Positions 1 to 64,000 of a stretch of DNA of 64,000 bases are shown here, piece after piece. The translations under genes were made by a program, and so were the position numbers. The DNA is from Halorubrum trapanicum (lineage in GTDB: Archaea; Halobacteriota; Halobacteria; Halobacteriales; Haloferacaceae): positions 62,001 through 126,000 of the forward strand of contig NZ_JAGGKE010000001.1 in NCBI RefSeq assembly GCF_017873555.1, given 5' to 3'. Position 1 is the first letter of the stretch; every line of letters begins with the position of its first letter. Under the pieces are notes generated by a model. That model saw nothing but the letters and a program-made list of their open reading frames with translations. It did not search any database and was not told the DNA's origin.

Positions 1-63
1 CGCCTCGATGCGCTCGGCGACCGCGTCGACCGCCGCCACGACGGCCGCGCCGTCGTCGGTCAT
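1..63 (-). CDS. dhaL: Dihydroxyacetone kinase subunit DhaL, N-terminal fragment
   Basis: Only the first 21 codons are in the window; the gene runs off the left edge. The ATG lies at 61-63 and overlaps the TGA of dhaK (60-62) as ATGA, which indicates translational coupling in a dhaKL operon. DhaL is the ADP/ATP-binding subunit that phosphorylates dihydroxyacetone held by DhaK. Identity rests on position after dhaK; the visible residues are too few to prove the family. Confidence 0.6.
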   Translation of the reverse strand, partial: MTDDGAAVVAAVDAVAERIEA

Positions 64-1058
64 GTCGTCGTCAGCGCCGGGGTGTCGGCCGGCGCGTCGA
101 ACAGCTCCTTCAGTTCGTCGTCGACCGCGCACACCGTGATCGACGCGCCGGCCATGTCCAGCGAGGTCATGTAGTCGCCGACCCACGCGTCGTAGGTCTC
201 GAGGCTGCGCTCGCCCAGCAGCTCCTGAAGCCGCCGGTTGACGACGAACAGCTCCATCTGCGGCGTGGCGCCCATCCCGTTGACGACCGTGAGCACCTCC
301 TGCCCCTCGTCGAGGTCGAGGTCGTCGAGGACCGCGTCGGTCAGCTCCTCCGTGACCGCGTCGGCGGGCATCGCCTCGGTGCGCTCGGTGCCCGGCTCGC
401 CGTGGATCCCGATGCCGAGTTCGATCTCGTCGTCGCCCAAGTCGAAGGTGGGTTCGCCCTTCTCCGGGGTGACACAGGAGGTGAGCGCGGTGCCCATCGT
501 GCCGACGTTGTCGACCACCTTCTCGGCGACGCGTTTGACCTCCGAGAGGTCGGCGCCCTGCGCGGCCTTCGCGCCCGCGGCCTTGTGGACGAGGATCGTC
601 CCGCAGACGCCGCGGCGGCCCGAGGTGTACAGCGAGTCCTCGACCGCCACGTCGTCGTCCACCACGACGCTCTCGACCTCGACGCCCTCCATCTCCGCGA
701 GTTCGATGGCGGTCTCGAAGTTCATCACGTCGCCCTCGTAGTTCTTGATCACCGCGAGGACGCCGTCGCCCGCGTCGCAGGCGCCGATCAGCTCCTCGAA
801 CTCGTCGGCGGTCGGCGAGGAGAACACGTCGCCCGCGGCCGCGCCGTCGAGCATGCCGTCGCCGATGTACCCCGCGTGGGTCGGCTCGTGGCCGCTTCCC
901 CCGCCCGTGACGATCCCCACCTTCCCCTCGACCGGCCCGTCGTCGCGGACGAGCACCTGCGTGTCCGGCAACCGCCGCAGGCGGTCGGGATGCGCCGCGG
1001 TCATCCCGTCGAGCATCTCGTCGACCACGTCGTCCGGATCGTTGATCAGCTTCTTCAT
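60..1058 (-). CDS. dhaK: Dihydroxyacetone kinase subunit DhaK
   Basis: This 332-aa protein has the usual DhaK length and binds dihydroxyacetone for phosphorylation to DHAP in glycerol/DHA catabolism. Visible landmarks are the glycine-rich TGGGSGHEP segment (about residues 51-59) that lines the substrate pocket and the GIHGEPG segment, whose His219 is the residue that covalently holds dihydroxyacetone as a hemiaminal. The protein is cytosolic. The start is an ATG. The stop overlaps the next gene, dhaL. In haloarchaea the phosphate donor is usually supplied through DhaM and the PTS proteins, which would lie outside this window. Confidence 0.95.
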   Translation of the reverse strand: MKKLINDPDDVVDEMLDGMTAAHPDRLRRLPDTQVLVRDDGPVEGKVGIVTGGGSGHEPTHAGYIGDGMLDGAAAGDVFSSPTADEFEELIGACDAGDGVLAVIKNYEGDVMNFETAIELAEMEGVEVESVVVDDDVAVEDSLYTSGRRGVCGTILVHKAAGAKAAQGADLSEVKRVAEKVVDNVGTMGTALTSCVTPEKGEPTFDLGDDEIELGIGIHGEPGTERTEAMPADAVTEELTDAVLDDLDLDEGQEVLTVVNGMGATPQMELFVVNRRLQELLGERSLETYDAWVGDYMTSLDMAGASITVCAVDDELKELFDAPADTPALTTT

Positions 1059-1194
1059 GTTCGATCGAAACGACTCGCCCGGACCGGTTAAACGTAGTGG
1101 GAAACGGGGGGTGTCACCCCCGCCCGCGGGCGGTCCCCGCCCTCGCTCGTCCGCTCCCCGCCCGTCGCTGGTCCCCCTCGTCGCTCGCCGTCGG

Positions 1195-1557
1195 TCAGTT
1201 CGGTTCGAGGTCGAGGGAGCCGCACTCCCGACAGCGGAACACGCCGGCGTCGGTCCGGTCGGGAACGCGGAACTCGTGGCCGTTCTCGCAGACGCCGCCG
1301 TCGTCGAACGCCTCGTCGCTCGGTTCGAGGTCGGTCGACTCGCAGGCCGGGCAGGCGAACGCGCCGTTGCTCAGCTGCGTCGGCTCGACGAAGTAGTGGC
1401 CCTTCCGACACCGCCCGCCGTCCTGAATCCCGTCCGTGCTCGGCGAGACGTTCTTGACGTTGCACTTCGGGCAGTAGTACGTCCCGTCGCCGGCCTGCTT
1501 CGGCGACGCGAAGTAGTGGCCGTTCGTACAGCTACCGCCGTTGTCGAAGGGATCCAT
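1195..1557 (-). CDS. Triple tandem zinc-ribbon protein
   Basis: About 120 aa built almost entirely of three tandem units of roughly 40 residues. Each unit has the pattern D-x-G-G-x-C-x2-G-H-x-F/Y, then P, then G-x-F/Y-x-C-x2-C, ending near D/N-x-x-P. The C-x3-H plus C-x2-C ligands would give one zinc site per unit. I chose the ATG at 1557, which has a GGAG about 8 nt upstream; a GTG at 1569 in frame would add four residues. There are no other domains, no signal peptide and no membrane segment. I do not recognise a named family. A nucleic-acid or protein-binding adaptor is plausible, but function is unknown. Confidence 0.75.
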   Translation of the reverse strand: MDPFDNGGSCTNGHYFASPKQAGDGTYYCPKCNVKNVSPSTDGIQDGGRCRKGHYFVEPTQLSNGAFACPACESTDLEPSDEAFDDGGVCENGHEFRVPDRTDAGVFRCRECGSLDLEPN

Positions 1558-1591
1558 ACCCCGCTCCACGGGGAACTGCGTGTAAACTGCT

Positions 1592-1915
1592 GTGGTCGGG
1601 GTCGTTCAGGTATTTCGAAACGAAACTCAATACGGCCGTGACGAGAGCAACGAGAACGGCTATCCGCGGGACGTGAAGGGGTCGATAGTCAACAGCGTGC
1701 CGGCCTGGGAGGACCAGCACGAGACGCTCGTGGGCGCTGACGGTAGGTACGCGCTCGTGTGGTATCGAGCGGAAGGCAGAGAGATAACCGTCATGTCGTC
1801 GCGCACGGTCCGCGCTCGGGACTTGGAGATAACGAACTGGACAAATCCGGGAGAGACGCACTATCGGAGTCACAGTCGCGAGGCACAGATCTCCGTGAGC
1901 CGGCTCCAGCCGTGA
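1592..1915 (+). CDS. Possible small hypothetical protein or gene remnant
   Basis: An open frame of 107 codons starting GTG, divergent from the triple zinc-ribbon gene. The middle part (EGREITV region, about residues 40-80) has ordinary protein-like composition with W, Y and acidic residues. There is no recognisable motif, and the first residues overlap what should be the promoter of the neighbouring gene. It fills the 380-bp gap before the AT-rich HEPN gene and may be the tail of a gene disrupted when that gene arrived. Support is weak. Confidence 0.25.
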   Translation: MVGVVQVFRNETQYGRDESNENGYPRDVKGSIVNSVPAWEDQHETLVGADGRYALVWYRAEGREITVMSSRTVRARDLEITNWTNPGETHYRSHSREAQISVSRLQP

Positions 1916-1937
1916 ACTCTGGATACTATAGTGCCGA

Positions 1938-3299
1938 TCAAATTGCCCACTCAGGAACCACTTCTTGGATCTTCTCGCTTAATGCTTCTCTCGATTCCGC
2001 CTGAACAGATGCGTTATCAAGCTTGCTTAGAAGCTTTTCTTTTGGAAAGTCTTCAGATAGAAGTAGATATATCACAATACAATTGCGTGTGTAATCTACA
2101 ATATCAGATACTAGATCTTCTCCGTAGTCTTGATCTGTTTCCGACCCGTGTACGTATCGACTTCTAATTGAATAAGCAGTTTTGATCTTTCTACTAATTT
2201 CAATGGGTTGATGCCCGAATAAGCCAAGTAATATGTCCGCTCTTCTAGAAAGGCGCTCTGACAACTCACCTTTCTCCTCATCTTTGAGTAACATCGCCTC
2301 TAAAGACATGATTGCCGAGGTTAACTGTGATTCTGGCGAATCATTTTCTTCTATTGCATTTTCATATCTATCAAACGAAATAGTTAGATAATCTTGTTCA
2401 TCAGTAGAGTAGAGTCTTTCTTCTACAACTTCATACATATGCGTGTAGAAAAGTGACAAATCTGATATTTCCGATTCTGATATAGTATAACTAAATGGAG
2501 TATCTGGAGAATTATACCTGCCAGGTAAAGGAAATGGCTTAATAATAGACTCTGTATGAAGGTCGACTTTCATTGAGGAGACAGATCCCACATCATATAA
2601 TTGTAGTACCGAGATCATAACCTGTATAGTATCATAGATATCCCTGCGGTCTGGGGCACGCTTAGAGAACTCAATAATAGCCGTAGGTGCCCGCTCGGGC
2701 ATTCCGGTTGCTCTTCGATTGAACCCTGCGTCATCCTCAATACGAATCTCCTCTACAAGATCATCTTCATCTGGCTTTCTAATGGTGATATTTTCTTCCA
2801 GTTGTACAGAATCATCCTCAATATCCAACCCTAAAATCCAAATTTTAGGATTCCAAGAGATAGGGGCGCTGTCTATTTCCGACGTGAATATTGAAATGTG
2901 TCTCGCTATGTCCCTATCAGAAACACCGTTTTTTGCTCCGTTCAGTATAGATTGAATATATGCAGTAACCGATGACTCTGGACTAGGGACGATTAAACTC
3001 TCAAATTCGCGGCTCTCAACCTCACTAATTACCCGATCATATATTTCTGTCTCTTGTAACTGTTGAGAAGTATCTCTCAACACATCGGTACTAATCTCAT
3101 TCTTGTTACTCTCTTCCTCGGTAGTTCTAATGATCCTACTACCGTCTATACTATCGTCTATTGTTTGGTAACGTCTTTCCAAATATGGGACTTCGGTAGT
3201 CTCAATTATATCGCCATCGGAGTTGGACTGTGCGATTTCAATGGCCTCCTCAGCAAGATCGTATAGGAGTGAGTGAAGGTCCTCCCTAGTCTGACTCAT
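1938..3299 (-). CDS. AT-rich gene: C-terminal HEPN-like domain protein
   Basis: A 453-aa protein, far richer in A/T than every neighbour, with many AT-ending codons (ATA, AGA, TCT), pointing to recent transfer. The N-terminal 280 residues are unrecognised. The C-terminal third is helical and carries the Apea/HEPN-type signature: a SLEAMLL helix, LSERLSRRADILLG, and then R379-x4-H384 in YSIRSRYVHG. R-x4-H is the catalytic motif of HEPN ribonucleases in many toxins and antiphage proteins. There is no signal peptide. A defence or RNA-cleaving role is inferred from the motif and from the hicBA neighbours. A non-catalytic HEPN scaffold is the alternative. Confidence 0.7.
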   Translation of the reverse strand: MSQTREDLHSLLYDLAEEAIEIAQSNSDGDIIETTEVPYLERRYQTIDDSIDGSRIIRTTEEESNKNEISTDVLRDTSQQLQETEIYDRVISEVESREFESLIVPSPESSVTAYIQSILNGAKNGVSDRDIARHISIFTSEIDSAPISWNPKIWILGLDIEDDSVQLEENITIRKPDEDDLVEEIRIEDDAGFNRRATGMPERAPTAIIEFSKRAPDRRDIYDTIQVMISVLQLYDVGSVSSMKVDLHTESIIKPFPLPGRYNSPDTPFSYTISESEISDLSLFYTHMYEVVEERLYSTDEQDYLTISFDRYENAIEENDSPESQLTSAIMSLEAMLLKDEEKGELSERLSRRADILLGLFGHQPIEISRKIKTAYSIRSRYVHGSETDQDYGEDLVSDIVDYTRNCIVIYLLLSEDFPKEKLLSKLDNASVQAESREALSEKIQEVVPEWAI

Positions 3300-3839
3300 G
3301 AAAAATTAACCACACCCCTCTCATGTAAAGGATCCCCTATATGACACGAAAGTATGGAAGAATATCGGTGTAGTAGTCCAATACAAGTAGGGTGCGGTAC
3401 CTTAGCAGTGTGGCCTTAGCCATACCCCTAACCGCCAACCGACCCCTGGGTATCGGTTCGGCGTCGACGAGCAGCTCGTCGAGTCCGAGATCGCGCTTGT
3501 GTTGCGGTCGAGATCGTCGCGAACCTATCGGTCGAAAGAGTCGATCGAGGCAAAAAACGGCCGCAAAAAGAGGGTCAGAGTAGTGTTGCCACTCACGAGG
3601 GGCCGCGCTACCAGAGCGTCTGCCCCTTCCCCACGTACTCCGACCGGCCGAATCTTCGGACCCGACGCGCCCCGGTAGTGCGACACCGCCTCGGTTAACG
3701 CAGATTGAGGGACGGTAGTGACTACCGGCTTCAGTTTAGCCCGGACGAGAAACGCCAGCAGTGACTCTGGAGATGTAGAACGACGAAATACACCCACCGC
3801 CAGAACACTTTTCACCGATTCCACGCCTCGTTACACCTA
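3300..3839. other. 540-bp gap with no gene recognised
   Basis: Composition moves from AT-rich at 3300-3400 back to the GC-rich average. I find no convincing coding frame, RNA gene or insertion-sequence end. Short frames exist but lack codon bias. The gap lies between the HEPN gene and hicBA and holds a perfect dyad described separately. It could be decayed mobile DNA. Confidence 0.5.
3713..3727. promoter_or_regulatory. 15-bp perfect dyad upstream of hicBA
   Basis: CGGTAGT-G-ACTACCG is a perfect inverted repeat with a 1-nt centre, and a third half-site CGGTAGTG lies at 3673-3680. It is about 115 bp before the hicB start. HicB-type antitoxins are known to bind dyads near their own promoter, so this is a candidate operator. 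The distance from the start is larger than usual. Confidence 0.3.
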
Positions 3840-4097
3840 ATGGCGACCACTTCGGAGAACGACCGTCCCGACGGGGTGGAGTTCACCTACGAGGGCGATC
3901 TCGTGACGGCCCGCGACGTCGAGTCGGGCGTCGCCGCGTCGGGCGAGTCGAAGCCGGTTGCGCTCTCGCGTCTCGCGGACGCGTTGACCCTCCACGGCGG
4001 CGGTGGCGAGCCGATCGACGACGAGGAGGCGTTCCTCGAGGAGATCGGCGTCGACCCGGACGAGGTCGACGACGCTGGCGACCCGCCGTGGGAGTAG
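3840..4097 (+). CDS. hicB: HicB-family antitoxin
   Basis: An 85-aa acidic protein whose FTYEGDLVTARDVESGVAA stretch matches the start of the HicB partial RNase-H fold (strand, turn, then a substrate-like strand), followed by a helix and an acidic tail. HicB antitoxins sequester the HicA RNase and repress the operon. The hicA gene follows after 6 nt. The order antitoxin-toxin is the reverse of the E. coli hicAB order but is common in archaea. Family assignment rests mainly on this pairing. Confidence 0.8.
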   Translation: MATTSENDRPDGVEFTYEGDLVTARDVESGVAASGESKPVALSRLADALTLHGGGGEPIDDEEAFLEEIGVDPDEVDDAGDPPWE

Positions 4098-4103
4098 CTC
4101 CGA

Positions 4104-4328
4104 ATGGTCTATGCGAGCTTTGACGGCCGAGAGATCGTGAAGGCACTCCGATCGATGGGGTACCGACCGGTCGGCCGCGAGGGGAGTCACGTGAAGCTCC
4201 GGTACGACCACCCGGAGACCGATGAGGTCCGGGTCGTGAGCGTTCCGCTCACCGACAGCGACCAGATCTCACAGGACACGTACCGGTCGATCGCCGACCA
4301 GTGCGGAGCCGACGACTTCGAGGCGTGA
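4104..4328 (+). CDS. hicA: HicA-family mRNA interferase toxin
   Basis: A 74-aa protein with the HicA (YcfA) double-stranded-RNA-binding fold signature: the helix REIVKALRSMGY, then GREGSHVKLR containing the catalytic His29, then a strand of VRVVSVPL type and a C-terminal helix. HicA cleaves mRNA in a ribosome-independent way and is neutralised by HicB. It lies directly behind hicB and ends 411 bp before the 3' end of tRNA-Ile. The length is normal and the catalytic His is present, so it is probably active. Confidence 0.88.
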   Translation: MVYASFDGREIVKALRSMGYRPVGREGSHVKLRYDHPETDEVRVVSVPLTDSDQISQDTYRSIADQCGADDFEA

Positions 4329-4738
4329 TGCGAGTGGATCGACGAACATCGGTGACCTGCCGACTTCTTTCGGAAGTTCACATGCGATTAGCGGCGACCC
4401 GGAAGCCGGATCTACACAAGTGTAGGCTCATGGGTACCGACCTCGAGGGACTCCGCTGCGCCGCGGGAAGTCACCGAGAGGACCTCGTGATACAGCTCGG
4501 CGGATTCGTCGGTCTTCACGCCTTCGAGACCCACGATTCACGCCGGCACATGTTTCCATACCTCGACGACGGTCACTGTGGCTCCGCGCACCGCTGTACG
4601 GCGTGGCTGCGCGCTAAGTGACCTGTGGGGATTACGATTCCGCACTCACCTCTCAGGCGTGTTAGAAGACCGAAATTGGGTGGCTGGGGAGTCCCAGCCC
4701 ACCAATCCCGCACGGCCGAAGACCGTGCGCGTTGTAGG
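4329..4738. other. Gap between hicA and tRNA-Ile
   Basis: About 410 bp with no convincing gene. A weak frame at 4301-4621 (+) overlaps hicA and has no codon bias or known domain. The last 70 bp hold two consecutive stem-loops, listed separately. The stretch lies directly downstream of the tRNA 3' end, the place where integrative elements usually attach, but I see no second copy of the tRNA 3' end in the window. Confidence 0.5.
4675..4728. other. Two consecutive stem-loops beside tRNA-Ile
   Basis: Hairpin 1 spans 4675-4706: an imperfect stem between ATTGGGTGGCTGGGG and TCCCAGCCCACCAAT with a very short loop. Hairpin 2 spans 4710-4728: GCACGG, a 7-nt loop and CCGTGC. They lie 10 nt beyond the 3' end of the tRNA. 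They could be a terminator or processing signal for the tRNA, or a two-hairpin guide-type RNA; the sequence alone does not decide. Confidence 0.4.
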
Positions 4739-4812
4739 TGGGCCAACACGGATTTGAACCGTGGACCTCCCGGTTATCAGCCGAGCGCTCAACCTGACTG
4801 AGCTATTGGCCC
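4739..4812 (-). tRNA. tRNA-Ile (anticodon GAU)
   Basis: The complement strand folds as a full cloverleaf: acceptor GGGCCAA/TTGGCCC, D-stem GCTC/GAGC, anticodon stem CTCGG/CCGGG with loop CTGATAA (anticodon GAT), T-stem CACGG/CCGTG with loop TTCAAAT, and discriminator A. There is no intron, and CCA is not encoded. It decodes AUC/AUU. The 3' end points toward the hicBA/HEPN pocket. Confidence 0.97.
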
Positions 4813-4915
4813 AGGTGAGCGCATTCAGTCGTTGCGCGGGTAGGATTTTAAGGGTTTCCTTTCGGGAGCCGCCCGCCGTGTGGCGGTTTCACTGGCGTTG
4901 GCGAGGCCCGCGCCG

Positions 4916-5554
4916 TCAGTCGGTTCCCTTCTGCTCCTCCTCTTCGACGGTGAAATCCACGTCGACCACGTCGTCGTTCGCCGCCGCGCCGCCGGGGTTC
5001 GCGCTCCCCCCGACGCCGCCGTCCTCGTCGTCTCCGTCGCCGCCGGTGAACCCGTCGGGACTGCCGCCGGAGGCGCCACCGGGACCGCCGCCGGGGAACC
5101 CGCCGCCCATCGTGAAGCCGCCCTCACCGTCGTCGGGGAAGCCGCCGATGTAGACGTTTCCGGAGAGGAAGCCGTCCGTCTCGCGTTCGAGGTACGGGAC
5201 GACGACGTACTTCTTCAAGGCCATTCGGATCGGGACCCGCGAGAGCGGGAGCGCGAGCAGGAAGCCGACCGCGTCGGTGACGAGTCCCGGCGTGAGCAGG
5301 AACGCGCCCGCGGCGATGAGCAGGCCGCCGTCGAGCAGTTCGTCGGTCGGGGGCTTCCCCTGCGCCGCCTTGCGCTGGATGCGGGCGAGGGTCGCGCGCC
5401 CCTCGGCGCGCAGGAGGAGCATCCCGAGGACGGCCGTCAACACGACGAGCGCGACCGTCACGGGCCACCCGAGCCGCGTCGCGACCACGATCAGGAACAG
5501 CGCGTCCACGAGGGGGACGACGAGCAGCAGCGCGAGCAGCGTTCGCGGGCGCAT
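4916..5554 (-). CDS. FxsA family membrane protein
   Basis: A 212-aa protein from the ATG at 5554 (start chosen because the signal-like helix RTLLALLLVVPLVDALF follows at once; the in-frame extension upstream is low-complexity). Three or four hydrophobic segments occupy residues 1-110, with the FxsA motif region GGLLIAAGAFLLTPGLVTDAVGFLL. The C-terminal about 75 residues are Gly/Asp-rich and end in an acidic tail. FxsA of E. coli relieves phage T7 exclusion when overproduced; the cellular role is not established. It is monocistronic and lies next to tRNA-Ile. Confidence 0.85.
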   Translation of the reverse strand: MRPRTLLALLLVVPLVDALFLIVVATRLGWPVTVALVVLTAVLGMLLLRAEGRATLARIQRKAAQGKPPTDELLDGGLLIAAGAFLLTPGLVTDAVGFLLALPLSRVPIRMALKKYVVVPYLERETDGFLSGNVYIGGFPDDGEGGFTMGGGFPGGGPGGASGGSPDGFTGGDGDDEDGGVGGSANPGGAAANDDVVDVDFTVEEEEQKGTD

Positions 5555-5721
5555 ACCCCCGCCTTCCCGCCGAGCGCCCATAGCCCTTTTCGTCGCGGCC
5601 GCGGGTCGGGCGAGGGTCGGGCGAGGGTCGGGCGGGGATGGGGTGCTCATCCCACATCTGCGCCGCCGGTCACGTCCGCCGCGACCGCCACGGCTTTGCC
5701 CGCCCGGTCCGAGCCGGCGGT

Positions 5722-6429
5722 ATGGACATCGTCGGCGCGCTCGGCCGCGACCCGCCGGACCGCGAGTCGCTCCCGCGGTGGGTCGCGCCGCTCCCGAAGC
5801 GGCTGGAGGACGTCGCCTTCCGGTTCGCGTGGGTCATCGTCGCGATCAACCTCGTCGGCACCGCGTTCGGCTTCTGGTACTACCGGTTCCAGTTCCAGGC
5901 GCTGCCGACCGAGATGTGGATCTTCATCCCCGACAGCCCGGGGGCGACGCTGCTCATCGCGCTCGCGCTCGGCGCGTGGGCGCTCGGGCGGTCGAGCGAC
6001 ACGCTCGCCGCGCTCGCCTTCTTCGGCAACGTCAAGCTCGGGTTATGGACCCCGTACGTCCTCGTCGTCTTCTACCCGCAGTTCCTCGCGAACTCGGGGC
6101 CCGCGCTGTACGCGTTCCTCCTCGTGAGCCACCTCGCGATGGTCGTGCAGGCGTTCGTCCTCCACCGCATCACCGACTTCCCGCTCCGCGCGGTCGCGGT
6201 CGCGACCGCGTGGTACACCGTCGACCTGCTGATGGACTACTTCGTTCCCGTGATCGGCGACGTGACCCACACCGCGCTGCCGTACGCCGACGGCGAACCG
6301 TGGTTCACCACGACCGTCCTTCAGGTCGCGGCCGCGGGCGCGGTTGTGCTCACCGTGATCCCGCTGTTCTGGACCCTCGGCACTCGGATCGCGACGCTTC
6401 GGAGCCGTGCGACCGACTCCCGGCCGTAG
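5722..6429 (+). CDS. DUF1405-type multi-pass membrane protein
   Basis: 235 aa from the ATG at 5722, the first Met after a basic, non-conserved in-frame stretch. Six or so membrane helices are visible, including VIVAINLVGTAFGFWYY and the last helix near the C-terminus. The FGFWYY and GNVKLGLWTPYVL blocks resemble DUF1405, a family common in haloarchaea and Bacilli with no known function. It is divergent from fxsA, with about 170 bp between the two starts. Confidence 0.7.
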   Translation: MDIVGALGRDPPDRESLPRWVAPLPKRLEDVAFRFAWVIVAINLVGTAFGFWYYRFQFQALPTEMWIFIPDSPGATLLIALALGAWALGRSSDTLAALAFFGNVKLGLWTPYVLVVFYPQFLANSGPALYAFLLVSHLAMVVQAFVLHRITDFPLRAVAVATAWYTVDLLMDYFVPVIGDVTHTALPYADGEPWFTTTVLQVAAAGAVVLTVIPLFWTLGTRIATLRSRATDSRP

Positions 6430-6476
6430 TCGGGCCTCGGACGGGGTCGGTCACGAATCCGCTCCGCGCTCACCGA

Positions 6477-6482
6477 TTTAAG
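6477..6482 (+). promoter_or_regulatory. TATA-like box for the enolase-superfamily gene
   Basis: TTTAAG centred about 27 bp before the ATG at 6507. The spacing fits a leaderless haloarchaeal transcript and supports that start codon. Confidence 0.55.
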
Positions 6483-6506
6483 TGACCGGGCGACCTCGAC
6501 GAGAGC

Positions 6507-7553
6507 ATGAGTCACTACGAGCGGATTGCGGACCTATCGGTGACGATCGAGTCGGTCGCCCGCCGGCGACACACCGCCGACACGACGAGCGGCTTCGAGC
6601 GGACGACCACGGAGTTCCGCCTTTCGGGCGACGGCGTCGTCGGGCGCGGCGAGGACGTGACCTACGAGACCGCCGACCACGACGCGCTCGCCGGGACCGA
6701 CCCGATCGACATCGAGGGGGAGTGGACGATCGACGCGCTGTCGGACCGCCTCGACGAGATCGACCTCTTCCACGGGAACCCGCCGGAGAGCGAGACGTCG
6801 CGGAACTACCGCCGGTGGGCGGTCGAGAGCGCCGCGCTCGACCTGGCGCTCCGCCAGCGCGAGGAGTCGCTGGGCGACCGGCTCGGGATCGACCCGGAGC
6901 CGGTCCGCTTCGTCGTCTCGACGCGGCTCGGCGACCCGCCGTCGACCCAGCGGGTCGAGGAGCTGCTCGCCCGGAACCCCGAGTTGGAGTTCAAGCTCGA
7001 CCCGACGCCGGAGTGGCCCGAGGAGGCGTTCGAGACGCTGCGGGAGACCGACGCGGTGCGCATCCTCGACCTGAAGGGGTGGTACGAGGGGACCGACGTC
7101 GACGTCGAGCCGGACCCGGAGCTGTACCGCGACGTGTTCGCGGCGTTCCCGGCCGCGGTCGTGGAGGACCCCGCGTTCACGCCCGCGACGGGCGCGCTCG
7201 TCGAACCGCAGGCCGACCGGCTCTCCTTCGACTACCCCATCGACGGCGTCGAGAGCCTCGAATCCCTGCCCGTCGAGCCGGGGTGGTGTAACATCAAGCC
7301 CTCGCGGTTCGGCACGCTCGAATCGCTGTTCGAGACGATCGCCTACTGCGACCGGAACGGGATCGAGCTGTACGGCGGCGGGCAGTTCGAACTCGCGAGC
7401 GGGCGCACCGCGATCCAGACGCTCGCCGCGCTCTGTTACCCGGACGGCCCGAACGACGTGGCGCCGCGGGCGTACAACGACCCCGACGCCGAGCCGCCGT
7501 ACCCGAAGAGCCCGCTCCGCCCGAACCGCGACGCGGTCGGCTTCGAGTTCTGA
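6507..7553 (+). CDS. Enolase-superfamily (mandelate racemase/muconate lactonizing-like) protein
   Basis: A 348-aa protein with a two-domain enolase-superfamily layout: a capping domain to about residue 115 and a barrel after it. Likely active-site elements are the Lys in the strand LEFKLDPTP, the acidic strand LDLKGWYEG, the EDPAF strand, NIKPSR and a late G-Q/E strand. This set resembles the K...D...E...K pattern for enolising a carboxylate through Mg2+. The substrate cannot be read from the sequence. It is monocistronic; a structured repeat element (R1) follows 48 nt after the stop. Confidence 0.7.
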   Translation: MSHYERIADLSVTIESVARRRHTADTTSGFERTTTEFRLSGDGVVGRGEDVTYETADHDALAGTDPIDIEGEWTIDALSDRLDEIDLFHGNPPESETSRNYRRWAVESAALDLALRQREESLGDRLGIDPEPVRFVVSTRLGDPPSTQRVEELLARNPELEFKLDPTPEWPEEAFETLRETDAVRILDLKGWYEGTDVDVEPDPELYRDVFAAFPAAVVEDPAFTPATGALVEPQADRLSFDYPIDGVESLESLPVEPGWCNIKPSRFGTLESLFETIAYCDRNGIELYGGGQFELASGRTAIQTLAALCYPDGPNDVAPRAYNDPDAEPPYPKSPLRPNRDAVGFEF

Positions 7554-7601
7554 TAGCTCTCGGTCGGCTGACCGCCACGGTCCACGACTTCCACCGGATC
7601 C

Positions 7602-7868
7602 GCGGTGGCGCGTGCCGGCGAGCGCCCGGAGGGCGCGAGTCGCACGCGCGAGGGAGTCGGTCGCCCGGAGCGGAGCGACGGGCGACCGACGAGGCTGGGG
7701 AGGCGTGAGGCGCGGTGCCGTGCGGGCGGGCGGGACTCAAAGGGGCAGCCGCGAGGGCGAAGCACGCCGCAGTAAGCACCGCAACGAGGGAGCGGTAGCG
7801 ACCGAGTGAGGCGCGCAGCAAGGCGCGCGAGCCGTCGCGGCTGGGGCTTTGGAGGTGTTCGCCGTCCA
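7602..7868 (+). repeat. Structured intergenic element, copy R1
   Basis: Reading in the plus direction it has: the head GCGGTGGCGCGTGCC; a nested GC-rich hairpin P3 (GCGCGTGC pairing with a later GCACGCGC); hairpin P2 (GTCGGTCGCCC 7656-7666 with GGGCGACCGAC 7680-7690); the spacer GGGACTCAAAGGGG; hairpin P1 (CAGCCGCGAGGG 7746-7757 with CCGTCGCGGCTG 7832-7843, one mismatch); and the tail GGCTTTGGAGGTGTTCGCCGTC. It lies downstream of the enolase-like gene in the same sense. No protein is encoded convincingly. See the findings for the family comparison. Confidence 0.85.
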
Positions 7869-7940
7869 TCCGCACACACTCACGTATAAACAGACGACCG
7901 AACTCACGGAGCGAGCGATCTCACCGACACACACCGACAT

Positions 7941-8561
7941 TTACGAGACGAACTTCAGCAGGTCGTCGCGGTTGTGGTCGTGGAAGCGCGTTCGCAGACA
8001 CTCCTCCAGAGATTCGATGTCGCCGCGCTTCGCGCAGATGGGCGCCACCCGATCGGACCACTGCTGCCACGGCGGGTACAGGCCGAGCCGATCACAGATC
8101 TCGTCGAGGCGCTCGTCGAGGTCGTCGATCTTGTCGGTCTTGTTGACGGCGATGATCGGCTCCACGCCCACGTCCTCCAAGAACCCGAACATCTCCACGT
8201 CGTGGGGGACGTTCCCGCGCTCGGCGTGGCGGTCGATGATGTCCACCGCGGCCTTCCCGTCCATCACGACGACCCCCGCGAGAATGGAGTCGGCGTTGTC
8301 CTCCAGGTAGCGGACGATGTTCGTCTTGATCTGCTCGCGCTGCTCCTCTTCGACGCCGGACATGAACCCGAACCCGGGCAGGTCCGTGAACATGAAGCTC
8401 TCGCTGGCCCAGTCGAAGTGGTTCGGCTGCCGGGTGACGCCCGGTTTGCCGCCGGTCGAGAAGTCGTGGCCCGTCAGCTCGCGCATCAGCGTGGACTTGC
8501 CGACGTTCGAGCGCCCAACGAGGACGACCTCGGCGTCGCGGTCCGGCCGGTCTTCGAACAT
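7941..8561 (-). CDS. engB: GTP-binding protein EngB
   Basis: A 206-aa TRAFAC GTPase of the EngB/YihA type. G1 is GRSNVGKS (16-23), G2 a Thr in GVTRQP, G3 DLPG (60-63) and G4 NKTD (140-143). Bacterial EngB assists large-subunit ribosome assembly, and archaeal members are thought to act similarly. A T-rich box near 8589 lies about 27 bp before the start, consistent with a leaderless mRNA. The downstream end faces element R1. Confidence 0.92.
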
Positions 8562-8616
8562 ACCCGACCGTGGACGCCTGAACGGGTTAAAAGGCGCGTC
8601 GCGGCCGCGCCGGTCT

Positions 8617-8718
8617 CACGCCGACGCGGCGAGTTCCGCGGAGACCACGCCCCGCGGCGACGACCTTCACGCCGACGCGGCGGCCCCCACGGCGACGACC
8701 CTCACTCCGACGCGGCGG
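8617..8718. repeat. Three imperfect copies of a 17-bp motif
   Basis: CTCACGCCGACGCGGCG at 8617, TTCACGCCGACGCGGCG at 8668 and CTCACTCCGACGCGGCG at 8702, the last being the C-terminal codons and stop of the next gene. A longer unit including GCGACGACC precedes the last two. It looks like local duplication of a gene's 3' end. Confidence 0.6.
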
Positions 8719-8995
8719 GACTCATGGTCCGCCCCTTCGCCACGGCGTCGCCGATCAGCTTGTACGTCGCCCCGAAGATGCCGGCGAGCACGACCACGGC
8801 TCCCAGAAGGGCCACGAGCAGGCCGAACAGCGCCAGCCCCCAGTTCGGACCCTGTCTGAATCCGGTTTCGGTCGCCGCGGCCACCATCCCGCCGCCGACG
8901 GCGGCCACGACCTGGCCGACGACCACCACCGCGACGTAGTAGATCATGATCCGGAAGCCGTACGTGATTCCCTCAGTCACCGAAACGGTGTCCAT
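8702..8995 (-). CDS. Small two-helix membrane protein, unknown
   Basis: 97 aa from the ATG at 8995; an upstream in-frame ATG at 9013 is less likely because the TATA-like box at 9020-9025 sits 25-30 bp before 8995. There are two hydrophobic segments (IMIYYVAVVVVGQVVAAVGGGMV and ALFGLLVALLGAVVVLAG) separated by a short polar loop, and a polar C-terminal tail. I do not recognise a family. Its last codons are duplicated downstream (see repeat). Confidence 0.65.
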   Translation of the reverse strand: MDTVSVTEGITYGFRIMIYYVAVVVVGQVVAAVGGGMVAAATETGFRQGPNWGLALFGLLVALLGAVVVLAGIFGATYKLIGDAVAKGRTMSPAASE

Positions 8996-9019
8996 GTGGA
9001 CAAAAATCATCACTCACAC

Positions 9020-9025
9020 ATAATA
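9020..9025 (-). promoter_or_regulatory. TATA-like box for the small membrane protein
   Basis: TATTAT on the minus strand, 25-30 bp before the ATG at 8995. It decides that start over the upstream ATG at 9013. Confidence 0.5.
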
Positions 9026-9106
9026 TTTGCTTCTGATATGTTTAACATCCGATCTGAGGACCCACGGCGACGGAAGCTTGATGCCCGCGACCGGTCAGGT
9101 CGACGC

Positions 9107-9865
9107 ATGGACAAGCAGGCCGTCCGCGAGACCGTGTGGGACGCCTTCGACGAGGGAGACCAGGCTCGGTTCCCGTTCCCGCCCCACGACCGGATCCCCA
9201 ACTTCGCCGGGGCCGACGCCGCGGCGGAGCGGCTCGCGGCGACCGCGACGTGGGAGGCGGCCGCGACGCTGAAGGCCAACCCCGACGCGCCGCAGCTCCC
9301 GGTTCGCCGGGCCGCGCTCCGCGCCGGCAAGACCGTCTACGTCGCGCAGCCGCGGCTCCGCGACCCGAACCCGTTCCTCCGGCTCGACCCCGCCGAGATC
9401 CCGCCCGAGGAGATCGACGACGCGACGACCGTCTCCGGCATCTCCGAGTACGGGACGCCTACCGCGCCCGAGGACGTCTCTCACGTCGACCTGATCGTCG
9501 CCGGCGCCGTCGGCGTCACGACCGACGGCGCCCGGATCGGGAAAGGCGAGGGATACAGCGACCTAGAGTGGGCGATCCTCCGTGAGATCGACGCAGTCGA
9601 CAGCGACACGACGGTCGCGACGACTGTCCACGAACTCTCCGTCCTCGACGGGCCGGAGTCCGCGGTCGGCGCCGACCTCTCCGACTCCGACCTCTCCGAA
9701 CCCGACGCGCACGACGTGCCGCTCGACCTCGTCGTGACTCCCGAGCGGACGGTCCGGACCGACACGCCCTACGCGCGACCCGAGGGCGTCGACTGGGACG
9801 CGCTCGACGCGGAGAGACTGTCGAAAATACCCGTCCTCGCGGATCGGGCGCCAGAACGGCGGTAA
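9107..9865 (+). CDS. 5-formyltetrahydrofolate cyclo-ligase family protein
   Basis: 252 aa from the ATG at 9107, the Met that begins the family's MDKQAVRETVWDAF-type N-terminus. Supporting blocks are KANPDAPQLPVRRAAL (substrate/ATP region) and GKGEGYSDLEWAIL near residues 145-160, the conserved GxGxGYYD-like motif of methenyl-THF synthetase. The enzyme converts 5-formyl-THF and ATP to 5,10-methenyl-THF. It belongs with the folP/mptE folate genes found about 15 kb further on. A disordered S/D-rich insert lies near residue 190. Confidence 0.82.
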   Translation: MDKQAVRETVWDAFDEGDQARFPFPPHDRIPNFAGADAAAERLAATATWEAAATLKANPDAPQLPVRRAALRAGKTVYVAQPRLRDPNPFLRLDPAEIPPEEIDDATTVSGISEYGTPTAPEDVSHVDLIVAGAVGVTTDGARIGKGEGYSDLEWAILREIDAVDSDTTVATTVHELSVLDGPESAVGADLSDSDLSEPDAHDVPLDLVVTPERTVRTDTPYARPEGVDWDALDAERLSKIPVLADRAPERR

Positions 9866-9883
9866 CGACGCGTTTGACGGCGA

Positions 9884-10087
9884 TTAATCGGCGTGCTGCG
9901 GCGTCGGCGCGGACCGCTCGGACCGGTGGTCGGCGACGTGGCCGCACTCCGGACAGACGACGGTGCGCTCGTCGCCGTCGCTGACGACGAGCCACCCGTC
10001 CGACAGGGCGCTCTCGAAACGACACTCCGGGCAGAAGAGGACCGACTTCCCGCGGGAGGGCGGGGAACCGCTGGCGTCTGCGTTCAT
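9884..10087 (-). CDS. 67-aa double CPxC zinc-binding mini-protein
   Basis: A small acidic protein with two CPEC knuckles (VLFCPECRF and VVCPECGHV) about 26 residues apart, a single zinc ribbon. It is one of several mini zinc-finger proteins in the window. Such proteins are abundant in haloarchaea and mostly uncharacterised. The TATA-like box CTTATAGC (10109-10115) lies 25 bp before the ATG, so the mRNA is probably leaderless. It is convergent with the cyclo-ligase gene. Confidence 0.8.
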   Translation of the reverse strand: MNADASGSPPSRGKSVLFCPECRFESALSDGWLVVSDGDERTVVCPECGHVADHRSERSAPTPQHAD

Positions 10088-10108
10088 GTCTCACCACAGG
10101 AGCCGGAG

Positions 10109-10115
10109 CTATAAG
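10109..10115 (-). promoter_or_regulatory. TATA-like box for the zinc mini-protein
   Basis: CTTATAG on the minus strand, about 25 bp upstream of the ATG at 10087. The rest of 10116-10288 is AT-richer than average and holds no gene. Confidence 0.5.
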
Positions 10116-10288
10116 GGTCTTTTTCGACCTGATCGTTCAGTATGATCGGGAGTATCACGCGTATACGTCACGTGTTTCGAGATAGAACGGATCGTTTATT
10201 TCTAAAAGCGGAAAATTACTGATCGGTATTGTTCACAATCGTTCCCGACGAACCCGGTCGGTTTCGCCGGTACCGTTCGTGGAGCGGC

Positions 10289-11383
10289 CTATCGGGCCAG
10301 CGGCATGTTGTAGCTCGTCTCCTCGTCCATCACGTGCTCCCACGTCGCCTCGCAGTCGCAGGACACCTGCTCGAAGACGCTCGGGTCCTGCCGCTTGTCG
10401 AAGTCCTTGATCGCGGTCTGGACGCGGTCGTCGCACTCGCCGCAGTTGTGCGCGCCGCGGTCGGAGCCGTGGCCGACCGGATCGGAGACGACGATGGCGT
10501 CCGCGTCGGCGGTCTCCTCCAAGACGTGCGCGACCGACCAGAGCCACGGCGGGCGGTAGCCGCCCTCGAAGAACAGCTCGTCGACCATCGTGTACCGCTG
10601 GACGTTCGTCGGGTTCATCGAGACGGTGTGACAGCCGTCGACGTCGGCGCAGCGCCGGATCGAGTCGATCATGTCGGCGACCGCCTCCGGCTCCGCGAGG
10701 AAGGGCGGCTTCATGAGGAGGTACGCCTTGATCCCCACGTCGGCCGCGAACTCCTCGTCCGCCGCGGCCGCCTCCGCGCAGGCGTCCTCGAAGTCGGCGA
10801 AGTCGAAGTACTTGTTCACGCAGTCGTGGCGCACCCGGTCCGTCGCGGTCTCCAGCCCGACCGCCACGTCGGTGGCGATCCCGTGATCCGCAAAGTCGCC
10901 GATCTTCTCGCGACTCACGAAGTCCGGCAGCGACTCGACGACGATCCGGTCGCGGTCCGCGAACGTCTCCGCGATCGCTTGGCGGGTCTCGGCCGACACC
11001 TCGCGCTCGTCGAGGAACGAGCCGGAGGTGTAGATCTTGATCAGCTCGGCCGGCTCGTCGGCCGCCTCGGCCTCGTGGTCGAGGCACGCGTCGATCTGCG
11101 TCATCAGGTCCTCGTGGGCGACGCTGCCGCCCTCGACCGACTCCGCGACGTAGCCGCACATCGTACAGCCGCCGGCGCGCGCCCACCGGCAGCCGCCGGT
11201 GTTGAGGATGATCGTGAGGGAGTTCACCACGCCGTCGGGCGTGTTGTCCTCGTCGATCCACACGCGGGTCGGCTCCGTCGGGTCGTACGTCTCCGAGCGC
11301 TCGGCGCGGATGTCGCGCATCACGGCGTTGTGCGCGTCCATCCCGCGCCCCTGCTCGTACGCGTCGGGGCTCGGCTGACTCAT
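10289..11383 (-). CDS. raSEA: Archaeosine biosynthesis radical SAM protein RaSEA
   Basis: A 364-aa radical SAM enzyme with the unusual cluster motif C65-x7-C73-x2-C76 in NTGGCRWARAGGCTMCGY, typical of the RaSEA/Elp3-like subgroup. Later blocks include LETATDRVRHDCVNKYF and SMNPTNVQR. With ArcS it converts the lysine adduct of preQ0 at tRNA position 15 into archaeosine. ArcS is not in this window. A TTTACG box near 11410 gives leaderless spacing to the ATG. It is monocistronic. Confidence 0.9.
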   Translation of the reverse strand: MSQPSPDAYEQGRGMDAHNAVMRDIRAERSETYDPTEPTRVWIDEDNTPDGVVNSLTIILNTGGCRWARAGGCTMCGYVAESVEGGSVAHEDLMTQIDACLDHEAEAADEPAELIKIYTSGSFLDEREVSAETRQAIAETFADRDRIVVESLPDFVSREKIGDFADHGIATDVAVGLETATDRVRHDCVNKYFDFADFEDACAEAAAADEEFAADVGIKAYLLMKPPFLAEPEAVADMIDSIRRCADVDGCHTVSMNPTNVQRYTMVDELFFEGGYRPPWLWSVAHVLEETADADAIVVSDPVGHGSDRGAHNCGECDDRVQTAIKDFDKRQDPSVFEQVSCDCEATWEHVMDEETSYNMPLAR

Positions 11384-11420
11384 TGCCGGAGAAAGCGGTC
11401 GAGCGCGTAAAGCCGTGTCG

Positions 11421-11861
11421 TCATCGCCGCTCGCGGAGCCGCCGGCGAGCGGCTCCCCGCAGGGCGACGACGGCTGCGACCGCCGCGACGCCGAGCACCG
11501 CGCCGACCGCGTTGACCGCGGCGTCGGTCCAGGCGAACGACCGCCACGCCACCTGCGACTGGAGGAGTTCCGCGAAGAAGCCGACCGCGACCGACGCCTC
11601 GGCGGCGACGACGCTTCGATCAGTCGCCAGCGTCCCGAGCGCGGCCAGCCCCGCGTAGCCGATCAGGTGGAAGACCGCGGTGGGACCGAGGACCGCGAGG
11701 GGACCGACCGCCCCGCCGCCGCCCGGAGCACCCCCGGAACCGACGAGCGCGTCCGGCACGGGGAGCAGCGACGCGACGAGGACGACCGCCGCGCCCGCGA
11801 GAAACGGCGTCCACGGTCCTCCCCGCTCGAACGGTGACCGGTCGGCGTCGATACCGCTCAC
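11421..11861 (-). CDS. VanZ-like small membrane protein
   Basis: A 146-aa protein with about four hydrophobic segments and the VanZ-like block AVFHLIGYAGLAALGTL followed by the helix FFAELLQSQV and a final helix before a basic tail. The start is GTG at 11859-11861, overlapping the TGA of the preceding cohesin-like gene (GTGA), so it is translated as the last cistron of a four-gene operon. The VanZ family has no agreed function outside teicoplanin resistance. Assignment is by pattern only. Confidence 0.65.
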   Translation of the reverse strand: MSGIDADRSPFERGGPWTPFLAGAAVVLVASLLPVPDALVGSGGAPGGGGAVGPLAVLGPTAVFHLIGYAGLAALGTLATDRSVVAAEASVAVGFFAELLQSQVAWRSFAWTDAAVNAVGAVLGVAAVAAVVALRGAARRRLRERR

Positions 11862-12769
11862 CGTCTCCCGAGGAGGAGCGCGGCAGCGAGGACGCCGAGG
11901 ACCGCCGCCCCGACCGGGGCCGGGACCTGGTCGCCGGTCTCGGTCCCCGAAGCGCCGCCGTCGCTCCCCCCGTCTCCGCCCGTCTCGTCGCTCTCGTCCG
12001 CGTCTGTACCGTTACCCGCGCCATCGCCTGCGTTTCCGCCCTCGTCGTCAGCATCCCCGCCGTCGTCAGCGAACGCAGCCTCGTCGTACTCCGGCGTGAC
12101 GACCGTTCCGTTGCCTCCGCCGGAGACGTTGAACGTCGCCGAGGGCGTCGCCAGCGGCTGCGGGTAGTCCCGGCGGCTCGTGAGTTCGGTGCTCGTCTCG
12201 CGGGTCCCCAACTCCGCGACGGCCGGATCCGCGTCCGGCTCCACGCGGACGGTCACCGTCGCGACGAGCGCCTCGCCGGTGACCCCGGTCGTCGGGTCCG
12301 CGAGCGACTGGCGCAGCCGCGCGGCCCCGCGTTCGTCGTCGTAGTCGACGGACTCGCGAACCTCGGTGTCGGGCTGCGACCTGGCGTCGGGGCGTCCGGC
12401 CGGTGCCTCCCGGAACCAGCCCGCGGACTCGATCTCCGTGACGGTCAGGTACTCCGTCGGGTAGTCGAGCCGGAGCGTGAACCCGTACACCCCGTCGTCG
12501 TCGCGCTCGCCGTCGTTGATCATCGCGACCTCGAGGGTGACGGTGTCGCCCGGCTCGACGTCGAACTCCTCGGGCGAGACCGAGAGCGCGCCGGCCGTGT
12601 CGCCGGCGCTCGCCGGTCCCGCCAGCGCGCCCGCGGCGCCGACGATCAGCGCGAGCGAAGCGAGGGCGACGAGCGCGACCCGGGACGGCGGGGCCGCGTC
12701 TCGCCGGTCCCCGCGGTCCTCCGAACGTTCCGTCGCTCGGCCCCCCGAACGTTCCGCCGCTCGGCTCAC
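11858..12769 (-). CDS. Secreted cohesin-like domain protein with C-terminal anchor
   Basis: 303 aa from the GTG at 12767-12769, which overlaps the TGA of the upstream gene. After a polar N-terminus comes a Sec-type hydrophobic stretch VALVALASLALIVGAAGAL ending in an A-x-A site. Next is a beta-rich domain with the cohesin-type opening DVEPGDTVTLEVAMIND and LRLDYPTEYLTV. A Gly/Asp/Asn spacer follows, and then the terminal hydrophobic segment PVGAAVLGVLAAALLLGRR, resembling an archaeal sorting anchor without a clear PGF motif. It is probably exposed on the cell surface. Its position behind iron-related genes suggests an accessory or scaffold role. Confidence 0.65.
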   Translation of the reverse strand: MSRAAERSGGRATERSEDRGDRRDAAPPSRVALVALASLALIVGAAGALAGPASAGDTAGALSVSPEEFDVEPGDTVTLEVAMINDGERDDDGVYGFTLRLDYPTEYLTVTEIESAGWFREAPAGRPDARSQPDTEVRESVDYDDERGAARLRQSLADPTTGVTGEALVATVTVRVEPDADPAVAELGTRETSTELTSRRDYPQPLATPSATFNVSGGGNGTVVTPEYDEAAFADDGGDADDEGGNAGDGAGNGTDADESDETGGDGGSDGGASGTETGDQVPAPVGAAVLGVLAAALLLGRR

Positions 12770-14136
12770 TCTCCCACCTCCAGGGTCAGCGAAACGTCCC
12801 CCGTCTCCAGCAGCGCCGTCTCGTAGCCCGCGTGCCGCGAGACGTTCGGCGCGGTCGTCACCGACAGGGTCAGTTCGTCGCCCGACGCGGCGTCGGCGAG
12901 GGGGGTCCCGTAGTGGTAGCCGACCGCGTCGTCGAGCGCGGCGTCGAGCGCCCCGGACGCGACGACGCCCCCGTCGCGGCGCACGGCGTAGTCGATCGCC
13001 GCCATCGGGAGCATCGAACGGTTGTACGGGGTCCGCGGCGAGACGGCGAGGTACCGCTCGTCGCGGTCGACGAACCGCGACCCGGGCGGGAGCAGGCTCG
13101 CGGCGAGCAGCGCGTCGCCGACGACCGGCTCGCCCTGAAGCCGTCCGGGGAGGTGCGCCGCGGGCGGCAGTTCGCCCTCCTCGGGGGGGCGCCAGTAGGT
13201 CCCGTAGCGCCGGTCGCCGACGCGGGCCTCCCAGCGCGGCTCCCCGCGGTGGTCGCGCTCTGTGTCCTGTCGCTGCGCGTCGACGTGGTCCGGCCCGTCG
13301 CGGCCGGCGTCGCCGTAGCTCCGACCGCCGCCGCGCCCGACCGCGCCGTTCGCCATCGCGCCGCGGGCGCCCCAGTCCGACTCCTCTTCGACGTACACGA
13401 TGTCGCCGATCACCGACTCGCGGAACGCCTGATCGTACTGGAAGGTGAACGAGCCGGTCGCCGGCTCCGCGAACCGCCCGGCGAACGCCCCGGTCTTCCG
13501 GGCGTCGACGGCGCCCACCCGCACCGTCGCCTCGTAGGTGCCGTCGCCGTCGAGCGAGAGGTTGTCGCCGAAGTGGAACCCCATCTCCTGTGAGACCATC
13601 GGCCACGGAGCGGTGGGCGTCCCGGACTCCCCCTCGCGACCGACGGTCACCTGTAGCCCAGTCGCGGCCGGGAGGATGCGCCCGGTCTCGGCGTCGCGGA
13701 CCGTCACCATCAGGTGGACGTCGTGGTCCTCGGTCGGCGCCGCCGCCTCGACGCGGTCCCCGGTCACGTTCCAGAAGCGGTGCGGGTACGTGACCATCGG
13801 TTCGAGCAGGTACTCGCCCGCCTCCACCGGGTCGAGGCGCCGCATCGCCTCGAAGTGCGTCGGCACGTACGTCGCCGCGGGCGGGTCCTCGACCCTCGGG
13901 AGCGACGGCGCGGCGCCGCCGTCGCCGTCGTCCGCGGCTCCGCCGTCGGCGCCGCCACCGGCCTCACCCCCGGAATCGCCGTCCGCGTCGCCCTCGCTCA
14001 CGACGTCGGAGCCGGCGTCGGTCAGACACCCCCCGAGCGCGCCCGCCCCGGCGGTCGCGCCGAGCGCGAGCACGCGGCGGCGGCTGTGCGATCGCTTCGC
14101 TTCGGTTCGGTCGGTCGGCGTCGTGTCGCGTGTCAT
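12766..14136 (-). CDS. Tat lipoprotein with P19/Tp34-like iron-binding domain
   Basis: 456 aa. The N-terminus has SRRRVLALGATAGAGALGGC, a twin-arginine signal with a lipobox, followed by a disordered acidic linker. The central domain has DHDVHLMVTVRDAETG, SQEMGFHFGDNLSL and GTYEATVRVG, matching the P19/Tp34 periplasmic iron-binding fold whose Met and His residues coordinate metal. The C-terminal half is unrecognised and beta-rich. The ATG overlaps the stop of the DyP-like gene (ATGA). With that gene it resembles an EfeO/EfeB-like iron acquisition pair, but no permease is present here. Confidence 0.72.
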   Translation of the reverse strand: MTRDTTPTDRTEAKRSHSRRRVLALGATAGAGALGGCLTDAGSDVVSEGDADGDSGGEAGGGADGGAADDGDGGAAPSLPRVEDPPAATYVPTHFEAMRRLDPVEAGEYLLEPMVTYPHRFWNVTGDRVEAAAPTEDHDVHLMVTVRDAETGRILPAATGLQVTVGREGESGTPTAPWPMVSQEMGFHFGDNLSLDGDGTYEATVRVGAVDARKTGAFAGRFAEPATGSFTFQYDQAFRESVIGDIVYVEEESDWGARGAMANGAVGRGGGRSYGDAGRDGPDHVDAQRQDTERDHRGEPRWEARVGDRRYGTYWRPPEEGELPPAAHLPGRLQGEPVVGDALLAASLLPPGSRFVDRDERYLAVSPRTPYNRSMLPMAAIDYAVRRDGGVVASGALDAALDDAVGYHYGTPLADAASGDELTLSVTTAPNVSRHAGYETALLETGDVSLTLEVGE

Positions 14137-15446
14137 CTGTCTTGTCTCGGATTCGCGTCGGGAAGCGCGCGCAACTCGCGGGGCGGCACGAGGAAGTTCC
14201 CGCGGCTCCGCACGAACAGGTACTGGAGGATCCCGTTGTTCACTCGGCTCCCGACGGCGGTCTCGTCGGCGATGTCCGCGCCGGTCATCGCGTCGCGGAC
14301 GGCGACGAAGTCGCCGATCGACTCCTGAAGGGTGAGGAAGTGGATCCCGGTGTGGTCGCCGTCCGTCGTCGGGAAGTCGCGGCGCAGCAGGCGCGGTTCC
14401 CCGTTCTCGCGGGCGCGAGCCGCCTTCTGCGCGTGGCCGACCACGCCCTCCTCGCGGGCGTACGCGACGGCGTCCTCCGGGAGGTCCGCGACTCCCGGGT
14501 CGCTTCCGAGCCGCTCGCCGTGCTCGCCGACGCGCTCCTCGTCGGCGTGGGTCGGGCTGAAGAGCTTCGCCACGCGCTGCGCGTGGCTCTCCTGTGACCA
14601 CCAGGCGTCGAGCTGCGTCCGTATCGTCGAGACCTGCTGCGTCGTCCCGCCCGCGAACGGTCCCGTCCCGATCGTCACGCGGTCCTCGGTGGCCTGCGAC
14701 GCCGCGAAACCGTTCGCAAACCCCATGAAAAGCGGCGCACCCTCCGGGATCGGCGCGTCGTCGGGAATCCCGTCGACGTCGCGGCGCTCGCGCGGCAGTC
14801 CCGGCCCGAGGAACCCGGTCCGGCGGTCGACCGGCTCGAACAGGTCGCTCGCGTCGGTCACCGCGACGCCGTTGGCGGCGGTCGCCGCGCCGAACAGCGC
14901 CTCGTCGGCCGCGAGCACCGCCGCGGGGTCGTCGCCCGCCAGATGGACTAACACGTCGGTCTCGTCGAGTGCGGGGTCCTCTAACCCGGTCAGCGACCGC
15001 GGCGCCGGGAGGTCGACCGACTCCGGGAGCGTCCCAGACAGCCGGTCGAAGTACGACGGCGAGTAGCCCGCGGTGAACAGCAGCCCGGCGGCCGAGCGCT
15101 CGAAGGCGCGTTCGAGGTCGGCGAAGGCGGCTTCGAGCCGATTCCGGGATTCCGCCCGCGACGCGTCCCCGCGGTCGATGTTCGCGTATCGGAGCACGTG
15201 GTGGACCGGCGGGACGACGTTTCCCGCCTCGTCGCGGTCGAGCGCGTCGTTCCACGCGTGTTGGCGCACCGGAGCGCCGTCGGAGTCGCCCGCGGGCACC
15301 CCGTCCAGCGGGCCGCCGTCGACCCCGTCCTCGACCGAGCCGTCGCCGCGGCCGAGACAGGCGCTGAGTCCGGCGGCGCCGCCGAGCGCGACGGCGGCCT
15401 TACAGAACTCGCGACGGGGTACCGAGTCCGGATCCGGAAGTTCCAT
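14133..15446 (-). CDS. DyP-peroxidase-like Tat lipoprotein
   Basis: 437 aa. Tat signal RREFCKAAVALGGAAGLSAC with a lipobox Cys at about residue 30. The rest follows the DyP/EfeB layout: an N-terminal ferredoxin-like half, FMGFANGFAASQA at about residues 240-252 in the place of the DyP GFxDG motif, then WWSQESHAQRVAKLF, and a C-terminal block GIHFLTLQESIGDFVAVRDAM. In this copy the usual distal catalytic Asp is Asn245. EfeB-type proteins act on haem or ferrous iron at the membrane. It is the first cistron of a four-gene overlapping operon. Confidence 0.7.
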   Translation of the reverse strand: MELPDPDSVPRREFCKAAVALGGAAGLSACLGRGDGSVEDGVDGGPLDGVPAGDSDGAPVRQHAWNDALDRDEAGNVVPPVHHVLRYANIDRGDASRAESRNRLEAAFADLERAFERSAAGLLFTAGYSPSYFDRLSGTLPESVDLPAPRSLTGLEDPALDETDVLVHLAGDDPAAVLAADEALFGAATAANGVAVTDASDLFEPVDRRTGFLGPGLPRERRDVDGIPDDAPIPEGAPLFMGFANGFAASQATEDRVTIGTGPFAGGTTQQVSTIRTQLDAWWSQESHAQRVAKLFSPTHADEERVGEHGERLGSDPGVADLPEDAVAYAREEGVVGHAQKAARARENGEPRLLRRDFPTTDGDHTGIHFLTLQESIGDFVAVRDAMTGADIADETAVGSRVNNGILQYLFVRSRGNFLVPPRELRALPDANPRQDR

Positions 15447-15521
15447 TCTGTCGTGTGAACCGTTCGTGGGCCGACGGTAAGACGGCGTCGGCGAGCGGAG
15501 CGCTCGGCCGCCGACCGCGGA

Positions 15522-17807
15522 TTACTCGTCGCTCGCGGAGCCGTCGGACTCGTCGCCGCCGTACTTCTCGTACAGGTACGCCGCGCCCGACACGCCGGCG
15601 GCGCCGGCGAGCGGGCCGAACCCGGGCGTGCTGTCCGCGGTCTCGCCGTCTCCGTCGGAGCCGTCTCCGCTGGAACCGCCGGACTCGTCCGAGTCGTCAG
15701 ACCCGTCGGAGCCGCCGTCGCTCCCGTCGGAACCGTCGCCGTCGGAGTCGCTTCCGTCGTCGCCGTCCGACCCGTCCGAACTGTCGGAGTCGCTTCCGTC
15801 GTCGCCGTCCGAACCGTCGCCGCCGACGGTCGCACGGGCGTCGTCCGCCGACACCGAGGTCCGCAGCTCGTAGTAGTCGTAGTTCGCGTTGACGGGGAGT
15901 TCGATAACCTCCCCGTCATCGTTCTCGTAGCCGTAGTGCTCGCTGTTCGGATCGAACCCCCCGACGAGCGAGAGCGCGTCGGTCTCGGTCGCGTCGAACG
16001 CCTCGACGACTGCGTCCGCGGCGAGTTCCACGACGACCTCGCCGTCGGTTGACGCCACCGACCCCTCCACGACGCCGTGGCCCGGCGCGACGAGCCGGAA
16101 GGTGTCGTCGACGACGGACGCGACCGCGTCGGTCGGCGCGAACGAGACCGTGAGCGTCCCCTCCGAACCGTCGACGGTCGCGTCCTCGATCACCTCGTCG
16201 ACCCGGATCATGCGCTCCTCGCGCTCCGGGGCGATCGTGTCGTACTCCGCGTCGAGCGTGTCCTTGACGAACGGTCCCTGGAACTGTCCGGAGTTGAACA
16301 CGCGGGACTCCTCGACGAACTCCTCGCTCCGGCCGGCGACGAAGTCGTTCGTCGAGACGAGGTACGTCGCCTCCGGATCGAGCGGCTCCCCGCCGACCCA
16401 GACGTTCCGGACCTGTCCCTCCCCGTCGTGGCCGGTCCACTCGTAGGAGACGCCGGACACCTGAATCGCCGGCTGCGCCCCGTAGTCCCCCGGCATCGGC
16501 CGGACCGACCCTTCGAGGTACGACCGGATCTGCTCGCCGCTGAGCTCGTAGACGACGATCTCGTTCGGGAACGGGAGGATGTTCATCACGTCGCTGCCGG
16601 TGAGTTCGCCCGGCCCGTAGGTGGAGCCGGATCGGATCCCGCCCGCGTTCTGGACCGCGACGTCGATCCCCTCGTCGAGGTTGCCGACCTGTCGCATCAG
16701 GTCCGTCATCAGGTTCCCCCAGCCCGTCTCGATCTCGTAGTTGTCGAAGCTGGCGTTGAGTTCGACCTCCGTCTCGACGACCGGCTGCCCGAGGCGCTCT
16801 TCGAGGTCGGAGAGGTAGCCGTCCGCGATCTCCGCGACCGCCGTGTGTCGGTCCACCGACCGCACGTCGCGCGGCGTGTAGTTCTCCGTCTCCTCCGGCG
16901 GCGACTCGTCCTCGCCGAGCGCCTCGGAGTCGTACAGGTCGATCCGCTCCCAGTCCGAGAGTTCGCCCGAATCGACGTCGAACGTCAGCCGGCCGAGGTG
17001 GGCGAACTCGTCGCCGAACTCGGCCACCGTCGTCCCCTCGATGGTCTCCGGCTCCTCGTAGACGACCCCCGAGTGCGAGCCGACGATGGCGTCGACGCCG
17101 TCGACCGCCGCGATCGTCTCGTGAACGCCGCTGGAGACGTGGGAGGCGCAGACGATGAAGTCGGTCTCGGGTTCGAGCGCCTCGACGGCGGCCTCGGCGG
17201 CCTCGGTGTAGCCGAGCACCTGCCAGTCCTCGGGGTAGTCCGTGATGTCGTAGAAGCTGGTGGTGCCCATCCCGAAGACGCCGACGGTGTGGCTCCCGAC
17301 CTCGACGGTCGTCCAGCGCTCCGCGCCGGGGACCGGCTCCCCCTCGGGCGTGAGGAGGTTGGCGATCACCCACGGGAACTCGGAGGTCTCGAAGCGCTCG
17401 CTCGCGGTGTCGACGCCGAAGTCGAACTCGTGGTTCCCGGCGCCGACGGCGTCCGGTCCCATCTCGTTTAACGCCTCGACCATGTGCTCGCCCTCAAACT
17501 CCAGCCCGAGCACCGACGGTGCCAGGTCGTCTCCGTTTCCGAGGAAGGCGGCGTTCGGGTACTCTCCGCGGAGTTCCTCGACGATGGTGTAGTACCGCGC
17601 GATGTCTATCGCCTCGTTGCTCGCGTCCTCGAACCGCCCGTGGAAGTGCGTGTCGTGGACGAGCGTGAGCGTTCCGTCGTCCTGCGCCGCCACGCCGCCC
17701 GTCGCCCCCGTTCCGAGGGCGCCGACGGTTACCCCGCCCGCGGCCGCCGCCAGCAGGCGACGACGCGTCTCATCGACGACCTCTCCGGAGCGCGTGTCTT
17801 TCGACAT
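15522..17807 (-). CDS. Secreted 5'-nucleotidase/2',3'-cyclic phosphodiesterase family protein
   Basis: 761 aa. Twin-arginine signal RRRLLAAAAGG near residue 15. The metallophosphoesterase domain (about 45-290) has DTHFHG, GNGDDL, GAGNHEFDFG and the late ASHVSSG/GSHSG histidines. The 5'-nucleotidase C-terminal domain (about 330-530) has NAGGIRSGS and a later GVSYEW block. Then comes a long Asp/Ser/Gly repeat region, and at the end TPGFGPLAGAAGV, a PGF-like motif followed by only a weak hydrophobic stretch and an acidic tail. It hydrolyses extracellular nucleotides or UDP-sugars for phosphate and nucleoside salvage. A T-rich box near 17832 gives leaderless spacing. Confidence 0.9.
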   Translation of the reverse strand: MSKDTRSGEVVDETRRRLLAAAAGGVTVGALGTGATGGVAAQDDGTLTLVHDTHFHGRFEDASNEAIDIARYYTIVEELRGEYPNAAFLGNGDDLAPSVLGLEFEGEHMVEALNEMGPDAVGAGNHEFDFGVDTASERFETSEFPWVIANLLTPEGEPVPGAERWTTVEVGSHTVGVFGMGTTSFYDITDYPEDWQVLGYTEAAEAAVEALEPETDFIVCASHVSSGVHETIAAVDGVDAIVGSHSGVVYEEPETIEGTTVAEFGDEFAHLGRLTFDVDSGELSDWERIDLYDSEALGEDESPPEETENYTPRDVRSVDRHTAVAEIADGYLSDLEERLGQPVVETEVELNASFDNYEIETGWGNLMTDLMRQVGNLDEGIDVAVQNAGGIRSGSTYGPGELTGSDVMNILPFPNEIVVYELSGEQIRSYLEGSVRPMPGDYGAQPAIQVSGVSYEWTGHDGEGQVRNVWVGGEPLDPEATYLVSTNDFVAGRSEEFVEESRVFNSGQFQGPFVKDTLDAEYDTIAPEREERMIRVDEVIEDATVDGSEGTLTVSFAPTDAVASVVDDTFRLVAPGHGVVEGSVASTDGEVVVELAADAVVEAFDATETDALSLVGGFDPNSEHYGYENDDGEVIELPVNANYDYYELRTSVSADDARATVGGDGSDGDDGSDSDSSDGSDGDDGSDSDGDGSDGSDGGSDGSDDSDESGGSSGDGSDGDGETADSTPGFGPLAGAAGVSGAAYLYEKYGGDESDGSASDE

Positions 17808-17876
17808 ACTCTCGAAAGACGGAGACCTGTATTAAACATTTATATGCCGGATAGCTGGTGGTACCCAGCGCTATAT

Positions 17877-17894
17877 ATCCACGAACGTGTGGAT
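17877..17894. promoter_or_regulatory. 18-bp dyad in a divergent promoter region
   Basis: ATCCAC-GAACGT-GTGGAT is a perfect 6-bp-arm inverted repeat, directly preceded by CTATATAT. It sits in the 242-bp region between the divergent 5'-nucleotidase and aldehyde oxidoreductase genes, about 70 bp from the first and 155 bp from the second. It is a candidate regulator binding site. Confidence 0.35.
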
Positions 17895-18049
17895 CCTCGA
17901 CGAACGACGGCGACGGACGCTCCGCGAGACGTGTCAGCCGGTATGATTTCCCATCTGGCGATCGCGGCCAGAATAGGTAACCGATACTCCTTACGTCGGT
18001 GTGTGAAGGAATAACTGTACGCGGTACGAATATAACGAACGAGAATTAC

Positions 18050-19981
18050 ATGACTGAAATGGGCGGCTACAGAGACCGAGTGGCACAGGTCGATCTCGGC
18101 GGTGGCGAGGTAAGCTACCGCGGGATCGACGACGAAGACGCGCAGAAGTACATCGGCGCGCGGGGGCTGGGCGTCAAGTACGTCTTCGACAAGGGTCCCG
18201 ACGTGGACCCGCTGGGACCGGAGAACCGACTGGCGTTCATGACCGGCCCGCTCACGGGCACGCAGACCGTAATGAGCGGCCGGATCGCCCTCGTGACGAA
18301 GTCCCCGCTGACGGGGACCGTCACCGACTCGCACCACGGCGGCTGGTCCGGCGCGCGGCTCAAGTGGGCCGGGCTGGACGGGATCCTGCTCGACGGCGAG
18401 AGCGACGATCCCGTCTACCTGTTCGTCGAGGACGGCGACGTAGAGGTACGCGACGCCTCACACCTCTGGGGACAGGGCGTCCACGACACGATCGACCAGA
18501 TCGGCGAGGAGGTCGACGGGAAGGTCGGTCGCAACGTCTCCGTGATGGCGATCGGACAGGGCGGCGAGAACCAGGTGCGCTACGGCTGCGTGATCAACGA
18601 GGACGACCGCGCCTCGGGCCGCGGCGGCACCGGCGCCGTGATGGGCGCGAAGAACGTGAAGGCGGTCGTCGTGAAGTCGGGCACCGACATGCCCAAGCCC
18701 GCCGACCCGGAGACGTTCCAGGAGGGCTACCAGCAGGCGATGGGGGTCATCCGCGAGTCCGACGTGACCGCCCCCAACGAGGGCGGGCTCTCGATGTACG
18801 GGACGAACGTCCTGATGAACGCGACCGAGGAGATGGACGGTCTCCCGTCGAAGAACGCGAAGTACACCTCGACGGAGGCGTACAACGAGGCCGAGGGCGT
18901 CGATATCGAGGCCGAGCGCGTCTCCGGCGAGAACGTCCGCGAGAACATCCTCGTCGACGAGCCGACCTGTCACTCCTGTCCGGTCGCGTGTAAGAAGGAG
19001 GTCGAGGTCGACGTGACGCACAAGGGCCAGGACATGAACGTTCGCACGGAGTCGTACGAGTACGAGTCCGCGTGGGCGCTCGGCCCGAACTCCGGCCACT
19101 CCGACCGCGACGAGATCGCCGTCATGCTCGACCGGTGTAACGACCTCGGCATCGACACCATCGAGGCCGGCAACATGATGGCGATGGCGATGGAGATGAG
19201 CGAGGAGGGGAAGCTCGACGGCGTCGGCCACCTCGACTGGGGCGACTCCGAGACGATGATCGACCTCATCGACGAGATCGGGCACCGCTCCTCGGACCTC
19301 GGCGACCTGCTCGCGGAGGGTCCCGAGCGCGTCGCCGACGCGAAGGACGCGCACGGCAACAAGCTCTCGGTCAAGGGCCAGACGATGGCCGCCTACGACC
19401 CGCGCTGTATGAAGGGGATGGGGATCGCGTACGCGACCTCCAACCGCGGCGCCTGCCACCTGCGCGGCTACACGCCGGCCGCCGAGATCCTCGGCATCCC
19501 GGAGAAGGTCGACCCGTACGAGTGGGAGGGGAAGGGCGAACTCACCGTCACCTTCCAGAATCTCCACGCGGTCTCCGACTCGTTCGACATCTGTAAGTTC
19601 AGCGCGTTCGCGGAGGGGATCGAGGAGTACGTTCTCCAGTACAACGGCATGACCGGCCGCGACGTCACCGAGGACGAGCTGTTCGAGGCCGGCGAGCGCG
19701 TGTACAACCTCGAGCGCTACTACAACAACCTCGTCGGCTTCGACGGCGCGGACGACACGCTGCCGAACCGGTTCGTCGAGGGGCACCCGGACGCGGTTCC
19801 CGGCACGGGCGCCAGCGAGGGCGAACTCGTCGAGCTCGACCAGCTGAAGGCCGAGTACTACGAGACTCGCGACTGGGTCGACGGCGTCGTCCCCGACGAG
19901 AAGCTCGCCGAACTCGGCATCGAGGTCGGTCCCGGCACCGGCGTCTCCGCCGGTGACTCCGCGGCCCCGGCCGACGACTGA
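18050..19981 (+). CDS. Tungsten aldehyde:ferredoxin oxidoreductase family protein
   Basis: 643 aa, the usual AOR length. The N-terminal domain begins GGYRDRVAQVDL and contains the tungstopterin-binding region up to about 210. The cluster ligands are C307-x2-C310-x3-C314 in CHSCPVACK plus a later Cys in FDICKF. These enzymes oxidise aldehydes to acids with reduction of ferredoxin. ATG codons occur at 18050 and 18059; a TATAAC box at 18031-18036 would suit leaderless use of 18059, so the start is uncertain by three residues. It is divergent from the 5'-nucleotidase. Confidence 0.93.
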   Translation: MTEMGGYRDRVAQVDLGGGEVSYRGIDDEDAQKYIGARGLGVKYVFDKGPDVDPLGPENRLAFMTGPLTGTQTVMSGRIALVTKSPLTGTVTDSHHGGWSGARLKWAGLDGILLDGESDDPVYLFVEDGDVEVRDASHLWGQGVHDTIDQIGEEVDGKVGRNVSVMAIGQGGENQVRYGCVINEDDRASGRGGTGAVMGAKNVKAVVVKSGTDMPKPADPETFQEGYQQAMGVIRESDVTAPNEGGLSMYGTNVLMNATEEMDGLPSKNAKYTSTEAYNEAEGVDIEAERVSGENVRENILVDEPTCHSCPVACKKEVEVDVTHKGQDMNVRTESYEYESAWALGPNSGHSDRDEIAVMLDRCNDLGIDTIEAGNMMAMAMEMSEEGKLDGVGHLDWGDSETMIDLIDEIGHRSSDLGDLLAEGPERVADAKDAHGNKLSVKGQTMAAYDPRCMKGMGIAYATSNRGACHLRGYTPAAEILGIPEKVDPYEWEGKGELTVTFQNLHAVSDSFDICKFSAFAEGIEEYVLQYNGMTGRDVTEDELFEAGERVYNLERYYNNLVGFDGADDTLPNRFVEGHPDAVPGTGASEGELVELDQLKAEYYETRDWVDGVVPDEKLAELGIEVGPGTGVSAGDSAAPADD

Positions 19982-20041
19982 ACGAGACGGCGGCCCGAGC
20001 GCGGAACCGACCGCGGTCGCGTCCGACAACTCCTGTTTATT

Positions 20042-20047
20042 TTTAAG
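20042..20047 (+). promoter_or_regulatory. TATA-like box
   Basis: TTTAAG within the T-rich run 20036-20047, about 27 bp before the ATG at 20072, fitting a leaderless start. Confidence 0.5.
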
Positions 20048-20071
20048 TGATCCGCGCCGGTAGCATCGCTC

Positions 20072-20404
20072 ATGCCCCACGACCCGCTCTCGCCCTCCGA
20101 GGCCGTTCGCACTCCGATCGGTGCCGTCCTGGCGGCCCTGAGTCTCCTCGTATTCGTCTACTCGCTCGTGATTATCGGACAGGTCCTGTTCGGCGTCATC
20201 GTCGTCCTCACGCTCTCTGTCGGCCCGTACCTCTCGTACCGGCTGTTCGCCGCGCTCGACTCCCTCGCCGACGCCGCACAGCGGATCGCAGACGCCCGCG
20301 AGCGAGAGGTCGACGGCGACGCTCGGTTCGACCGTCCCGTCGACCGCGACCACTCCGAGACGCGCGAGCGCCCGTCGGAGCGCGAGATCGAGCGCGAGCG
20401 CTGA
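20072..20404 (+). CDS. Small membrane protein with charged helical tail, unknown
   Basis: A 110-aa protein with two membrane helices (PIGAVLAALSLLVFVYSLVI and LFGVIVVLTLSVGPYLSYRL) and a C-terminal half of about 45 residues extremely rich in Arg, Glu and Asp that is probably helical. I do not recognise a family. The start is supported by a TATA-like box. The next gene follows after about 100 bp in the same direction. Confidence 0.7.
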   Translation: MPHDPLSPSEAVRTPIGAVLAALSLLVFVYSLVIIGQVLFGVIVVLTLSVGPYLSYRLFAALDSLADAAQRIADAREREVDGDARFDRPVDRDHSETRERPSEREIERER

Positions 20405-20505
20405 CTGAACGCTCCGCTCGGTCCGTGCTCGTTCGCTCCCAGCGGCCGGGTTTCCGGTCCGTCTCGCCGTCCCGATTTAAGATACCTCGCCGCGACCGTG
20501 CGGCC

Positions 20506-20792
20506 ATGACCTGGCGACTCGTCGCGGCGCTCGGCGTCGGGGTGACGGCGTTCCTCCTCGCGAGCGCCGCCGTCACGGAACTGCTCGCGGCGTCGATGGA
20601 GTTCTCCGCGCCCGCCTCGCGCTGCTCGGCGTCGCCGCGGTCGGCTACGCGGTGTGCGCCGTCGCGGCCGCCTCGTACGCGGTCTCGTCGGTCCGCGGGC
20701 TCGTGACCGTCGACCGCGTGCTCACCGCCGCCCTCCTCGTCGGCGTCGTCGTCTTCGCGCTCGCGAGCCGCCGGCCGAGCCGGTTCGAGTGA
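20506..20792 (+). pseudogene. Small membrane protein interrupted by a frameshift
   Basis: The frame begins MTWRLVAALGVGVTAFLLAS with a clear membrane helix and a TATA-like box (TTTAAG, 20476-20481) 27 bp before the ATG. After about residue 35 (near 20605-20615) the frame turns into an Arg/Ser-rich, non-protein-like tail ending at 20703. The continuation is in another frame: ALLGVAAVGYAVCAVAAA, then LTAALLVGVVVFALASRR and a stop at 20790-20792. One base missing in the C/G run near 20610 would join the parts into a protein of about 95 aa with three helices. It is either a real mutation or a sequencing error. Confidence 0.7.
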
Positions 20793-20831
20793 CCGAGAGC
20801 GATTCGCCGCCTCGAAGTCAGCCCGTCCGCT

Positions 20832-21188
20832 TCACGCGAACACGACGAACCGGAACATCCACAGCGTGACCATCCCGGTCGCGATGGTCGCGAACACGTT
20901 CTCCGTCCGCCACGCGACCGCGCCCGCGACGAGGCCGGCGATCAGCCGCTCGTCGAGGAGGGTCGCCGCGACCGACGGACGCAGCGTCACTAGGTCGGGG
21001 AGGACGAGCGCCGCGAGGACCGCGGGCGGGACGTACCGAAGCGGCCGCTGAACGCGCGTCGGCACCCCGTCGATCCGCCCGAACAGGTGGATGAAGGAGA
21101 GCCGGATCCCGTAGGTGATCGCGCCGATCGCGACGATGGCGATCCAGGCGCGCGGCGAGGCGACGACTCCCCCGAGCGCGCCCGTCAC
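20832..21188 (-). CDS. azlD: AzlD-type branched-chain amino acid exporter subunit
   Basis: A 118-aa protein with four membrane helices and the AzlD block ITYGIRLSFIHLFGRID and RYVPPAVLAALVLPDL. AzlD pairs with AzlC to export branched-chain amino acids and analogues. The GTG start lies 31 bp after the azlC stop on the minus strand. The gene order azlC-azlD and both lengths are typical. Confidence 0.85.
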   Translation of the reverse strand: MTGALGGVVASPRAWIAIVAIGAITYGIRLSFIHLFGRIDGVPTRVQRPLRYVPPAVLAALVLPDLVTLRPSVAATLLDERLIAGLVAGAVAWRTENVFATIATGMVTLWMFRFVVFA

Positions 21189-21219
21189 GGCGTCGTCACC
21201 CCCGTGCCCGGCGCGTCCG

Positions 21220-21909
21220 TCACGACGCCATCGCCTCCGTTACCAGCCCGGCCGCGATCCCGCACAGCGCGCCGGCGAGCAGCCCGAGGTTGAGCGGGAG
21301 TCCGGCCGCGGCGACCGCGACCGCGCCGCCCGCGGCGCCCGCGACTGTCGTCGGCCGGTCCTTCATCGCGGGGACGAGGAGCGCGAGGAACACGAGCGGG
21401 ACCGCGAAGGTGAGTCCCCACGCGTCGGGGACGCCCGCGCCGACGACGACGCCGGCGACCGTGCCGATCTGCCAGACGACCCACAGCGACGCGGCCGCGC
21501 CGAGGTAGTAGCGCCACCGGCTCCGCTCCGGGTTCTCGTCGAACTCGGCAACCGAGAGCGCGTACGCCTGATCCGTGAGGAGGTACGCCAGCCCCGCGCG
21601 GAGCCGACGCCCGTACTCCGCGAAGTGCGGCGCGATGGAGGCCGAGTACATCAGCATTCGGAGGTTGATCACCGCGGCCGTGCCGACGACGACCGCGAGG
21701 GGGGCGTTCTCGCCGAGCAGCTCCAGCGCCGCGAGCTGGGAGGCGCCCGCGAACACGATCACGGACATGCCGACCGCCTCGGCGAGTCCGAGCCCGGCGT
21801 CGACGGCGGCGATGCCGGCCACGAGCGCGAACGGCGCGATCCCTAACATTAGCGGTGAGACGTCGCGGACGCCCGCCAGCAGGTCTTCGTTGACGAAGGA
21901 GTCCCGCAC
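21220..21909 (-). CDS. azlC: AzlC-type branched-chain amino acid exporter subunit
   Basis: 229 aa from the GTG at 21907-21909, two bases after the stop of the trmJ-like gene, so probably coupled to it. About six membrane helices are present. Family blocks are SPLMLGIAPFALVAGIAAV near the N-terminus, VFAGASQLAALELLG, NLRMLMYSASIAPHF and a later DQAYALS. It forms the main permease of the AzlCD exporter. Confidence 0.87.
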   Translation of the reverse strand: MRDSFVNEDLLAGVRDVSPLMLGIAPFALVAGIAAVDAGLGLAEAVGMSVIVFAGASQLAALELLGENAPLAVVVGTAAVINLRMLMYSASIAPHFAEYGRRLRAGLAYLLTDQAYALSVAEFDENPERSRWRYYLGAAASLWVVWQIGTVAGVVVGAGVPDAWGLTFAVPLVFLALLVPAMKDRPTTVAGAAGGAVAVAAAGLPLNLGLLAGALCGIAAGLVTEAMAS

Positions 21910-21911
21910 GG

Positions 21912-22760
21912 CTACTGCTCCTTGGGGTACGGCGGCTCGTCGTACTTCGCCGCGAGGTGGTCGGCGTGCTCCAGCTTCGCGTTCGCCTTCCGGAAGGTGC
22001 CGAGCAGCGAGTGGATCTCGCGTTCGGTCGGGTGCGCCCGTCCGAGCAGCCGGCGCATCAGCAGCGCGTTCTTCTCGCGGACGTGGTCGCGCTGCCCGGT
22101 CGCCCGGAGGAACTCGCCGAAGAAGTCGTGGAAGCGCTCCACGTCGGTCTCCGGGGCGCGGGTGACCTCGGTGTCGGGCAACTGCGTCTCGTCGACGGTG
22201 AGGTCGCGGAGCTCGTAGAGGAGGACGGTGGCGGCCTGCCCGAGGTTCAGGACGGGGTAGTCGTCGTCGGCCGGAATCGAGCACACCTCGTCGAGCCGCG
22301 AGAGCTCCTCGTTGTTGAGTCCGCGCCCCTCCCGACCGAAGACGATGGCGGTGGGGGCGTCGACCGCCTTCAGCGACTCCCGCAGCTCTACGGGGGTCTT
22401 GAACGGGAAGCGCTCGTGGCTGCGGTCGTCCTCGCCCGTGATCGCCGTGGTGCCGACCGTGTGGTAGTTCGCGACGACCTCGTCGAAGGTCACCTCCTCG
22501 GCGTTCGGGAGCACGTCCTCGCGGGCGTGGCCGGCGAAGCCGTACGCCTCGCCGTCCTCCTCCAGCGCCGGCGGGTTCACGAGCTTGAGGTCAGCGAGTC
22601 CGAAGTTCTTCATCGCTCTCGCGATGGTGCCGACGTTGCCGGGCGTCTCCGGCTCGACGACGACGACGACGGGCTTCTGTCGGGCTGTCGGGGTCGCCGC
22701 CGAAGTTCCGTCCTCGGTCGCTCCCTCGTCCCTCCCCGCCCCGCCCTCGTCGCCGCTCAT
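21912..22760 (-). CDS. trmJ: SPOUT tRNA/rRNA methyltransferase, TrmJ-like
   Basis: A 282-aa protein with the SPOUT knot of the TrmJ/YfhQ family. Landmarks are [22 protein letters not shown] near residue 34, [15 protein letters not shown] and [17 protein letters not shown], which form the SAM-binding trefoil knot. Archaeal TrmJ makes the 2'-O-methyl group at tRNA position 32. The N-terminal 25 residues are a disordered acidic extension. Its ATG overlaps the stop of the upstream gene (ATGA), giving an operon with that gene and azlCD. Confidence 0.88.
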
Positions 22761-23347
22761 CGGTCAGAGGGGTAGTCGGTCGAGAGGTCGAGTTCGGACT
22801 CGGCGAGGTCCGCCTCGGTCAGTTCGTCGCCGTCGCGCTCCTCCTGCCCGGCGAGTTCGAGGATGTCGATCCGGTCGCCGTCGAACCCCTCCTCGAGCCG
22901 TTCTTGGACCTCCTGCTGGTCGGGGAGGTCCGGCAGGCCGTCGGGGTCCTCCTCGACGTGTTCGACGGAGGCGTACCCCTCCGGCGCCTCGTTGCCGGCG
23001 GCGACCCACTCGTGGAAGCGGTCGGCGAACTCGACAGAGCCTTTGTGTTCGCTGCCGCCCGCCTCGCGGAACCAGTAGAGCAGGTCCGGCTCGTGTTCGG
23101 GACAGAGCAGCACCTCGCCGTCCGGCTCGCCGTACACGATTTCCGCCTCGTTACAGCGGTGGACCTCCGCTTCGCCGTACTCGAGGTAACAGACGTCGCA
23201 GGGCTCCTCGACGAGGCCGACGAGCCGGAGGAGCCGCTCTCGCGGGTCCTCGGGGATCTCGTCGAGGGGTTTCAGCTCCTCGTCGTCGGTGAATATCTCG
23301 TCCTCCTCGAAGCGCCACCCGCGGAGGCCGATGCTCACTTTCGCCAT
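22757..23347 (-). CDS. Conserved acidic haloarchaeal protein with possible zinc site
   Basis: 196 aa from the ATG at 23347 (a GTG two codons earlier is possible). It opens with [16 protein letters not shown], then has a Cys-containing region [12 protein letters not shown] and later [15 protein letters not shown], so C-x2-C plus C-x2-H could bind zinc. The C-terminal third is acidic and low-complexity. I do not recognise a named function. It is first in the trmJ-azlCD operon, with an ATGA overlap to trmJ. Confidence 0.7.
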
Positions 23348-23404
23348 GTCCACGCTACGCTCCGGCGGCGATAAAAGCGCGTCCTTCCCGGCACGAGGCG
23401 GTCG

Positions 23405-23794
23405 CTACGCCGACCCGAAGCCGGCGAGTCGGAGCGCGCTCGCCGCCGACTCGCTCCCGGAGACCTCGATCGGCCCGGAGAAGCTCGCGTAGTTGACGAC
23501 GACGAACGCGACGGCGAGCAGGACCGCCAGCACGCCGAACGCGAGTGCGAGTCGGCGCCGCGCCGCGTCGGAGAGTCCGAGGCGATCGACCCCGATATCC
23601 GCGGCGAGCGCGCCGGCGACCGCGAACGAGAGACCGATCGCGACGACGTGGCCGCCGCCGAGCAGCGAGGCCGGCAGCAGGAGAAGGCCGAACAGCGCTA
23701 TCGCCGCGCCGACGATCAGCGCCGCGACGCCGACGATGTCCTCGACGCCGGCGGCGGCTCGGCGGCTGCGGAGGGACTGTAGCGGGGAGTTCAT
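23405..23794 (-). CDS. Small multi-pass membrane protein, unknown
   Basis: A 129-aa protein with a short basic N-terminus and three or four hydrophobic helices (VGVAALIVGAAIALFGLLLLP; a middle one; ALAFGVLAVLLAVAFVVV). The Ser/Ala-rich C-terminus lies outside. There are no catalytic motifs. It sits 57 bp upstream of the preceding operon and may be cotranscribed with it. Confidence 0.65.
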   Translation of the reverse strand: MNSPLQSLRSRRAAAGVEDIVGVAALIVGAAIALFGLLLLPASLLGGGHVVAIGLSFAVAGALAADIGVDRLGLSDAARRRLALAFGVLAVLLAVAFVVVNYASFSGPIEVSGSESAASALRLAGFGSA

Positions 23795-23863
23795 GGCTTC
23801 GATGGGACCCCGGAGGGGATAACCTTTGCCGGAGCCGCGATAGCTCGGCTCCGACGCGGCCGC

Positions 23864-23869
23864 TTATAT
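23864..23869 (+). promoter_or_regulatory. TATA-like box for the DUF192 lipoprotein
   Basis: TTATAT, 24-29 bp before the ATG at 23893; leaderless spacing. Confidence 0.55.
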
Positions 23870-23892
23870 CCCCGGCCCCCCTCATCGCAGGC

Positions 23893-24450
23893 ATGAGGCG
23901 ACGGCGACTCCTCGGACTGACCGCGGCCGGGACCATCGGTGCCGCGGCCGGCTGTCTCGGAGACGGCGCGGGCGGGGACGACGCGGGCGGCGACGGCGCT
24001 GGCGGCGACGGTTCCGATAGCGACACCGACGTCGAGTGGCCGACCGGAACCTACGCCGACTACGAGACGACGAGTGTTACCGTCGAGAGTCCGGACGGCG
24101 AGGCTCGGGGGTCGGTGACCGCGGCGATCGCGGATAACAGAGACAAGCTCGTTCTCGGACTCAGCGACGCCGAGGCGCTCCCGGAGGACGGTGGGATGCT
24201 GTTCGTCTACGAGACTCCGAGAGAGAACCTGACGTTCATCATGCCGAACATGGACTTCGGTATCGACATCGTCTTCGTCGACGCCGACCGGACGATCACT
24301 CGGATCCACAACGCGCCCGAGCCGGGACCGAACGAGGACGGCAGCGAGCAGGAGTACGACGGGTCCGGCCAGTACGTGTTGGAGGTCCCCTACGAGTGGA
24401 CCGACCGCCACGGGGTCGAGGTCGGTGACTTACTGCGATTCGATTTATAG
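23893..24450 (+). CDS. DUF192 family Tat lipoprotein
   Basis: 185 aa. MRRRRLLGLTAAGTIGAAAGC is a twin-arginine-like signal with a lipobox Cys, followed by a Gly/Asp linker of about 30 residues. The folded part has the DUF192 pattern GLSDAEALPEDGGMLFVYE, then FIMPNMDFGIDIVFVDAD, and a late YVLEVP block. DUF192 proteins are small, often secreted and of unknown activity. It is monocistronic, and element R2 begins about 50 bp after its stop. Confidence 0.85.
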   Translation: MRRRRLLGLTAAGTIGAAAGCLGDGAGGDDAGGDGAGGDGSDSDTDVEWPTGTYADYETTSVTVESPDGEARGSVTAAIADNRDKLVLGLSDAEALPEDGGMLFVYETPRENLTFIMPNMDFGIDIVFVDADRTITRIHNAPEPGPNEDGSEQEYDGSGQYVLEVPYEWTDRHGVEVGDLLRFDL

Positions 24451-24501
24451 GTATGGTTCGGGGGACCGGGAGTTCGCTTATAAGTAACTAGCTGCGGTTC
24501 T

Positions 24502-24763
24502 GACGGCTAACACCTCCAAAGCCCCAGTCGCGAGGGTGGCGTAGGCGAAGCAAGCACCGCAACGAGGGAGCGAACGGAGTGAGCGACCGAGTGAGGAGCG
24601 CAGCGAGCGTACGCCACCCTCGCGACTGCCCCTTTGAGTCCCGCCCAGCATAGCGACCGCACCTCACACCTCCCCAGCCTCGCGGCTCCCTACGGTCGCC
24701 GCGTCCCTCGCGCGTGCTCCTCGCGTCCTTCGGACGCTCGGAGGCACGCGCCGCCGCACCGCC
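24502..24763 (-). repeat. Structured intergenic element, copy R2 (loop inverted)
   Basis: Same family as R1 in the opposite orientation: tail CACCTCCAAAGCCC at 24511, head ending near 24763. P1 is a perfect 19-bp stem: CAGTCGCGAGGGTGGCGTA (24525-24543) and its exact complement at 24610-24628, with a 66-nt loop. In this copy the loop reads in the opposite direction relative to the flanks compared with R1, R3, R4 and R6. P3 arms GCGCGTGC and GCACGCGC are present. A TTTATAAG box lies just outside the head (24769-24776). It lies between the DUF192 gene and folP. Confidence 0.87.
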
Positions 24764-24852
24764 GACCGTTTATAAGCATCTTCGCCGCCGGTTCCCCGGC
24801 GAGCGCGTCGGGTACTCGTCCCGTTTATGTCGCTCGCGCCCGTGGTGAGCGT

Positions 24853-26118
24853 ATGCGAAACGTGGACGCCGCGGGGCTGGGGATCGGCGACGACCACCCG
24901 CCCCGGATCATGGGCGTGCTCAACGTCTCCGCGGAGTCGCCGTACGACCCCAGCGTGTACGACGACCCCGGCGAGGCCGCGGCGTACGTCGACGAGGAGC
25001 TGATCGGCGAGGGCGCCGACATCGTCGACGTGGGTCTCGAATCGGCGAACAAGGACCTCGACGTGCTCTCCGCCGAACAGGAGCTCGAGCGGCTCGACAC
25101 CGCGATAGCGACCCTCGAATCGACCTCGGGCGACGCGGTCTGGTCGATCGAGACGCGCTACCACGAGGTCGCCGACGAGGCGCTCTCTCGGGGGTTCGAC
25201 ATGGTCAACGACATCTGCGGCTTCGCCGACCCCGAGATGCCTCGCGTCTGCCGCGAACACGACGCGACGGTCTCGAAGATGGCGTCGCCGCCGGATCTAG
25301 AGCGACCGGGAGCGATCGAAGATGTCGACGACATTTACGAGGCGCTCTCGATGAACGGCTTCACCGACAAGACCATCCTCGACCCCGCGTTCGGCGGCTG
25401 GTCGGTCGAGAAGACCCACGCGGACGACCGCGAGACGTTCCACCGGCTCCGGGAGTTCCGCGGGTACGGCCGCCCCCTCCTCGTCTCGATCAACCGCAAG
25501 AGCTTCCTCAAGACCGTCGCCGGCCGCAGCACCGAGGAGGCGCTCCCCGTCTCGCTCGCCGCCACGTCGATGGCGGTCGAGCGCGGCGCCCACGTGATCC
25601 GCACCCACGACGTGGCCGAGACGCGCGACGCCGCCCTCGTCGGCGCGGAGTTCGCCCGCGACCGCTTTCGGTCCGACGACTCCGACGCCGTCGCCGTCGA
25701 GGAGCTCGACGTGACGACCGTCCGCGAGGCCGAACGCCACCTCGACCGGATCGGCGCGGCGGAGGCGACTCGGGGCGACCGCGGCGCCGCCGGCAACGCG
25801 GTCGTCCGCACCTACGAACTGGCCGGACTCGACGACCCGGCGGTCGGCGCGCTCCGCGCCGCGACCGTCGGCGGCGACTCCCCCGTCGCGGCCGCGTTCG
25901 CGCTGGGCGACTCGACCCGCGAGCGAACCGAGACGACTCCCTCGGCGACCGACGGCGGCACCGGCGGAGGGGCGCTCGGCGGCGACGACCCCGCGGGCGG
26001 TCGCCGCGGACTCCTGATCGGGACGCCCCCCGCGATCGAGTCGGTCAGATCGTCGGTATCAGGTGCCTCGGAGGCGCTCGACGCCGCTCTCGACGGTATC
26101 GATCTTCACGTGAGTTAA
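24853..26118 (+). CDS. folP: Dihydropteroate synthase-like protein
   Basis: 421 aa from the ATG at 24853. DHPS landmarks are MGVLNVSAESPY (the pterin/phosphate loop, with S in place of the usual D-S-F), DIVDVGLESAN, VNDICGFADPEM, LLVSINRKSFL (the SxR/K-type loop) and HVIRTHDVAETRDA. It joins p-aminobenzoate to hydroxymethyl-dihydropterin diphosphate. The C-terminal extension of about 130 residues includes a Gly/Asp-rich linker and is longer than in bacteria. The next gene, mptE, makes its pterin substrate. Element R2 occupies its upstream region. Confidence 0.82.
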   Translation: MRNVDAAGLGIGDDHPPRIMGVLNVSAESPYDPSVYDDPGEAAAYVDEELIGEGADIVDVGLESANKDLDVLSAEQELERLDTAIATLESTSGDAVWSIETRYHEVADEALSRGFDMVNDICGFADPEMPRVCREHDATVSKMASPPDLERPGAIEDVDDIYEALSMNGFTDKTILDPAFGGWSVEKTHADDRETFHRLREFRGYGRPLLVSINRKSFLKTVAGRSTEEALPVSLAATSMAVERGAHVIRTHDVAETRDAALVGAEFARDRFRSDDSDAVAVEELDVTTVREAERHLDRIGAAEATRGDRGAAGNAVVRTYELAGLDDPAVGALRAATVGGDSPVAAAFALGDSTRERTETTPSATDGGTGGGALGGDDPAGGRRGLLIGTPPAIESVRSSVSGASEALDAALDGIDLHVS

Positions 26119-26280
26119 GAGAAAGTTTATGCCCTCGTGTAGACAACCAATCGACCGGACGCCGGAGGGGCACGCGGGTAGGGGTACTCTGTGCCACTCC
26201 GGTCCATACCATATTGTAACCGACGAGCGGCGGCGCCGTTCCGCGCTCGACGCGACGGTCTCCCGGAGCGTGATCCCCCC

Positions 26281-27018
26281 GTGAACTTCGCGACCTTCGA
26301 ACCGGCGTACGAGGCGATCCTCGCGGACTTCAGGTTCGACCGCGCGGCCGACGAGCGCGCCCGCGACGCCGCCGCCGACCTCGCGACCCCGTTCGACCTC
26401 GACCGCCTCGGCGACTGGGAGGACGAGACCGTCGCCGTCGCGGGCGCGGCCCCCCGTCTCGCCGACGAGGTCGCGCTCGCTCGGGACGCCGACGTCGTCG
26501 TCGCGGCCTCCACCGCCGCCGACGTCCTCGTCGACCGCGGCGTCGCCGTCGACTGTATGGTGACGGACCTCGACAAGAACCCGGAGACGGCGGCGAAACT
26601 GACCCGCGAAGGCGTCCCCGTCGCCGCCCACGCCCACGGGGACAACATCCCGGCGGTCCGCGAGTGGCTCCCGCGCTTCGCCGACGAGTGGACGCTGGCG
26701 ACGACGCAGGCGGCCCCCGCCGGACCGGTCCGCAACACGGGCGGGTTCACCGACGGCGACCGCGCAGCGTTCCTCGCCGACCACGTCGGGGCCGGCGAAC
26801 TCGTCTTCCCGGGCTGGGAGTTCGACGACCCCGCCGTCGACCCGATGAAGGCCCGCAAGCTCGACTGGGCCGCCCGGCTGCTGCGCTGGCTCGAACGCCG
26901 CCGCGGCGAGCGGTTCTCGGTGCTGGACGGCCGACGCGAGGAGACCGACGCGGCGCTCCGAGAGGTCATCGGCGACGACATCGGGAACGAGCGCGTCGAC
27001 GATTCGGTCGGCGGTTAG
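26281..27018 (+). CDS. mptE: 6-hydroxymethyl-7,8-dihydropterin pyrophosphokinase MptE
   Basis: 245 aa from the GTG at 26281. The archaeal pyrophosphokinase family (unrelated to bacterial FolK) is marked by DCMVTDLDKNPETAAKL, VAAHAHGDNIPAVREWLP and NTGGFTDGDRAAFLADH, which bind Mg-ATP and the pterin. The product feeds FolP, the preceding gene in the same direction. Its stop codon overlaps the stop of the convergent creatininase-family gene. The 160 bp before it hold a T-rich box near 26126 but no other gene. Confidence 0.85.
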   Translation: MNFATFEPAYEAILADFRFDRAADERARDAAADLATPFDLDRLGDWEDETVAVAGAAPRLADEVALARDADVVVAASTAADVLVDRGVAVDCMVTDLDKNPETAAKLTREGVPVAAHAHGDNIPAVREWLPRFADEWTLATTQAAPAGPVRNTGGFTDGDRAAFLADHVGAGELVFPGWEFDDPAVDPMKARKLDWAARLLRWLERRRGERFSVLDGRREETDAALREVIGDDIGNERVDDSVGG

Positions 27019-27806
27019 CGGTTCGCCGCCTCTCGCTCGACCCGCGACTCGGGGAACAGCTCGTCGCCGTCGCGCTCGCCGATCCACTCCGCCAGCTGAA
27101 CGAGCTGGTCCGCGGCGGCCTCGAACAGGCGCTCGCTCTTCTCCGGCGTCACGTCGGTCGGGTCGCCGAACGCGCCGTTCGCGGAGTTGTCGATCGAGTC
27201 GTAGAAGGTGCGGGCGCCGTGGACCATCGTCTCTGCGCTCTCGAGGTCGACGAGACCGCCGTCGCGAGCGTCTTCGAGCCGGTCCTCGCGAACCAGGTCG
27301 GGCGCGATGTGGGTGATCATCGCCGTCTCCTTCGGACCCGCGTGCGGGCCGTTGCGCTCGAACAGCTCGTCGACCAGCTCCGGGATCGACTCGTCCCACA
27401 TCCACTCGACGGCGTAGGCGACCTCGTCCTCGTGGAGCCGGCGACCGACCTCCCGGAGGTGCTGGACGTTGCCGCCGTGGGCGTTGACGAACACCACGCG
27501 GTCGATGCCGTGGTACGCGAGGTTCCGCGCGAACGACTCGACGTAGTCCCGGAACTCGGGCGGGTCGACCCACATCGTCCCCGGAAACTGGCGGTGGTGG
27601 GGGCTGACGCCGACGTTGATCGTCGGCGTCCGGAAGGCGTCGGAGCGCTCGGCGGCCGCCGTCGCGAGCCCCTCCGCGATCAGGTGGTCGGTCGCGAGCG
27701 GCAGGTGCGGGCCGTGCTGTTCGGTCGAGCCGAGCGGGACGAGCGCGACGGAGCCGTCCGACAGCGCGTCGCCCAGCTCCGGCCAGGTGTGGTCCGCGAG
27801 GTACAT
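27015..27806 (-). CDS. Creatininase/ArfB-family amidohydrolase
   Basis: A 263-aa protein of the metal-dependent creatininase family. Metal-ligand motifs are [20 protein letters not shown] and FVNAHGGN, plus an acidic helix with [10 protein letters not shown]. In archaea a member of this family (ArfB) removes the formyl group in the early riboflavin/F420 route, and other members are creatininases or MftE-like peptidases. The specific reaction here is not determined. It is convergent with mptE with a 4-bp overlap of stop codons. Confidence 0.82.
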
Positions 27807-27969
27807 ATCTCCGCCTCGCGCGCGACACGTATCAACCCAACCGTCTCGGTCCCGCTCGCCGGCAACGGGGGCGAGGCCTCCCGCCATCGAGCGCGCGGGC
27901 TTCCCCGGAGCGCCGGCTCCTCGCGCCGTGTCGACACCCTTTTTGTGTCGTCCGGCCGAACCGGAATCC

Positions 27970-28392
27970 ATGTTCGGAGGCGGCGGCATGAACCCGCGAA
28001 AGATGAAACAGATGATGAAACAGATGGGGATCGACGTCGAGGAGCTCGACGCCGAGCGGGTCGTCATCGAGACGGCCGACGGCGACGACCTCGTCTTCGA
28101 CGGCGCCCAGGTCACCAAGATGGACGCCCAAGGACAGGAGACCTACCAGATCGTCGGGTCGCCCGACTCGGTGGCCGACGCGGGCGGCGGCGGCGGTGCG
28201 GCGAGCGCGGTCGAGGGCGACGCCGATCCCGCGCTCGACGACGCGGCGGACGCGGACGACAGTGACGACGGCATCCCGGAGGAAGACGTCAAGCTGGTCG
28301 CCCAGCAGGCCGGCGTCTCGAAGGAGGCCGCCCGCGAAGCGCTGGAGGCGGCCAACGGCGAGCCGGCGCGGGCGATCTCGGACCTCCAGTGA
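27970..28392 (+). CDS. nac: Nascent polypeptide-associated complex protein
   Basis: A 140-aa archaeal [23 protein letters not shown] is the ribosome-binding start, [21 protein letters not shown] the NAC domain, and after an acidic Ala/Asp linker comes a C-terminal UBA domain ([20 protein letters not shown]). The homodimer binds emerging chains at the ribosome exit. Its stop overlaps the GTG of the tRNA methyltransferase gene (GTGA), a pairing common in archaea. Confidence 0.95.
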
Positions 28393-29129
28393 CGGACGCC
28401 GCGTACCTGCTGGTCCACGAGGACCGGGAGTACTTACTGGAGCCGGGCGAGGAGTTCGGCACCGACCTCGGCGTGATCGAGGTCCCCGAGGACGTCGCGG
28501 CCGGCGACGAGGTCGAGACCCACCTCGGCACCGTCTTCGAGGTCCGCGCGCTCCGCGGCCCGGATCTGTTCAACCACCTCGAACGCACCGGCGCCCCGAT
28601 GATGCCCCGCGACGTGGGACTCGTGATGGGGCACACCGGCGCGTCGGGCGGCGACCGCGTCCTCGACGCGGGCACCGGGACGGGGATCCTCGCGGCGTAC
28701 CTCGGGCGGGCCGGGGCCGACGTGACCTCCTACGAGGTCGACCCCGAGTTCGCCGAGGTCGCCCGCGCCAACATGGCGACCGCGGGCGTCGCCGACCGGG
28801 TCGAGGTCCGGACCGGCGACCTCACCGAGGAGCTGGACGCGCTCGCCGAGGGCGAGCCGTTCGACGCGCTCACGCTCGACACGGGCGACGCCCCGGCGGT
28901 CGTCGAGCGCGCGGACGAGCTACTCGCGCCCGGCGGCCGCCTCGCCGTCTACTCCCCGTTCGTCGAGGGCACCCGAGAGGCGGCCCTCGCCGCCCGCGAG
29001 GCCGGCTTCAGCGAGGTCGAAACGCTCGAAACGATCCAGCGCGAGATGGACTTCTCCGACCGCGGATCGCGCCCCTCCACCGCGGGCGTGGGCCACACGG
29101 GCTACCTCGTGTTCGCCCGGGCGCCCTGA
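28389..29129 (+). CDS. trmI: tRNA (adenine-N1)-methyltransferase TrmI family
   Basis: 246 aa from the GTG at 28389. N-terminal beta domain, then a Rossmann SAM-binding core: [19 protein letters not shown] (motif I), [15 protein letters not shown] (motif II) and [11 protein letters not shown] (motif IV region). Archaeal TrmI makes 1-methyladenosine at tRNA positions 57/58. It is translated from a GTGA overlap with nac, so both act in translation quality. Confidence 0.88.
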
Positions 29130-29212
29130 GTCTCGCCCCGGAGCCTTCGAGACCGGCGTCTCCGCTCCGACTCGGCGCAACGCTCTTTCCGATCGCGGCT
29201 GTCAGCCGCGGT

Positions 29213-30319
29213 GTGGCTGACGACGACGCCAAAGCCGACTCCCCTCCCGACGCCGCCAGCGACGCTCCCGAAATCCCCAGCGACGCCCCCGAGACCGCCA
29301 GTGACGCCCCTGACGCCGCCAGCGACGCCGCCGACCCCACCGGCGCCGCGTCCGGCGACGCCCCGGAGGTCGCCGACCGCTTCCCCCGATCCGACGATCC
29401 GCTCGCCGAGGCGGTCGAGGCCGCCCTGTCGGGCCGTTCAGCGGTCGTCGCGGTCGGCGTTCCGCTCCGGCTGCTTCCGCCGCTGCTGGCGGCCCGCGAG
29501 CGCTCGTCGGGACCGCCGTGGCGGGTCGCGTGTCGCCCCGGGGTCGTCGACGCGCTCTCCCGCGCGCTCGTCCTCGGCACCGCGGTCGCCGAGGCGGTCG
29601 AGACGGACGCGCTCCGGATCCGAACCGGCGAACCGCTCGACCGCGGAACGGGCGGCACGCTGTTTGCGAGTCCCGACCGCGCCGACGCCGTCGTCGGCCC
29701 GCGCGGCGATCGGTCGCTCGCGACGACGGCGGTCGGTGACGGCGCGGACGCGGCCGACGACGGCAACCCGCCCGCGGCGCTCGACGGCGCCTACTCGGCC
29801 GCCGAGGCGCGGTTCGACGCGGCGGCGGCCGAGCCGGTCGAGATGCCCTCGCGGCGGCGACTGCTCGCCGGCGCGCGAGCGATCCTCGACGACCGCTTCG
29901 CGAACGACGTGGCCGCCGTGTTGGAGTCGCTCGCTCCCGGGGAGTTCGGCCGCACGGACGACCTCTCGGACCGGACGCTCCTCGTCGCGCTCGCGGCGCG
30001 GCACGATCACCTCTTCCGCGACCTGCGCACGTGGGTCGGGGTCGACGGCGTCGGGATCGCGCCGGCACAGGAGTTCACTCGCGACCGCCGCGCGCTCGTC
30101 GAGCGGGAACTGATCGAGTCGATCAAGGTGCCGATGGGACCGGGGCGGCCGATGTTCCGGCTCCGCGCGGTCGACGACGTGCTGTTGCGCGCCCGGCCCG
30201 AGGAGGTCCCGAGCGTCCTCGAGGGGCGGTTCGCGCTGCCGACCGATTCGGACGGACGACTCCGTCACGACGCGATCCGCGAGGGGCGCCGGCCGGTCTG
30301 GGAGCGCCGGCGGTGGTAA
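29213..30319 (+). CDS. DUF5821/TbsP-like protein, putative regulator
   Basis: 368 aa from the GTG at 29213. The first 60 residues are a disordered Ala/Asp/Pro repeat (DAASDAPE-like units). Next is an alpha/beta domain (SGRSAVVAVGVPLRLLPPLLA to about 200). The C-terminal winged-helix-like part (TLLVALAARHDHLFRDLRTWVGV, then LVERELIESIKVPMGPGRP) resembles the haloarchaeal DUF5821 proteins described as TbsP regulators. A role in transcription is inferred from that resemblance only. It is monocistronic, between trmI and an aminotransferase. Confidence 0.65.
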   Translation: MADDDAKADSPPDAASDAPEIPSDAPETASDAPDAASDAADPTGAASGDAPEVADRFPRSDDPLAEAVEAALSGRSAVVAVGVPLRLLPPLLAARERSSGPPWRVACRPGVVDALSRALVLGTAVAEAVETDALRIRTGEPLDRGTGGTLFASPDRADAVVGPRGDRSLATTAVGDGADAADDGNPPAALDGAYSAAEARFDAAAAEPVEMPSRRRLLAGARAILDDRFANDVAAVLESLAPGEFGRTDDLSDRTLLVALAARHDHLFRDLRTWVGVDGVGIAPAQEFTRDRRALVERELIESIKVPMGPGRPMFRLRAVDDVLLRARPEEVPSVLEGRFALPTDSDGRLRHDAIREGRRPVWERRRW

Positions 30320-30354
30320 CAAGAACTAACTCTCGGCGGCGCACTCACTCGGGT

Positions 30355-31476
30355 ATGACGACGTTCTCCGAGCGGGTCGAGCGGATCTCGATAAGCGGGA
30401 TCCGCGAGGTGTTCGAGGCGGCCGGCGACGACGCGATCAACCTCGGGCTGGGTCAGCCTGACTTCCCGACGCCGGACCACGCCCGGCGGGCGGCGGTCGA
30501 CGCCATCGAGTCCGGGAAGGCGGACGCCTACACCGAGAACAAAGGGACTCAGTCGCTCCGAGAGGCGATCGCCGAGAAACACCGCGCCGACCAGGGGATC
30601 GAACTCGACCCCGGGAACGTCATCGCCACCGCGGGCGGCAGCGAGGCGCTCCACGTCGCCCTGGAGGCCCACGTCGACGCCGGCGACGAGGTGCTGATCC
30701 CCGATCCGGGGTTCGTCTCCTACGACGCCCTGACGAAGCTGACCGGCGGCGATCCGGTCCCCGTGCCGCTCCGCGACGACCTCACGATCGACCCGGCGGC
30801 CATCGAGGACGCGATCACCGAGGACACCGCCGCGTTCGTCGTCAACTCCCCGGGCAACCCCACGGGCGCGGTCTCCGCCGAGGAGGACGTGCGGGAGTTC
30901 GCCCGCATCGCCGACGAGCACGACGTGCTCTGCGTCTCCGACGAGGTGTACGAGTACACGGTGTTCGACGGCGAGCACTACTCGCCGATCGAGTTCGCCG
31001 AGACGGACAACGTCGTGGTCGTCAACTCCGCCTCGAAGCTGTTCTCGATGACCGGCTGGCGGCTCGGCTGGGTGTACGGCTCGAACGAACGCGTCGAACG
31101 CATGCTGCGCGTTCACCAGTACGCGCAGGCGTGCGCCTCGGCGCCGGCCCAGTACGCCGCGGAGGCGGCCCTCCGAGGCGACCGCGACGTGGTCGACGAG
31201 ATGACCGCCTCCTTCGAGCGACGGCGGGACATCCTCCTCGACCGCTTCGCCGACATCGGCATCGACTGCCCGACGCCGCAGGGGGCGTTCTACGCCATGC
31301 CCCGCGTTCCGGAGGGGTTCGTCGACGAGTGCCTCGACCGCGGCGTGGTCGTCGTGCCCGGCGAGGCGTTCGGCGAGGGCGGCGCCGGCCACGCGCGGAT
31401 CTCGTACGCGACCGACGAGGACGAGCTCCGCGAGGCGCTCGACGTGATGGCCGCGGCGTACGCGGCGGCGCGCTGA
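30355..31476 (+). CDS. PLP-dependent class I aminotransferase
   Basis: A 373-aa fold-type I aminotransferase. Visible are LGLGQPDFPTPDHARRAAVD, the AYTENKGTQSLREAIAEK segment, NSPGNPTGAVS, CVSDEVYEYTVF (PLP-ring Asp) and the Schiff-base lysine in SASKLFSMTGWRLGW. It probably acts on aspartate, aromatic or branched-chain amino acids; the sequence does not define which. It is monocistronic with its own ATG at 30355. Confidence 0.93.
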   Translation: MTTFSERVERISISGIREVFEAAGDDAINLGLGQPDFPTPDHARRAAVDAIESGKADAYTENKGTQSLREAIAEKHRADQGIELDPGNVIATAGGSEALHVALEAHVDAGDEVLIPDPGFVSYDALTKLTGGDPVPVPLRDDLTIDPAAIEDAITEDTAAFVVNSPGNPTGAVSAEEDVREFARIADEHDVLCVSDEVYEYTVFDGEHYSPIEFAETDNVVVVNSASKLFSMTGWRLGWVYGSNERVERMLRVHQYAQACASAPAQYAAEAALRGDRDVVDEMTASFERRRDILLDRFADIGIDCPTPQGAFYAMPRVPEGFVDECLDRGVVVVPGEAFGEGGAGHARISYATDEDELREALDVMAAAYAAAR

Positions 31477-31589
31477 CGGCGGGGACCGCGACGCGGCCGC
31501 AACATCTGCCGTGGGATAACCCGAGGACATTACCCCGGGCCGGGAGGTTTCCGCAAGTTATACTGCCGCCGACGGAGTAGCGAGGGGCA

Positions 31590-32792
31590 ATGGACCGGAA
31601 CATACAGGTCAGCCGCCTCGACCGGCAGGCGGTCGAGGACCAGGAGGTCGAAATCGTCGAGCGAAAGGGGATCGGTCACCCCGACTCTATCTGCGACGGC
31701 GTCGCGGAGTCGGTCTCGCGGGCGCTCTCGCAGCTCTACCTGGACCGCGTCGGGAAGGTGCTCCACTACAACACGGACGAGACGCAGCTGGTCGCCGGGC
31801 GCGCGGCCCCCGCGTTCGGCGGCGGCGAGGTCGTCGAACCCATCTACATCCTCATCGTCGGCCGCGCCACGAAGGAGTACGACGGCGAGCAGCTCCCCGT
31901 CGACTCCACCGCGCTCGCGGCCGCTCGCGACTACCTCTCCGAGGCGATCCCGGAACTGGAGTACGGCACCGACGTCGTCGTCGACGTCAAGCTCGGCGAG
32001 GGTTCGGGCGACCTCCAGGACGTCTTCGGCGAGGAGACGCAGGAGGTCCCGATGGCCAACGACACCTCCTTCGGCGTCGGCCACGCCCCCTTGACCGAGA
32101 CCGAGACGATCGTCCACGAGGCCGAACGCGCGCTCAACACGACCTACCACAACGACCATCCCGAACTCGGTCCCGACGTGAAGATCATGGGCAAACGCGA
32201 GGGCGACCGGATCGACATCACCGTCGCCGCCGCGATGGTCGACGCCTACGTCGACGGCCTCGACGAGTACGACGACGCGGTCGAGAGCGTCCGCGAGTAC
32301 GTGGACGACCTCGCCCGCGAGTACACCGACCGCGAGGTCCACGTCGACGTCAACACCGCCGACGACTACGACGACGGCTCCGTCTACCTCACCGTCACCG
32401 GCACGTCCGCCGAGCAGGGCGACGACGGCTCCGTCGGGCGCGGCAACCGCGCGAACGGTCTCATCACCCCGAACCGCCCGATGTCGATGGAGGCGACCTC
32501 CGGGAAGAACCCCGTCAACCACATCGGGAAGATCTACAACCTCCTCTCGACCCGCGTCGCCGAGTCCGTCACGAGCGAGGTCGACGGCATCCGCGACCTC
32601 CAGGTCCGGCTGCTCTCGCAGATCGGCCGCCCGATCGACGAACCCCACGTCGCGGACGCGCAGATCGTCACCGAGGAGGGCGTCGCGCTCGACGACATCC
32701 AGGCGGACGTCCTCGACATCGTCGACCGCGAACTCGCGGACGTGACTGACGTGACCCGCAGCGTCATCGAGGGCGACGTCTCGACGTTCTGA
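31590..32792 (+). CDS. mat: Archaeal-type S-adenosylmethionine synthetase
   Basis: 400 aa of the archaeal MAT family, distinct in sequence from bacterial MetK. Blocks are [35 protein letters not shown]-like [17 protein letters not shown] and [27 protein letters not shown] (ATP/Met site). It makes SAM for the many methyltransferases and radical SAM enzymes here (TrmJ, TrmI, RaSEA). A TTATAC box at 31558-31563 lies 27-32 bp before the ATG. Confidence 0.97.
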
Positions 32793-32908
32793 GCGGGTCC
32801 GGCGGTCGGTCTCGCCGCCCCGGCCGCGCACCGCCGGACGCACGGGTTCCCGTTCCGCCCCGCCCGACGACCGCAACGGATTTGCGCCGTCCGGTCCGAG
32901 GTGCGCCC

Positions 32909-33361
32909 ATGACGCGGGTGTGTCTCCTCGGCGATCCCGACGTGGAGCTCTCCTACGAGCTGCTCTCCCGCCAGACGGCTCGCGACGCGCTCGCCACCTA
33001 CGCGATCGAGGAACCCTTCGAGAACAGCGTCGCCGTCGACACCGTGAGCCTCGGCGCCGCCGTCTCCCTGCTCAACGACCTCGACTGGTACCTCGTCCGC
33101 TTCGTCGAGGAGGCGCTGGTGCTGGAGCCGTCCGTCGCGGAAGACGAGTGGCTCTCCCGGGACCTCGCACGCGAGGTCCGCGACGGCGACGTGCCCCCCG
33201 AGGAGACCGACCAGCGCCTGAAGGTGTTCGGTCTCGTCGACGGGCGCCCGGTCGAACCGCTCTTCGTCCGACGGCGACAGGGCGAGACGCCCGAGTACGA
33301 CCTCCGAGACGTCGACGAGACCCTCGTCGTCCGCGTGAGCGAGTCCGAGTTCTCGGGCTGA
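32909..33361 (+). CDS. DUF5804-like haloarchaeal protein
   Basis: A 150-aa acidic soluble protein starting MTRVCLLGDPDVELSYELLS, with no membrane segment. The DWYLVRFVEEALVLEPS block and the conserved Leu/Glu pattern resemble the haloarchaeal DUF5804 family, whose function is unknown. It ends 16 bp before the end of the convergent gene at 33378. Confidence 0.6.
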   Translation: MTRVCLLGDPDVELSYELLSRQTARDALATYAIEEPFENSVAVDTVSLGAAVSLLNDLDWYLVRFVEEALVLEPSVAEDEWLSRDLAREVRDGDVPPEETDQRLKVFGLVDGRPVEPLFVRRRQGETPEYDLRDVDETLVVRVSESEFSG

Positions 33362-33377
33362 GAGCGGCCCCCGCTCC

Positions 33378-33902
33378 TCACTCGTCGACCACGGCGAGGA
33401 TCCGCGTCCTGACCGGGTCGACGTCGACCGGTGCCCACGCCTCCACGTCGTAGGTCACGTCGGCGAGCGTCTCCAGACGGTCGGAATCGCCCCCGTCTAT
33501 CGCCTCGACCGCCTCCTCGCGGAGTCGGTCCAGAACCGCGTCCGCGAGTCGCACGCGGTCGACCTCGCGGTCCGGGATGTCGAGGATGTGCGGGAGGTCC
33601 TCGGCGCCCTCCGGGAGCGTCGGGAACGCGGCCGGGCCGACCGCGAGGGCGGTCGATTCCGCGGTGTGGTCCGTCTCGCCGTCGCCCGAGAGCGCGTCGC
33701 CGGGAGCCGGCACGAGCGCGTACTCCGCGACCGCGAGGTCGATGGCGGCGTCGATGGCGGCCTCGTCGACCTCGGCGCGCCGCTTGAACGCCAGTTCGGA
33801 GAGCGCTCGCGAGAGCTCCGCCCGCGTCAGCCACCCGAACAGGTCGACGACGCCGGCGAGTTCGTCGCGCGCGGCGACGCTCGGCTCGATTCCGTCCGCC
33901 AT
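33378..33902 (-). CDS. Conserved haloarchaeal protein, unknown
   Basis: A 174-aa acidic protein. The N-terminal half is helical (DELAGVVDLFGWLTRAELSRALSEL and an EAAIDAAIDLAVAEYALV segment), like a small winged-helix domain. The C-terminal half has the helix DRLREEAVEAIDGGDSDRLE. I cannot name the function. The start lies 2 bp after the stop of the glycosyltransferase gene, so the two are cotranscribed. Confidence 0.6.
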   Translation of the reverse strand: MADGIEPSVAARDELAGVVDLFGWLTRAELSRALSELAFKRRAEVDEAAIDAAIDLAVAEYALVPAPGDALSGDGETDHTAESTALAVGPAAFPTLPEGAEDLPHILDIPDREVDRVRLADAVLDRLREEAVEAIDGGDSDRLETLADVTYDVEAWAPVDVDPVRTRILAVVDE

Positions 33903-33904
33903 CG

Positions 33905-35071
33905 TCAGTCCTCCCCCGGCGCCGGTTCCGCCTGAGCGTCGCCCGTCACCGAGCCGTCGATCCGATCGCTCCCGCGGACCGCGTCGAGGTCCGCGCGTGC
34001 GGCCTCCCGAATCTTGTCGGGGTCGACCGGGGCGTTCCCCCACGCCGGGAGCCGAGTGTCCGGACCGGGTTCGCCGAGCGCCTCGGCGTACGTCGCCACC
34101 TGCGAGCGCTCGTCGGAAGCGTCGTACGAGAGGCCGTTGAAGGCGGCGTCGGCGGCGTAGCCGTCGGTCAGCGTCGCCGCGGCCTCGCGGAACCGCTCGC
34201 CGAGATCGTCGTACTCCACGTCGACGCCGGCGTCCTCGACCGCGCGCAGCGTCGCCTCGCCGACCGCGCGGCTCATGTCCGCGAGGCCGGTCGGTCCCTC
34301 GACCGAGCGGTGGTCGTGTTCGTAGCGGCCCAGGTCGACCTGCGCGCTGTCGGCGAAGCCGGCGCGGCCGAACGCCTCGCCGAGCGTCCCGACCTCCAGC
34401 CCCCAGCCGCGCTGGACCCGGAGCCGCGAAGCGAGGTCGCTCGTCGCCGCGAACTCCCCGGCGAGCGCGTAGCGGAACGCGGAGAGGTACTCGAGCACGT
34501 CCGGCTGTCGACCGGGCGCGGCGTCGCCGAGCGCGCGGACGAGCGGCCGGAAGAAGAGCCTGAACAGCCGCCCGTACAGCGAGCCGTCCTCGACGCGGGC
34601 GTAGTACCCCTTCGAGAACGCGTAGCCGCGTCCCAGCGGGAACAGCAGCCGGTTCACGAACGCCGGCGAGTAGGTCTTCGTGTCGGCGTCGTGGACGACG
34701 ACGAACTCCTCGTCGAGCGCGCGGCCGAGGGCGAGCCACACGTCGCGGCCCTTCCCGCGCTCGCCGTCGAGTCCACGCGCCTCCAGCAGCGACGCGAGCC
34801 GGGGGCCGTCGCACCACAGCGTCTCGACGTCGAGTTCGAACCCGTCGAGCCACTCGGCGAACGGCCCGGCGCGGTCGGCGGACGCCCGAAGCGGGACGAT
34901 CACCCGAGCGGGGTCGACGGTCTCCAGCGTCGAGAGCACGCGCTCGGCCGCGAGCGTCCCGTACTCGCGCTCGGTCATCGGCACGACGACCGCGGCCCGG
35001 TCCGTCGGGGCGTCGGGCCGGTGGTCGGTCAACGCGTGAAGGGTCGTCACGCGCTCCTGTACGTACTCCAT
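33905..35071 (-). CDS. GT-A family glycosyltransferase (glucosyl-3-phosphoglycerate synthase-like)
   Basis: A 388-aa soluble GT-A glycosyltransferase. The N-terminus AAVVVPMTEREYGTLAAERVL starts the nucleotide-sugar domain, and VVVHDADTKTYSP carries the DxD motif for Mg2+-UDP/GDP-sugar. RLRVQRGWGLEVGTLGE and the following DLGRYEHDH are typical of glucosyl-3-phosphoglycerate synthase, which makes precursors of glucosylglycerate. In a halophile this would make a compatible solute, but a mannosyl variant is equally possible. Operon with the following 174-aa protein. Confidence 0.75.
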   Translation of the reverse strand: MEYVQERVTTLHALTDHRPDAPTDRAAVVVPMTEREYGTLAAERVLSTLETVDPARVIVPLRASADRAGPFAEWLDGFELDVETLWCDGPRLASLLEARGLDGERGKGRDVWLALGRALDEEFVVVHDADTKTYSPAFVNRLLFPLGRGYAFSKGYYARVEDGSLYGRLFRLFFRPLVRALGDAAPGRQPDVLEYLSAFRYALAGEFAATSDLASRLRVQRGWGLEVGTLGEAFGRAGFADSAQVDLGRYEHDHRSVEGPTGLADMSRAVGEATLRAVEDAGVDVEYDDLGERFREAAATLTDGYAADAAFNGLSYDASDERSQVATYAEALGEPGPDTRLPAWGNAPVDPDKIREAARADLDAVRGSDRIDGSVTGDAQAEPAPGED

Positions 35072-35172
35072 TTACCGATCACACGGGAGCGACGCCCAAA
35101 ACAGGTGCGGTACCACGGGCGCGTGCCCGGGACTGTGCCGGGCGCTCGTGCCGGGGCCCTGTTCCGAATCAG

Positions 35173-36357
35173 TCAGGCCGCGCGCGCCGCGCCCGCGGCG
35201 CCGCCGGGGACGCGGCCGAGCCGGTACAGGACCGCGTACGCGGCGACGAGGACCGCCAGCCCGCCGGCGAGCGCGAGGAAGACGGCGTCGTACGTCGCGC
35301 CCGCCTCGATCGCCTCGCCGACGACCCAGGAGCCGGCCGCCTGCGCGGACATCATCCCCGCGGAGAACATCGCGTACGCCGACGCGCGCGATTCGTCCGG
35401 CAGCGACGCCAGCAGGTACGTGTCGCCCGCCGGGAACAGCATGTGGATGGCGAAGCCGACGACGACGCTCGCGGCGATCACCGCCGCCAGCCCCTCGGCG
35501 ACGACGACGAGGCCGACCCCGCCGACGAACGCCGTGACGATGCCGAGCAGGTACGGGACGTGCGGGAGCCGGTCCGCGAGGTCGCCCGAGACGAGGAACG
35601 CCGGCACTCCGGCCGCGAAGATAACCGTCAGCAGGTTTCGAGCGGTCGCCCGCGGCAGGCCCTTGTCGATCATGTACAGCTCGTAGAAGTTGAACAGTCC
35701 CTGCCAGACGAAGCTCGTGAGTCCCATCAGCACGACGCCCGCGAGGATCAGCTTCCACTCGCCGCGCGCGGCCGCGAGGAAGTCGGTGTCGCCCGCGCCG
35801 GCGTCCGGGAGGTCGGTCCGCTTCGCGAGCGCGACGAACACGACCGTGCTGGCGGCCGCGGCGACCGCCAGCCCGTAGAAGGCGTACCGCCAGTCGTACC
35901 ACAGCGCGACGGTGACCGCGGGCGCGGCGATGACGGCGGCGAGCTGGCTCGCCATGCCGTGAACGCCCATCACGCGGCCGACGCGCCCGGGGAACAGCTC
36001 CGCGATGAACGGGTTCGCGGCCACGAAGTAGACGCCGGAGGCCAACCCGATAGCGAAGGCGGCGACCATCAGCGCGAGCACGCTCGGCGCGAGCGCGACG
36101 CCCAGCGCGCCCGCCGTCAGCATCGCGCCGGAGACGACGATCACGCGTCGCCGCGTGAAGCGCGTGAGCGCCCAGCCCGCGGGGATCCGCGGGGCGGCCG
36201 AGCCGAGCCACGCGAGCGTGACGATGAGACCGGCGGTCCCCTCGCGGATCCCGAACGCGTCGATGAACTCGCCCACGAGGGGCGCGAACACGACGCGCGC
36301 GAAGTTGACGAGGAACACCAGCGCGCAAAGCGATCCGAACAGCCGGGTCCGTGACAC
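35173..36357 (-). CDS. MFS transporter
   Basis: 394 aa from the GTG at 36355-36357, chosen because the first helix (LFGSLCALVFLVNFARVVFAPL) begins at once. Twelve hydrophobic segments are visible with a central loop at about residues 185-200. The loop-2 motif region reads GSAAPRIPAGWALTRFTRRRV. The substrate is unknown. Its upstream region consists of six tandem 25-bp repeats, unlike any other promoter in the window. Confidence 0.9.
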   Translation of the reverse strand: MSRTRLFGSLCALVFLVNFARVVFAPLVGEFIDAFGIREGTAGLIVTLAWLGSAAPRIPAGWALTRFTRRRVIVVSGAMLTAGALGVALAPSVLALMVAAFAIGLASGVYFVAANPFIAELFPGRVGRVMGVHGMASQLAAVIAAPAVTVALWYDWRYAFYGLAVAAAASTVVFVALAKRTDLPDAGAGDTDFLAAARGEWKLILAGVVLMGLTSFVWQGLFNFYELYMIDKGLPRATARNLLTVIFAAGVPAFLVSGDLADRLPHVPYLLGIVTAFVGGVGLVVVAEGLAAVIAASVVVGFAIHMLFPAGDTYLLASLPDESRASAYAMFSAGMMSAQAAGSWVVGEAIEAGATYDAVFLALAGGLAVLVAAYAVLYRLGRVPGGAAGAARAA

Positions 36358-36372
36358 GGGTGCGATTCCGCG

Positions 36373-36522
36373 CGCCCGGACACAAGCGTTGCGAAAGCGC
36401 CCGGACACGAGCGTTGCGAAAGCGCCCGGACACGAGCGTTGCGAAAGCGCCCGGACACGAGCGTTGCGAAAGCGCCCGGACACGAGCGTTGCGAAAGCGC
36501 TCGGACACAAGCGTCGCGAAGG
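36373..36522. repeat. Six tandem 25-bp repeats before the MFS gene
   Basis: Units start at 36373, 36398, 36423, 36448, 36473 and 36498, with a degenerate seventh at 36523. The unit core is CGCCCGGACACGAGCG followed by TTGCGAAAG. Units 2-5 are identical; units 1 and 6 carry point changes. The array begins 16 bp upstream of the MFS start codon and fills much of the space to the divergent zinc-finger gene. No protein frame over it looks real. It could be a multi-site operator or a minisatellite. Confidence 0.9.
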
Positions 36523-36623
36523 TGCCCGGGCGCGGACCCGGGAACCGCCCGTCGGTGGTGACGACCGCGCCGCCGCGCCTTCCGTCGGTTTCGGTCGTCG
36601 CGTCAGACCGGCGTCGTACGGGG

Positions 36624-36630
36624 TTTTTAT
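36624..36630 (+). promoter_or_regulatory. TATA-like box for the zinc-finger mini-protein
   Basis: TTTTTAT, 26-32 bp before the ATG at 36656; leaderless spacing. Confidence 0.55.
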
Positions 36631-36655
36631 CCGGCCCGACCCCGAACGCCGAGGT

Positions 36656-36826
36656 ATGAAATCCACGCGCAAGGGGCTCCGCGACGGCGACCTCGTCAAG
36701 GACACCTACGAGCGGCTCAACTGTGCCGACTGCGACCAGGTGTTGAAAAAGGAGAACGACCCGGACGAGGTGTTCTCGGTCCGGATCTGTCCGGAGTGCG
36801 GCGCCCGATTCAAGGAGCTTCGCTGA
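36656..36826 (+). CDS. HVO_0758-like zinc-finger mini-protein
   Basis: A 56-aa protein: MKSTRKGLRDGDLVKDTYER, then NCADCDQ and ICPECGARFKEL, giving two C-x2-C knuckles about 22 residues apart. This matches my memory of the HVO_0758 family of haloarchaeal zinc-finger micro-proteins. The binding partner is unknown. It is divergent from the MFS gene across the 25-bp repeat array. Confidence 0.85.
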   Translation: MKSTRKGLRDGDLVKDTYERLNCADCDQVLKKENDPDEVFSVRICPECGARFKELR

Positions 36827-36939
36827 CCGGCACCGTCCCCCGTTCGCCACCGTTCCGCTTCTGCCCCCTCCCCGCGTCTGTCGTCGCCCTCTCTCCGCTC
36901 TCCCACCGCGGTCGGTTCGTCGGCGTTCACCCCGCTCGC

Positions 36940-38295
36940 TCACGACTCGAACGCGGCCGCGACCGACTCCGTCACCGTCTGTGCCTCGTCCGTGATCATC
37001 TCGATCCAGCGGTACGCGGTGTACGCTTCGACCGCTCGACGGGCGTGCCGGTCGTCCGCCGCGAGGCTCTCGTCCGGCTCCGCGAACAGCGGGAGGAACT
37101 GCGCCGCGAGCCACCGGTTCAGCGGATTCTCGCTCCCCGCGAGCGACGCGGTCGATTCGATCGCCGCGCTGCGCGCCCCGCCGACCGCCTCGGCGTCTCC
37201 CGGAAACATCGTCTCGCCGTCCTCGATCCGCGCGGCGACGGCGTCGAGTCCTCGGAACCGAACGCGGGCGAGGAGGGTCCGCGCGAAGGCGGTCGCCGGG
37301 TGGTCCGGCTCGTAGTCGTCGACCGGAACCGGGTCGAACCGGAGGTCTTCGAACGTCCTGTGGGCCGCGTTGGAGAGCAGCGAGACGCTCGGCGCGCCGC
37401 GCGCGACGGGCCGGTCGTCGAGGAACGCTCCGGTCCCCGGGTACGAGCGGAGGCGATCGGTCTCCGCTCCGTGGAGTTCCCGAAGTCGGTCGCCGATCTC
37501 GCCGCCGAGGCGCTCCGCCTCCCGCCGGAGCGGCTCGGCGACCGGTTCCGAGTCGGCGAGCGACGCCCGATACCGGTCGCGGAGGTACCGACCTGCCTCG
37601 ACGTACGACTGGACTCGCTCGACGTCGCCGACCGACTCGCCGGTCCGAATCGGGTTCGCTCGGTCCGTCGGTCCCGCGCTCCCGCCGACTAGGGTCCGTC
37701 GCCGCGACTCGTCGTACCAGCGCTCGATCGGTCCGTAGACCGCGGCGCCGGCGAGCGGCTCCGTCGCGGACCCGGGTAGCGTCTCCAGCGTGTCGGCCGC
37801 CCGTCGACGAACCGTCCCGACGTCCGCGGCGACCGCCTCCGGCTCGCCCGCGGCGGTCACGCCGGCCCAGGTGCCGACGGCGGTCGCGGCGTGGTCCCGC
37901 GCCGCGGCGTACCGCTCCGCGGCCCGTAGCGGCGGAAGCGACTCCTCGGCGCCCGGAAGCGCCTCGCGGGCAGCCGCCCGCTCCGTCTCGATCTGTTCCC
38001 GGATCTCGCCGTTCGGGAGCGTCTCCGCGGTCAGCGGCTCCGGTATCGGGCTGAGCAGGCGGTCGACGCGGTCGGCGAACGCGGCCGCGATCCCGGACTC
38101 GACGTCGACGGGGACGAGCCGAGGCCGCTCCGGGACCGGCTCGTCGAACTCGCGAGCGACGTTCCCGACGTCGAGCGACGGCGGGTCGTCCCAGAACCGC
38201 GGCTCGCTTTCGCTGCCCGAACAGCCGGCGAGCGAACCGAGCGCGAGCGCCCCGGCGGCCGCGAGCGCGCCGCGTCGGGTGAGTCGGTCCGTCAT
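36940..38295 (-). CDS. Tat lipoprotein of unknown function, 451 aa
   Basis: The N-terminus TRRGALAAAGALALGSLAGC is a twin-arginine-type signal with a lipobox. The rest is almost wholly helical, with Arg/Glu/Ala-rich heptad-like stretches and repeated ERLGGEIGDRLREL-like segments; no catalytic motif is seen. Its ATG overlaps the stop of the upstream lipoprotein gene (ATGA), so the two probably form one surface complex. I do not recognise a family. Confidence 0.75.
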   Translation of the reverse strand: MTDRLTRRGALAAAGALALGSLAGCSGSESEPRFWDDPPSLDVGNVAREFDEPVPERPRLVPVDVESGIAAAFADRVDRLLSPIPEPLTAETLPNGEIREQIETERAAAREALPGAEESLPPLRAAERYAAARDHAATAVGTWAGVTAAGEPEAVAADVGTVRRRAADTLETLPGSATEPLAGAAVYGPIERWYDESRRRTLVGGSAGPTDRANPIRTGESVGDVERVQSYVEAGRYLRDRYRASLADSEPVAEPLRREAERLGGEIGDRLRELHGAETDRLRSYPGTGAFLDDRPVARGAPSVSLLSNAAHRTFEDLRFDPVPVDDYEPDHPATAFARTLLARVRFRGLDAVAARIEDGETMFPGDAEAVGGARSAAIESTASLAGSENPLNRWLAAQFLPLFAEPDESLAADDRHARRAVEAYTAYRWIEMITDEAQTVTESVAAAFES

Positions 38296-38954
38296 CGGGA
38301 GTCACCCCCCTCGTCGATCGCCGTCTCGTTTCCGGGCACGGTCGCGTTCGCGTCGATCACCGCGTAGTCGGTCCCGGTGGTCTGACAGGGTGCGTGCCCG
38401 CTGGAGCCGGAGCCGGTGAGCCGCCCGTCGAGCGCGACCGGAAGCCGGAAGAGCAGTCCGAGGGCGACCCGCGTGTCGGCCTCGCACGCCTCGTCCGGCG
38501 GTCGAAGCTCTCGGCAGTACTCGTACTCGACGTGGCCGGGATCCCACGAGACCGACTGAATCTCGAGGCGCTGACACGACTCGACGCCGGCGCGCGCGAC
38601 GTACACGGTCTCCGCGTCGTAGTCGGTCTCGTCGAGGAACGACCGGACGCGCTCGCGGGCCGCGTCGGCGACGCCCTCGGCGACCAGCAGGTCGGCCGCC
38701 CGGGCCGCGCTCGCGACGAGTTCGCGCCCGACGGAGACCGGTTCGCCCTCGTCGTTCGTCTCGCTCCCGTCGACGAGGACGGTCTCGCCGTCCGGGTTCC
38801 GGACCTTCAGCACGGTCGGGTCGGGTTCCGTGCCGGAGACCCGTCGCCGGGCGGATTCCGATTCCGGGTCGTCAGCGCCGCCGAGACACCCGCCGAGGGC
38901 GCCGAGCGCACCGAAGGAGAGGCTACCGAGGAGGGATCGCCGCGTGGGGGACAT
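38292..38954 (-). CDS. Tat lipoprotein of unknown function, 220 aa
   Basis: From the ATG at 38954: MSPTRRSLLGSLSFGALGALGGC is a Tat lipoprotein signal. The mature part has TVLKVRNPDGETVLVDGSE, a helical ELVASAARAADLLVAEGVAD segment, and four conserved-looking Cys (ESCQRLE, YEYCREL, DEACEAD, APCQTT) that could form disulfides outside the cell. I do not recognise a family. It is the first gene of a two-gene lipoprotein operon. Confidence 0.75.
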   Translation of the reverse strand: MSPTRRSLLGSLSFGALGALGGCLGGADDPESESARRRVSGTEPDPTVLKVRNPDGETVLVDGSETNDEGEPVSVGRELVASAARAADLLVAEGVADAARERVRSFLDETDYDAETVYVARAGVESCQRLEIQSVSWDPGHVEYEYCRELRPPDEACEADTRVALGLLFRLPVALDGRLTGSGSSGHAPCQTTGTDYAVIDANATVPGNETAIDEGGDSR

Positions 38955-39008
38955 GCGCCCGGATTGGACCGGTTCCGACAAACGCTTTGTGGCCTCCGGT
39001 TCCCGCGG

Positions 39009-40121
39009 TCACTCGAAGACGGCGTCGAACGCGGACGCGCCGAGCGGGTCGAACGTGCCGGCCGCGACGTTCTCGCGCACGTGGTCGGGGTCGGTCGTCC
39101 CCACCAGCGACGAGGTGACGCCCGGCGCGCTCCGCGCGAAGTTGAGCGCGCGCTGGGCCGGGGTCTCCCCCGCGAGGGTCGCGTCGACCTCGGCGGGGAT
39201 CGCGCCCTCGACCGCCAGGTCTCCCTGCCCGATGCTCGCGCTCGTCACCACCGAGAGCCCGGCCGCGTGGGCGAACTCGAGCGTCGAGACGGGTCCGTCG
39301 GCGTCCGAATCGGGGGGCGCGGGCTGGTTCCGCCGGGTGAACGCGTCCGCCATCGCGACGTTGAAGGGAAGCTGGATCGCCTCGAACCCGTGGTCGTCGT
39401 CGGGACCGACCGCCTCGCCGGCCGCCTCGGCCCGCGAGAGGACCGCCGCGAGCGAGAGGTGGTCGTCGGTCTCGGGCGGGACGCGGAACGCGTCCCACGT
39501 CGCGACGCCGTAGGCGCCGATATCGCCCGCGGTGCGCCGGCGTTCGAGGGTCTCGAAGGCGGCTTCGAGCGCGTCGTACACGTCCTCCCGCGAGCGGACG
39601 GCGAGCTGCGTCTCCGGGTTGTGGACGTAAAAGCAGTCGACCGAGTCGAGACCGAGCCGGTCGAGCGAGCGGTCCAGCGACCACTCCAGGTAGTCGGGCG
39701 TCATCGCGTGCGCGCCGTTCGCGAGGTCGTCGGGTTCGACGACCCCCGGATCGACGAAGCGCTCGCGGACGTACGCGCTCGGGTCGGCCGGTCGCTCGCC
39801 GTCGAACGGGAGGAATCCCCCCTTCGTCGCGACGACCACGGACTCGCGGTCGACGGGCGCGTCGCGGAGCGCCTCGCCGACGACGCGCTCGGCGCGGCCG
39901 CAGCGGTAGTTCGCGGCGGTGTCGACGTGGTTCACCCCCGACCGGAGCGCCAGTCCGATCGACTCGCGGGAGGCGTCGTCGACCGCGGGCGTCGGCTCGC
40001 CGAGGTACGTCCCGATCCCGACGCTGGAGGCGACGCCCGGTCCGAACCGCCGGAAGTACGTCCGGCCGAAGGCGTCGCCGAACCGGTTCCGGTACCCCCA
40101 GAGCGCCTCGCGAGTCGCCAT
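39009..40121 (-). CDS. Aldo/keto reductase family protein
   Basis: A 370-aa TIM-barrel AKR. The catalytic tetrad region is visible as GVNHVDTAANYRCGRAERVVGEAL (Asp, Tyr), VVVATKGGF (Lys) and DCFYVHNPE (His). The C-terminal SAPGVTSSLVGTTDPDHVRENV forms the NAD(P)H pocket. It probably reduces aldehydes or sugars; the substrate is unknown. It is monocistronic, beside the lipoprotein operon. Confidence 0.92.
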   Translation of the reverse strand: MATREALWGYRNRFGDAFGRTYFRRFGPGVASSVGIGTYLGEPTPAVDDASRESIGLALRSGVNHVDTAANYRCGRAERVVGEALRDAPVDRESVVVATKGGFLPFDGERPADPSAYVRERFVDPGVVEPDDLANGAHAMTPDYLEWSLDRSLDRLGLDSVDCFYVHNPETQLAVRSREDVYDALEAAFETLERRRTAGDIGAYGVATWDAFRVPPETDDHLSLAAVLSRAEAAGEAVGPDDDHGFEAIQLPFNVAMADAFTRRNQPAPPDSDADGPVSTLEFAHAAGLSVVTSASIGQGDLAVEGAIPAEVDATLAGETPAQRALNFARSAPGVTSSLVGTTDPDHVRENVAAGTFDPLGASAFDAVFE

Positions 40122-40278
40122 ACGCTTTCCTCGGCGCGGCCGGAATAAAAACCGCCCGCGTCGGTCCCGCCCGATCGCCCGGCGACGGATAGCGCCCTTG
40201 ACGCGTTCGTGCGACGGAGGTGCCCTCGACGCGTTCGGGCGGATCGCGTGTGCGTCAGACGCTCGCACGACGCAACGA

Positions 40279-40284
40279 CTATAC
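40279..40284 (+). promoter_or_regulatory. TATA-like box for dacZ
   Basis: CTATAC, 25-30 bp before the ATG at 40309; leaderless spacing for the dacZ-mscS operon. Confidence 0.55.
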
Positions 40285-40308
40285 GGATTCCTGCTGTCGG
40301 GTCCGGTA

Positions 40309-41118
40309 ATGGCCTCGCTCACCGACCACCTGGCGGACCTCGTCGCGGACGTGGACGCCACGCTGCTGTTCTCGCCGACGAGTTCGTTTCACGAGCGGTT
40401 CGCGGACGACGAGGTCGAGGTCGTCGTCGTCGCGCCCGACAACGACGTCGACGCCGAGACGTTCGTCGAACTCCCGCTCCCGTTCGACAACGTCAAAGAC
40501 CGGATCCGGTTCGGCATCGAGGGCGCGATGGACGAGGGCCTCCTCGCCGAGGGCGACGAGGTCGCCTGCGTCGCCTCCGTGTTCGACGGCGGGTCGGACG
40601 CGGTGATCCGCGTCACCGTCGACGAGGGGATCCACACCGGCATCTACGACCTGTTCGTCAACTCCCGGGCGGAGCCGAGCGTCATCCGCGACGTGTTCGA
40701 GGTCGCGATCGAACTCGGACAGAAGGGACAGAAGGGGAAGCCGGTGGGCGCGCTGTTCGTCGTCGGCGACGCGGGGAAGGTGATGAACAAGTCGCGGCCG
40801 CTGTCGTACAACCCCTTCGAGAAGAGCCACGTCCACGTCGGCGACCCCATCGTGAACGTAATGCTCAAGGAGTTCTCGCGGCTGGACGGGGCGTTCGTCG
40901 TCTCCGACTCCGGGAAGATCGTCTCGGCGTACCGCTACCTTGAACCCGCCGCCGAGGGAGTCGACATCCCGAAGGGGCTTGGCGCGCGCCACATGTCCGG
41001 CGCCGCGATCACCCGCGACACCAACTCGACCTCCATCGTGCTCTCCGAGTCGGACGGCCTCGTCCGGGCGTTCAAGGCCGGCGAGCTCGTCTTGGAGATC
41101 GATCCGGAGGAGTACTGA
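40309..41118 (+). CDS. dacZ: Diadenylate cyclase DacZ
   Basis: 269 aa. The C-terminal DAC domain shows VHVGDPIVNVMLKEFSRLDGAFVVS (DGA motif) and GLGARHMSGAAITRDT (the RHR-type motif, here RHM), then SDGLVRAFK. It makes c-di-AMP from two ATP. Archaeal DacZ is essential and tightly controlled in Haloferax and links c-di-AMP to osmoregulation. The next gene, a mechanosensitive channel, starts 3 bp after the stop, matching that role. Confidence 0.93.
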   Translation: MASLTDHLADLVADVDATLLFSPTSSFHERFADDEVEVVVVAPDNDVDAETFVELPLPFDNVKDRIRFGIEGAMDEGLLAEGDEVACVASVFDGGSDAVIRVTVDEGIHTGIYDLFVNSRAEPSVIRDVFEVAIELGQKGQKGKPVGALFVVGDAGKVMNKSRPLSYNPFEKSHVHVGDPIVNVMLKEFSRLDGAFVVSDSGKIVSAYRYLEPAAEGVDIPKGLGARHMSGAAITRDTNSTSIVLSESDGLVRAFKAGELVLEIDPEEY

Positions 41119-41121
41119 CAG

Positions 41122-41910
41122 ATGTCAGCGGTCCCGACCGCCCTCTCCGAGTTCGTACGCGTCGTCCCCGACCGGCTCTGGCTGGCGCTTTTCGTCCTCG
41201 TCGTCGGGCTGGTGTTGGCGTACCTCGTCGGCGTGATCAACCGCCGGCTGCTCCGCCGCGCCGGCGTCCCCGAGGTGATCGAGGGGACGGCCTTCGAGCG
41301 GACGGCCCGCGAGTTCGACACCTCGACGGTCCGGATCTTGGCGCAGCTGTCGAGCTACTTCATCGTCGCCGTCACCGTCATCGTCGTCCTGACCGTCGCG
41401 GACGTGAACTACCTCGAACAGTTCTGGTCGGGCGTCGCCGCGTTCCTCCCGCGGCTGTTCGTCGCCGCGCTCGTCCTCATCGTCGGCGTCGTCGTCGGCG
41501 ACAAGACGGAGCTGCTCGTCGCGGAGCGCCTCCGCGGGGTCAAGCTCCCCGAACTCGGCGTGCTGCCGACGCTCGTGAACTACAGCGTGGTGTACGTCGC
41601 CGCGCTCATCGCGCTCGGACAGGTCGGCGTCCAGACGCTCGCGCTCATCGTGCTGCTCGCGGCGTACGCGTTCGCGGTCGTGCTGTTCGCCGCGCTCGCG
41701 ACGAAGGACCTGGTCGCCTCGGCCGCCGCCGGCGTCTTCCTCCTCCTCCGGCAGCCGTACGGTATCGGCGACGAGGTCCGGGTCGCGGGCGAGCGCGGCG
41801 TCGTCCAAGAGGTCGACCTGTTCGTCACGCACATCGAGACGGACGGCGAGGAACACGTGGTCCCGAACCACGCGGTGTTCCGGAACGGAATCGTTCTCAT
41901 CCGAGAGTAG
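41122..41910 (+). CDS. mscS: MscS-family mechanosensitive channel, short form
   Basis: A 262-aa protein with about five membrane helices and the pore-lining TM3 stretch followed by ATKDLVASAAAGVFLLLRQPYGIGDEVRVAGERGVVQEVDLFVTHI, the MscS beta domain. It ends soon after PNHAVFRNGIV, so the C-terminal cage domain is missing. It releases solutes on hypo-osmotic shock. It is cotranscribed with dacZ and therefore a likely partner of c-di-AMP signalling. Confidence 0.9.
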   Translation: MSAVPTALSEFVRVVPDRLWLALFVLVVGLVLAYLVGVINRRLLRRAGVPEVIEGTAFERTAREFDTSTVRILAQLSSYFIVAVTVIVVLTVADVNYLEQFWSGVAAFLPRLFVAALVLIVGVVVGDKTELLVAERLRGVKLPELGVLPTLVNYSVVYVAALIALGQVGVQTLALIVLLAAYAFAVVLFAALATKDLVASAAAGVFLLLRQPYGIGDEVRVAGERGVVQEVDLFVTHIETDGEEHVVPNHAVFRNGIVLIRE

Positions 41911-42017
41911 CGTCGCCGTCCCGGCTGAACGCGGCAATCACGGTTTTCCCGTCCCCTCTTCTCACGTCGTGAAAGTCGTTGACACCCTATAACCCGACGC
42001 GGCGACAACGTCGAGAC

Positions 42018-42683
42018 ATGACTCCCGATACCGCGAGCGTCGCCTGCGACGGCTGGGACGGTAGCGAGTGCGAGGGGACGCCGCACTGCCCGCCGCGCTG
42101 TCCGCGGTTCGTCGACAAGGCGGGCGCGCGCTGGACGGTCCGGCCCGCGGTCGACGCCGACGAGCCGTTCCTCGCGGAGATGTACGAGCGGTTCGACCGG
42201 GCCGACCGCGCGCAGGGGCTCCCGCCCGTGAGCCGCAGTCGCTGCGCCGAGTGGATTCGGTCGATGCTGACCGAGGGGAACAACGTCGTCGCGGAGCGGG
42301 ACGGCGAGCTCTTCGGCCACGCGATGTACACGCCGACCGACGCCGCGGTCCCCGAACTCGCGGTCTTCGTCCACCCCGACGCGCAGGACCGCGGCGTGGG
42401 GACGGAGCTGTGCCGGCACGTGATCGCCAACGCCGCCTCGGCCGGCCGCGAGGGAATCGAACTCCACGTCGAGACCGGCAACCGCGTCGCCCGGAACGTC
42501 TACCGGACGGTCGGCTTCGAGGTCGTCGAGCGCCGCGGGGACCTCCGGATGCGCCTCGACCTCGACGACCCGGTCGCGGCCGAGGTCCGCTGGCCGCCGC
42601 TCGCCCGCGAGGGACCGACCGAGTCGCTGCTCGAAGCGCCGTCCGTCGACGCCGCGCCGGCACCGTCGCCGGCGGACGACTGA
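42018..42683 (+). CDS. GNAT N-acetyltransferase with Cys-rich N-terminus
   Basis: 221 aa. Residues 9-29 hold four Cys and one His in ACDGWDGSECEGTPHCPPRC, a possible zinc knuckle. The GNAT core follows: WTVRPAVDADEPFLAEMY, FVHPDAQDRGVGTELCRHVI (acetyl-CoA loop Q/R-x-x-G-x-G) and NRVARNVYRTVGFEVVE. The C-terminal tail is Pro/Ala-rich. The substrate is unknown. It is monocistronic. Confidence 0.85.
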   Translation: MTPDTASVACDGWDGSECEGTPHCPPRCPRFVDKAGARWTVRPAVDADEPFLAEMYERFDRADRAQGLPPVSRSRCAEWIRSMLTEGNNVVAERDGELFGHAMYTPTDAAVPELAVFVHPDAQDRGVGTELCRHVIANAASAGREGIELHVETGNRVARNVYRTVGFEVVERRGDLRMRLDLDDPVAAEVRWPPLAREGPTESLLEAPSVDAAPAPSPADD

Positions 42684-42782
42684 GGGGCGCGTTCGCCGGC
42701 GGACGACTGAATGGCTCCCCGCTGCTTTCGTCTCGTCGCCACCGCAACCGTTAGGCCCCGCCGACCCCAGGGTACCGTAACC

Positions 42783-45239
42783 GTGGACGACGCCATCGAG
42801 TGGCTGCGGAACCGCCCGTTCTACGAGGGACAGATCGCCGACCACCGGCGGCTCCCGGCCCGCGACCCCGAGTTCGCGGACGTCGACCTCGAACCGCGGC
42901 TCGCCGACGCGCTCGCGGAGCGCGGGATCGACCGGCTCTACCGCCACCAGGCCGACGCGATCGAGGCGGTCCGGGACGGCGACGACGTCGTCCTCGCGAC
43001 CGAGACGGCCAGCGGGAAGTCGCTCGCGTACACCGTCCCCGCCTTCGAGGCCGCGATGGATCACGGCGGGCGAACGCTGTACGTCGGCCCGCAGAACGCG
43101 CTGATCGCCGACCAGGAGGAGTCGCTGTCGGAGCTCGCGGCCGACCTCGGCTTCGGCAGCCGGGTCTCGGTCGACTCCTACACCGGACGGCTCTCGCGCT
43201 CGGAGAAGCGCGACGTACGCGACCGCCGCCCGACCGTCCTGCTCTCGAACCCGGACATGCTCCACTACGCGCTGTTACCGTACGCGGAGCGCCTGTGGGA
43301 CTGGTTCTTCTCGTCGCTGGAGTACGTCGTGATCGACGAGGTCCACAGCTACCGCGGCGTGTTCGGGTCGCAGGTCGCGCTGACGCTGCGCCGACTCGCG
43401 CGGACCTGCGAGCGGTTCGGCTCGTCGCCGGGGTTCGTCTGCTGTTCGGCGACGATCAACAACCCCGTCGACCACGTCGCGACCGTCACCGGCCGCGACC
43501 CGGACGGGATCGCCCTGGTCGACGAGGACACGTCGGGTCGCGGACCCCGCGACTGGGTGCTGTGGAACCCGCCGGAGTACGACGACGACTGGCAGGAGCG
43601 CGGGAGCGGCCGCCGGAAGTCGAGCCACACGGAGAGCAAACGGCTGTTCGTCGACCTCGTGACCGCGGGCCAGCAGACGCTGGCGTTCACGCGGGCGAGA
43701 CAGACCGCCGAGCAGTACGCGACCGACAGCGCGAGCGACCTCCGCGAGCGGGGCGAGCGCGACCTCGCCGGGAAGGTGGGCGCGTACCAGGCGGCGCTCA
43801 CCGACGACCGCCGCCGCGAGATCGAGTCGGCGCTCCACGCCGACGACCTGCAGGGCGTCTGGTCGACGAGCGCCCTCGAACTCGGCGTCGACGTGGGCGG
43901 CCTCGACGCCGTGGTGCTCGACGGCTACCCCGGCACGCGGATGTCGGCCCACCAGCGCGCGGGCCGGGCGGGCCGCAGCGACGACCCCGCGCTCGTCGTG
44001 ATGGTGGGCGGGGAGGACCAGCTCGACCAGTACCTGATGCGCAACCCGAGCGACTTCTTCGACGCGCCGCCGGAGGACGCGATCTGCGACCCCGAGAACG
44101 GCCAACTGATGCCCGGCCACGTCGCCTGCGCGGCCGACGAGGACTGGCTCTCGCCGGAGGACGCGCGCTTCTTCGGCGACTCCTTCCCGGGCGTGGTGGC
44201 GGACCTGACCGACGATGGCGTCCTGAACCGACGCGAGGCCGCGGACGGCACGCGCTGGGTCCACGCCGGCGGCTCCAGCCCGCAGCAGTCCGTGAACCTC
44301 CGCACCGCCGAGGAGCGCGAGATATCGCTGATCGAGCGGTCGAGCGGCGAGACGGTCGCCACCCTCGGCTTCGGGGACGCGCTCCGCGACGCCCATCCCG
44401 GCGCGATCTACCACCAGCAGGGCCGCACCTACGAGGTGGTCGAACTGGACCTCGACCGCGACGTGGCCGAACTCCAGCAGTCGTGGGCGGACTACTACAC
44501 GCAGGTGCGCTCCGACAAGGACATCGTCGTGAACGAGGACCTCGAGGAGCGCGCGCTCTCGGCGCGCGAGGACGTCCCCGTCCGCTTCGCGGACGTCACG
44601 GTGACCGAGCAGATCACGGGGTTCGTGCGGAAGGACGCCGCCACCGGGGAGTCGCTCGGCGAGTCGACGCTCGACCTCCCGGAGACGACGCTGCGGACGA
44701 AGTCGCTGTACTTCCCCGTGCCCGAAGACGTCGAACGCGAGATGCGGCGCCTCGGTGGCGCGCTCGGCGGCGAGGGCGCTGAGGGGAGCGAGGTCAGTGC
44801 CGACGGCGGCGACGTACCTGACTGCGACGGGGCTCCGAACCCCGACGGCGACGCCCCCGACGGCGAACCGATCCCGGGCGGGGAGTACGCGTTCAACGGC
44901 GGGATCCACGCCGCCGAGCACGGGATCATCTCGCTTTTCCCGTTCCACCTGCTGTGCGACCGCGCCGACGTCGGCGGCATCTCGACGCCGCACCACCCCC
45001 ACACCGAGGGACCGGCGGTGTTCGTCTACGACGGGTACCCGGGCGGCGTCGGACTCACGCGGCGCGGCCACCGGCGGATCGAGGAGCTGATGACCCGAAC
45101 GGCGCGGCTCATCGACACCTGCGACTGCGAGGGCGGCTGTCCCGCCTGCGTCCAGTCGCCGCACTGCGGCAACGGGAACGACCCGCTGGCGAAGGCGCCC
45201 GCAGTCAGCCTGCTCGAATCGCTGACGGGCGCCGAGTGA
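42783..45239 (+). CDS. DEAD/DEAH-box helicase, MrfA-like with C-terminal Cys cluster
   Basis: 818 aa from the GTG at 42783. Motif I is ATETASGKS, motif II IDEVHSY, motif III SATI, and motif VI AHQRAGRAGRSD. The C-terminal MZB/DUF1998 domain ends with CDCEGGCPACVQSPHCGNGN, a Cys cluster that may bind zinc or an Fe-S cluster. Bacterial MrfA unwinds DNA for repair of mitomycin C damage. It lies two genes upstream of photolyase, both linked to DNA repair. Confidence 0.93.
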   Translation: MDDAIEWLRNRPFYEGQIADHRRLPARDPEFADVDLEPRLADALAERGIDRLYRHQADAIEAVRDGDDVVLATETASGKSLAYTVPAFEAAMDHGGRTLYVGPQNALIADQEESLSELAADLGFGSRVSVDSYTGRLSRSEKRDVRDRRPTVLLSNPDMLHYALLPYAERLWDWFFSSLEYVVIDEVHSYRGVFGSQVALTLRRLARTCERFGSSPGFVCCSATINNPVDHVATVTGRDPDGIALVDEDTSGRGPRDWVLWNPPEYDDDWQERGSGRRKSSHTESKRLFVDLVTAGQQTLAFTRARQTAEQYATDSASDLRERGERDLAGKVGAYQAALTDDRRREIESALHADDLQGVWSTSALELGVDVGGLDAVVLDGYPGTRMSAHQRAGRAGRSDDPALVVMVGGEDQLDQYLMRNPSDFFDAPPEDAICDPENGQLMPGHVACAADEDWLSPEDARFFGDSFPGVVADLTDDGVLNRREAADGTRWVHAGGSSPQQSVNLRTAEEREISLIERSSGETVATLGFGDALRDAHPGAIYHQQGRTYEVVELDLDRDVAELQQSWADYYTQVRSDKDIVVNEDLEERALSAREDVPVRFADVTVTEQITGFVRKDAATGESLGESTLDLPETTLRTKSLYFPVPEDVEREMRRLGGALGGEGAEGSEVSADGGDVPDCDGAPNPDGDAPDGEPIPGGEYAFNGGIHAAEHGIISLFPFHLLCDRADVGGISTPHHPHTEGPAVFVYDGYPGGVGLTRRGHRRIEELMTRTARLIDTCDCEGGCPACVQSPHCGNGNDPLAKAPAVSLLESLTGAE

Positions 45240-45339
45240 TCCGGCCGCGAGGAATCGCCGACGGGATCACCCCGGATCGACAGATCCCTGACCGCGTCCA
45301 CCAAAAACCCCTTGCTGCCGGGCGCCCACGCCTCCGTCG

Positions 45340-45786
45340 ATGGGAATCGATCTCGACGACGCCGCCGATCCTGCGGCCCGAGCGATGGAGTGGCTCGTCC
45401 TCGGCGCGGCGTACTTCCTGCTCCTGTTGTTCCTCATCGGCGTGTTCGACCTGTTCGTCTCCCTGTACCGCCTCCTCGCGGCGGGCGACTTCACCGACCC
45501 GGTCGAGGTCGTGGGACTGCTCGACAGCGTCCTCCTCCTTTTGATCATCGTCGAGGTCCACCGGACGCTCGTGGCGTACGCGCGCGGTCAGCCCGTCCTC
45601 CGGATCGTCGTGAGCGCCGCGATCATCGCGGTTTCCCGCCGGGTGATCAGCTTCCGGCTGGAGGACTACGGCGGGGGCAACGAGGCGCTGCTCGCGGCCG
45701 CCGCGCTCGCCGTGTTGGTGCTCGCGCTCACCGTCGGCTACTTCCTGCTCGACCGGGTGAGCGTCCCGGGGCGACTCGAACTCTGA
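45340..45786 (+). CDS. PsiE-like membrane protein
   Basis: A 148-aa protein with four membrane helices: MEWLVLGAAYFLLLLFLIG, VVGLLDSVLLLLIIVEVH, VLRIVVSAAIIAVSRRVI and the last ALLAAAALAVLVLALTVGYFLL. The third-helix block matches phosphate-starvation-inducible PsiE. Function beyond phosphate-responsive expression in bacteria is unknown. It is monocistronic, 94 bp before photolyase. Confidence 0.85.
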   Translation: MGIDLDDAADPAARAMEWLVLGAAYFLLLLFLIGVFDLFVSLYRLLAAGDFTDPVEVVGLLDSVLLLLIIVEVHRTLVAYARGQPVLRIVVSAAIIAVSRRVISFRLEDYGGGNEALLAAAALAVLVLALTVGYFLLDRVSVPGRLEL

Positions 45787-45879
45787 ACTCGGAGCGAACC
45801 GGACCTGTCCCGGTCGTCGCCGCGGGGCGTCCGCCGCCGGTCCCGGTGGTTTCACGGTGGACGCGCCCGTGGCGATCCC

Positions 45880-47400
45880 ATGGAGCTGTTCTGGCACCGA
45901 CGGGACCTCAGAGCCGCCGACAACGTCGGACTCGCGGCCGCGACGGGGACCGGCGACGAGGGCGCAGACAGGGGACCGGCCGCGCCCGTCTTCGTCTTCG
46001 ACCCCGACGTCCTCGACCACGCGAGCGACGTGCGCGTGCGCCGCCTGCTCGACGGGCTGGCCGCGCTCCGCGAGGACTACCGCGAGCGCGGGAGCGACCT
46101 GCTCGTCGCCGGCGGCGACCCGGAGACGGTCCTCCCGCGGCTGGCCGAGGCGCTCGACGCGGAGCGCGTCGTCTGGAACCGCGACTACTCCGGGCTGGCT
46201 CGCGAGCGAGACGCGGGCGTGCGGCGCGCGCTCGACGCGGTCGACGTCGAGCGCGAGGCCCACCACGACGCGGTCCTCCACGACCCCGACGCGATCCGGA
46301 CGAACGCCGGCGACCCCTACTCGGTGTACAGCTACTACTGGAAGAAGTGGACCGACCGCGCGAAGGACGACCCGGCGCCCGCGCCGACCGGCGGTGGGCT
46401 CGTCGACGCGAACCGGCTCGCGGACGCGGTCGACGCGGTCGGCGGAACCGACGCGTCGGTTGCGGTCGCGGACGGGGGCGACGCGGAGACCGTCGGCGCC
46501 CTTCCGACTCCCGCCGACCTCGGGTTCGCGGAGCCGGACGCCGAGATCGGGCCGGCCGGGACGGCGGCCGCCCGCGAGCGCCTCGACGCGTTCCTCGACG
46601 AGGCGGTGTTCGCCTACGAGGCCGAGCGCGACTACCCGGCCCGCGAGGCGACCTCCCGGCTCTCGACGTTCCTCAAATACGGAGAGATCGGGATCCGAGA
46701 GGCGTACGCCGCGACCGCGGCGGCGATGGCCGAGGCCGAGTCCGATGCGCGCCCCGACGACGCCCCGGAGGGGGTCGAGGAGTTTCAACAGCAGCTGGCG
46801 TGGCGGGAGTTCTACACGCAGGTCCTCTTCCACAACCCCGAGGTGGTGACGGCGAACTACAAGGCGTACGAGGAGGGGATCGCGTGGCGCGACGACCCCG
46901 GGGAGATAGCCGCGTGGAAGCGCGGCGAGACGGGCTACCCGATCGTCGACGCCGGGATGCGCCAGCTCCGCGAGGAGGCGTTCATGCACAACCGGGTTCG
47001 GATGATCGTGGCGTCGTTCCTCACGAAGGACCTCCTCGCCGACTGGCGGCACGGCTACGACCACTTCCGTGAGCACTTGGCCGACCACGACACCGCCAAC
47101 GACAACGGCGGGTGGCAGTGGGCGGCCTCGACGGGGACCGACGCGCAGCCCTACTTCCGCATCTTCAACCCGATGACGCAGGGGGAGCGGTACGACCCCG
47201 ACGCGGAGTACATCACGGAGTACGTCCCCGAGCTTCGGGGGATCGACGCCGACCTGATCCACGAGTGGCACGAGCTGTTGCCCACCCAGCGCGCGAACGC
47301 GGCGTCGGAGTATCCCGCGCCGATCGTCGACCACTCCGAACGGCGGGAGGAGGCCTTGGCGATGTACAAGCGAGCGCGGGGCGAGGACCCAGAGGAATAA
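45880..47400 (+). CDS. phr: Deoxyribodipyrimidine photolyase
   Basis: A 506-aa photolyase/cryptochrome. The N-terminal antenna domain starts MELFWHRRDLRAADN, and the FAD-binding domain has TSRLSTFLKYGEIGIREAY, GVEEFQQQLAWREFYTQVLF, TGYPIVDAGMRQL, NRVRMIVASFL and NGGWQWAASTGTDAQPYFRIFNP. It repairs cyclobutane pyrimidine dimers with blue light. A PG/Ala insert near residue 165 is haloarchaeal. Repeat-tail sequences of the R family follow the stop. Confidence 0.97.
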   Translation: MELFWHRRDLRAADNVGLAAATGTGDEGADRGPAAPVFVFDPDVLDHASDVRVRRLLDGLAALREDYRERGSDLLVAGGDPETVLPRLAEALDAERVVWNRDYSGLARERDAGVRRALDAVDVEREAHHDAVLHDPDAIRTNAGDPYSVYSYYWKKWTDRAKDDPAPAPTGGGLVDANRLADAVDAVGGTDASVAVADGGDAETVGALPTPADLGFAEPDAEIGPAGTAAARERLDAFLDEAVFAYEAERDYPAREATSRLSTFLKYGEIGIREAYAATAAAMAEAESDARPDDAPEGVEEFQQQLAWREFYTQVLFHNPEVVTANYKAYEEGIAWRDDPGEIAAWKRGETGYPIVDAGMRQLREEAFMHNRVRMIVASFLTKDLLADWRHGYDHFREHLADHDTANDNGGWQWAASTGTDAQPYFRIFNPMTQGERYDPDAEYITEYVPELRGIDADLIHEWHELLPTQRANAASEYPAPIVDHSERREEALAMYKRARGEDPEE

Positions 47401-47460
47401 GTGGAAACTGTCGAGGGTCACGTCATCGTTCGGGTGACGATATCTGCCGTCGCTGCGACG

Positions 47461-47500
47461 ACGAACACCTCCAAAGCCTCAGCCGCTCGGTTATAACTGA
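47461..47500 (-). repeat. Isolated tail module of the R element
   Basis: CACCTCCAAAGCCTCAGCCG at 47467 repeats the outer tail of copy R3 (47524) but has no hairpin. The two tails are separated by GGTTATAACTGAG, so the tail module with its TATA-like box is duplicated here, as it is in R5. Confidence 0.7.
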
Positions 47501-47520
47501 GTGATAACGGATCGACTGTG

Positions 47521-47773
47521 ACCATCTCCAAAGCCCCAGCCGCGAGGGCTCGCGCGCCTTGCTGTGCGCCTCGCTCAGTCGCTACCGCTCCTTCGCTGCG
47601 GTGCTTACTGCGGCGTGCTTCGCCCTCGCGGCTGCCCCTTTGAGTCCCACCCGGCCGCACCGCAACCGCACCTCACACCTCCCCAGCCTCGCGGCTCCCT
47701 TCGGTCGCCGCGTCCCTCGCACGCGCGGTTCGCGCTCTCCGAGCGTTCACCGGCGGACGCCACCGCACCGCGG
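47521..47773 (-). repeat. Structured intergenic element, copy R3
   Basis: Tail at 47521, head at 47773, so it reads on the minus strand, the same sense as mvaD, whose stop codon is 8 bp away. P1 is a perfect 12-bp stem CAGCCGCGAGGG (47537-47548) with 47623-47634; its loop reads, by reverse complement, nearly identically to R1. P2 here is short (CGCGGC with GCCGCG). The AT-rich sequence just outside the head (TTTTAAATAG) overlaps the mvaD stop codon. Confidence 0.87.
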
Positions 47774-47780
47774 TTTCTAT

Positions 47781-48779
47781 TTAAAACAGCGCCTCGCTCT
47801 CGTCGAGGACGCGCGCCGGCCCGCCGACCTCCCAGACGTCGGTGTCGATACCGATCTCCGCGATCCGGCTCTCGACCTCGTCGACGTGGTCGGCGAGGGT
47901 GTTCACGTACACCGACGCGCCGGTGTCCGTCGAGAAGTAGACGGGGACGCCCGACTCCCGGAGTTCGCGAACCGCGTTGAACACCGCGATCGTCTCGGGC
48001 TGCCAGTACACCCAGCCCGACGGGCCGGTCATCGTCGTGGCGGTGAGGGAGAGCGAGTCGTGCTCGGCCGTCTCGAAGATCCGGTCGAAGTCGCCCGCGC
48101 GGAGCGCGTCCGTCATCTCGACGAGCTGGTCCTGGACGTGGGCGGTCCGCGCCTGCATCATGTGGCTCGCGGCGGCCTCGCGGTGGGCCTCCTCCGTCTC
48201 CTTGTACGCGGGGACGTGCGCGGCGACGATCCGCAGGTCCTCCTCGGGGTCGAACCCGTCCTCGCCCACGCCCACGTCGAGCCGGTAGGAGCGGCAGTCC
48301 TCGTCGTTGAGCCCGGCGTCGAGCCGCGAGTACGCGCCCGTGACGGCGCGGGCGGCCGAGGAGGAGCCGCGGCGGGCGACGGTGGATACCTCGGGGAGCG
48401 ACATGTCGAGTCCGGCGGCTTCCACCAGGGCGAGCGCGGCGGCCGCGAACCCTGACGACGAGGAGCCGAAGCCGATGTTCGACGGGAAGGAGTTCTCGCT
48501 TTCCAGCCGCACGGCGGCGTCGACGCCGGCCAGATCGCGGACGTGGTCGACGACCATGTCGATTCGCTCGGCGGCGCGCCCGTCGACTTCCTCGTCGCCG
48601 ATGACGTAGGTGTCCTCGCTCGCGTCGGGCTGCCACTCGACGGTGGTCGTCGTCGCGGTCGGCGCGGTACAGAGGCTGATGCTGTCGTGGTATGGGAGCC
48701 GCAGTTCCTCGTCGCGCATCCCGTGGTACTTGACGAGCCCCTGGATCGGGTGGGCTCGCGCGGTGGCCTTGCCGGTCAT
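47781..48779 (-). CDS. mvaD: Mevalonate-pathway decarboxylase (diphospho- or phosphomevalonate)
   Basis: A 332-aa GHMP-fold decarboxylase. Visible are TARAHPIQGLVKYHGMRDEELRLPYHDSISL, the ATP loop SFPSNIGFGSSSSGFAAAAL, and SGWVYWQPETIAVFNAVREL with VYFSTDTGASVYVN near the C-terminus. In Haloferax volcanii the homologue acts on mevalonate phosphate, feeding isopentenyl phosphate kinase for archaeal lipid synthesis. The gene is flanked on each side by an R element in opposite orientation. Confidence 0.9.
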   Translation of the reverse strand: MTGKATARAHPIQGLVKYHGMRDEELRLPYHDSISLCTAPTATTTTVEWQPDASEDTYVIGDEEVDGRAAERIDMVVDHVRDLAGVDAAVRLESENSFPSNIGFGSSSSGFAAAALALVEAAGLDMSLPEVSTVARRGSSSAARAVTGAYSRLDAGLNDEDCRSYRLDVGVGEDGFDPEEDLRIVAAHVPAYKETEEAHREAAASHMMQARTAHVQDQLVEMTDALRAGDFDRIFETAEHDSLSLTATTMTGPSGWVYWQPETIAVFNAVRELRESGVPVYFSTDTGASVYVNTLADHVDEVESRIAEIGIDTDVWEVGGPARVLDESEALF

Positions 48780-48881
48780 ACCTCGGGAAGCGTCCGGCGG
48801 GGGATTAGTCGTTGCGATGAGCGGGAGGGAGAGTATGACAGGTGCGATTGCGACACGATGAGTCGATCGAGAGAGAGAGAT

Positions 48882-49150
48882 GCGGTGGCGCGTGCCTGCG
48901 AGCGGCCGCCCCCGGCGGCCGCGAGGAGCACGCGCGAGGGAGTCGATGGTCCGGAGCGAAGCGGAGGACCATCGACGAGGCTGGGGAGGCGTGAGGTGCG
49001 GGGCGGTCGGGTGGGACTCAAAGGGGCAGCCGTGAGGCGGGCGTAGCCGACGTAAGCACTGGAACGAGGAGCGAACGCAGTGAGCGACCGAGTGAAGCGC
49101 GCAGCGAGCGTACGCCCGCCTCACGGCTGGGGCTTTGGAGGCGTCTGCCG
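48882..49150 (+). repeat. Structured intergenic element, copy R4
   Basis: Head TGCGGTGGCGCGTGCC at 48881, tail GGCTTTGGAGGCGTCTGCCG at 49131. P2 is GTCGATGGTCC (48942-48952) with GGACCATCGAC (48966-48976), three base pairs changed in a paired way relative to R1. P1 is a perfect 19-bp stem CAGCCGTGAGGCGGGCGTA (49027-49045) with 49111-49129, loop 65 nt. It lies upstream of mvaD, divergent from it. Confidence 0.88.
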
Positions 49151-49191
49151 GTGATCCGCGATCAGTTATTCATGAACAAGACGTATCACGA

Positions 49192-49452
49192 TCACTCCGA
49201 ATTCCGAAGCAGCAGATAGATCACGACGACCAACAGCATCACGTCCAGCCCCGCGATCACCGTCAGCGGGGTGCCGAACCCCCACTGCCACGCCCAGTCG
49301 TTGTCCCGGGCCGTCGCGTCGTTATACATCCATCTGCCGAGCGTCGCCCAGAGGACGAGCAGCACCGCCAGCAGGAACAGTTCGTCGCGGACGACGGTGG
49401 CGCCCCAGATTCGATACGTCGGTAGCTGCGCGACGGAGGGTGCGAGGACCAT
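49192..49452 (-). CDS. Small two-helix membrane protein, unknown
   Basis: 86 aa from the ATG at 49452, chosen because the TTTATAAA box (49477-49484) lies 25 bp upstream; longer in-frame starts would cross that box. There are two membrane helices: ELFLLAVLLVLWATLGRW and TVIAGLDVMLLVVVIYLLL, separated by a polar loop with several Trp. I do not recognise a family. Confidence 0.7.
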   Translation of the reverse strand: MVLAPSVAQLPTYRIWGATVVRDELFLLAVLLVLWATLGRWMYNDATARDNDWAWQWGFGTPLTVIAGLDVMLLVVVIYLLLRNSE

Positions 49453-49476
49453 CGATGCGTTCGGATATTCGTCCCG

Positions 49477-49484
49477 TTTATAAA
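49477..49484 (-). promoter_or_regulatory. TATA box of the two-helix membrane protein
   Basis: TTTATAAA, 25-32 bp upstream of the ATG at 49452 on the minus strand; the clearest leaderless promoter in the window. Confidence 0.65.
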
Positions 49485-49608
49485 AAACCGGTATCGGAAA
49501 ATTACCTCTGACCGGATAACTCACCACCTCCCTCTCCCGCTTCCGTCCCCGCGACGGCGACGCGATCGAGGGGAACCCTTTTTGACCGGCCGGCGGGTAC
49601 TCCGCGCC

Positions 49609-49950
49609 ATGACCGAGTACACCGTCGAGTTCGTCGGCACCGACGAGACGATCGAGGTGACCGACACGGAGACGATCCTCAGCGCCTGCTTCGAGGAGGG
49701 GATCGCCCAGGAGTACTCCTGCCGCGTCGGGATGTGTCTCGCCTGCTCCGCCGAGATCGTCGAGGGCGAGGTGACCCAGCCGGCGGCCCGCGGTCTCACC
49801 GACGAGGAGGCGGAGAACTACGCGCTCACCTGTATGGCCCGCCCGCAGTCCGACCTGAAACTGGATCGCGGGAAGTACCCGCCGAGCATCGAGGACGACG
49901 CCGCGGTCTCCGCGGAGGACGGCGACGGCGCGGCCGCGGACGACGACTGA
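49609..49950 (+). CDS. [2Fe-2S] ferredoxin
   Basis: A 113-aa plant-type ferredoxin. The cluster loop is YSCRVGMCLACSAEIVEGEV, with the fourth Cys in ALTCMARPQSDL; Cys spacing C-x4-C-x2-C...C matches the family. A Glu/Asp-rich tail is typical of halophilic ferredoxins. It carries electrons in the cytosol and could serve enzymes such as the aldehyde oxidoreductase. A T-run at 49579-49584 precedes the ATG by about 28 bp. Confidence 0.95.
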   Translation: MTEYTVEFVGTDETIEVTDTETILSACFEEGIAQEYSCRVGMCLACSAEIVEGEVTQPAARGLTDEEAENYALTCMARPQSDLKLDRGKYPPSIEDDAAVSAEDGDGAAADDD

Positions 49951-50022
49951 GAACGCGGCTATTCGACCCGACCGATCCGAATCGCCCTCTCCGTCAACGC
50001 CGTGCGAGGCAGGGCGGACGGG

Positions 50023-50538
50023 TCAGTCGAGTTCGGCTTCGAGCTTCGGATTGCGGTTCGTCGTGGGAATGTCGGACTCGATGAGCGCTCCGCACGCGTC
50101 GACGAACTCGGCGTCTCCGATCTCGCCACAGAGGACGTGTGTCTCCGCTTCGGTGGTGATGTACACGTCGATCACGTCGCGGTTCGAGTGCGACAGGAAG
50201 TCGTAGGTGGTGTTCCAGCCGCCGACTGCGAACAGCGACAGGAACGCGACGAGCGCGATTTCGGTTCGGGTCTCGACCTGCCCCTGGTAAACGAGAACGG
50301 CCGTTCCGACGGTGAGGACGAGCGAGACGAGGAGAAAGAACAGGCCGAGGAACACGTGTCGATGGAGACTGGTGTCCCGGTCGAACTCGACGTGTATCGC
50401 GTCGCTGACGGGAATCGATACCGCGGCGTCCGCTCCCGGTCGGGCGTACGTGAGTTCCCCGTCGGACGCGGCAAACACCGCCGTGTCCTCGCTGTCGATG
50501 ATGTATTCGTCGACGTGTGCTTCCGTTTTGAAATCCAT
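50023..50538 (-). CDS. Membrane protein with flanking beta-rich soluble parts, unknown
   Basis: A 171-aa protein. The N-terminal 55 residues are soluble (DEYIIDSEDTAVFAASDGEL, SIPVSDAIHVEFDR), then come two membrane helices (HVFLGLFFLLVSLVLTVGTAVLV and IALVAFLSLFAVGG) and a soluble C-terminal 65 residues. The layout recalls small PH-like membrane proteins, but I cannot name a family. It is monocistronic. Confidence 0.7.
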   Translation of the reverse strand: MDFKTEAHVDEYIIDSEDTAVFAASDGELTYARPGADAAVSIPVSDAIHVEFDRDTSLHRHVFLGLFFLLVSLVLTVGTAVLVYQGQVETRTEIALVAFLSLFAVGGWNTTYDFLSHSNRDVIDVYITTEAETHVLCGEIGDAEFVDACGALIESDIPTTNRNPKLEAELD

Positions 50539-50693
50539 GGCAGGCGGGGTGTGTCGTGGTGATACCGTCGCCTGCCCGGTATGTAATCTTTGATACCTGT
50601 CCGGTTCCGTTCGTTTCGTCGGTATCCGGAGTATACGACCTACCGAGCACTCCTCTGCGACTCGTCGAATCCCCGCCGTTCGGATCCCTTGAC

Positions 50694-51179
50694 CTACATC
50701 GCGACCGCGACGGCGTTGAACAGAACGAACACGCCGACGAGAGCGAGGAGGGCGCTCGCGACGGCTCGACGGGGGTGTTCGCGACGGAACGTCCCGGCGA
50801 GACCGTAGGGGACGCCCAGACCGAGCGTCACCGCGAGAAACGTCGCGATGTTCCGGAGAAGCTCGACTCCGGCACCCGGATAGCCGCCGGGCGTTCCCAT
50901 CGTCGCCAGAAACCCGACGAAGGTCGCGAGACCGATACTAACCGCTCCCCAGGCGGCTAAGAGGGTGATTTCCCACCAGACGACTGTCTTCGCGAATCGG
51001 ACGTACGCGACCAGCGAGGTCGCGAGCGGGAGCGCGAGGACGGCGAACAGCTGGAGGTTCGAGCTTCGAAGCGGGGACCCGGGGACGTTCGCGACGGGGA
51101 GGACGATTCCGAGGGCGATCAATCCTATCAGGACACCCGACACTATACGGGTGTCAGGCGTTTGTCTGGAGGGCGCCAT
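50694..51179 (-). CDS. Four-helix membrane protein, unknown
   Basis: A 161-aa protein with about five hydrophobic segments, the clearest being IVSGVLIGLIALGIVLPVA, LQLFAVLALPLATSLVAYV, ITLLAAWGAVSIGLATFVGF and the last VASALLALVGVFVLFNAVAV. There is no motif of a known family. It follows the AtoE-type transporter gene on the same strand after 72 bp and may be cotranscribed. Confidence 0.65.
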   Translation of the reverse strand: MAPSRQTPDTRIVSGVLIGLIALGIVLPVANVPGSPLRSSNLQLFAVLALPLATSLVAYVRFAKTVVWWEITLLAAWGAVSIGLATFVGFLATMGTPGGYPGAGVELLRNIATFLAVTLGLGVPYGLAGTFRREHPRRAVASALLALVGVFVLFNAVAVAM

Positions 51180-51251
51180 ACGCGGGTGTCTCCTCGAAGA
51201 GCGTAAATATTTTTCTGCGATCCGTTCGACGGAGCCGAAAACGGTTCGCCC

Positions 51252-52721
51252 TCAGTACGGCACCGCGTACAGCGAGACCGCGAGGAACGGGATCAACGCG
51301 ATCAGCATCGCGATGGCGTAGCCGAACATCTCGCGCGCCTTGACGTTCGTGATCGCGAGCAGCGGTAGCGCCCAGAACGGGTTCAGCAGGTTCGTGTGCG
51401 CGTCGCCGACCGCGTACGCGATGGTGGCCTGCCCGTAGGGGACGCCGAGTCCCTCGGCGGCCTGAAGCACCGACGGGCCGACGACGAGCCACTCGCCGCC
51501 GCCCGAGGGGACGAACAGGTTCGCGACGGAGCCGACGATCCACGCCACCACGGGGTACGTCGCCGCCGTCGACACTTCGAGCAGCCCCTCGGCGAGCAGC
51601 AGCGCCAGTCCGGAGTCGGCCATGATCCCCTGAATCCCGGCGAAGAAGGGGAAAAGCAGGACGATTCCGGCCGCCGCGCCCGCGGCCTCGTTGAACCGGT
51701 CGCGGTAGTACGCCGGGCGCTGGTAGATTAGCAGACCGGCGAAGAGGAACCCGAAGTTGACGGCGTTCAGGGTGAACGCGCCCAGCCCCTGGCCGGCGAA
51801 CTGGAGCGCGAGGATCGCGACGCCCGACAGCGCGACCAGCCCGCCGATGATCCGGCTGTTGTTCATCCGCTCCGCGGGAACGTCGTCGACCTCGGCCGGC
51901 GGCTCGTCGACCGGGTCAGCGGCGTCGGCGGCGTCGGTGCCCCCGTCGGTGACCGCGTCGTCAGCTGCGCGGCCCCCGTCCGCACTCGTGTCAAACAGTT
52001 CCGCCTCGTCGACGTACTCCGTGATCCCTTTCGCGCGGCTGCCCGAGGGCGCGAGGACGTACAGCACGGCGCTCGCGAAGACGATGGAGAGCGCGGTGAG
52101 CGTGAGCGCGTACGGGTGGAAGATGGTCTCGGCGGCCGGCACTGTCGACGTCAGGAACTCGAACCCGGTCCCCTCGCCGATGTTGTTCGCGTCGGTCAAC
52201 TGGAGCGGCGCCGACCCGGAGATGCCCCAGTGCCACGTCAGGCCGAGTCCCATGTAGCCCGCGACCGCGAGCAGCGGGTAGTGAATATTGATGTCCTTCC
52301 GGTGGGCGACCTTCCCCATCTCGCGAGCGAAGATGGCGCCCATGATGAGGCTGAACCCCCAGTGGACCCACGCCAGCGACATCGAGATGAAGCCGACGAA
52401 CGCGGCGGCCTGCGCGCCGGTGTTCGGTATCTCGGCGAGCCGCTGTAAGATCGCGTTGACCCGCGGGTGATACGCGATGACGAACCCCGTCATCAGGATG
52501 AGCACCATCTGCATCGAGAACCCGAGGAACGCCCAGAAGCCGCCGTACCAGAACTCCAACAGTTCTACCGGGCCGGAATCGGTGGCTACCAGCCCGGCCA
52601 CGTAGACGATATACGTCAACAGGATAGCGAAGACGAACGGACTGGGCATCCACCGTTCGACGACCTCCGACATTCGGAATCCGATGCGTTCGATGACTCC
52701 CGCCCCGTCGCTCGTTGTCAT
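51252..52721 (-). CDS. Short-chain fatty acid transporter (AtoE/TIGR00366 family)
   Basis: A 489-aa permease with about 12 membrane helices. Family blocks are MSEVVERWMPSPFVFAILLT, FAREMGKVAHRKDINIHYPLL, GLGLTWHWGISGSAPLQ and NLFVPSGGGEWLVVGPSVLQAA with GDAHTNLLNPFWALP. A disordered acidic loop near 245-280 is haloarchaeal. It probably imports acetoacetate or short-chain fatty acids. TTTATA at 52747-52752 is 26 bp before the ATG. Confidence 0.9.
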   Translation of the reverse strand: MTTSDGAGVIERIGFRMSEVVERWMPSPFVFAILLTYIVYVAGLVATDSGPVELLEFWYGGFWAFLGFSMQMVLILMTGFVIAYHPRVNAILQRLAEIPNTGAQAAAFVGFISMSLAWVHWGFSLIMGAIFAREMGKVAHRKDINIHYPLLAVAGYMGLGLTWHWGISGSAPLQLTDANNIGEGTGFEFLTSTVPAAETIFHPYALTLTALSIVFASAVLYVLAPSGSRAKGITEYVDEAELFDTSADGGRAADDAVTDGGTDAADAADPVDEPPAEVDDVPAERMNNSRIIGGLVALSGVAILALQFAGQGLGAFTLNAVNFGFLFAGLLIYQRPAYYRDRFNEAAGAAAGIVLLFPFFAGIQGIMADSGLALLLAEGLLEVSTAATYPVVAWIVGSVANLFVPSGGGEWLVVGPSVLQAAEGLGVPYGQATIAYAVGDAHTNLLNPFWALPLLAITNVKAREMFGYAIAMLIALIPFLAVSLYAVPY

Positions 52722-52746
52722 ACTCGCCGTATCCAGTATCCCACAC

Positions 52747-52752
52747 TATAAA
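52747..52752 (-). promoter_or_regulatory. TATA box of the fatty acid transporter
   Basis: TTTATA on the minus strand, 26-31 bp upstream of the ATG at 52721; leaderless spacing. Confidence 0.6.
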
Positions 52753-52827
52753 TAATGGGATACGAACGCGACGGGTGACACGTTCGTCGTCCGGGGGATC
52801 GAAGACCCCGACGGCTCTGATCCTACC

Positions 52828-53145
52828 CTACTCGACCCGCTCGAACCGGTGTCGCACCACGTCGGCGTCGTCGTCCCACTCGAAGTTCCCGCTGTGCGCG
52901 CGAACCATCCGTTCTTTGTACGCCGAAAGCGACGGCGACCCCTCGCGCTTCGCGTCCTCGTCGGTCATCTCTCCGAGTGTACGCTCCGTCACCTCGGTCA
53001 GCTCGAAGGCGACGCCGTCGACTTCGAACGTGTCGCCCTCGTCGCCGTATCGATTTCCGCGGTGGAGCTGGGTCACCTCGCCGTCGAGGGCCGCCTGCTT
53101 CACGCGGTCGTTCGGGAGCAGATCGCTCGGATCGGTGTCGGTCAT
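52828..53145 (-). CDS. ASCH domain protein
   Basis: 105 aa from the ATG at 53145, supported by the CTATAA box at 53171-53176. The ASCH beta-barrel pattern is visible: LLPNDRVKQAALDGEVTQLHRG, GDTFEVDGVAFELTEVTERTLGEM, then EYKERM-like helix and a final WDDDADVVRHRFERV strand. ASCH proteins bind RNA or act as modified-nucleoside hydrolases; the role here is unknown. An IS605-like element lies directly upstream. Confidence 0.8.
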   Translation of the reverse strand: MTDTDPSDLLPNDRVKQAALDGEVTQLHRGNRYGDEGDTFEVDGVAFELTEVTERTLGEMTDEDAKREGSPSLSAYKERMVRAHSGNFEWDDDADVVRHRFERVE

Positions 53146-53170
53146 GCGATCCCGTTCGGACCGCGACGGC

Positions 53171-53176
53171 TTATAG
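53171..53176 (-). promoter_or_regulatory. TATA box of the ASCH gene
   Basis: CTATAA on the minus strand, 26-31 bp upstream of the ATG at 53145. The hairpin-ended element begins about 12 bp further upstream, so insertion has spared the core promoter. Confidence 0.55.
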
Positions 53177-53186
53177 AGACTAGAAG

Positions 53187-53746
53187 GCGAATACACCTGC
53201 CTTCAGGCGGGTGATGAAGCCGACATGGTGGGAAGCAATCCACTAGTCGAGTGTCTCTACCGAGTTTCACAGACGGAGATTTAACCGACAGGCCGCTCTA
53301 TACGGAGCTAGGAATCGGTCGGAACGGAGCGGATTCCGAACCGTCCTTCGGAGGTCGTTCGAGAGAGCAAAGCTCTCTCGTGATGACGAAAATCTTCGAT
53401 TTTCGAACCACGGCCTGTCCGCCCGCGTAACGAGGCAGTATCTGAAAGGGCAGTTGGTGAACGCTACATCCTCGAAGGGTGTGTCTGTGCCGACTGCTCA
53501 AAGCAAACCAGACGATACCCCCAAGTTCGTTGATGCTTGCCGGCGTCCCCCTGGCAAAAACAACACTGGGACGCCGTACACGGTCGAGGATAGGGGTAAC
53601 GGCCAGTTGGCATGGCCACCAGTCCACCAGTCCGACACTGTGGGACTACCCGTGCCCGAAAGGTCTGGTAGTCAACTGACTGGACTGTAAACCTGAAACT
53701 CCCACCGCTCGGGATTCCTCCGCGTTTACGTGGAGGAGGATGTCAA
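53187..53746. mobile_element. Non-autonomous IS200/IS605-like element (PATE-like)
   Basis: About 560 bp bounded by two 8-bp-stem, 4-nt-loop hairpins: CACCTGCC-TTCA-GGCGGGTG (53194-53213) and CCTCCGCG-TTTA-CGTGGAGG (53717-53736), followed by GATGTCAAG. Subterminal hairpins of this type mark IS200/IS605 and IS1341-like ends in haloarchaea. Inside are further perfect hairpins at 53361-53379 and 53387-53405. No intact tnpA or tnpB exists; a weak frame at 53454-53690 could be a TnpB tail. It fits the palindrome-associated non-autonomous elements described in Haloquadratum. Exact ends are approximate. Confidence 0.7.
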
Positions 53747-53906
53747 GCGCGGCGGGGAGAGGCGTCGGTCCCACCTCCCAGGATTCTCGACGAACCGCGC
53801 TGCGTTACGGATCTCGAAACCGCCGCATCGTCGGTGTTCACGTCCGTGAACATCGGTTTCGCGTTCCGAGCCGAGGGATTCAAGATACTGCCGACACCCT
53901 TCTCCG

Positions 53907-54857
53907 ATGATGCGACAGGACCACCTCATCACCGCGACCCAGCTCTCGCGGGATGACATCGAGACCGTACTCGACCGGGCCCGAGCGGTCGCCGACGACC
54001 CCGCCGCCTACGCAGACCGGCACGCCGGCCGCGTGCTCGCGCTCTGCTTTTTCGAGCCGAGCACGCGCACCCGGATGAGCTTCGACAGCGCGGCCAAGCG
54101 CCTCGGGATGGACACGATCGACATGGGCGACGTCGACTCCTCGTCCGTCTCGAAGGGCGAGTCGCTGTCGGACACCGTCCGCGTCATCGAGGGGTACGCC
54201 GACGCGCTCGTCCTCCGCCACCCCAGCGAGGGGGCCGCGACGCTCGCGGGTGAGCGCGTCGACGTCCCGGTGGTCAACGCGGGCGACGGCGCGGGCCAAC
54301 ACCCCTCGCAGACCCTCCTCGACCTCCACACGATCCGCGAGGACCACGGCCTCGACGACCTCACGATCGGGATCATGGGCGACCTGAAGTACGGGCGGAC
54401 GGTCCACTCGCTGGCGGCCGCGCTCACGGAGTTCGACGCCAACCAGCACTTCATCAGCCCCGAGTCGCTGCGGCTCCCCCGCTCGGTCCGGTTCGACCTC
54501 CACGAGACGGGCGCGCAGATCCGCGAACACGAGGAGTTGGAACCGGTCCTCGACGAGCTGGACGTGCTGTACGTCACCCGGATCCAGAAGGAGCGGTTCC
54601 CGGACGAGAACGAGTACCACCGCGTCGCGGGCGAGTACCGGATCGACGCCGACACGCTCGACGACGCTGCCGACGACCTCACTGTGATGCACCCGCTGCC
54701 GCGCGTCGACGAGATCGCGCCCGACGTCGACGAGACCGACCACGCGCGCTACTTCGAGCAGGCGCACAACGGAGTTCCGGTGCGGATGGCGCTGCTCGAC
54801 ACGCTCGTAGAGAACGCGAACCTCGACGGCGACGAGGGGACGGAGGTGGACCGATGA
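53907..54857 (+). CDS. pyrB: Aspartate carbamoyltransferase, catalytic subunit
   Basis: A 316-aa ATCase. Carbamoyl-phosphate motif [15 protein letters not shown] near residue 49, then [45 protein letters not shown] and the aspartate loop [17 protein letters not shown]. It catalyses the first committed step of pyrimidine synthesis. pyrI follows with a 4-bp overlap, giving the regulated holoenzyme. Two ATGs in a row (53907, 53910) are possible starts. Confidence 0.98.
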
Positions 54858-55312
54858 GCGAACACGAGCTCCGCGTCTCGAAGATCCGCGACGGCACCGT
54901 CATCGACCACGTCGAGGGTGGGCAGGCGCTGAACGTCCTCGCGATCCTCGGCATCGACGGCTCCGAGGGGTTCGGCGTCTCGGTCGGGATGAACGTCCCC
55001 TCCGACCGCCTCGGCCGCAAGGACATCGTGAAGGTCGAGGACCGGGAGCTGTCCCAGTCGGAGGTCGACGTGCTCTCCCTCATCGCGCCCGAGGCGACGA
55101 TCAACATCGTCCGCGACTTCGAGGTCGTCGAGAAGAACCGCGTCACCCGCCCCGACAGCGTGACGGGCGTGCTCTCCTGTCCGAACCGCAACTGTATCAC
55201 GAACGCCGACGAGCCGATCGAGACGCGGTTCGACGTCGTCGCCGACGGCGTCCGCTGCGACTACTGCGCGACGATCCTGCGGTCCGACATCGCCGAACAC
55301 ATCGACGTGTGA
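54854..55312 (+). CDS. pyrI: Aspartate carbamoyltransferase, regulatory subunit
   Basis: A 152-aa PyrI. The nucleotide-binding N-terminal domain has [22 protein letters not shown], and the zinc domain at the C-terminus has CPNRNC and CDYC (C-x4-C ... C-x2-C), which hold the subunit to PyrB. It binds ATP/CTP to tune the enzyme. ATG overlaps the pyrB TGA (ATGA). Length is standard. Confidence 0.98.
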
Positions 55313-55363
55313 GGTGGCGGCCGGCGTGAGCCGTCGGCCCGTGACCTGTCTCGGTCCGGTAAG

Positions 55364-55369
55364 TTTTAG
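55364..55369 (+). promoter_or_regulatory. TATA-like box before the 31-aa ORF
   Basis: TTTTAG, 25-30 bp upstream of the ATG at 55394; leaderless spacing, supporting a real small gene. Confidence 0.5.
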
Positions 55370-55393
55370 CGCCCGCCGCACGAAACGGCGGGT

Positions 55394-55489
55394 ATGAGCA
55401 AGAAAGCCAAGCTCGTCCTCGTGCTGTCGCTCGTCGCGCTCGCGTACTTCCTGTTCGCCGGCGACAAGGAGCCGGTCGAAGTCCAGTAA
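55394..55489 (+). CDS. 31-aa single-helix membrane mini-protein
   Basis: MSKKAKLVLVLSLVALAYFL, then FAGDKEPVEVQ: a basic start, one membrane helix and a short acidic outside tail. Codon use is GC3-rich like the neighbours, and a TATA-like box lies 25-30 bp before the ATG. It lies 81 bp after pyrI. Too short for most gene callers. Function unknown. Confidence 0.65.
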   Translation: MSKKAKLVLVLSLVALAYFLFAGDKEPVEVQ

Positions 55490-55636
55490 CCGCGCAACGC
55501 CGCGCTCGCGACCCCTCCGAGCCGAATCGACCGCCGAACCGCACAGCTCTCCGACTCGCGTCGCGCGTCGGCTCGTTCCCCGCCCTGACCGCCGCGATAC
55601 CGTCCGTTTTTACCGACCAGTCACGTAGCCGGCTCC

Positions 55637-56497
55637 ATGTACGGGGTCGTCACGCGCAACGCCGACGAGGTCTCGATGGAGCCGTTCGACCTCGGCTTCT
55701 ACGAGGTGAAAGACGTCACGGGGCGGGCGGCCGAGCCGCTGCCGAACGCCGTGAACATGGTGTCGTGTTTCGGCGACAACGCGGCCGCGAGCGAGAACGA
55801 CGACCTCGTCCCGGTCGACGAGCGCGGCGAGCCGGCGACCCGCGACCGCGAGTACTTCGACTGGGCGTACATCTGCCCGACGCACCCGGAGTACCGCGAG
55901 GGGCTGCTGGAGATCATCGCGGACTGCGCGGCCGAAAACGAGGCCGTCCGCCTCGACGACGTCGGGTTCCCCCGAGAGGGGTTCTGTCACTGCGACCGCT
56001 GCGAGCGCCGCTTCGCCGAGAGCGACCGCGACGACTTCACGGACTGGCGCGCGGACGTGATCACCGAGTTCGTCGCCGAAGCCGCCGACCTGATTCCCGG
56101 CCGCCTGCTGCTCACGCTGTACCCCGACCCCTATCCCGACCACCTCCGGGCGCGCGCCGGTCTCGACCTCGACCGGCTGGCCGACCACGTCGACGAGTTC
56201 GTCGTTCCGCTGTACGACACGGAGTACGCGACGACCTACTGGCTGGAGACGATCGCCCGCGGGTTCCGCTCGCGGCTCGGCGGCGACTACGACCTCCACG
56301 GCGCGCCGCCGGAGACGCCGTTCTCGCTGGAGCTGTACGCGGTCGACGTCGACGTCGACGACCTGATCCACGCGACCGAGGTCGCGGAGACGTACGCGAA
56401 GGACGTGTTCTTCGGCTACGACGCGAACAACGCCGCCGCCGCGGTCCGCCGGAAGGACGCCGACTCGCGCGACGGCGAGGTCCACCGGCCGGAGTGA
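55637..56497 (+). CDS. Putative TIM-barrel hydrolase-like protein, unknown
   Basis: A 286-aa protein. The pattern WAYICPTHPEYREGLLEIIAD, AVRLDDVGFPREGFCHCDRCERRF and LLLTLYPDPYPDHLRA recalls hypothetical glycoside-hydrolase-like barrels in which a Cys-rich loop (C-H-C-x2-C) follows the central strand. VVPLYDTEYATTYWLETIARGF may hold acidic catalytic residues. No signal peptide. I cannot name a substrate or confirm catalysis. It is monocistronic. Confidence 0.65.
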   Translation: MYGVVTRNADEVSMEPFDLGFYEVKDVTGRAAEPLPNAVNMVSCFGDNAAASENDDLVPVDERGEPATRDREYFDWAYICPTHPEYREGLLEIIADCAAENEAVRLDDVGFPREGFCHCDRCERRFAESDRDDFTDWRADVITEFVAEAADLIPGRLLLTLYPDPYPDHLRARAGLDLDRLADHVDEFVVPLYDTEYATTYWLETIARGFRSRLGGDYDLHGAPPETPFSLELYAVDVDVDDLIHATEVAETYAKDVFFGYDANNAAAAVRRKDADSRDGEVHRPE

Positions 56498-56512
56498 GTC
56501 GACCGCGCGGTG

Positions 56513-58363
56513 CTACCCCTCCGTTACGAGGGCCACTCCCTCCTGAACGTCGTCGTACTCGCCGACCAGCGTGAGACGGTCGCCCTCGCTGAGTTCGTAC
56601 GTGGCCTCGGGGACGAACGTCTCCTCGCCGTGGGTGACGAGTACGACGAGGCAGCGCCCCGGGAGCTCCGGACCCACCTCGTTGAGCGGTCGGCCGACGA
56701 ACGCCTCGTTCCGGAGCGTCACCTCTTGGACGTCACCCTCGTCGCCGAGCATGTTCACCCACTGCGCCATCGCCGGGCGCTCGATGACGTCGTCGATGGC
56801 CTGCGCCACGGTGAACGTCGAGGAGATGGTGTCCACGCCGAGGTCGTCGAACGCCTCGACATTGCTCGGGTCGTTGGCGCGACAGACCACGCGTTCGACG
56901 TCGAAGTTCGTGGTCGCCTGCTGGCCGACGAACAGGTTCACCTCGTCGCTGCCGGTCGCCGCGACGACGGTCTTGGCGCTCTCGATGCCGGCCGACCGGA
57001 GCGTCTCCACGTCGGTGCCGTCTCCCATGTGGACCGTCAGCCCCTCGCTCCGCGCTCGCTCAACGGCTGTCTCGTCGTTCTCGATGACGACGACGTTCTC
57101 TCCCCTGCTCTCGAGACGGGCGGCGACCTCGCGGCCGACCCGCCCGCTGCCGATGATGAGTACTCGCATTGGTATCACGTCGAGGTGTTCCGCGATCCGG
57201 CGGGCGAACCCGCCCTGTAGCGCGACGGTCGAGAAGATGACGAGGAAGACGGTCCCGACCAGCAGCGTCGCGGCCTCCGTCTCGCCGCTGTTCTGAAGCT
57301 CGACCGCGAACAGCGTCGCGACCGACGCCGGAATGATGCCGCGCGGCCCGACGAAGCTGACGAACAGCCGCTCGGAGCCGGTGAGGTTCGTCCCCTTGGT
57401 CGAGACGAGCACGTCCAGCGGCCGGATGACGAAGATGACGGCGGCGGCGACGACCGCGCCGCCGACCCCGAGGGCCATCAGGTCGCCGAACTCAAGTAAC
57501 GCCGCCAGCGCGATGAACACGAACGAGAGCACGATGAGCGTCACGTCGCCCTTGAAGTCCGCGATCTGCTCTTCGTACGGGATGTCGGCGTTGCCGAGGA
57601 TGATCCCCGCCGTCGCGGCGGCGGCCACGCCGGCCTCGCTGGCGACCGTGTCGGCGGCGCCGAACGCGACGAGCGCGCCGGCCAGAACGACGAGCCGGGC
57701 GTTCCGCGGCGCGTCGCCCGGCGAGAGGTCGATGTACCGGAGCACGACCCAGAGGGCCGCCGCGACGAGCACGCCGACGCCGACGCCGGTCCCGATCCGG
57801 CCGATGAACAGTTCGAGGAACGCCGCGACCGTCGGCTCCTCCAGCCGCATGATCTTGAAGACGACGACGGCGAGGATGGCCGCGGTCACGTCGTTGACGA
57901 TCCCCTCGGTCTCCAGGGCGGTCCCGACGCGGTCGCGGACCGGGACGACGCGGAGGATCGGCGATATCACCGTCGGACCGGTCGCGACGAGCAGCGCCCC
58001 GATGAGGAACGCCACGTCCCAGTCGGCGCCGAGGGCGAACCGGACGACGACCGCCGTTCCGACGAGGGAGATGGCAGCGCCGACCGTGACGAGGCGGACG
58101 CTCACCTTCGTGGCCCGCCGGATGTCCTCCGTCCGGAGGTGGAAGGCGCCCTCAAAGACGATGATCGCGACCGAGAGACCGACGATTGCGGGGAGCGATG
58201 CGAACGTGTCCGGCGTGATGACGCCGAGTCCCTCGGGTCCGAGTCCCAGCCCCGCGATCAGCAGGAAGACGATACTCGGGACCGCGAGGCGGTCGGCGAG
58301 CAACTGTGCGAACACTCCAATGGCGATGATCGCCGCCACCAGCGGGATCAGCTGGGCCGACAC
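56513..58363 (-). CDS. CPA-type cation:proton antiporter with TrkA domains
   Basis: 616 aa from the GTG at 58361-58363. Residues 1-390 form about 12 membrane helices, with IVFEGAFHLRTEDIRRATK, LLVATGPTVISPILRVVPVRD and LETEGIVNDVTAAILAVVVF in the ion-binding region. Then comes a TrkA-N Rossmann domain (RVLIIGSGRVGREVAARLE, then VVIENDETAVERA) and a TrkA-C domain at the end. It exchanges Na+ or K+ for H+, with NAD(H) gating through TrkA-N. A TTTATTCG box lies near 58400. Confidence 0.92.
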   Translation of the reverse strand: MSAQLIPLVAAIIAIGVFAQLLADRLAVPSIVFLLIAGLGLGPEGLGVITPDTFASLPAIVGLSVAIIVFEGAFHLRTEDIRRATKVSVRLVTVGAAISLVGTAVVVRFALGADWDVAFLIGALLVATGPTVISPILRVVPVRDRVGTALETEGIVNDVTAAILAVVVFKIMRLEEPTVAAFLELFIGRIGTGVGVGVLVAAALWVVLRYIDLSPGDAPRNARLVVLAGALVAFGAADTVASEAGVAAAATAGIILGNADIPYEEQIADFKGDVTLIVLSFVFIALAALLEFGDLMALGVGGAVVAAAVIFVIRPLDVLVSTKGTNLTGSERLFVSFVGPRGIIPASVATLFAVELQNSGETEAATLLVGTVFLVIFSTVALQGGFARRIAEHLDVIPMRVLIIGSGRVGREVAARLESRGENVVVIENDETAVERARSEGLTVHMGDGTDVETLRSAGIESAKTVVAATGSDEVNLFVGQQATTNFDVERVVCRANDPSNVEAFDDLGVDTISSTFTVAQAIDDVIERPAMAQWVNMLGDEGDVQEVTLRNEAFVGRPLNEVGPELPGRCLVVLVTHGEETFVPEATYELSEGDRLTLVGEYDDVQEGVALVTEG

Positions 58364-58745
58364 AGTTGGACCTCTGAACCCGTTCGGCGAACGCACGAAT
58401 AAACCTACTGAATATCCCGAGACGGCTCCCCGTCGGTCGGGCACCGCTGTCGGCGCCCGCCGTCCGGCCGGCGTCCGGACGCGCCCGCTTCCCCGCCTCC
58501 GTGAACGAGGGTTTATCAGTGGCCGCGGCCGAGACCCACGTGACCGGCCGCCGGCGTGCGACACATCCGGTCGTCTCGCGTTCGCGCGAGGCGGTCGCCT
58601 TTCAACGTCCGCGCCGTAGCGGCGGTCACTCTACAGCGTTGAGCCGCCGGCCCGTCGACTTCTTCTGCCTGTTGGAATCATCAAAGCGGCAGCCATACGC
58701 TATTTAAAACGAGCGAGCGACGGAGGCGATTGTTTATGAAGATAG
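58364..58745. other. Antiporter promoter region and non-coding gap
   Basis: About 380 bp with no convincing gene. It holds the antiporter promoter and GC-rich inverted repeats around 58460-58500; short frames here have poor composition. Element R5 follows at 58746. Confidence 0.5.
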
Positions 58746-58971
58746 GCGGTGGCGCGTGCCTGCGAGCGGCCGGTAGGCCGCGAGTCAGCACGCGCGAGGT
58801 CGCCGGCGCGTAGCGCCGGCTTCCAGAGGGACCTCCGGTCCCTCGCTGGAGTCAATCGCCGGAGCGAAGCGGCGGCGACCGACGAGGCTGGGGCTTTGGA
58901 GGTGCTCGCCGTCGTTCCGCAGTCGACTATTTATAAGCGAGCGCCTGGGGCTTTGGAGGCGTTCGTCGTCG
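58746..58971 (+). repeat. Structured intergenic element, copy R5 (P1 deleted)
   Basis: Head GCGGTGGCGCGTGCC at 58746, nested P3 hairpin (GCGGCC-GGTA-GGCCGC inside GCGCGTGC/GCACGCGC). The P2 arms GTCGCCG and CGGCGAC enclose an extra pair of hairpins. GACGAGGCTGGGG joins directly to the tail at 58897, so the P1 hairpin and its spacer are absent. A second tail with TTTATAAGCG before it ends the copy at 58971. It is a natural deletion and duplication derivative. Confidence 0.8.
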
Positions 58972-59008
58972 ATCACTTGTCAATTATCCCGTAAACCGCC
59001 GATCCCGA

Positions 59009-59752
59009 TCAGTGAACCGTCCGGTCGTCGCTCGTGTCGATCTCCTCGATCGGGTCGGCGTTGCCGAACTCGGGCGTCGGCCCGTCGCCCGGTTCCGCCC
59101 AGTCGACCGCGTTCCGGAGGACCTGCCGAACGTCCTCGTCGTGGTAGATCGGGTACGTCTCGTGGCCCGGGCGGAAGTAGAACACCTTCCCGCTCCCGCG
59201 GCGGTAGCAGCAGCCGGAGCGGAACACCTCGCCGCCCTCGAACCAGGAGGTGAAGACGAGCGTGTCGGGTGCCGGCACGTCGAAGCGCTCGCCGTACATC
59301 TCCGCCTCGTCGAGTTCGATCCGCTCACCGATCCCGTCGGCGATCGGGTGACTCGGCTCGACCGTCCACAGCCGCTCGCGCTCGGCGGCCTCGCGCCACT
59401 TCAGCGAGCAGCTGGTGCCCATCAGCCGCTTGAAGATCTTCGAGTAGTGCGCGGAGTGGAGGACGATCAGGCCCGTCCCGTCGAGGACGCGCTCGTGGAC
59501 GCGGTCGACGACCGCGTCGCGCACCTCGTCGTGGGCGGCGTGGCCCCACCAGACGAGCACGTCCGTGTCCGCTAAGACCGCCTCGGTGAGTCCGTGGTCC
59601 GGTCCCTCGTCGAGGGTCGCGGTGCGGACCTCGTGGCCGCCCTCGCGGAGGGCGTCCGCGACGACGGCGTGGATCCCGTCGGGGTACACCTCGGCGACGG
59701 CGTCGCTCTCGCGCTCGTGTCGGTGCTCGTTCCAGACCGTGACGCGTGCCAT
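59009..59752 (-). CDS. ThuA-domain trehalose-utilisation-like protein
   Basis: 247 aa from the ATG at 59752. ThuA landmarks are [70 protein letters not shown] and a late [20 protein letters not shown], a class I glutamine amidotransferase-like fold. ThuA proteins are linked to trehalose or disaccharide use. The region of the element R5 is upstream of its 3' end. Confidence 0.88.
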
Positions 59753-59844
59753 ACGCCGGGTGGACGCCGGACCGACTTGAGCGCTCGCCCGCCGCGCGGC
59801 GCGGGGACCCGAAGGCACTTGACTCTCGTCCGACAGGATGACAT

Positions 59845-60060
59845 ATGGCCGGTCCCCGGCAGCTGTATCGACGCGCCGACGACTGGGCGCGCGGCCTCTC
59901 TCGGTTCCGGTACGCCGTCCTCGCCGGCGTGATCGTGACGACGACGCTCCTCTCGGTCGGGGTCCTCCTCGACATCACCACGACGGTCCAGGCGGTTACG
60001 ATGGGCGTCACGATGGCCGTGCTCTACTACGCGTTCGACGTGAACGCGGAAGCTGACTGA
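59845..60060 (+). CDS. 71-aa two-helix membrane protein, unknown
   Basis: [20 protein letters not shown] is a basic amphipathic start, followed by helices [20 protein letters not shown] and [18 protein letters not shown]. It is divergent from thuA. No known family. Length and codon use support a real gene. Confidence 0.65.
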
Positions 60061-60075
60061 GCGGCGGGTGTCGAG

Positions 60076-60462
60076 TCAGGCCGTCGCTTCGACGTCAGCG
60101 AGCCGCTCGGCGAGGTACTCCGCGATGGAGACGGCCTCTTCCTCGACGAACCGCGCGAGCTCCTCGCCCTCGGGCGACTCGACGACGACCGTCGGGATCA
60201 GTTCGACCCCGTACTCCTCGACCAGCTCGCCCTCCTTGCCGTCCGGCCCCTTCGTCACCGGGAACGCTTCGATCCGGTCGTCGGGGACGCCGGCGGCCGC
60301 GAGCGCGGCGCCGAACTCGGGGAGCTGTCGCTGGCAGTCGCCGCACCAGTCGCCGCCCCACACCTTGAAGACGTAGTCGTCGGCCGCGAGCGCTTCGAGA
60401 ACGGCGTCGTCGAACGCGTCCGCGTCGAGGTCGGCGGCGGGCGCGAGCGTTTCGAGCGTCAT
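60076..60462 (-). CDS. Thioredoxin-fold protein with CGDC active site
   Basis: 128 aa from the ATG at 60462. KVWGGDWCGDCQRQLPEF carries the C-x2-C dithiol, and GVELIPTVVVESPEGEE the cis-Pro. The active-site Gly-Asp pair is unlike the usual Gly-Pro, which lowers the redox potential in some thioredoxins. It is convergent with the small membrane gene, ends 15 bp away. Confidence 0.85.
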   Translation of the reverse strand: MTLETLAPAADLDADAFDDAVLEALAADDYVFKVWGGDWCGDCQRQLPEFGAALAAAGVPDDRIEAFPVTKGPDGKEGELVEEYGVELIPTVVVESPEGEELARFVEEEAVSIAEYLAERLADVEATA

Positions 60463-60593
60463 ACTCGTCTTTGGTCGCGGAGGCACGTAAACGGCGCGTC
60501 GGTGGCAAGACGAAGTTCGGGTCGTCTACGATGGAACTGTTCCCGTAGTCCGGAAGTACGTCGGTCCGATTGTTTTTAACTCATAACCTGTCA

Positions 60594-60851
60594 CGAACAC
60601 CGCCGAAGCCCCGGGCGCGAGGCGGGCGCACGCTCGGGGCGGTCCTCGCTCGTTCGCTCCGCTCACTCGCTGCGGTCCTGCCTTCGCCTGCGCCCGCCTC
60701 GCGCCCGCCCCTTCGAGTCCCGCCCCACACGGCACCTCGGCCTCCCCAACCTCGGCGGACGCCCCGGCGCGGGCGGGGCCGCGCCGGACCGCCGCCTCCC
60801 TCGCGCGTGCGGCTCACGCCCTTCGGGCGTTCGCCGGCACGCGCCACCGCG
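60594..60851 (-). repeat. Structured intergenic element, copy R6
   Basis: Tail CACCGCCGAAGCCC near 60599, head near 60851, minus orientation. P1 is a perfect 19-bp stem CGGGCGCGAGGCGGGCGCA (60612-60630) with 60689-60707, loop 58 nt. P2 is GGCGG with CCGCC enclosing an extra GC hairpin. P3 is GCGCGTGC with GCACGCGC enclosing ACGCCC-TTC-GGGCGT. The spacer on the minus strand is GGGACTCGAAGGGG. It lies between the thioredoxin and cysteine synthase genes, head toward the latter. Confidence 0.87.
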
Positions 60852-60951
60852 TCAGTCTCGGTTGCGATTTACAAATCGAACCGGTCGTTGCTCCGACATC
60901 GATTGCCGGAGTCCGCGGGGCCTTTGGGCCGCGACCGCCTCATGTCGGCTA

Positions 60952-61869
60952 ATGGACGACGATATCCTGTCGACGCTCGGCTCGCCGCTGGTGCGAGTCG
61001 ACGCGCCCGCGGGGACCACGGTGGCGGCGAAAGTCGAGTCCCGAAACCCGGGCGGCTCGGCCAAGGACCGCCCCGCGCTGTACATGGTCGAAGCGGCCGA
61101 GGAGGCAGGCGAGATAGAGCCGGGCGACCACATCGTCGAACCGACCTCGGGAAACACCGGCATCGGCCTCGCGATGGTCGGCGCGGCGCGCGACTACGAC
61201 GTGACCCTCGTCATCCCGGAGGGGAAGTCGATCGAGCGCCGCCGACTCATGAAGGCGTACGGCGCAACCGTCGAGCTCGTCGACGGCGACATCTCGGACG
61301 CGAAGGAGCGCGCCGACGAACTCGAAGCAGACCCGGACACCGTCCAGCTCCGGCAGTTCGAGAACCCCGCCAACCCCCGCGCCCACTACGAGACGACCGG
61401 CCCGGAGATCCTCGATCAGGTGGGCGACCGGACCGTCGACGCGTTCGTCGCCGGCGTCGGGACGGGGGGAACGCTCTCCGGGATCGGCCGCCGACTGCGC
61501 GAGGCGTTCCCGGACGTCCGGATCGACGCGGTCGAGCCGGCGGACAACGCCGTCCTCTCCGGCGGTCCCGCGGGAAACGACGGCTTCCAGGGAATGGGAC
61601 CGGGGTTCGTCGCGCCGAACCTCGACGTCGACCTGATCGACGAGGTCAACACCGTCGAACTCGCTGACGCCGAGACCGAGTGCCGCCGCCTCGCTCGCGA
61701 GGAGGGGATCCTGGTCGGGCAGTCGTCGGGCGCCTCGAACCTCGCCGCGAAGGACGTCGCGGCCGAGCTGCGCGAGCGCGGCGCGTTCGCGGGCGAGGAA
61801 CCCCTCGTCGTCACCGTCTTCTGGGACAGCGGCGAGCGCTACCTGACGGCGGGGACCTTCGACGGATGA
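60952..61869 (+). CDS. cysK: Cysteine synthase family PLP enzyme
   Basis: 305 aa from the ATG at 60952. The PLP lysine is in NPGGSAKDRPALYM, the phosphate loop is TSGNTGIGLAM, and GVGTGGTLSGIGR and GILVGQSSGASNLAA complete the pocket. It replaces the acetyl or phosphate group of O-acetylserine or O-phosphoserine with sulfide to make cysteine. It is a standard length. Element R6 occupies its upstream region, 100 bp before the start. Confidence 0.95.
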   Translation: MDDDILSTLGSPLVRVDAPAGTTVAAKVESRNPGGSAKDRPALYMVEAAEEAGEIEPGDHIVEPTSGNTGIGLAMVGAARDYDVTLVIPEGKSIERRRLMKAYGATVELVDGDISDAKERADELEADPDTVQLRQFENPANPRAHYETTGPEILDQVGDRTVDAFVAGVGTGGTLSGIGRRLREAFPDVRIDAVEPADNAVLSGGPAGNDGFQGMGPGFVAPNLDVDLIDEVNTVELADAETECRRLAREEGILVGQSSGASNLAAKDVAAELRERGAFAGEEPLVVTVFWDSGERYLTAGTFDG

Positions 61870-61910
61870 CCGCGGCGTTGATTCGGACCGGCCCGCCCCT
61901 CGCGGAGCGG

Positions 61911-61964
61911 GAGTGCGCCGCGGACCGAGAGTGCGCCGCGGACCGAGAGTGCGCCGCGGACCGA
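61911..61964. repeat. Three exact tandem 18-bp repeats
   Basis: GAGTGCGCCGCGGACCGA occurs three times in a row at 61911, 61929 and 61947. It lies just downstream of cysK (stop 61869). No coding frame continues through it convincingly. Confidence 0.8.
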
Positions 61965-62034
61965 GAGTGAACCCCCGACCGCTCTCCGGGAGACGACGGT
62001 TTATACGGGCCGCGCGCGACGGCGGAGACGAGAC

Positions 62035-62124
62035 GTGAACCGCGCGCTCGACGCCACGGTGTCGCGAGCGTCCGCGACGACGACCCGGTCGATTCCGACG
62101 GCGCGGAGGGGGTGGTCGGCGTGA
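62035..62124 (+). CDS. Possible 29-codon leader ORF of the MFS gene
   Basis: A GTG at 62035 opens a frame of 29 codons whose TGA (62122-62124) overlaps the GTG start of the MFS gene (62121) as GTGA. A TTTATA box at 62001-62006 is about 29-34 bp before the GTG, so it could be a leaderless translated leader. The composition (Ala, Arg, Thr, Ser rich) is not protein-like. Support is weak. Confidence 0.3.
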   Translation: MNRALDATVSRASATTTRSIPTARRGWSA

Positions 62125-63338
62125 ACTGGCGCTACCGCCACACGGTGTTGACGCTGTGTATGCTCGCCTTCTTCGTGACGTACTTCGCCCGGCTGGCGAT
62201 CAGCCCGGTCGTTCCCCTCATCATCGACGACTTCGGGGTCTCGAACACGGCGGTCGGGGTCGCTCTCTCCGGCATGTGGTTCGCCTACGGGCTCTCGCAG
62301 TTCCCGAGCGGAATCTTAGCGGACCGGTACGGCGAGCGCCGGGTCATCCTCGTCGCGGTCGGCGGGACGACGGCGATGAGCCTCCTCTTGGCCCTCGTCC
62401 CCGTCTTCCCGGCGTTCGTGCTGGCGGCGGTCCTCCTCGGACTCGCGGCGGGGCTTCACTACGCCGTGGCGACCACGCTGCTCTCGCGGACGTTCGACGA
62501 CCTCGGCACCGCGGTCGGGCTACACTCGCTCGGCGGGCCGCTGGCGGGGCTGGTCGCGCCGGTCGCCGCGACGTGGGTCGGATTCCGCTACGGGTGGCGC
62601 CCCGGCGTCGCGCTGGCCGCGGTCGTCGGCGTTCCGATCTTTGTTCTGTTCGCGCGGCGCGTCCGCCCCACCGAGCCGCGGCGCCCGGACCAGCCGATGT
62701 CGGAGCGGCTCCGGATCGGGCCGCTGCTCGAACTGGTCGGCCGCCGCGAGATCCTCGTCCCGCTGGCGGTCGCGACGCTCGGCACGTACGTCGCGCAGGG
62801 CGTCATCTCCTTTCTCCCGACGTTCCTCGTGGAGTTGCGGGAGTACACGCCCGCGTTCGCCGGCGGCGTCTTCTCCGCGTTCTTCGTCGTTCGCGCCGGG
62901 GCGCAGGTCGGACTCGGTCGGCTCTCCGACCGCGTCGGTCGCGACGCGAGCATCGCCGCGTCCCTCCTCGGCGGGGCGCTCGGTCTCGCCGGGCTGGTCG
63001 CGCTCCCCGACCTCGCCCGGCTTCCGGTCGCGGTCGGGCTGCCGGCGCTTCCCGAGGTCGTCGCGCTCGGGGTCGTCGTGTTCCTCGCCGGACTCGGGTC
63101 GAGCTTCTTCTCGGCGATCGACCCGCGGTTCATGGACGCCCTCGGCGACGCGGAGCGGGGGGCCGGCTTCGGCCTGATCCGGACCGTTTACACCGTGATC
63201 GGCTCGGCCGGGTCCGTCGGCGTCGGTCTCGTCGCGGACCTGTTCGGCTGGGGCGCGTCGTTCCTCGTCATCGCCGGGATGGCCGGGGTCGCGTTCCTCG
63301 TCATCTCGGTGAACGCGCTCGTCGGCGAGGGGCGGTGA
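62121..63338 (+). CDS. MFS transporter
   Basis: 405 aa from the GTG at 62121 (a GTG at 62112 is also possible). Twelve helices, with the MFS motif A-like FPSGILADRYGERRVILVAV after helix 2 and a repeat of it, GLGRLSDRVGRDASIAASLL, after helix 8. The long central loop has RPTEPRRPDQPM. Substrate unknown. GTGA overlap with an upstream mini-ORF is possible. Confidence 0.92.
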   Translation: MNWRYRHTVLTLCMLAFFVTYFARLAISPVVPLIIDDFGVSNTAVGVALSGMWFAYGLSQFPSGILADRYGERRVILVAVGGTTAMSLLLALVPVFPAFVLAAVLLGLAAGLHYAVATTLLSRTFDDLGTAVGLHSLGGPLAGLVAPVAATWVGFRYGWRPGVALAAVVGVPIFVLFARRVRPTEPRRPDQPMSERLRIGPLLELVGRREILVPLAVATLGTYVAQGVISFLPTFLVELREYTPAFAGGVFSAFFVVRAGAQVGLGRLSDRVGRDASIAASLLGGALGLAGLVALPDLARLPVAVGLPALPEVVALGVVVFLAGLGSSFFSAIDPRFMDALGDAERGAGFGLIRTVYTVIGSAGSVGVGLVADLFGWGASFLVIAGMAGVAFLVISVNALVGEGR

Positions 63339-63434
63339 GGCGACCGACTCCGCTGCCGACGGGAGTGGGACGCGGCGTGTCAACCCCTCCCGCCCGACCC
63401 GAACCTTCGAGTCGACCCGGGCCGAAGTCGGACT

Positions 63435-64000
63435 GTGTACGACTATCACGCCCACACGAACTACTCGGACGGGGCGTTCCTGCGCTGGATGGTCGACGCC
63501 GCGGCCGAGGCGGGCCTCGACGGGATCGGGTTCGCCGACCACTGTAACGTCTCGCCGGCGCCGACCGCGCGGCGTCACAAGCGCGCGTTCGGGTTCAACC
63601 TGGACCTGACCTACGAGCGGCGCCGCGAGGCGATCGAGGCGGTCCGCGAGGACGCCGACGTCGACGTGTTCGACGCCGTCGAGATGGACTACGACCCCGC
63701 TCACGAGGACGCGATCGCGGCGTTCCTCGACGACGCGGGCTTCGACTACGCGGTCGGCAGCGTCCACGAACTCGACGGGGCGAACGTCCACACGCGCTCG
63801 CACTTCGTCGACAAGCCTGAGTCCGAGCGGCGGGCCCTGGTCGACCGCTACTTCGAGACGCTGGTCGCCTTGGTCGAGTCGGAGCTGTTCGCGATCGCCG
63901 CGCATCCCGACCTGATCGAGCGGAACCCGCACCTCCGCGGCTTCGCCACCGAGGACCACTACGCCGCGGTCGCCGACGCGTTCCGCGACTCGCGGACCGT
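63435..64000 (+). CDS. PHP-domain protein (histidinol-phosphatase-like), truncated by the window
   Basis: A GTG at 63435 opens a frame that runs out of the window after about 188 codons. VYDYHAHTNYSDG is the first PHP metal motif, FADHCN the second, EMDYD the Glu motif, VGSVHELDG and AAHPDL the last His residues. PHP proteins hydrolyse phosphate esters with three metals; HisK-type members are histidinol phosphatases. No other start fits; the 3' end is missing. Confidence 0.85.
   Translation, partial: MYDYHAHTNYSDGAFLRWMVDAAAEAGLDGIGFADHCNVSPAPTARRHKRAFGFNLDLTYERRREAIEAVREDADVDVFDAVEMDYDPAHEDAIAAFLDDAGFDYAVGSVHELDGANVHTRSHFVDKPESERRALVDRYFETLVALVESELFAIAAHPDLIERNPHLRGFATEDHYAAVADAFRDSRT

Follow-up and report, generated by a model that had tools for sequence, protein, structure and literature searches.

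The loop of one hairpin repeat in Halorubrum trapanicum is inverted relative to its own flanks, and we consider it probable, from comparison of the sequences, that the flip arose by template switching, or an equivalent non-reciprocal copying process, between the two arms of the hairpin, and that it was incidental rather than regulated. The repeat, R2, lies in the window that was analysed, a 64,000-nt stretch of contig NZ_JAGGKE010000001.1 (positions 62,001 to 126,000, forward strand). R2 belongs to a family of intergenic repeats with several hairpins that Halorubrum genomes carry in up to about 160 copies each.

The P1 hairpin of R2 occupies positions 24525–24628 of the window (104 nt). Its left arm CAGTCGCGAGGGTGGCGTA (24525–24543, forward strand) and right arm TACGCCACCCTCGCGACTG (24610–24628, forward strand) had been described as perfect inverted repeats and are indeed exact reverse complements with 66 nt between them. 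This 66-nt loop (24544–24609) reads in the normal direction on the reverse strand. The hairpin is bordered on the left by CCTCCAAAGCCC (24513–24524, forward strand), assigned from sequence and fold, and on the right by CTGCCCCTTTGAGTCCC (24626–24642, forward strand), the motif by which all copies were oriented. In the predicted fold CAAAG (24517–24521) also pairs with CTTTG (24632–24636) across a CCC/CCC internal loop, placing P1 within a CAAAG...CTTTG palindrome. Folding of the R2 strand is far stronger than that of shuffled sequences (z = −5.1). P1 belongs to a composite repeat of approximately 280 nt carrying further small hairpins, and a second (CGCGGC...GCCGCG, 24681–24703) and a third (CGCGTGC...GCACGCG, 24711–24750) were read from the forward strand. 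The site is intergenic, with an ORF stop at 24450 on one side and the start of the next ORF, which by eye we take to be folP-like (a candidate name), at about 24854. Of the Rfam models run against the window, gathering score was reached by one tRNA alone, and the R2 repeat had no match.

The flanks are asymmetric, with CCTCCAAAGCCCC to the left of the hairpin and GCCCCTTTGAGTCCC to its right, and this allowed every copy to be oriented. Read left to right, the loop is CGCTCGCTGCG...GCTTGCGTCGCC in the remaining copies of the window, and the reverse complement of this in R2. Against the set of normal loops, the R2 loop gave a local score of 117 as the reverse complement and 12 as it stands. The four other copies in the window all have normal loops: 7738–7855 (reverse strand, L040), 47525–47648 (forward, L042), 49013–49141 (reverse, L043) and a diverged copy at 60596–60725 (forward). 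The earlier reading of the R2 loop as opposite to its flanks is borne out by these comparisons.

The right-flank motif had 124 matches in the genome with up to 2 mismatches, and its reversed control had 1. Loop orientation across genomic copies, a check proposed in the preliminary description, was scored for 111 of the roughly 124 motif copies of the source genome (G000, a 3.08-Mb draft in 30 contigs), and this partial tally gave 99 normal, 10 inverted and 2 loop-less copies. Three inverted copies were found among the 71 distinct copies compared in a sister species (G065), which was covered in part. Across 52 Halorubrum genomes, strict patterns, which undercount both classes, detected the normal orientation in 45 genomes and the inverted one in 15, usually with one inverted copy per genome. 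Loops of several lengths and types occur; inverted loops are of 58–66 nt, with one of 117 nt. Named matches to the flank motif CTGCCCCTTTGAGTCCCRCCC among the genome contigs listed were all Halorubrum or uncultured archaeon. Plasmid matches in other haloarchaeal genera were weak and at ordinary intergenic places, with no transposase near the three annotated ones, and the phage records searched with the repeat contained no match. Contigs C2, C3, C5, C6, C9, C10 and C20 of G000 start or end in or beside repeat copies.

The clearest flip was observed at the L078/L162 locus of G000, whose flanks are about 88–90% identical to those of its orthologue L165 in G065. L078 and L165 have the same arms, GGACAGCGCA, and the same 58-nt loop with its orientation reversed, and once the loop is flipped they match perfectly from CTTCCAAAG to GAGTCCC. 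Because the two differ only by the exactly reversed loop, the flip happened in place. The preliminary description had proposed that exchange between the arms would flip precisely the loop, and this orthologous pair, together with the long arms of all inverted copies, upholds it. Furthermore, these arms were absent from every other sampled copy in G000 and G065, which makes replacement of the loop from elsewhere unlikely. At this locus a further species, G067, is in normal orientation and carries a double-hairpin insert.

Two other comparisons gave the same picture. Flipping the R2 loop raised the identity of the element to its normal orthologue in G065 (L224) from 66 to 82%, and flipping raised the identity of L108 to L301 from 65 to 81%. 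For the concordant pairs of G000 and G065 that were listed, flipping always worsened the alignment. Among flank-matched pairs three discordant loci were well supported on both sides (L041, L078 and L108), and discordance at L076 was supported by one flank only. When sequences at the R2 locus were inspected by eye, G063, G045 and G067 were in normal orientation. At this locus G012 has an inverted loop of another type, G017 carries a different double-hairpin module, and many species have no element.

Flips of the P1 loop recur. After each inverted loop was turned back, its nearest normal copy was at least as close as any inverted one (one tie, L294). On a tree of 143 loops, built from short loops and with poorly resolved branches, the 11 inverted loops require 11 changes, the maximum possible, and on this count the flips look independent, with no sign of a shared ancestor. 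A single ancestral inversion is ruled out by this failure of inverted copies to cluster. The possibility raised earlier that R2 was a lone exception, left by one old rearrangement, had to be given up, as the genome holds nine more inverted copies in addition to the tree result.

Arm length differs between the two orientations. Every one of the 13 inverted copies of G000 and G065 has arms that reach 19 bp (1 mismatch allowed), and arms reach 17 bp in 97 of 167 normal copies (P = 0.0019 by a Fisher test that treats related copies within a genome as independent). The association is partly circular, since the flipping process also perfects the arms. Overwriting of one arm was seen in some copies. 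In the inverted copy L138 the right side CTGGGGCTTTG is the complement of the left arm, and in the inverted copy L057 the left side CAAAGGGGCAG is the complement of the right arm. Inverted L113 has the right-arm form at both sides, in the inner arm. The normal copy L055 also carries CAAAGGGG, with the overwriting on the left. Copies of the repeat fall into two arm classes, one symmetric (GGCGGGCGCA on both sides) and one asymmetric (CTCGCGCGCC on the left and GGCGTGCTTCGCC on the right, which leave an internal loop), and the inverted copies belong to the symmetric class. Within that class arms differ by 21% between copies and by 1.6% within a copy, a pattern that ongoing mutual correction of the two arms would produce. 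Conservation between copies is high in the outer arm, CAGYCGNGAGG.

Selection on a transcript could instead keep the arms paired. Arm mismatches on the element strand comprise 5 G-T and 15 A-C, small and partly inherited counts, and this is not the pattern predicted by selection for G-U pairs on that strand. The inner 5-nt loop pairs co-vary (GCTCC/GGTGC, GGTCC/GGTCC, GTTCC/GGTAC and GCGCT/AGTGC), as would the two sides of a stem interrupted by a central mismatch. At position 4, arms that disagree as C or T invariably have C on the left and T on the right (26 normal, 3 inverted and 1 loop-less copies; none reversed), a strong strand bias. This polarity is kept in 3/3 informative inverted copies, and the breakpoints would thus lie inside position 4, but the same bias acting in later mutation could produce a similar pattern.

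Several further features of the repeat were recorded. Within the P1 loop, double-hairpin modules of about 55–60 nt (for example TCGTTCGAAAGGCGC...GAACCACG) are inserted at a small set of recurring sites (L044, L052, L079, L107, L110, L115, L120 and L124 in G000; L256 in G065), and in L256 the module is turned together with the loop. Short palindromes with no loop occupy the P1 position at L066 and L080 (G000), L312 (G067), L337, L374 and L381, and represent loop deletions or empty sites. Several copies of a 57-nt tandem unit, CCTCCAAAGCCYCAGCCGCTCG-TTTATAA-..., are located upstream of P1 (window positions 47469–47526 and 58902–58959). It is conceivable that the TATA-like TTTATAA in each unit is a putative promoter reading into P1.

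In the mechanism that we favor, DNA copying would leave one P1 arm for its counterpart on the opposite strand, run backwards through the loop and return at the second arm (inter-strand template switching). With almost perfectly matching arms the flip would leave no scar, and when the return point differed from the exit point one arm would be overwritten by the complement of the other. The traces seen in the repeat are exact reversal of the loop with unchanged flanks, non-reciprocal homogenisation of the arms and recurrent independent events. Switching of this kind may be replicative or repair-associated, and the flips would be incidental and unregulated. Re-annealing after a copy made from a sister chromosome would be indistinguishable by its trace, and the claim therefore covers the class of mechanism rather than the enzyme.

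Other explanations were weighed against the same observations. The P1 unit may be a small mobile repeat like SMR-A, placed in the palindrome of a larger PATE-like element and changing orientation by loss and re-insertion or by replacement in the opposite direction. In Haloquadratum walsbyi, mobile repeats of about 110 bp lie inside palindromic elements, and a 2011 paper reported the same small repeat at the same position in opposite orientation in two strains (PMC3119063). The 104-nt size of P1, its prominent terminal inverted repeats (the 19-bp arms), the occurrence of loop-less forms (L066 and L080; L312 at an orthologous locus; L374 and L381) and the other double-hairpin module of G017 at the R2 locus all fit this. 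We nevertheless regard it as unlikely. Re-insertion of the whole unit would reverse the C/T polarity, which is kept (left C, right T) in 3/3 inverted copies as in 26/26 normal ones, and the arm letters of L078/L165 are unique among sampled copies, which speaks against replacement from another locus. Arms that differ by 21% are also far more diverse than SMR copies of one type, which are commonly >95% identical and sit in near-terminal palindromes of PATEs or IS605-type transposons (PMC3119063). Replacement of an R2-type loop by a copy from elsewhere was considered separately and is unsupported at L078/L165, again from the uniqueness of the arms. Reciprocal homologous recombination of the classical RadA-dependent type between the arms is improbable, although haloarchaea are polyploid and recombine readily and the inverted copies have the longest arms. 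For a reciprocal exchange inside a single molecule, arms of 19–22 bp flanking a 66-nt loop are short, and such exchange is not expected to overwrite arms. Repair by conversion would be difficult to distinguish from template switching.

Nothing in the repeat copies shows an active or regulated switch. It is quite improbable that the P1 loop serves as a dedicated cassette of reversible orientation, with a host factor flipping many loci and orientation mattering to neighbor genes or to movement of the repeat. Inversion of the segment by a site-specific recombinase, as in phase-variable promoters, is very improbable, even though the conserved outer arm CAGYCGNGAGG could be a putative binding site. 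The search for an invertase gene called for in the preliminary description covered the serine recombinases alone: profile PF00239 had no match in the assembly and gave positive controls in Haloferax volcanii and others. Furthermore, arm overwriting is non-reciprocal, inverted copies make up only about 9% with about 90% of copies in one orientation, and 58–66 bp is very short for recombinase-driven inversion. The suggestion of a site-specific inversion or active switch is not supported by these results, and reciprocal site-specific inversion fits less well than template switching. Misassembly, in which a short-read assembler took the palindrome the wrong way, is suggested by the 30-contig draft, in which several contigs begin or end in repeats, and single copies could be affected, above all L062 at a contig end. 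As a general explanation it is highly improbable: inverted copies are present in G065 (3 contigs) and G008 (2 contigs), the whole element of about 130 nt fits within an ordinary read length, and the flipped forms have arm changes of their own.

With 100 or more hairpins per genome, known polarity and more than 10 independent flips, these repeats provide a data set for loop inversion in archaea, which could relate inversion and arm correction to arm length and loop size. Template switching also offers an alternative to compensatory selection for matched changes in arms, which are otherwise taken as proof of a conserved RNA structure.

The SMR-A and PATE mobile repeats and the 'SwitchRepeats' class of Haloquadratum walsbyi share with P1 a non-coding unit of about 110 bp with inverted ends inside a larger palindromic repeat (PMC3119063). 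Copies of the Halorubrum unit differ from one another far more, and the likeness is one of description. Small inversions at chloroplast DNA hairpins, typically 4–50 bp (Kelchner and Wendel 1996, via PMC12371153), likewise involve non-coding stem-loops with the loop in either orientation. The Halorubrum loops are slightly longer, form a dispersed family rather than single loci and reside on a haloarchaeal chromosome. In yeast genes, inverted-repeat arms are homogenised and the spacers between them inverted through template switching (PMC8604942), and loops of RNA hairpins have been inverted in the same way (PMC8794818). In the cases described in the consulted portions of these two sources, near-perfect arms, a loop reversed in place, recurrence and homogenised arms are all shared with the Halorubrum repeat. 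The loops in those portions are of a few nt, compared to 58–66 nt, and one of 117 nt, in Halorubrum, and this difference in size is a point against template switching here. Unlike the yeast and RNA cases as presented there, the repeat is archaeal and each genome has it at 100 or more loci. Inversion of spacers through template switching and of hairpins in chloroplasts is already established, and Halorubrum adds a well-replicated case with unusually long loops.
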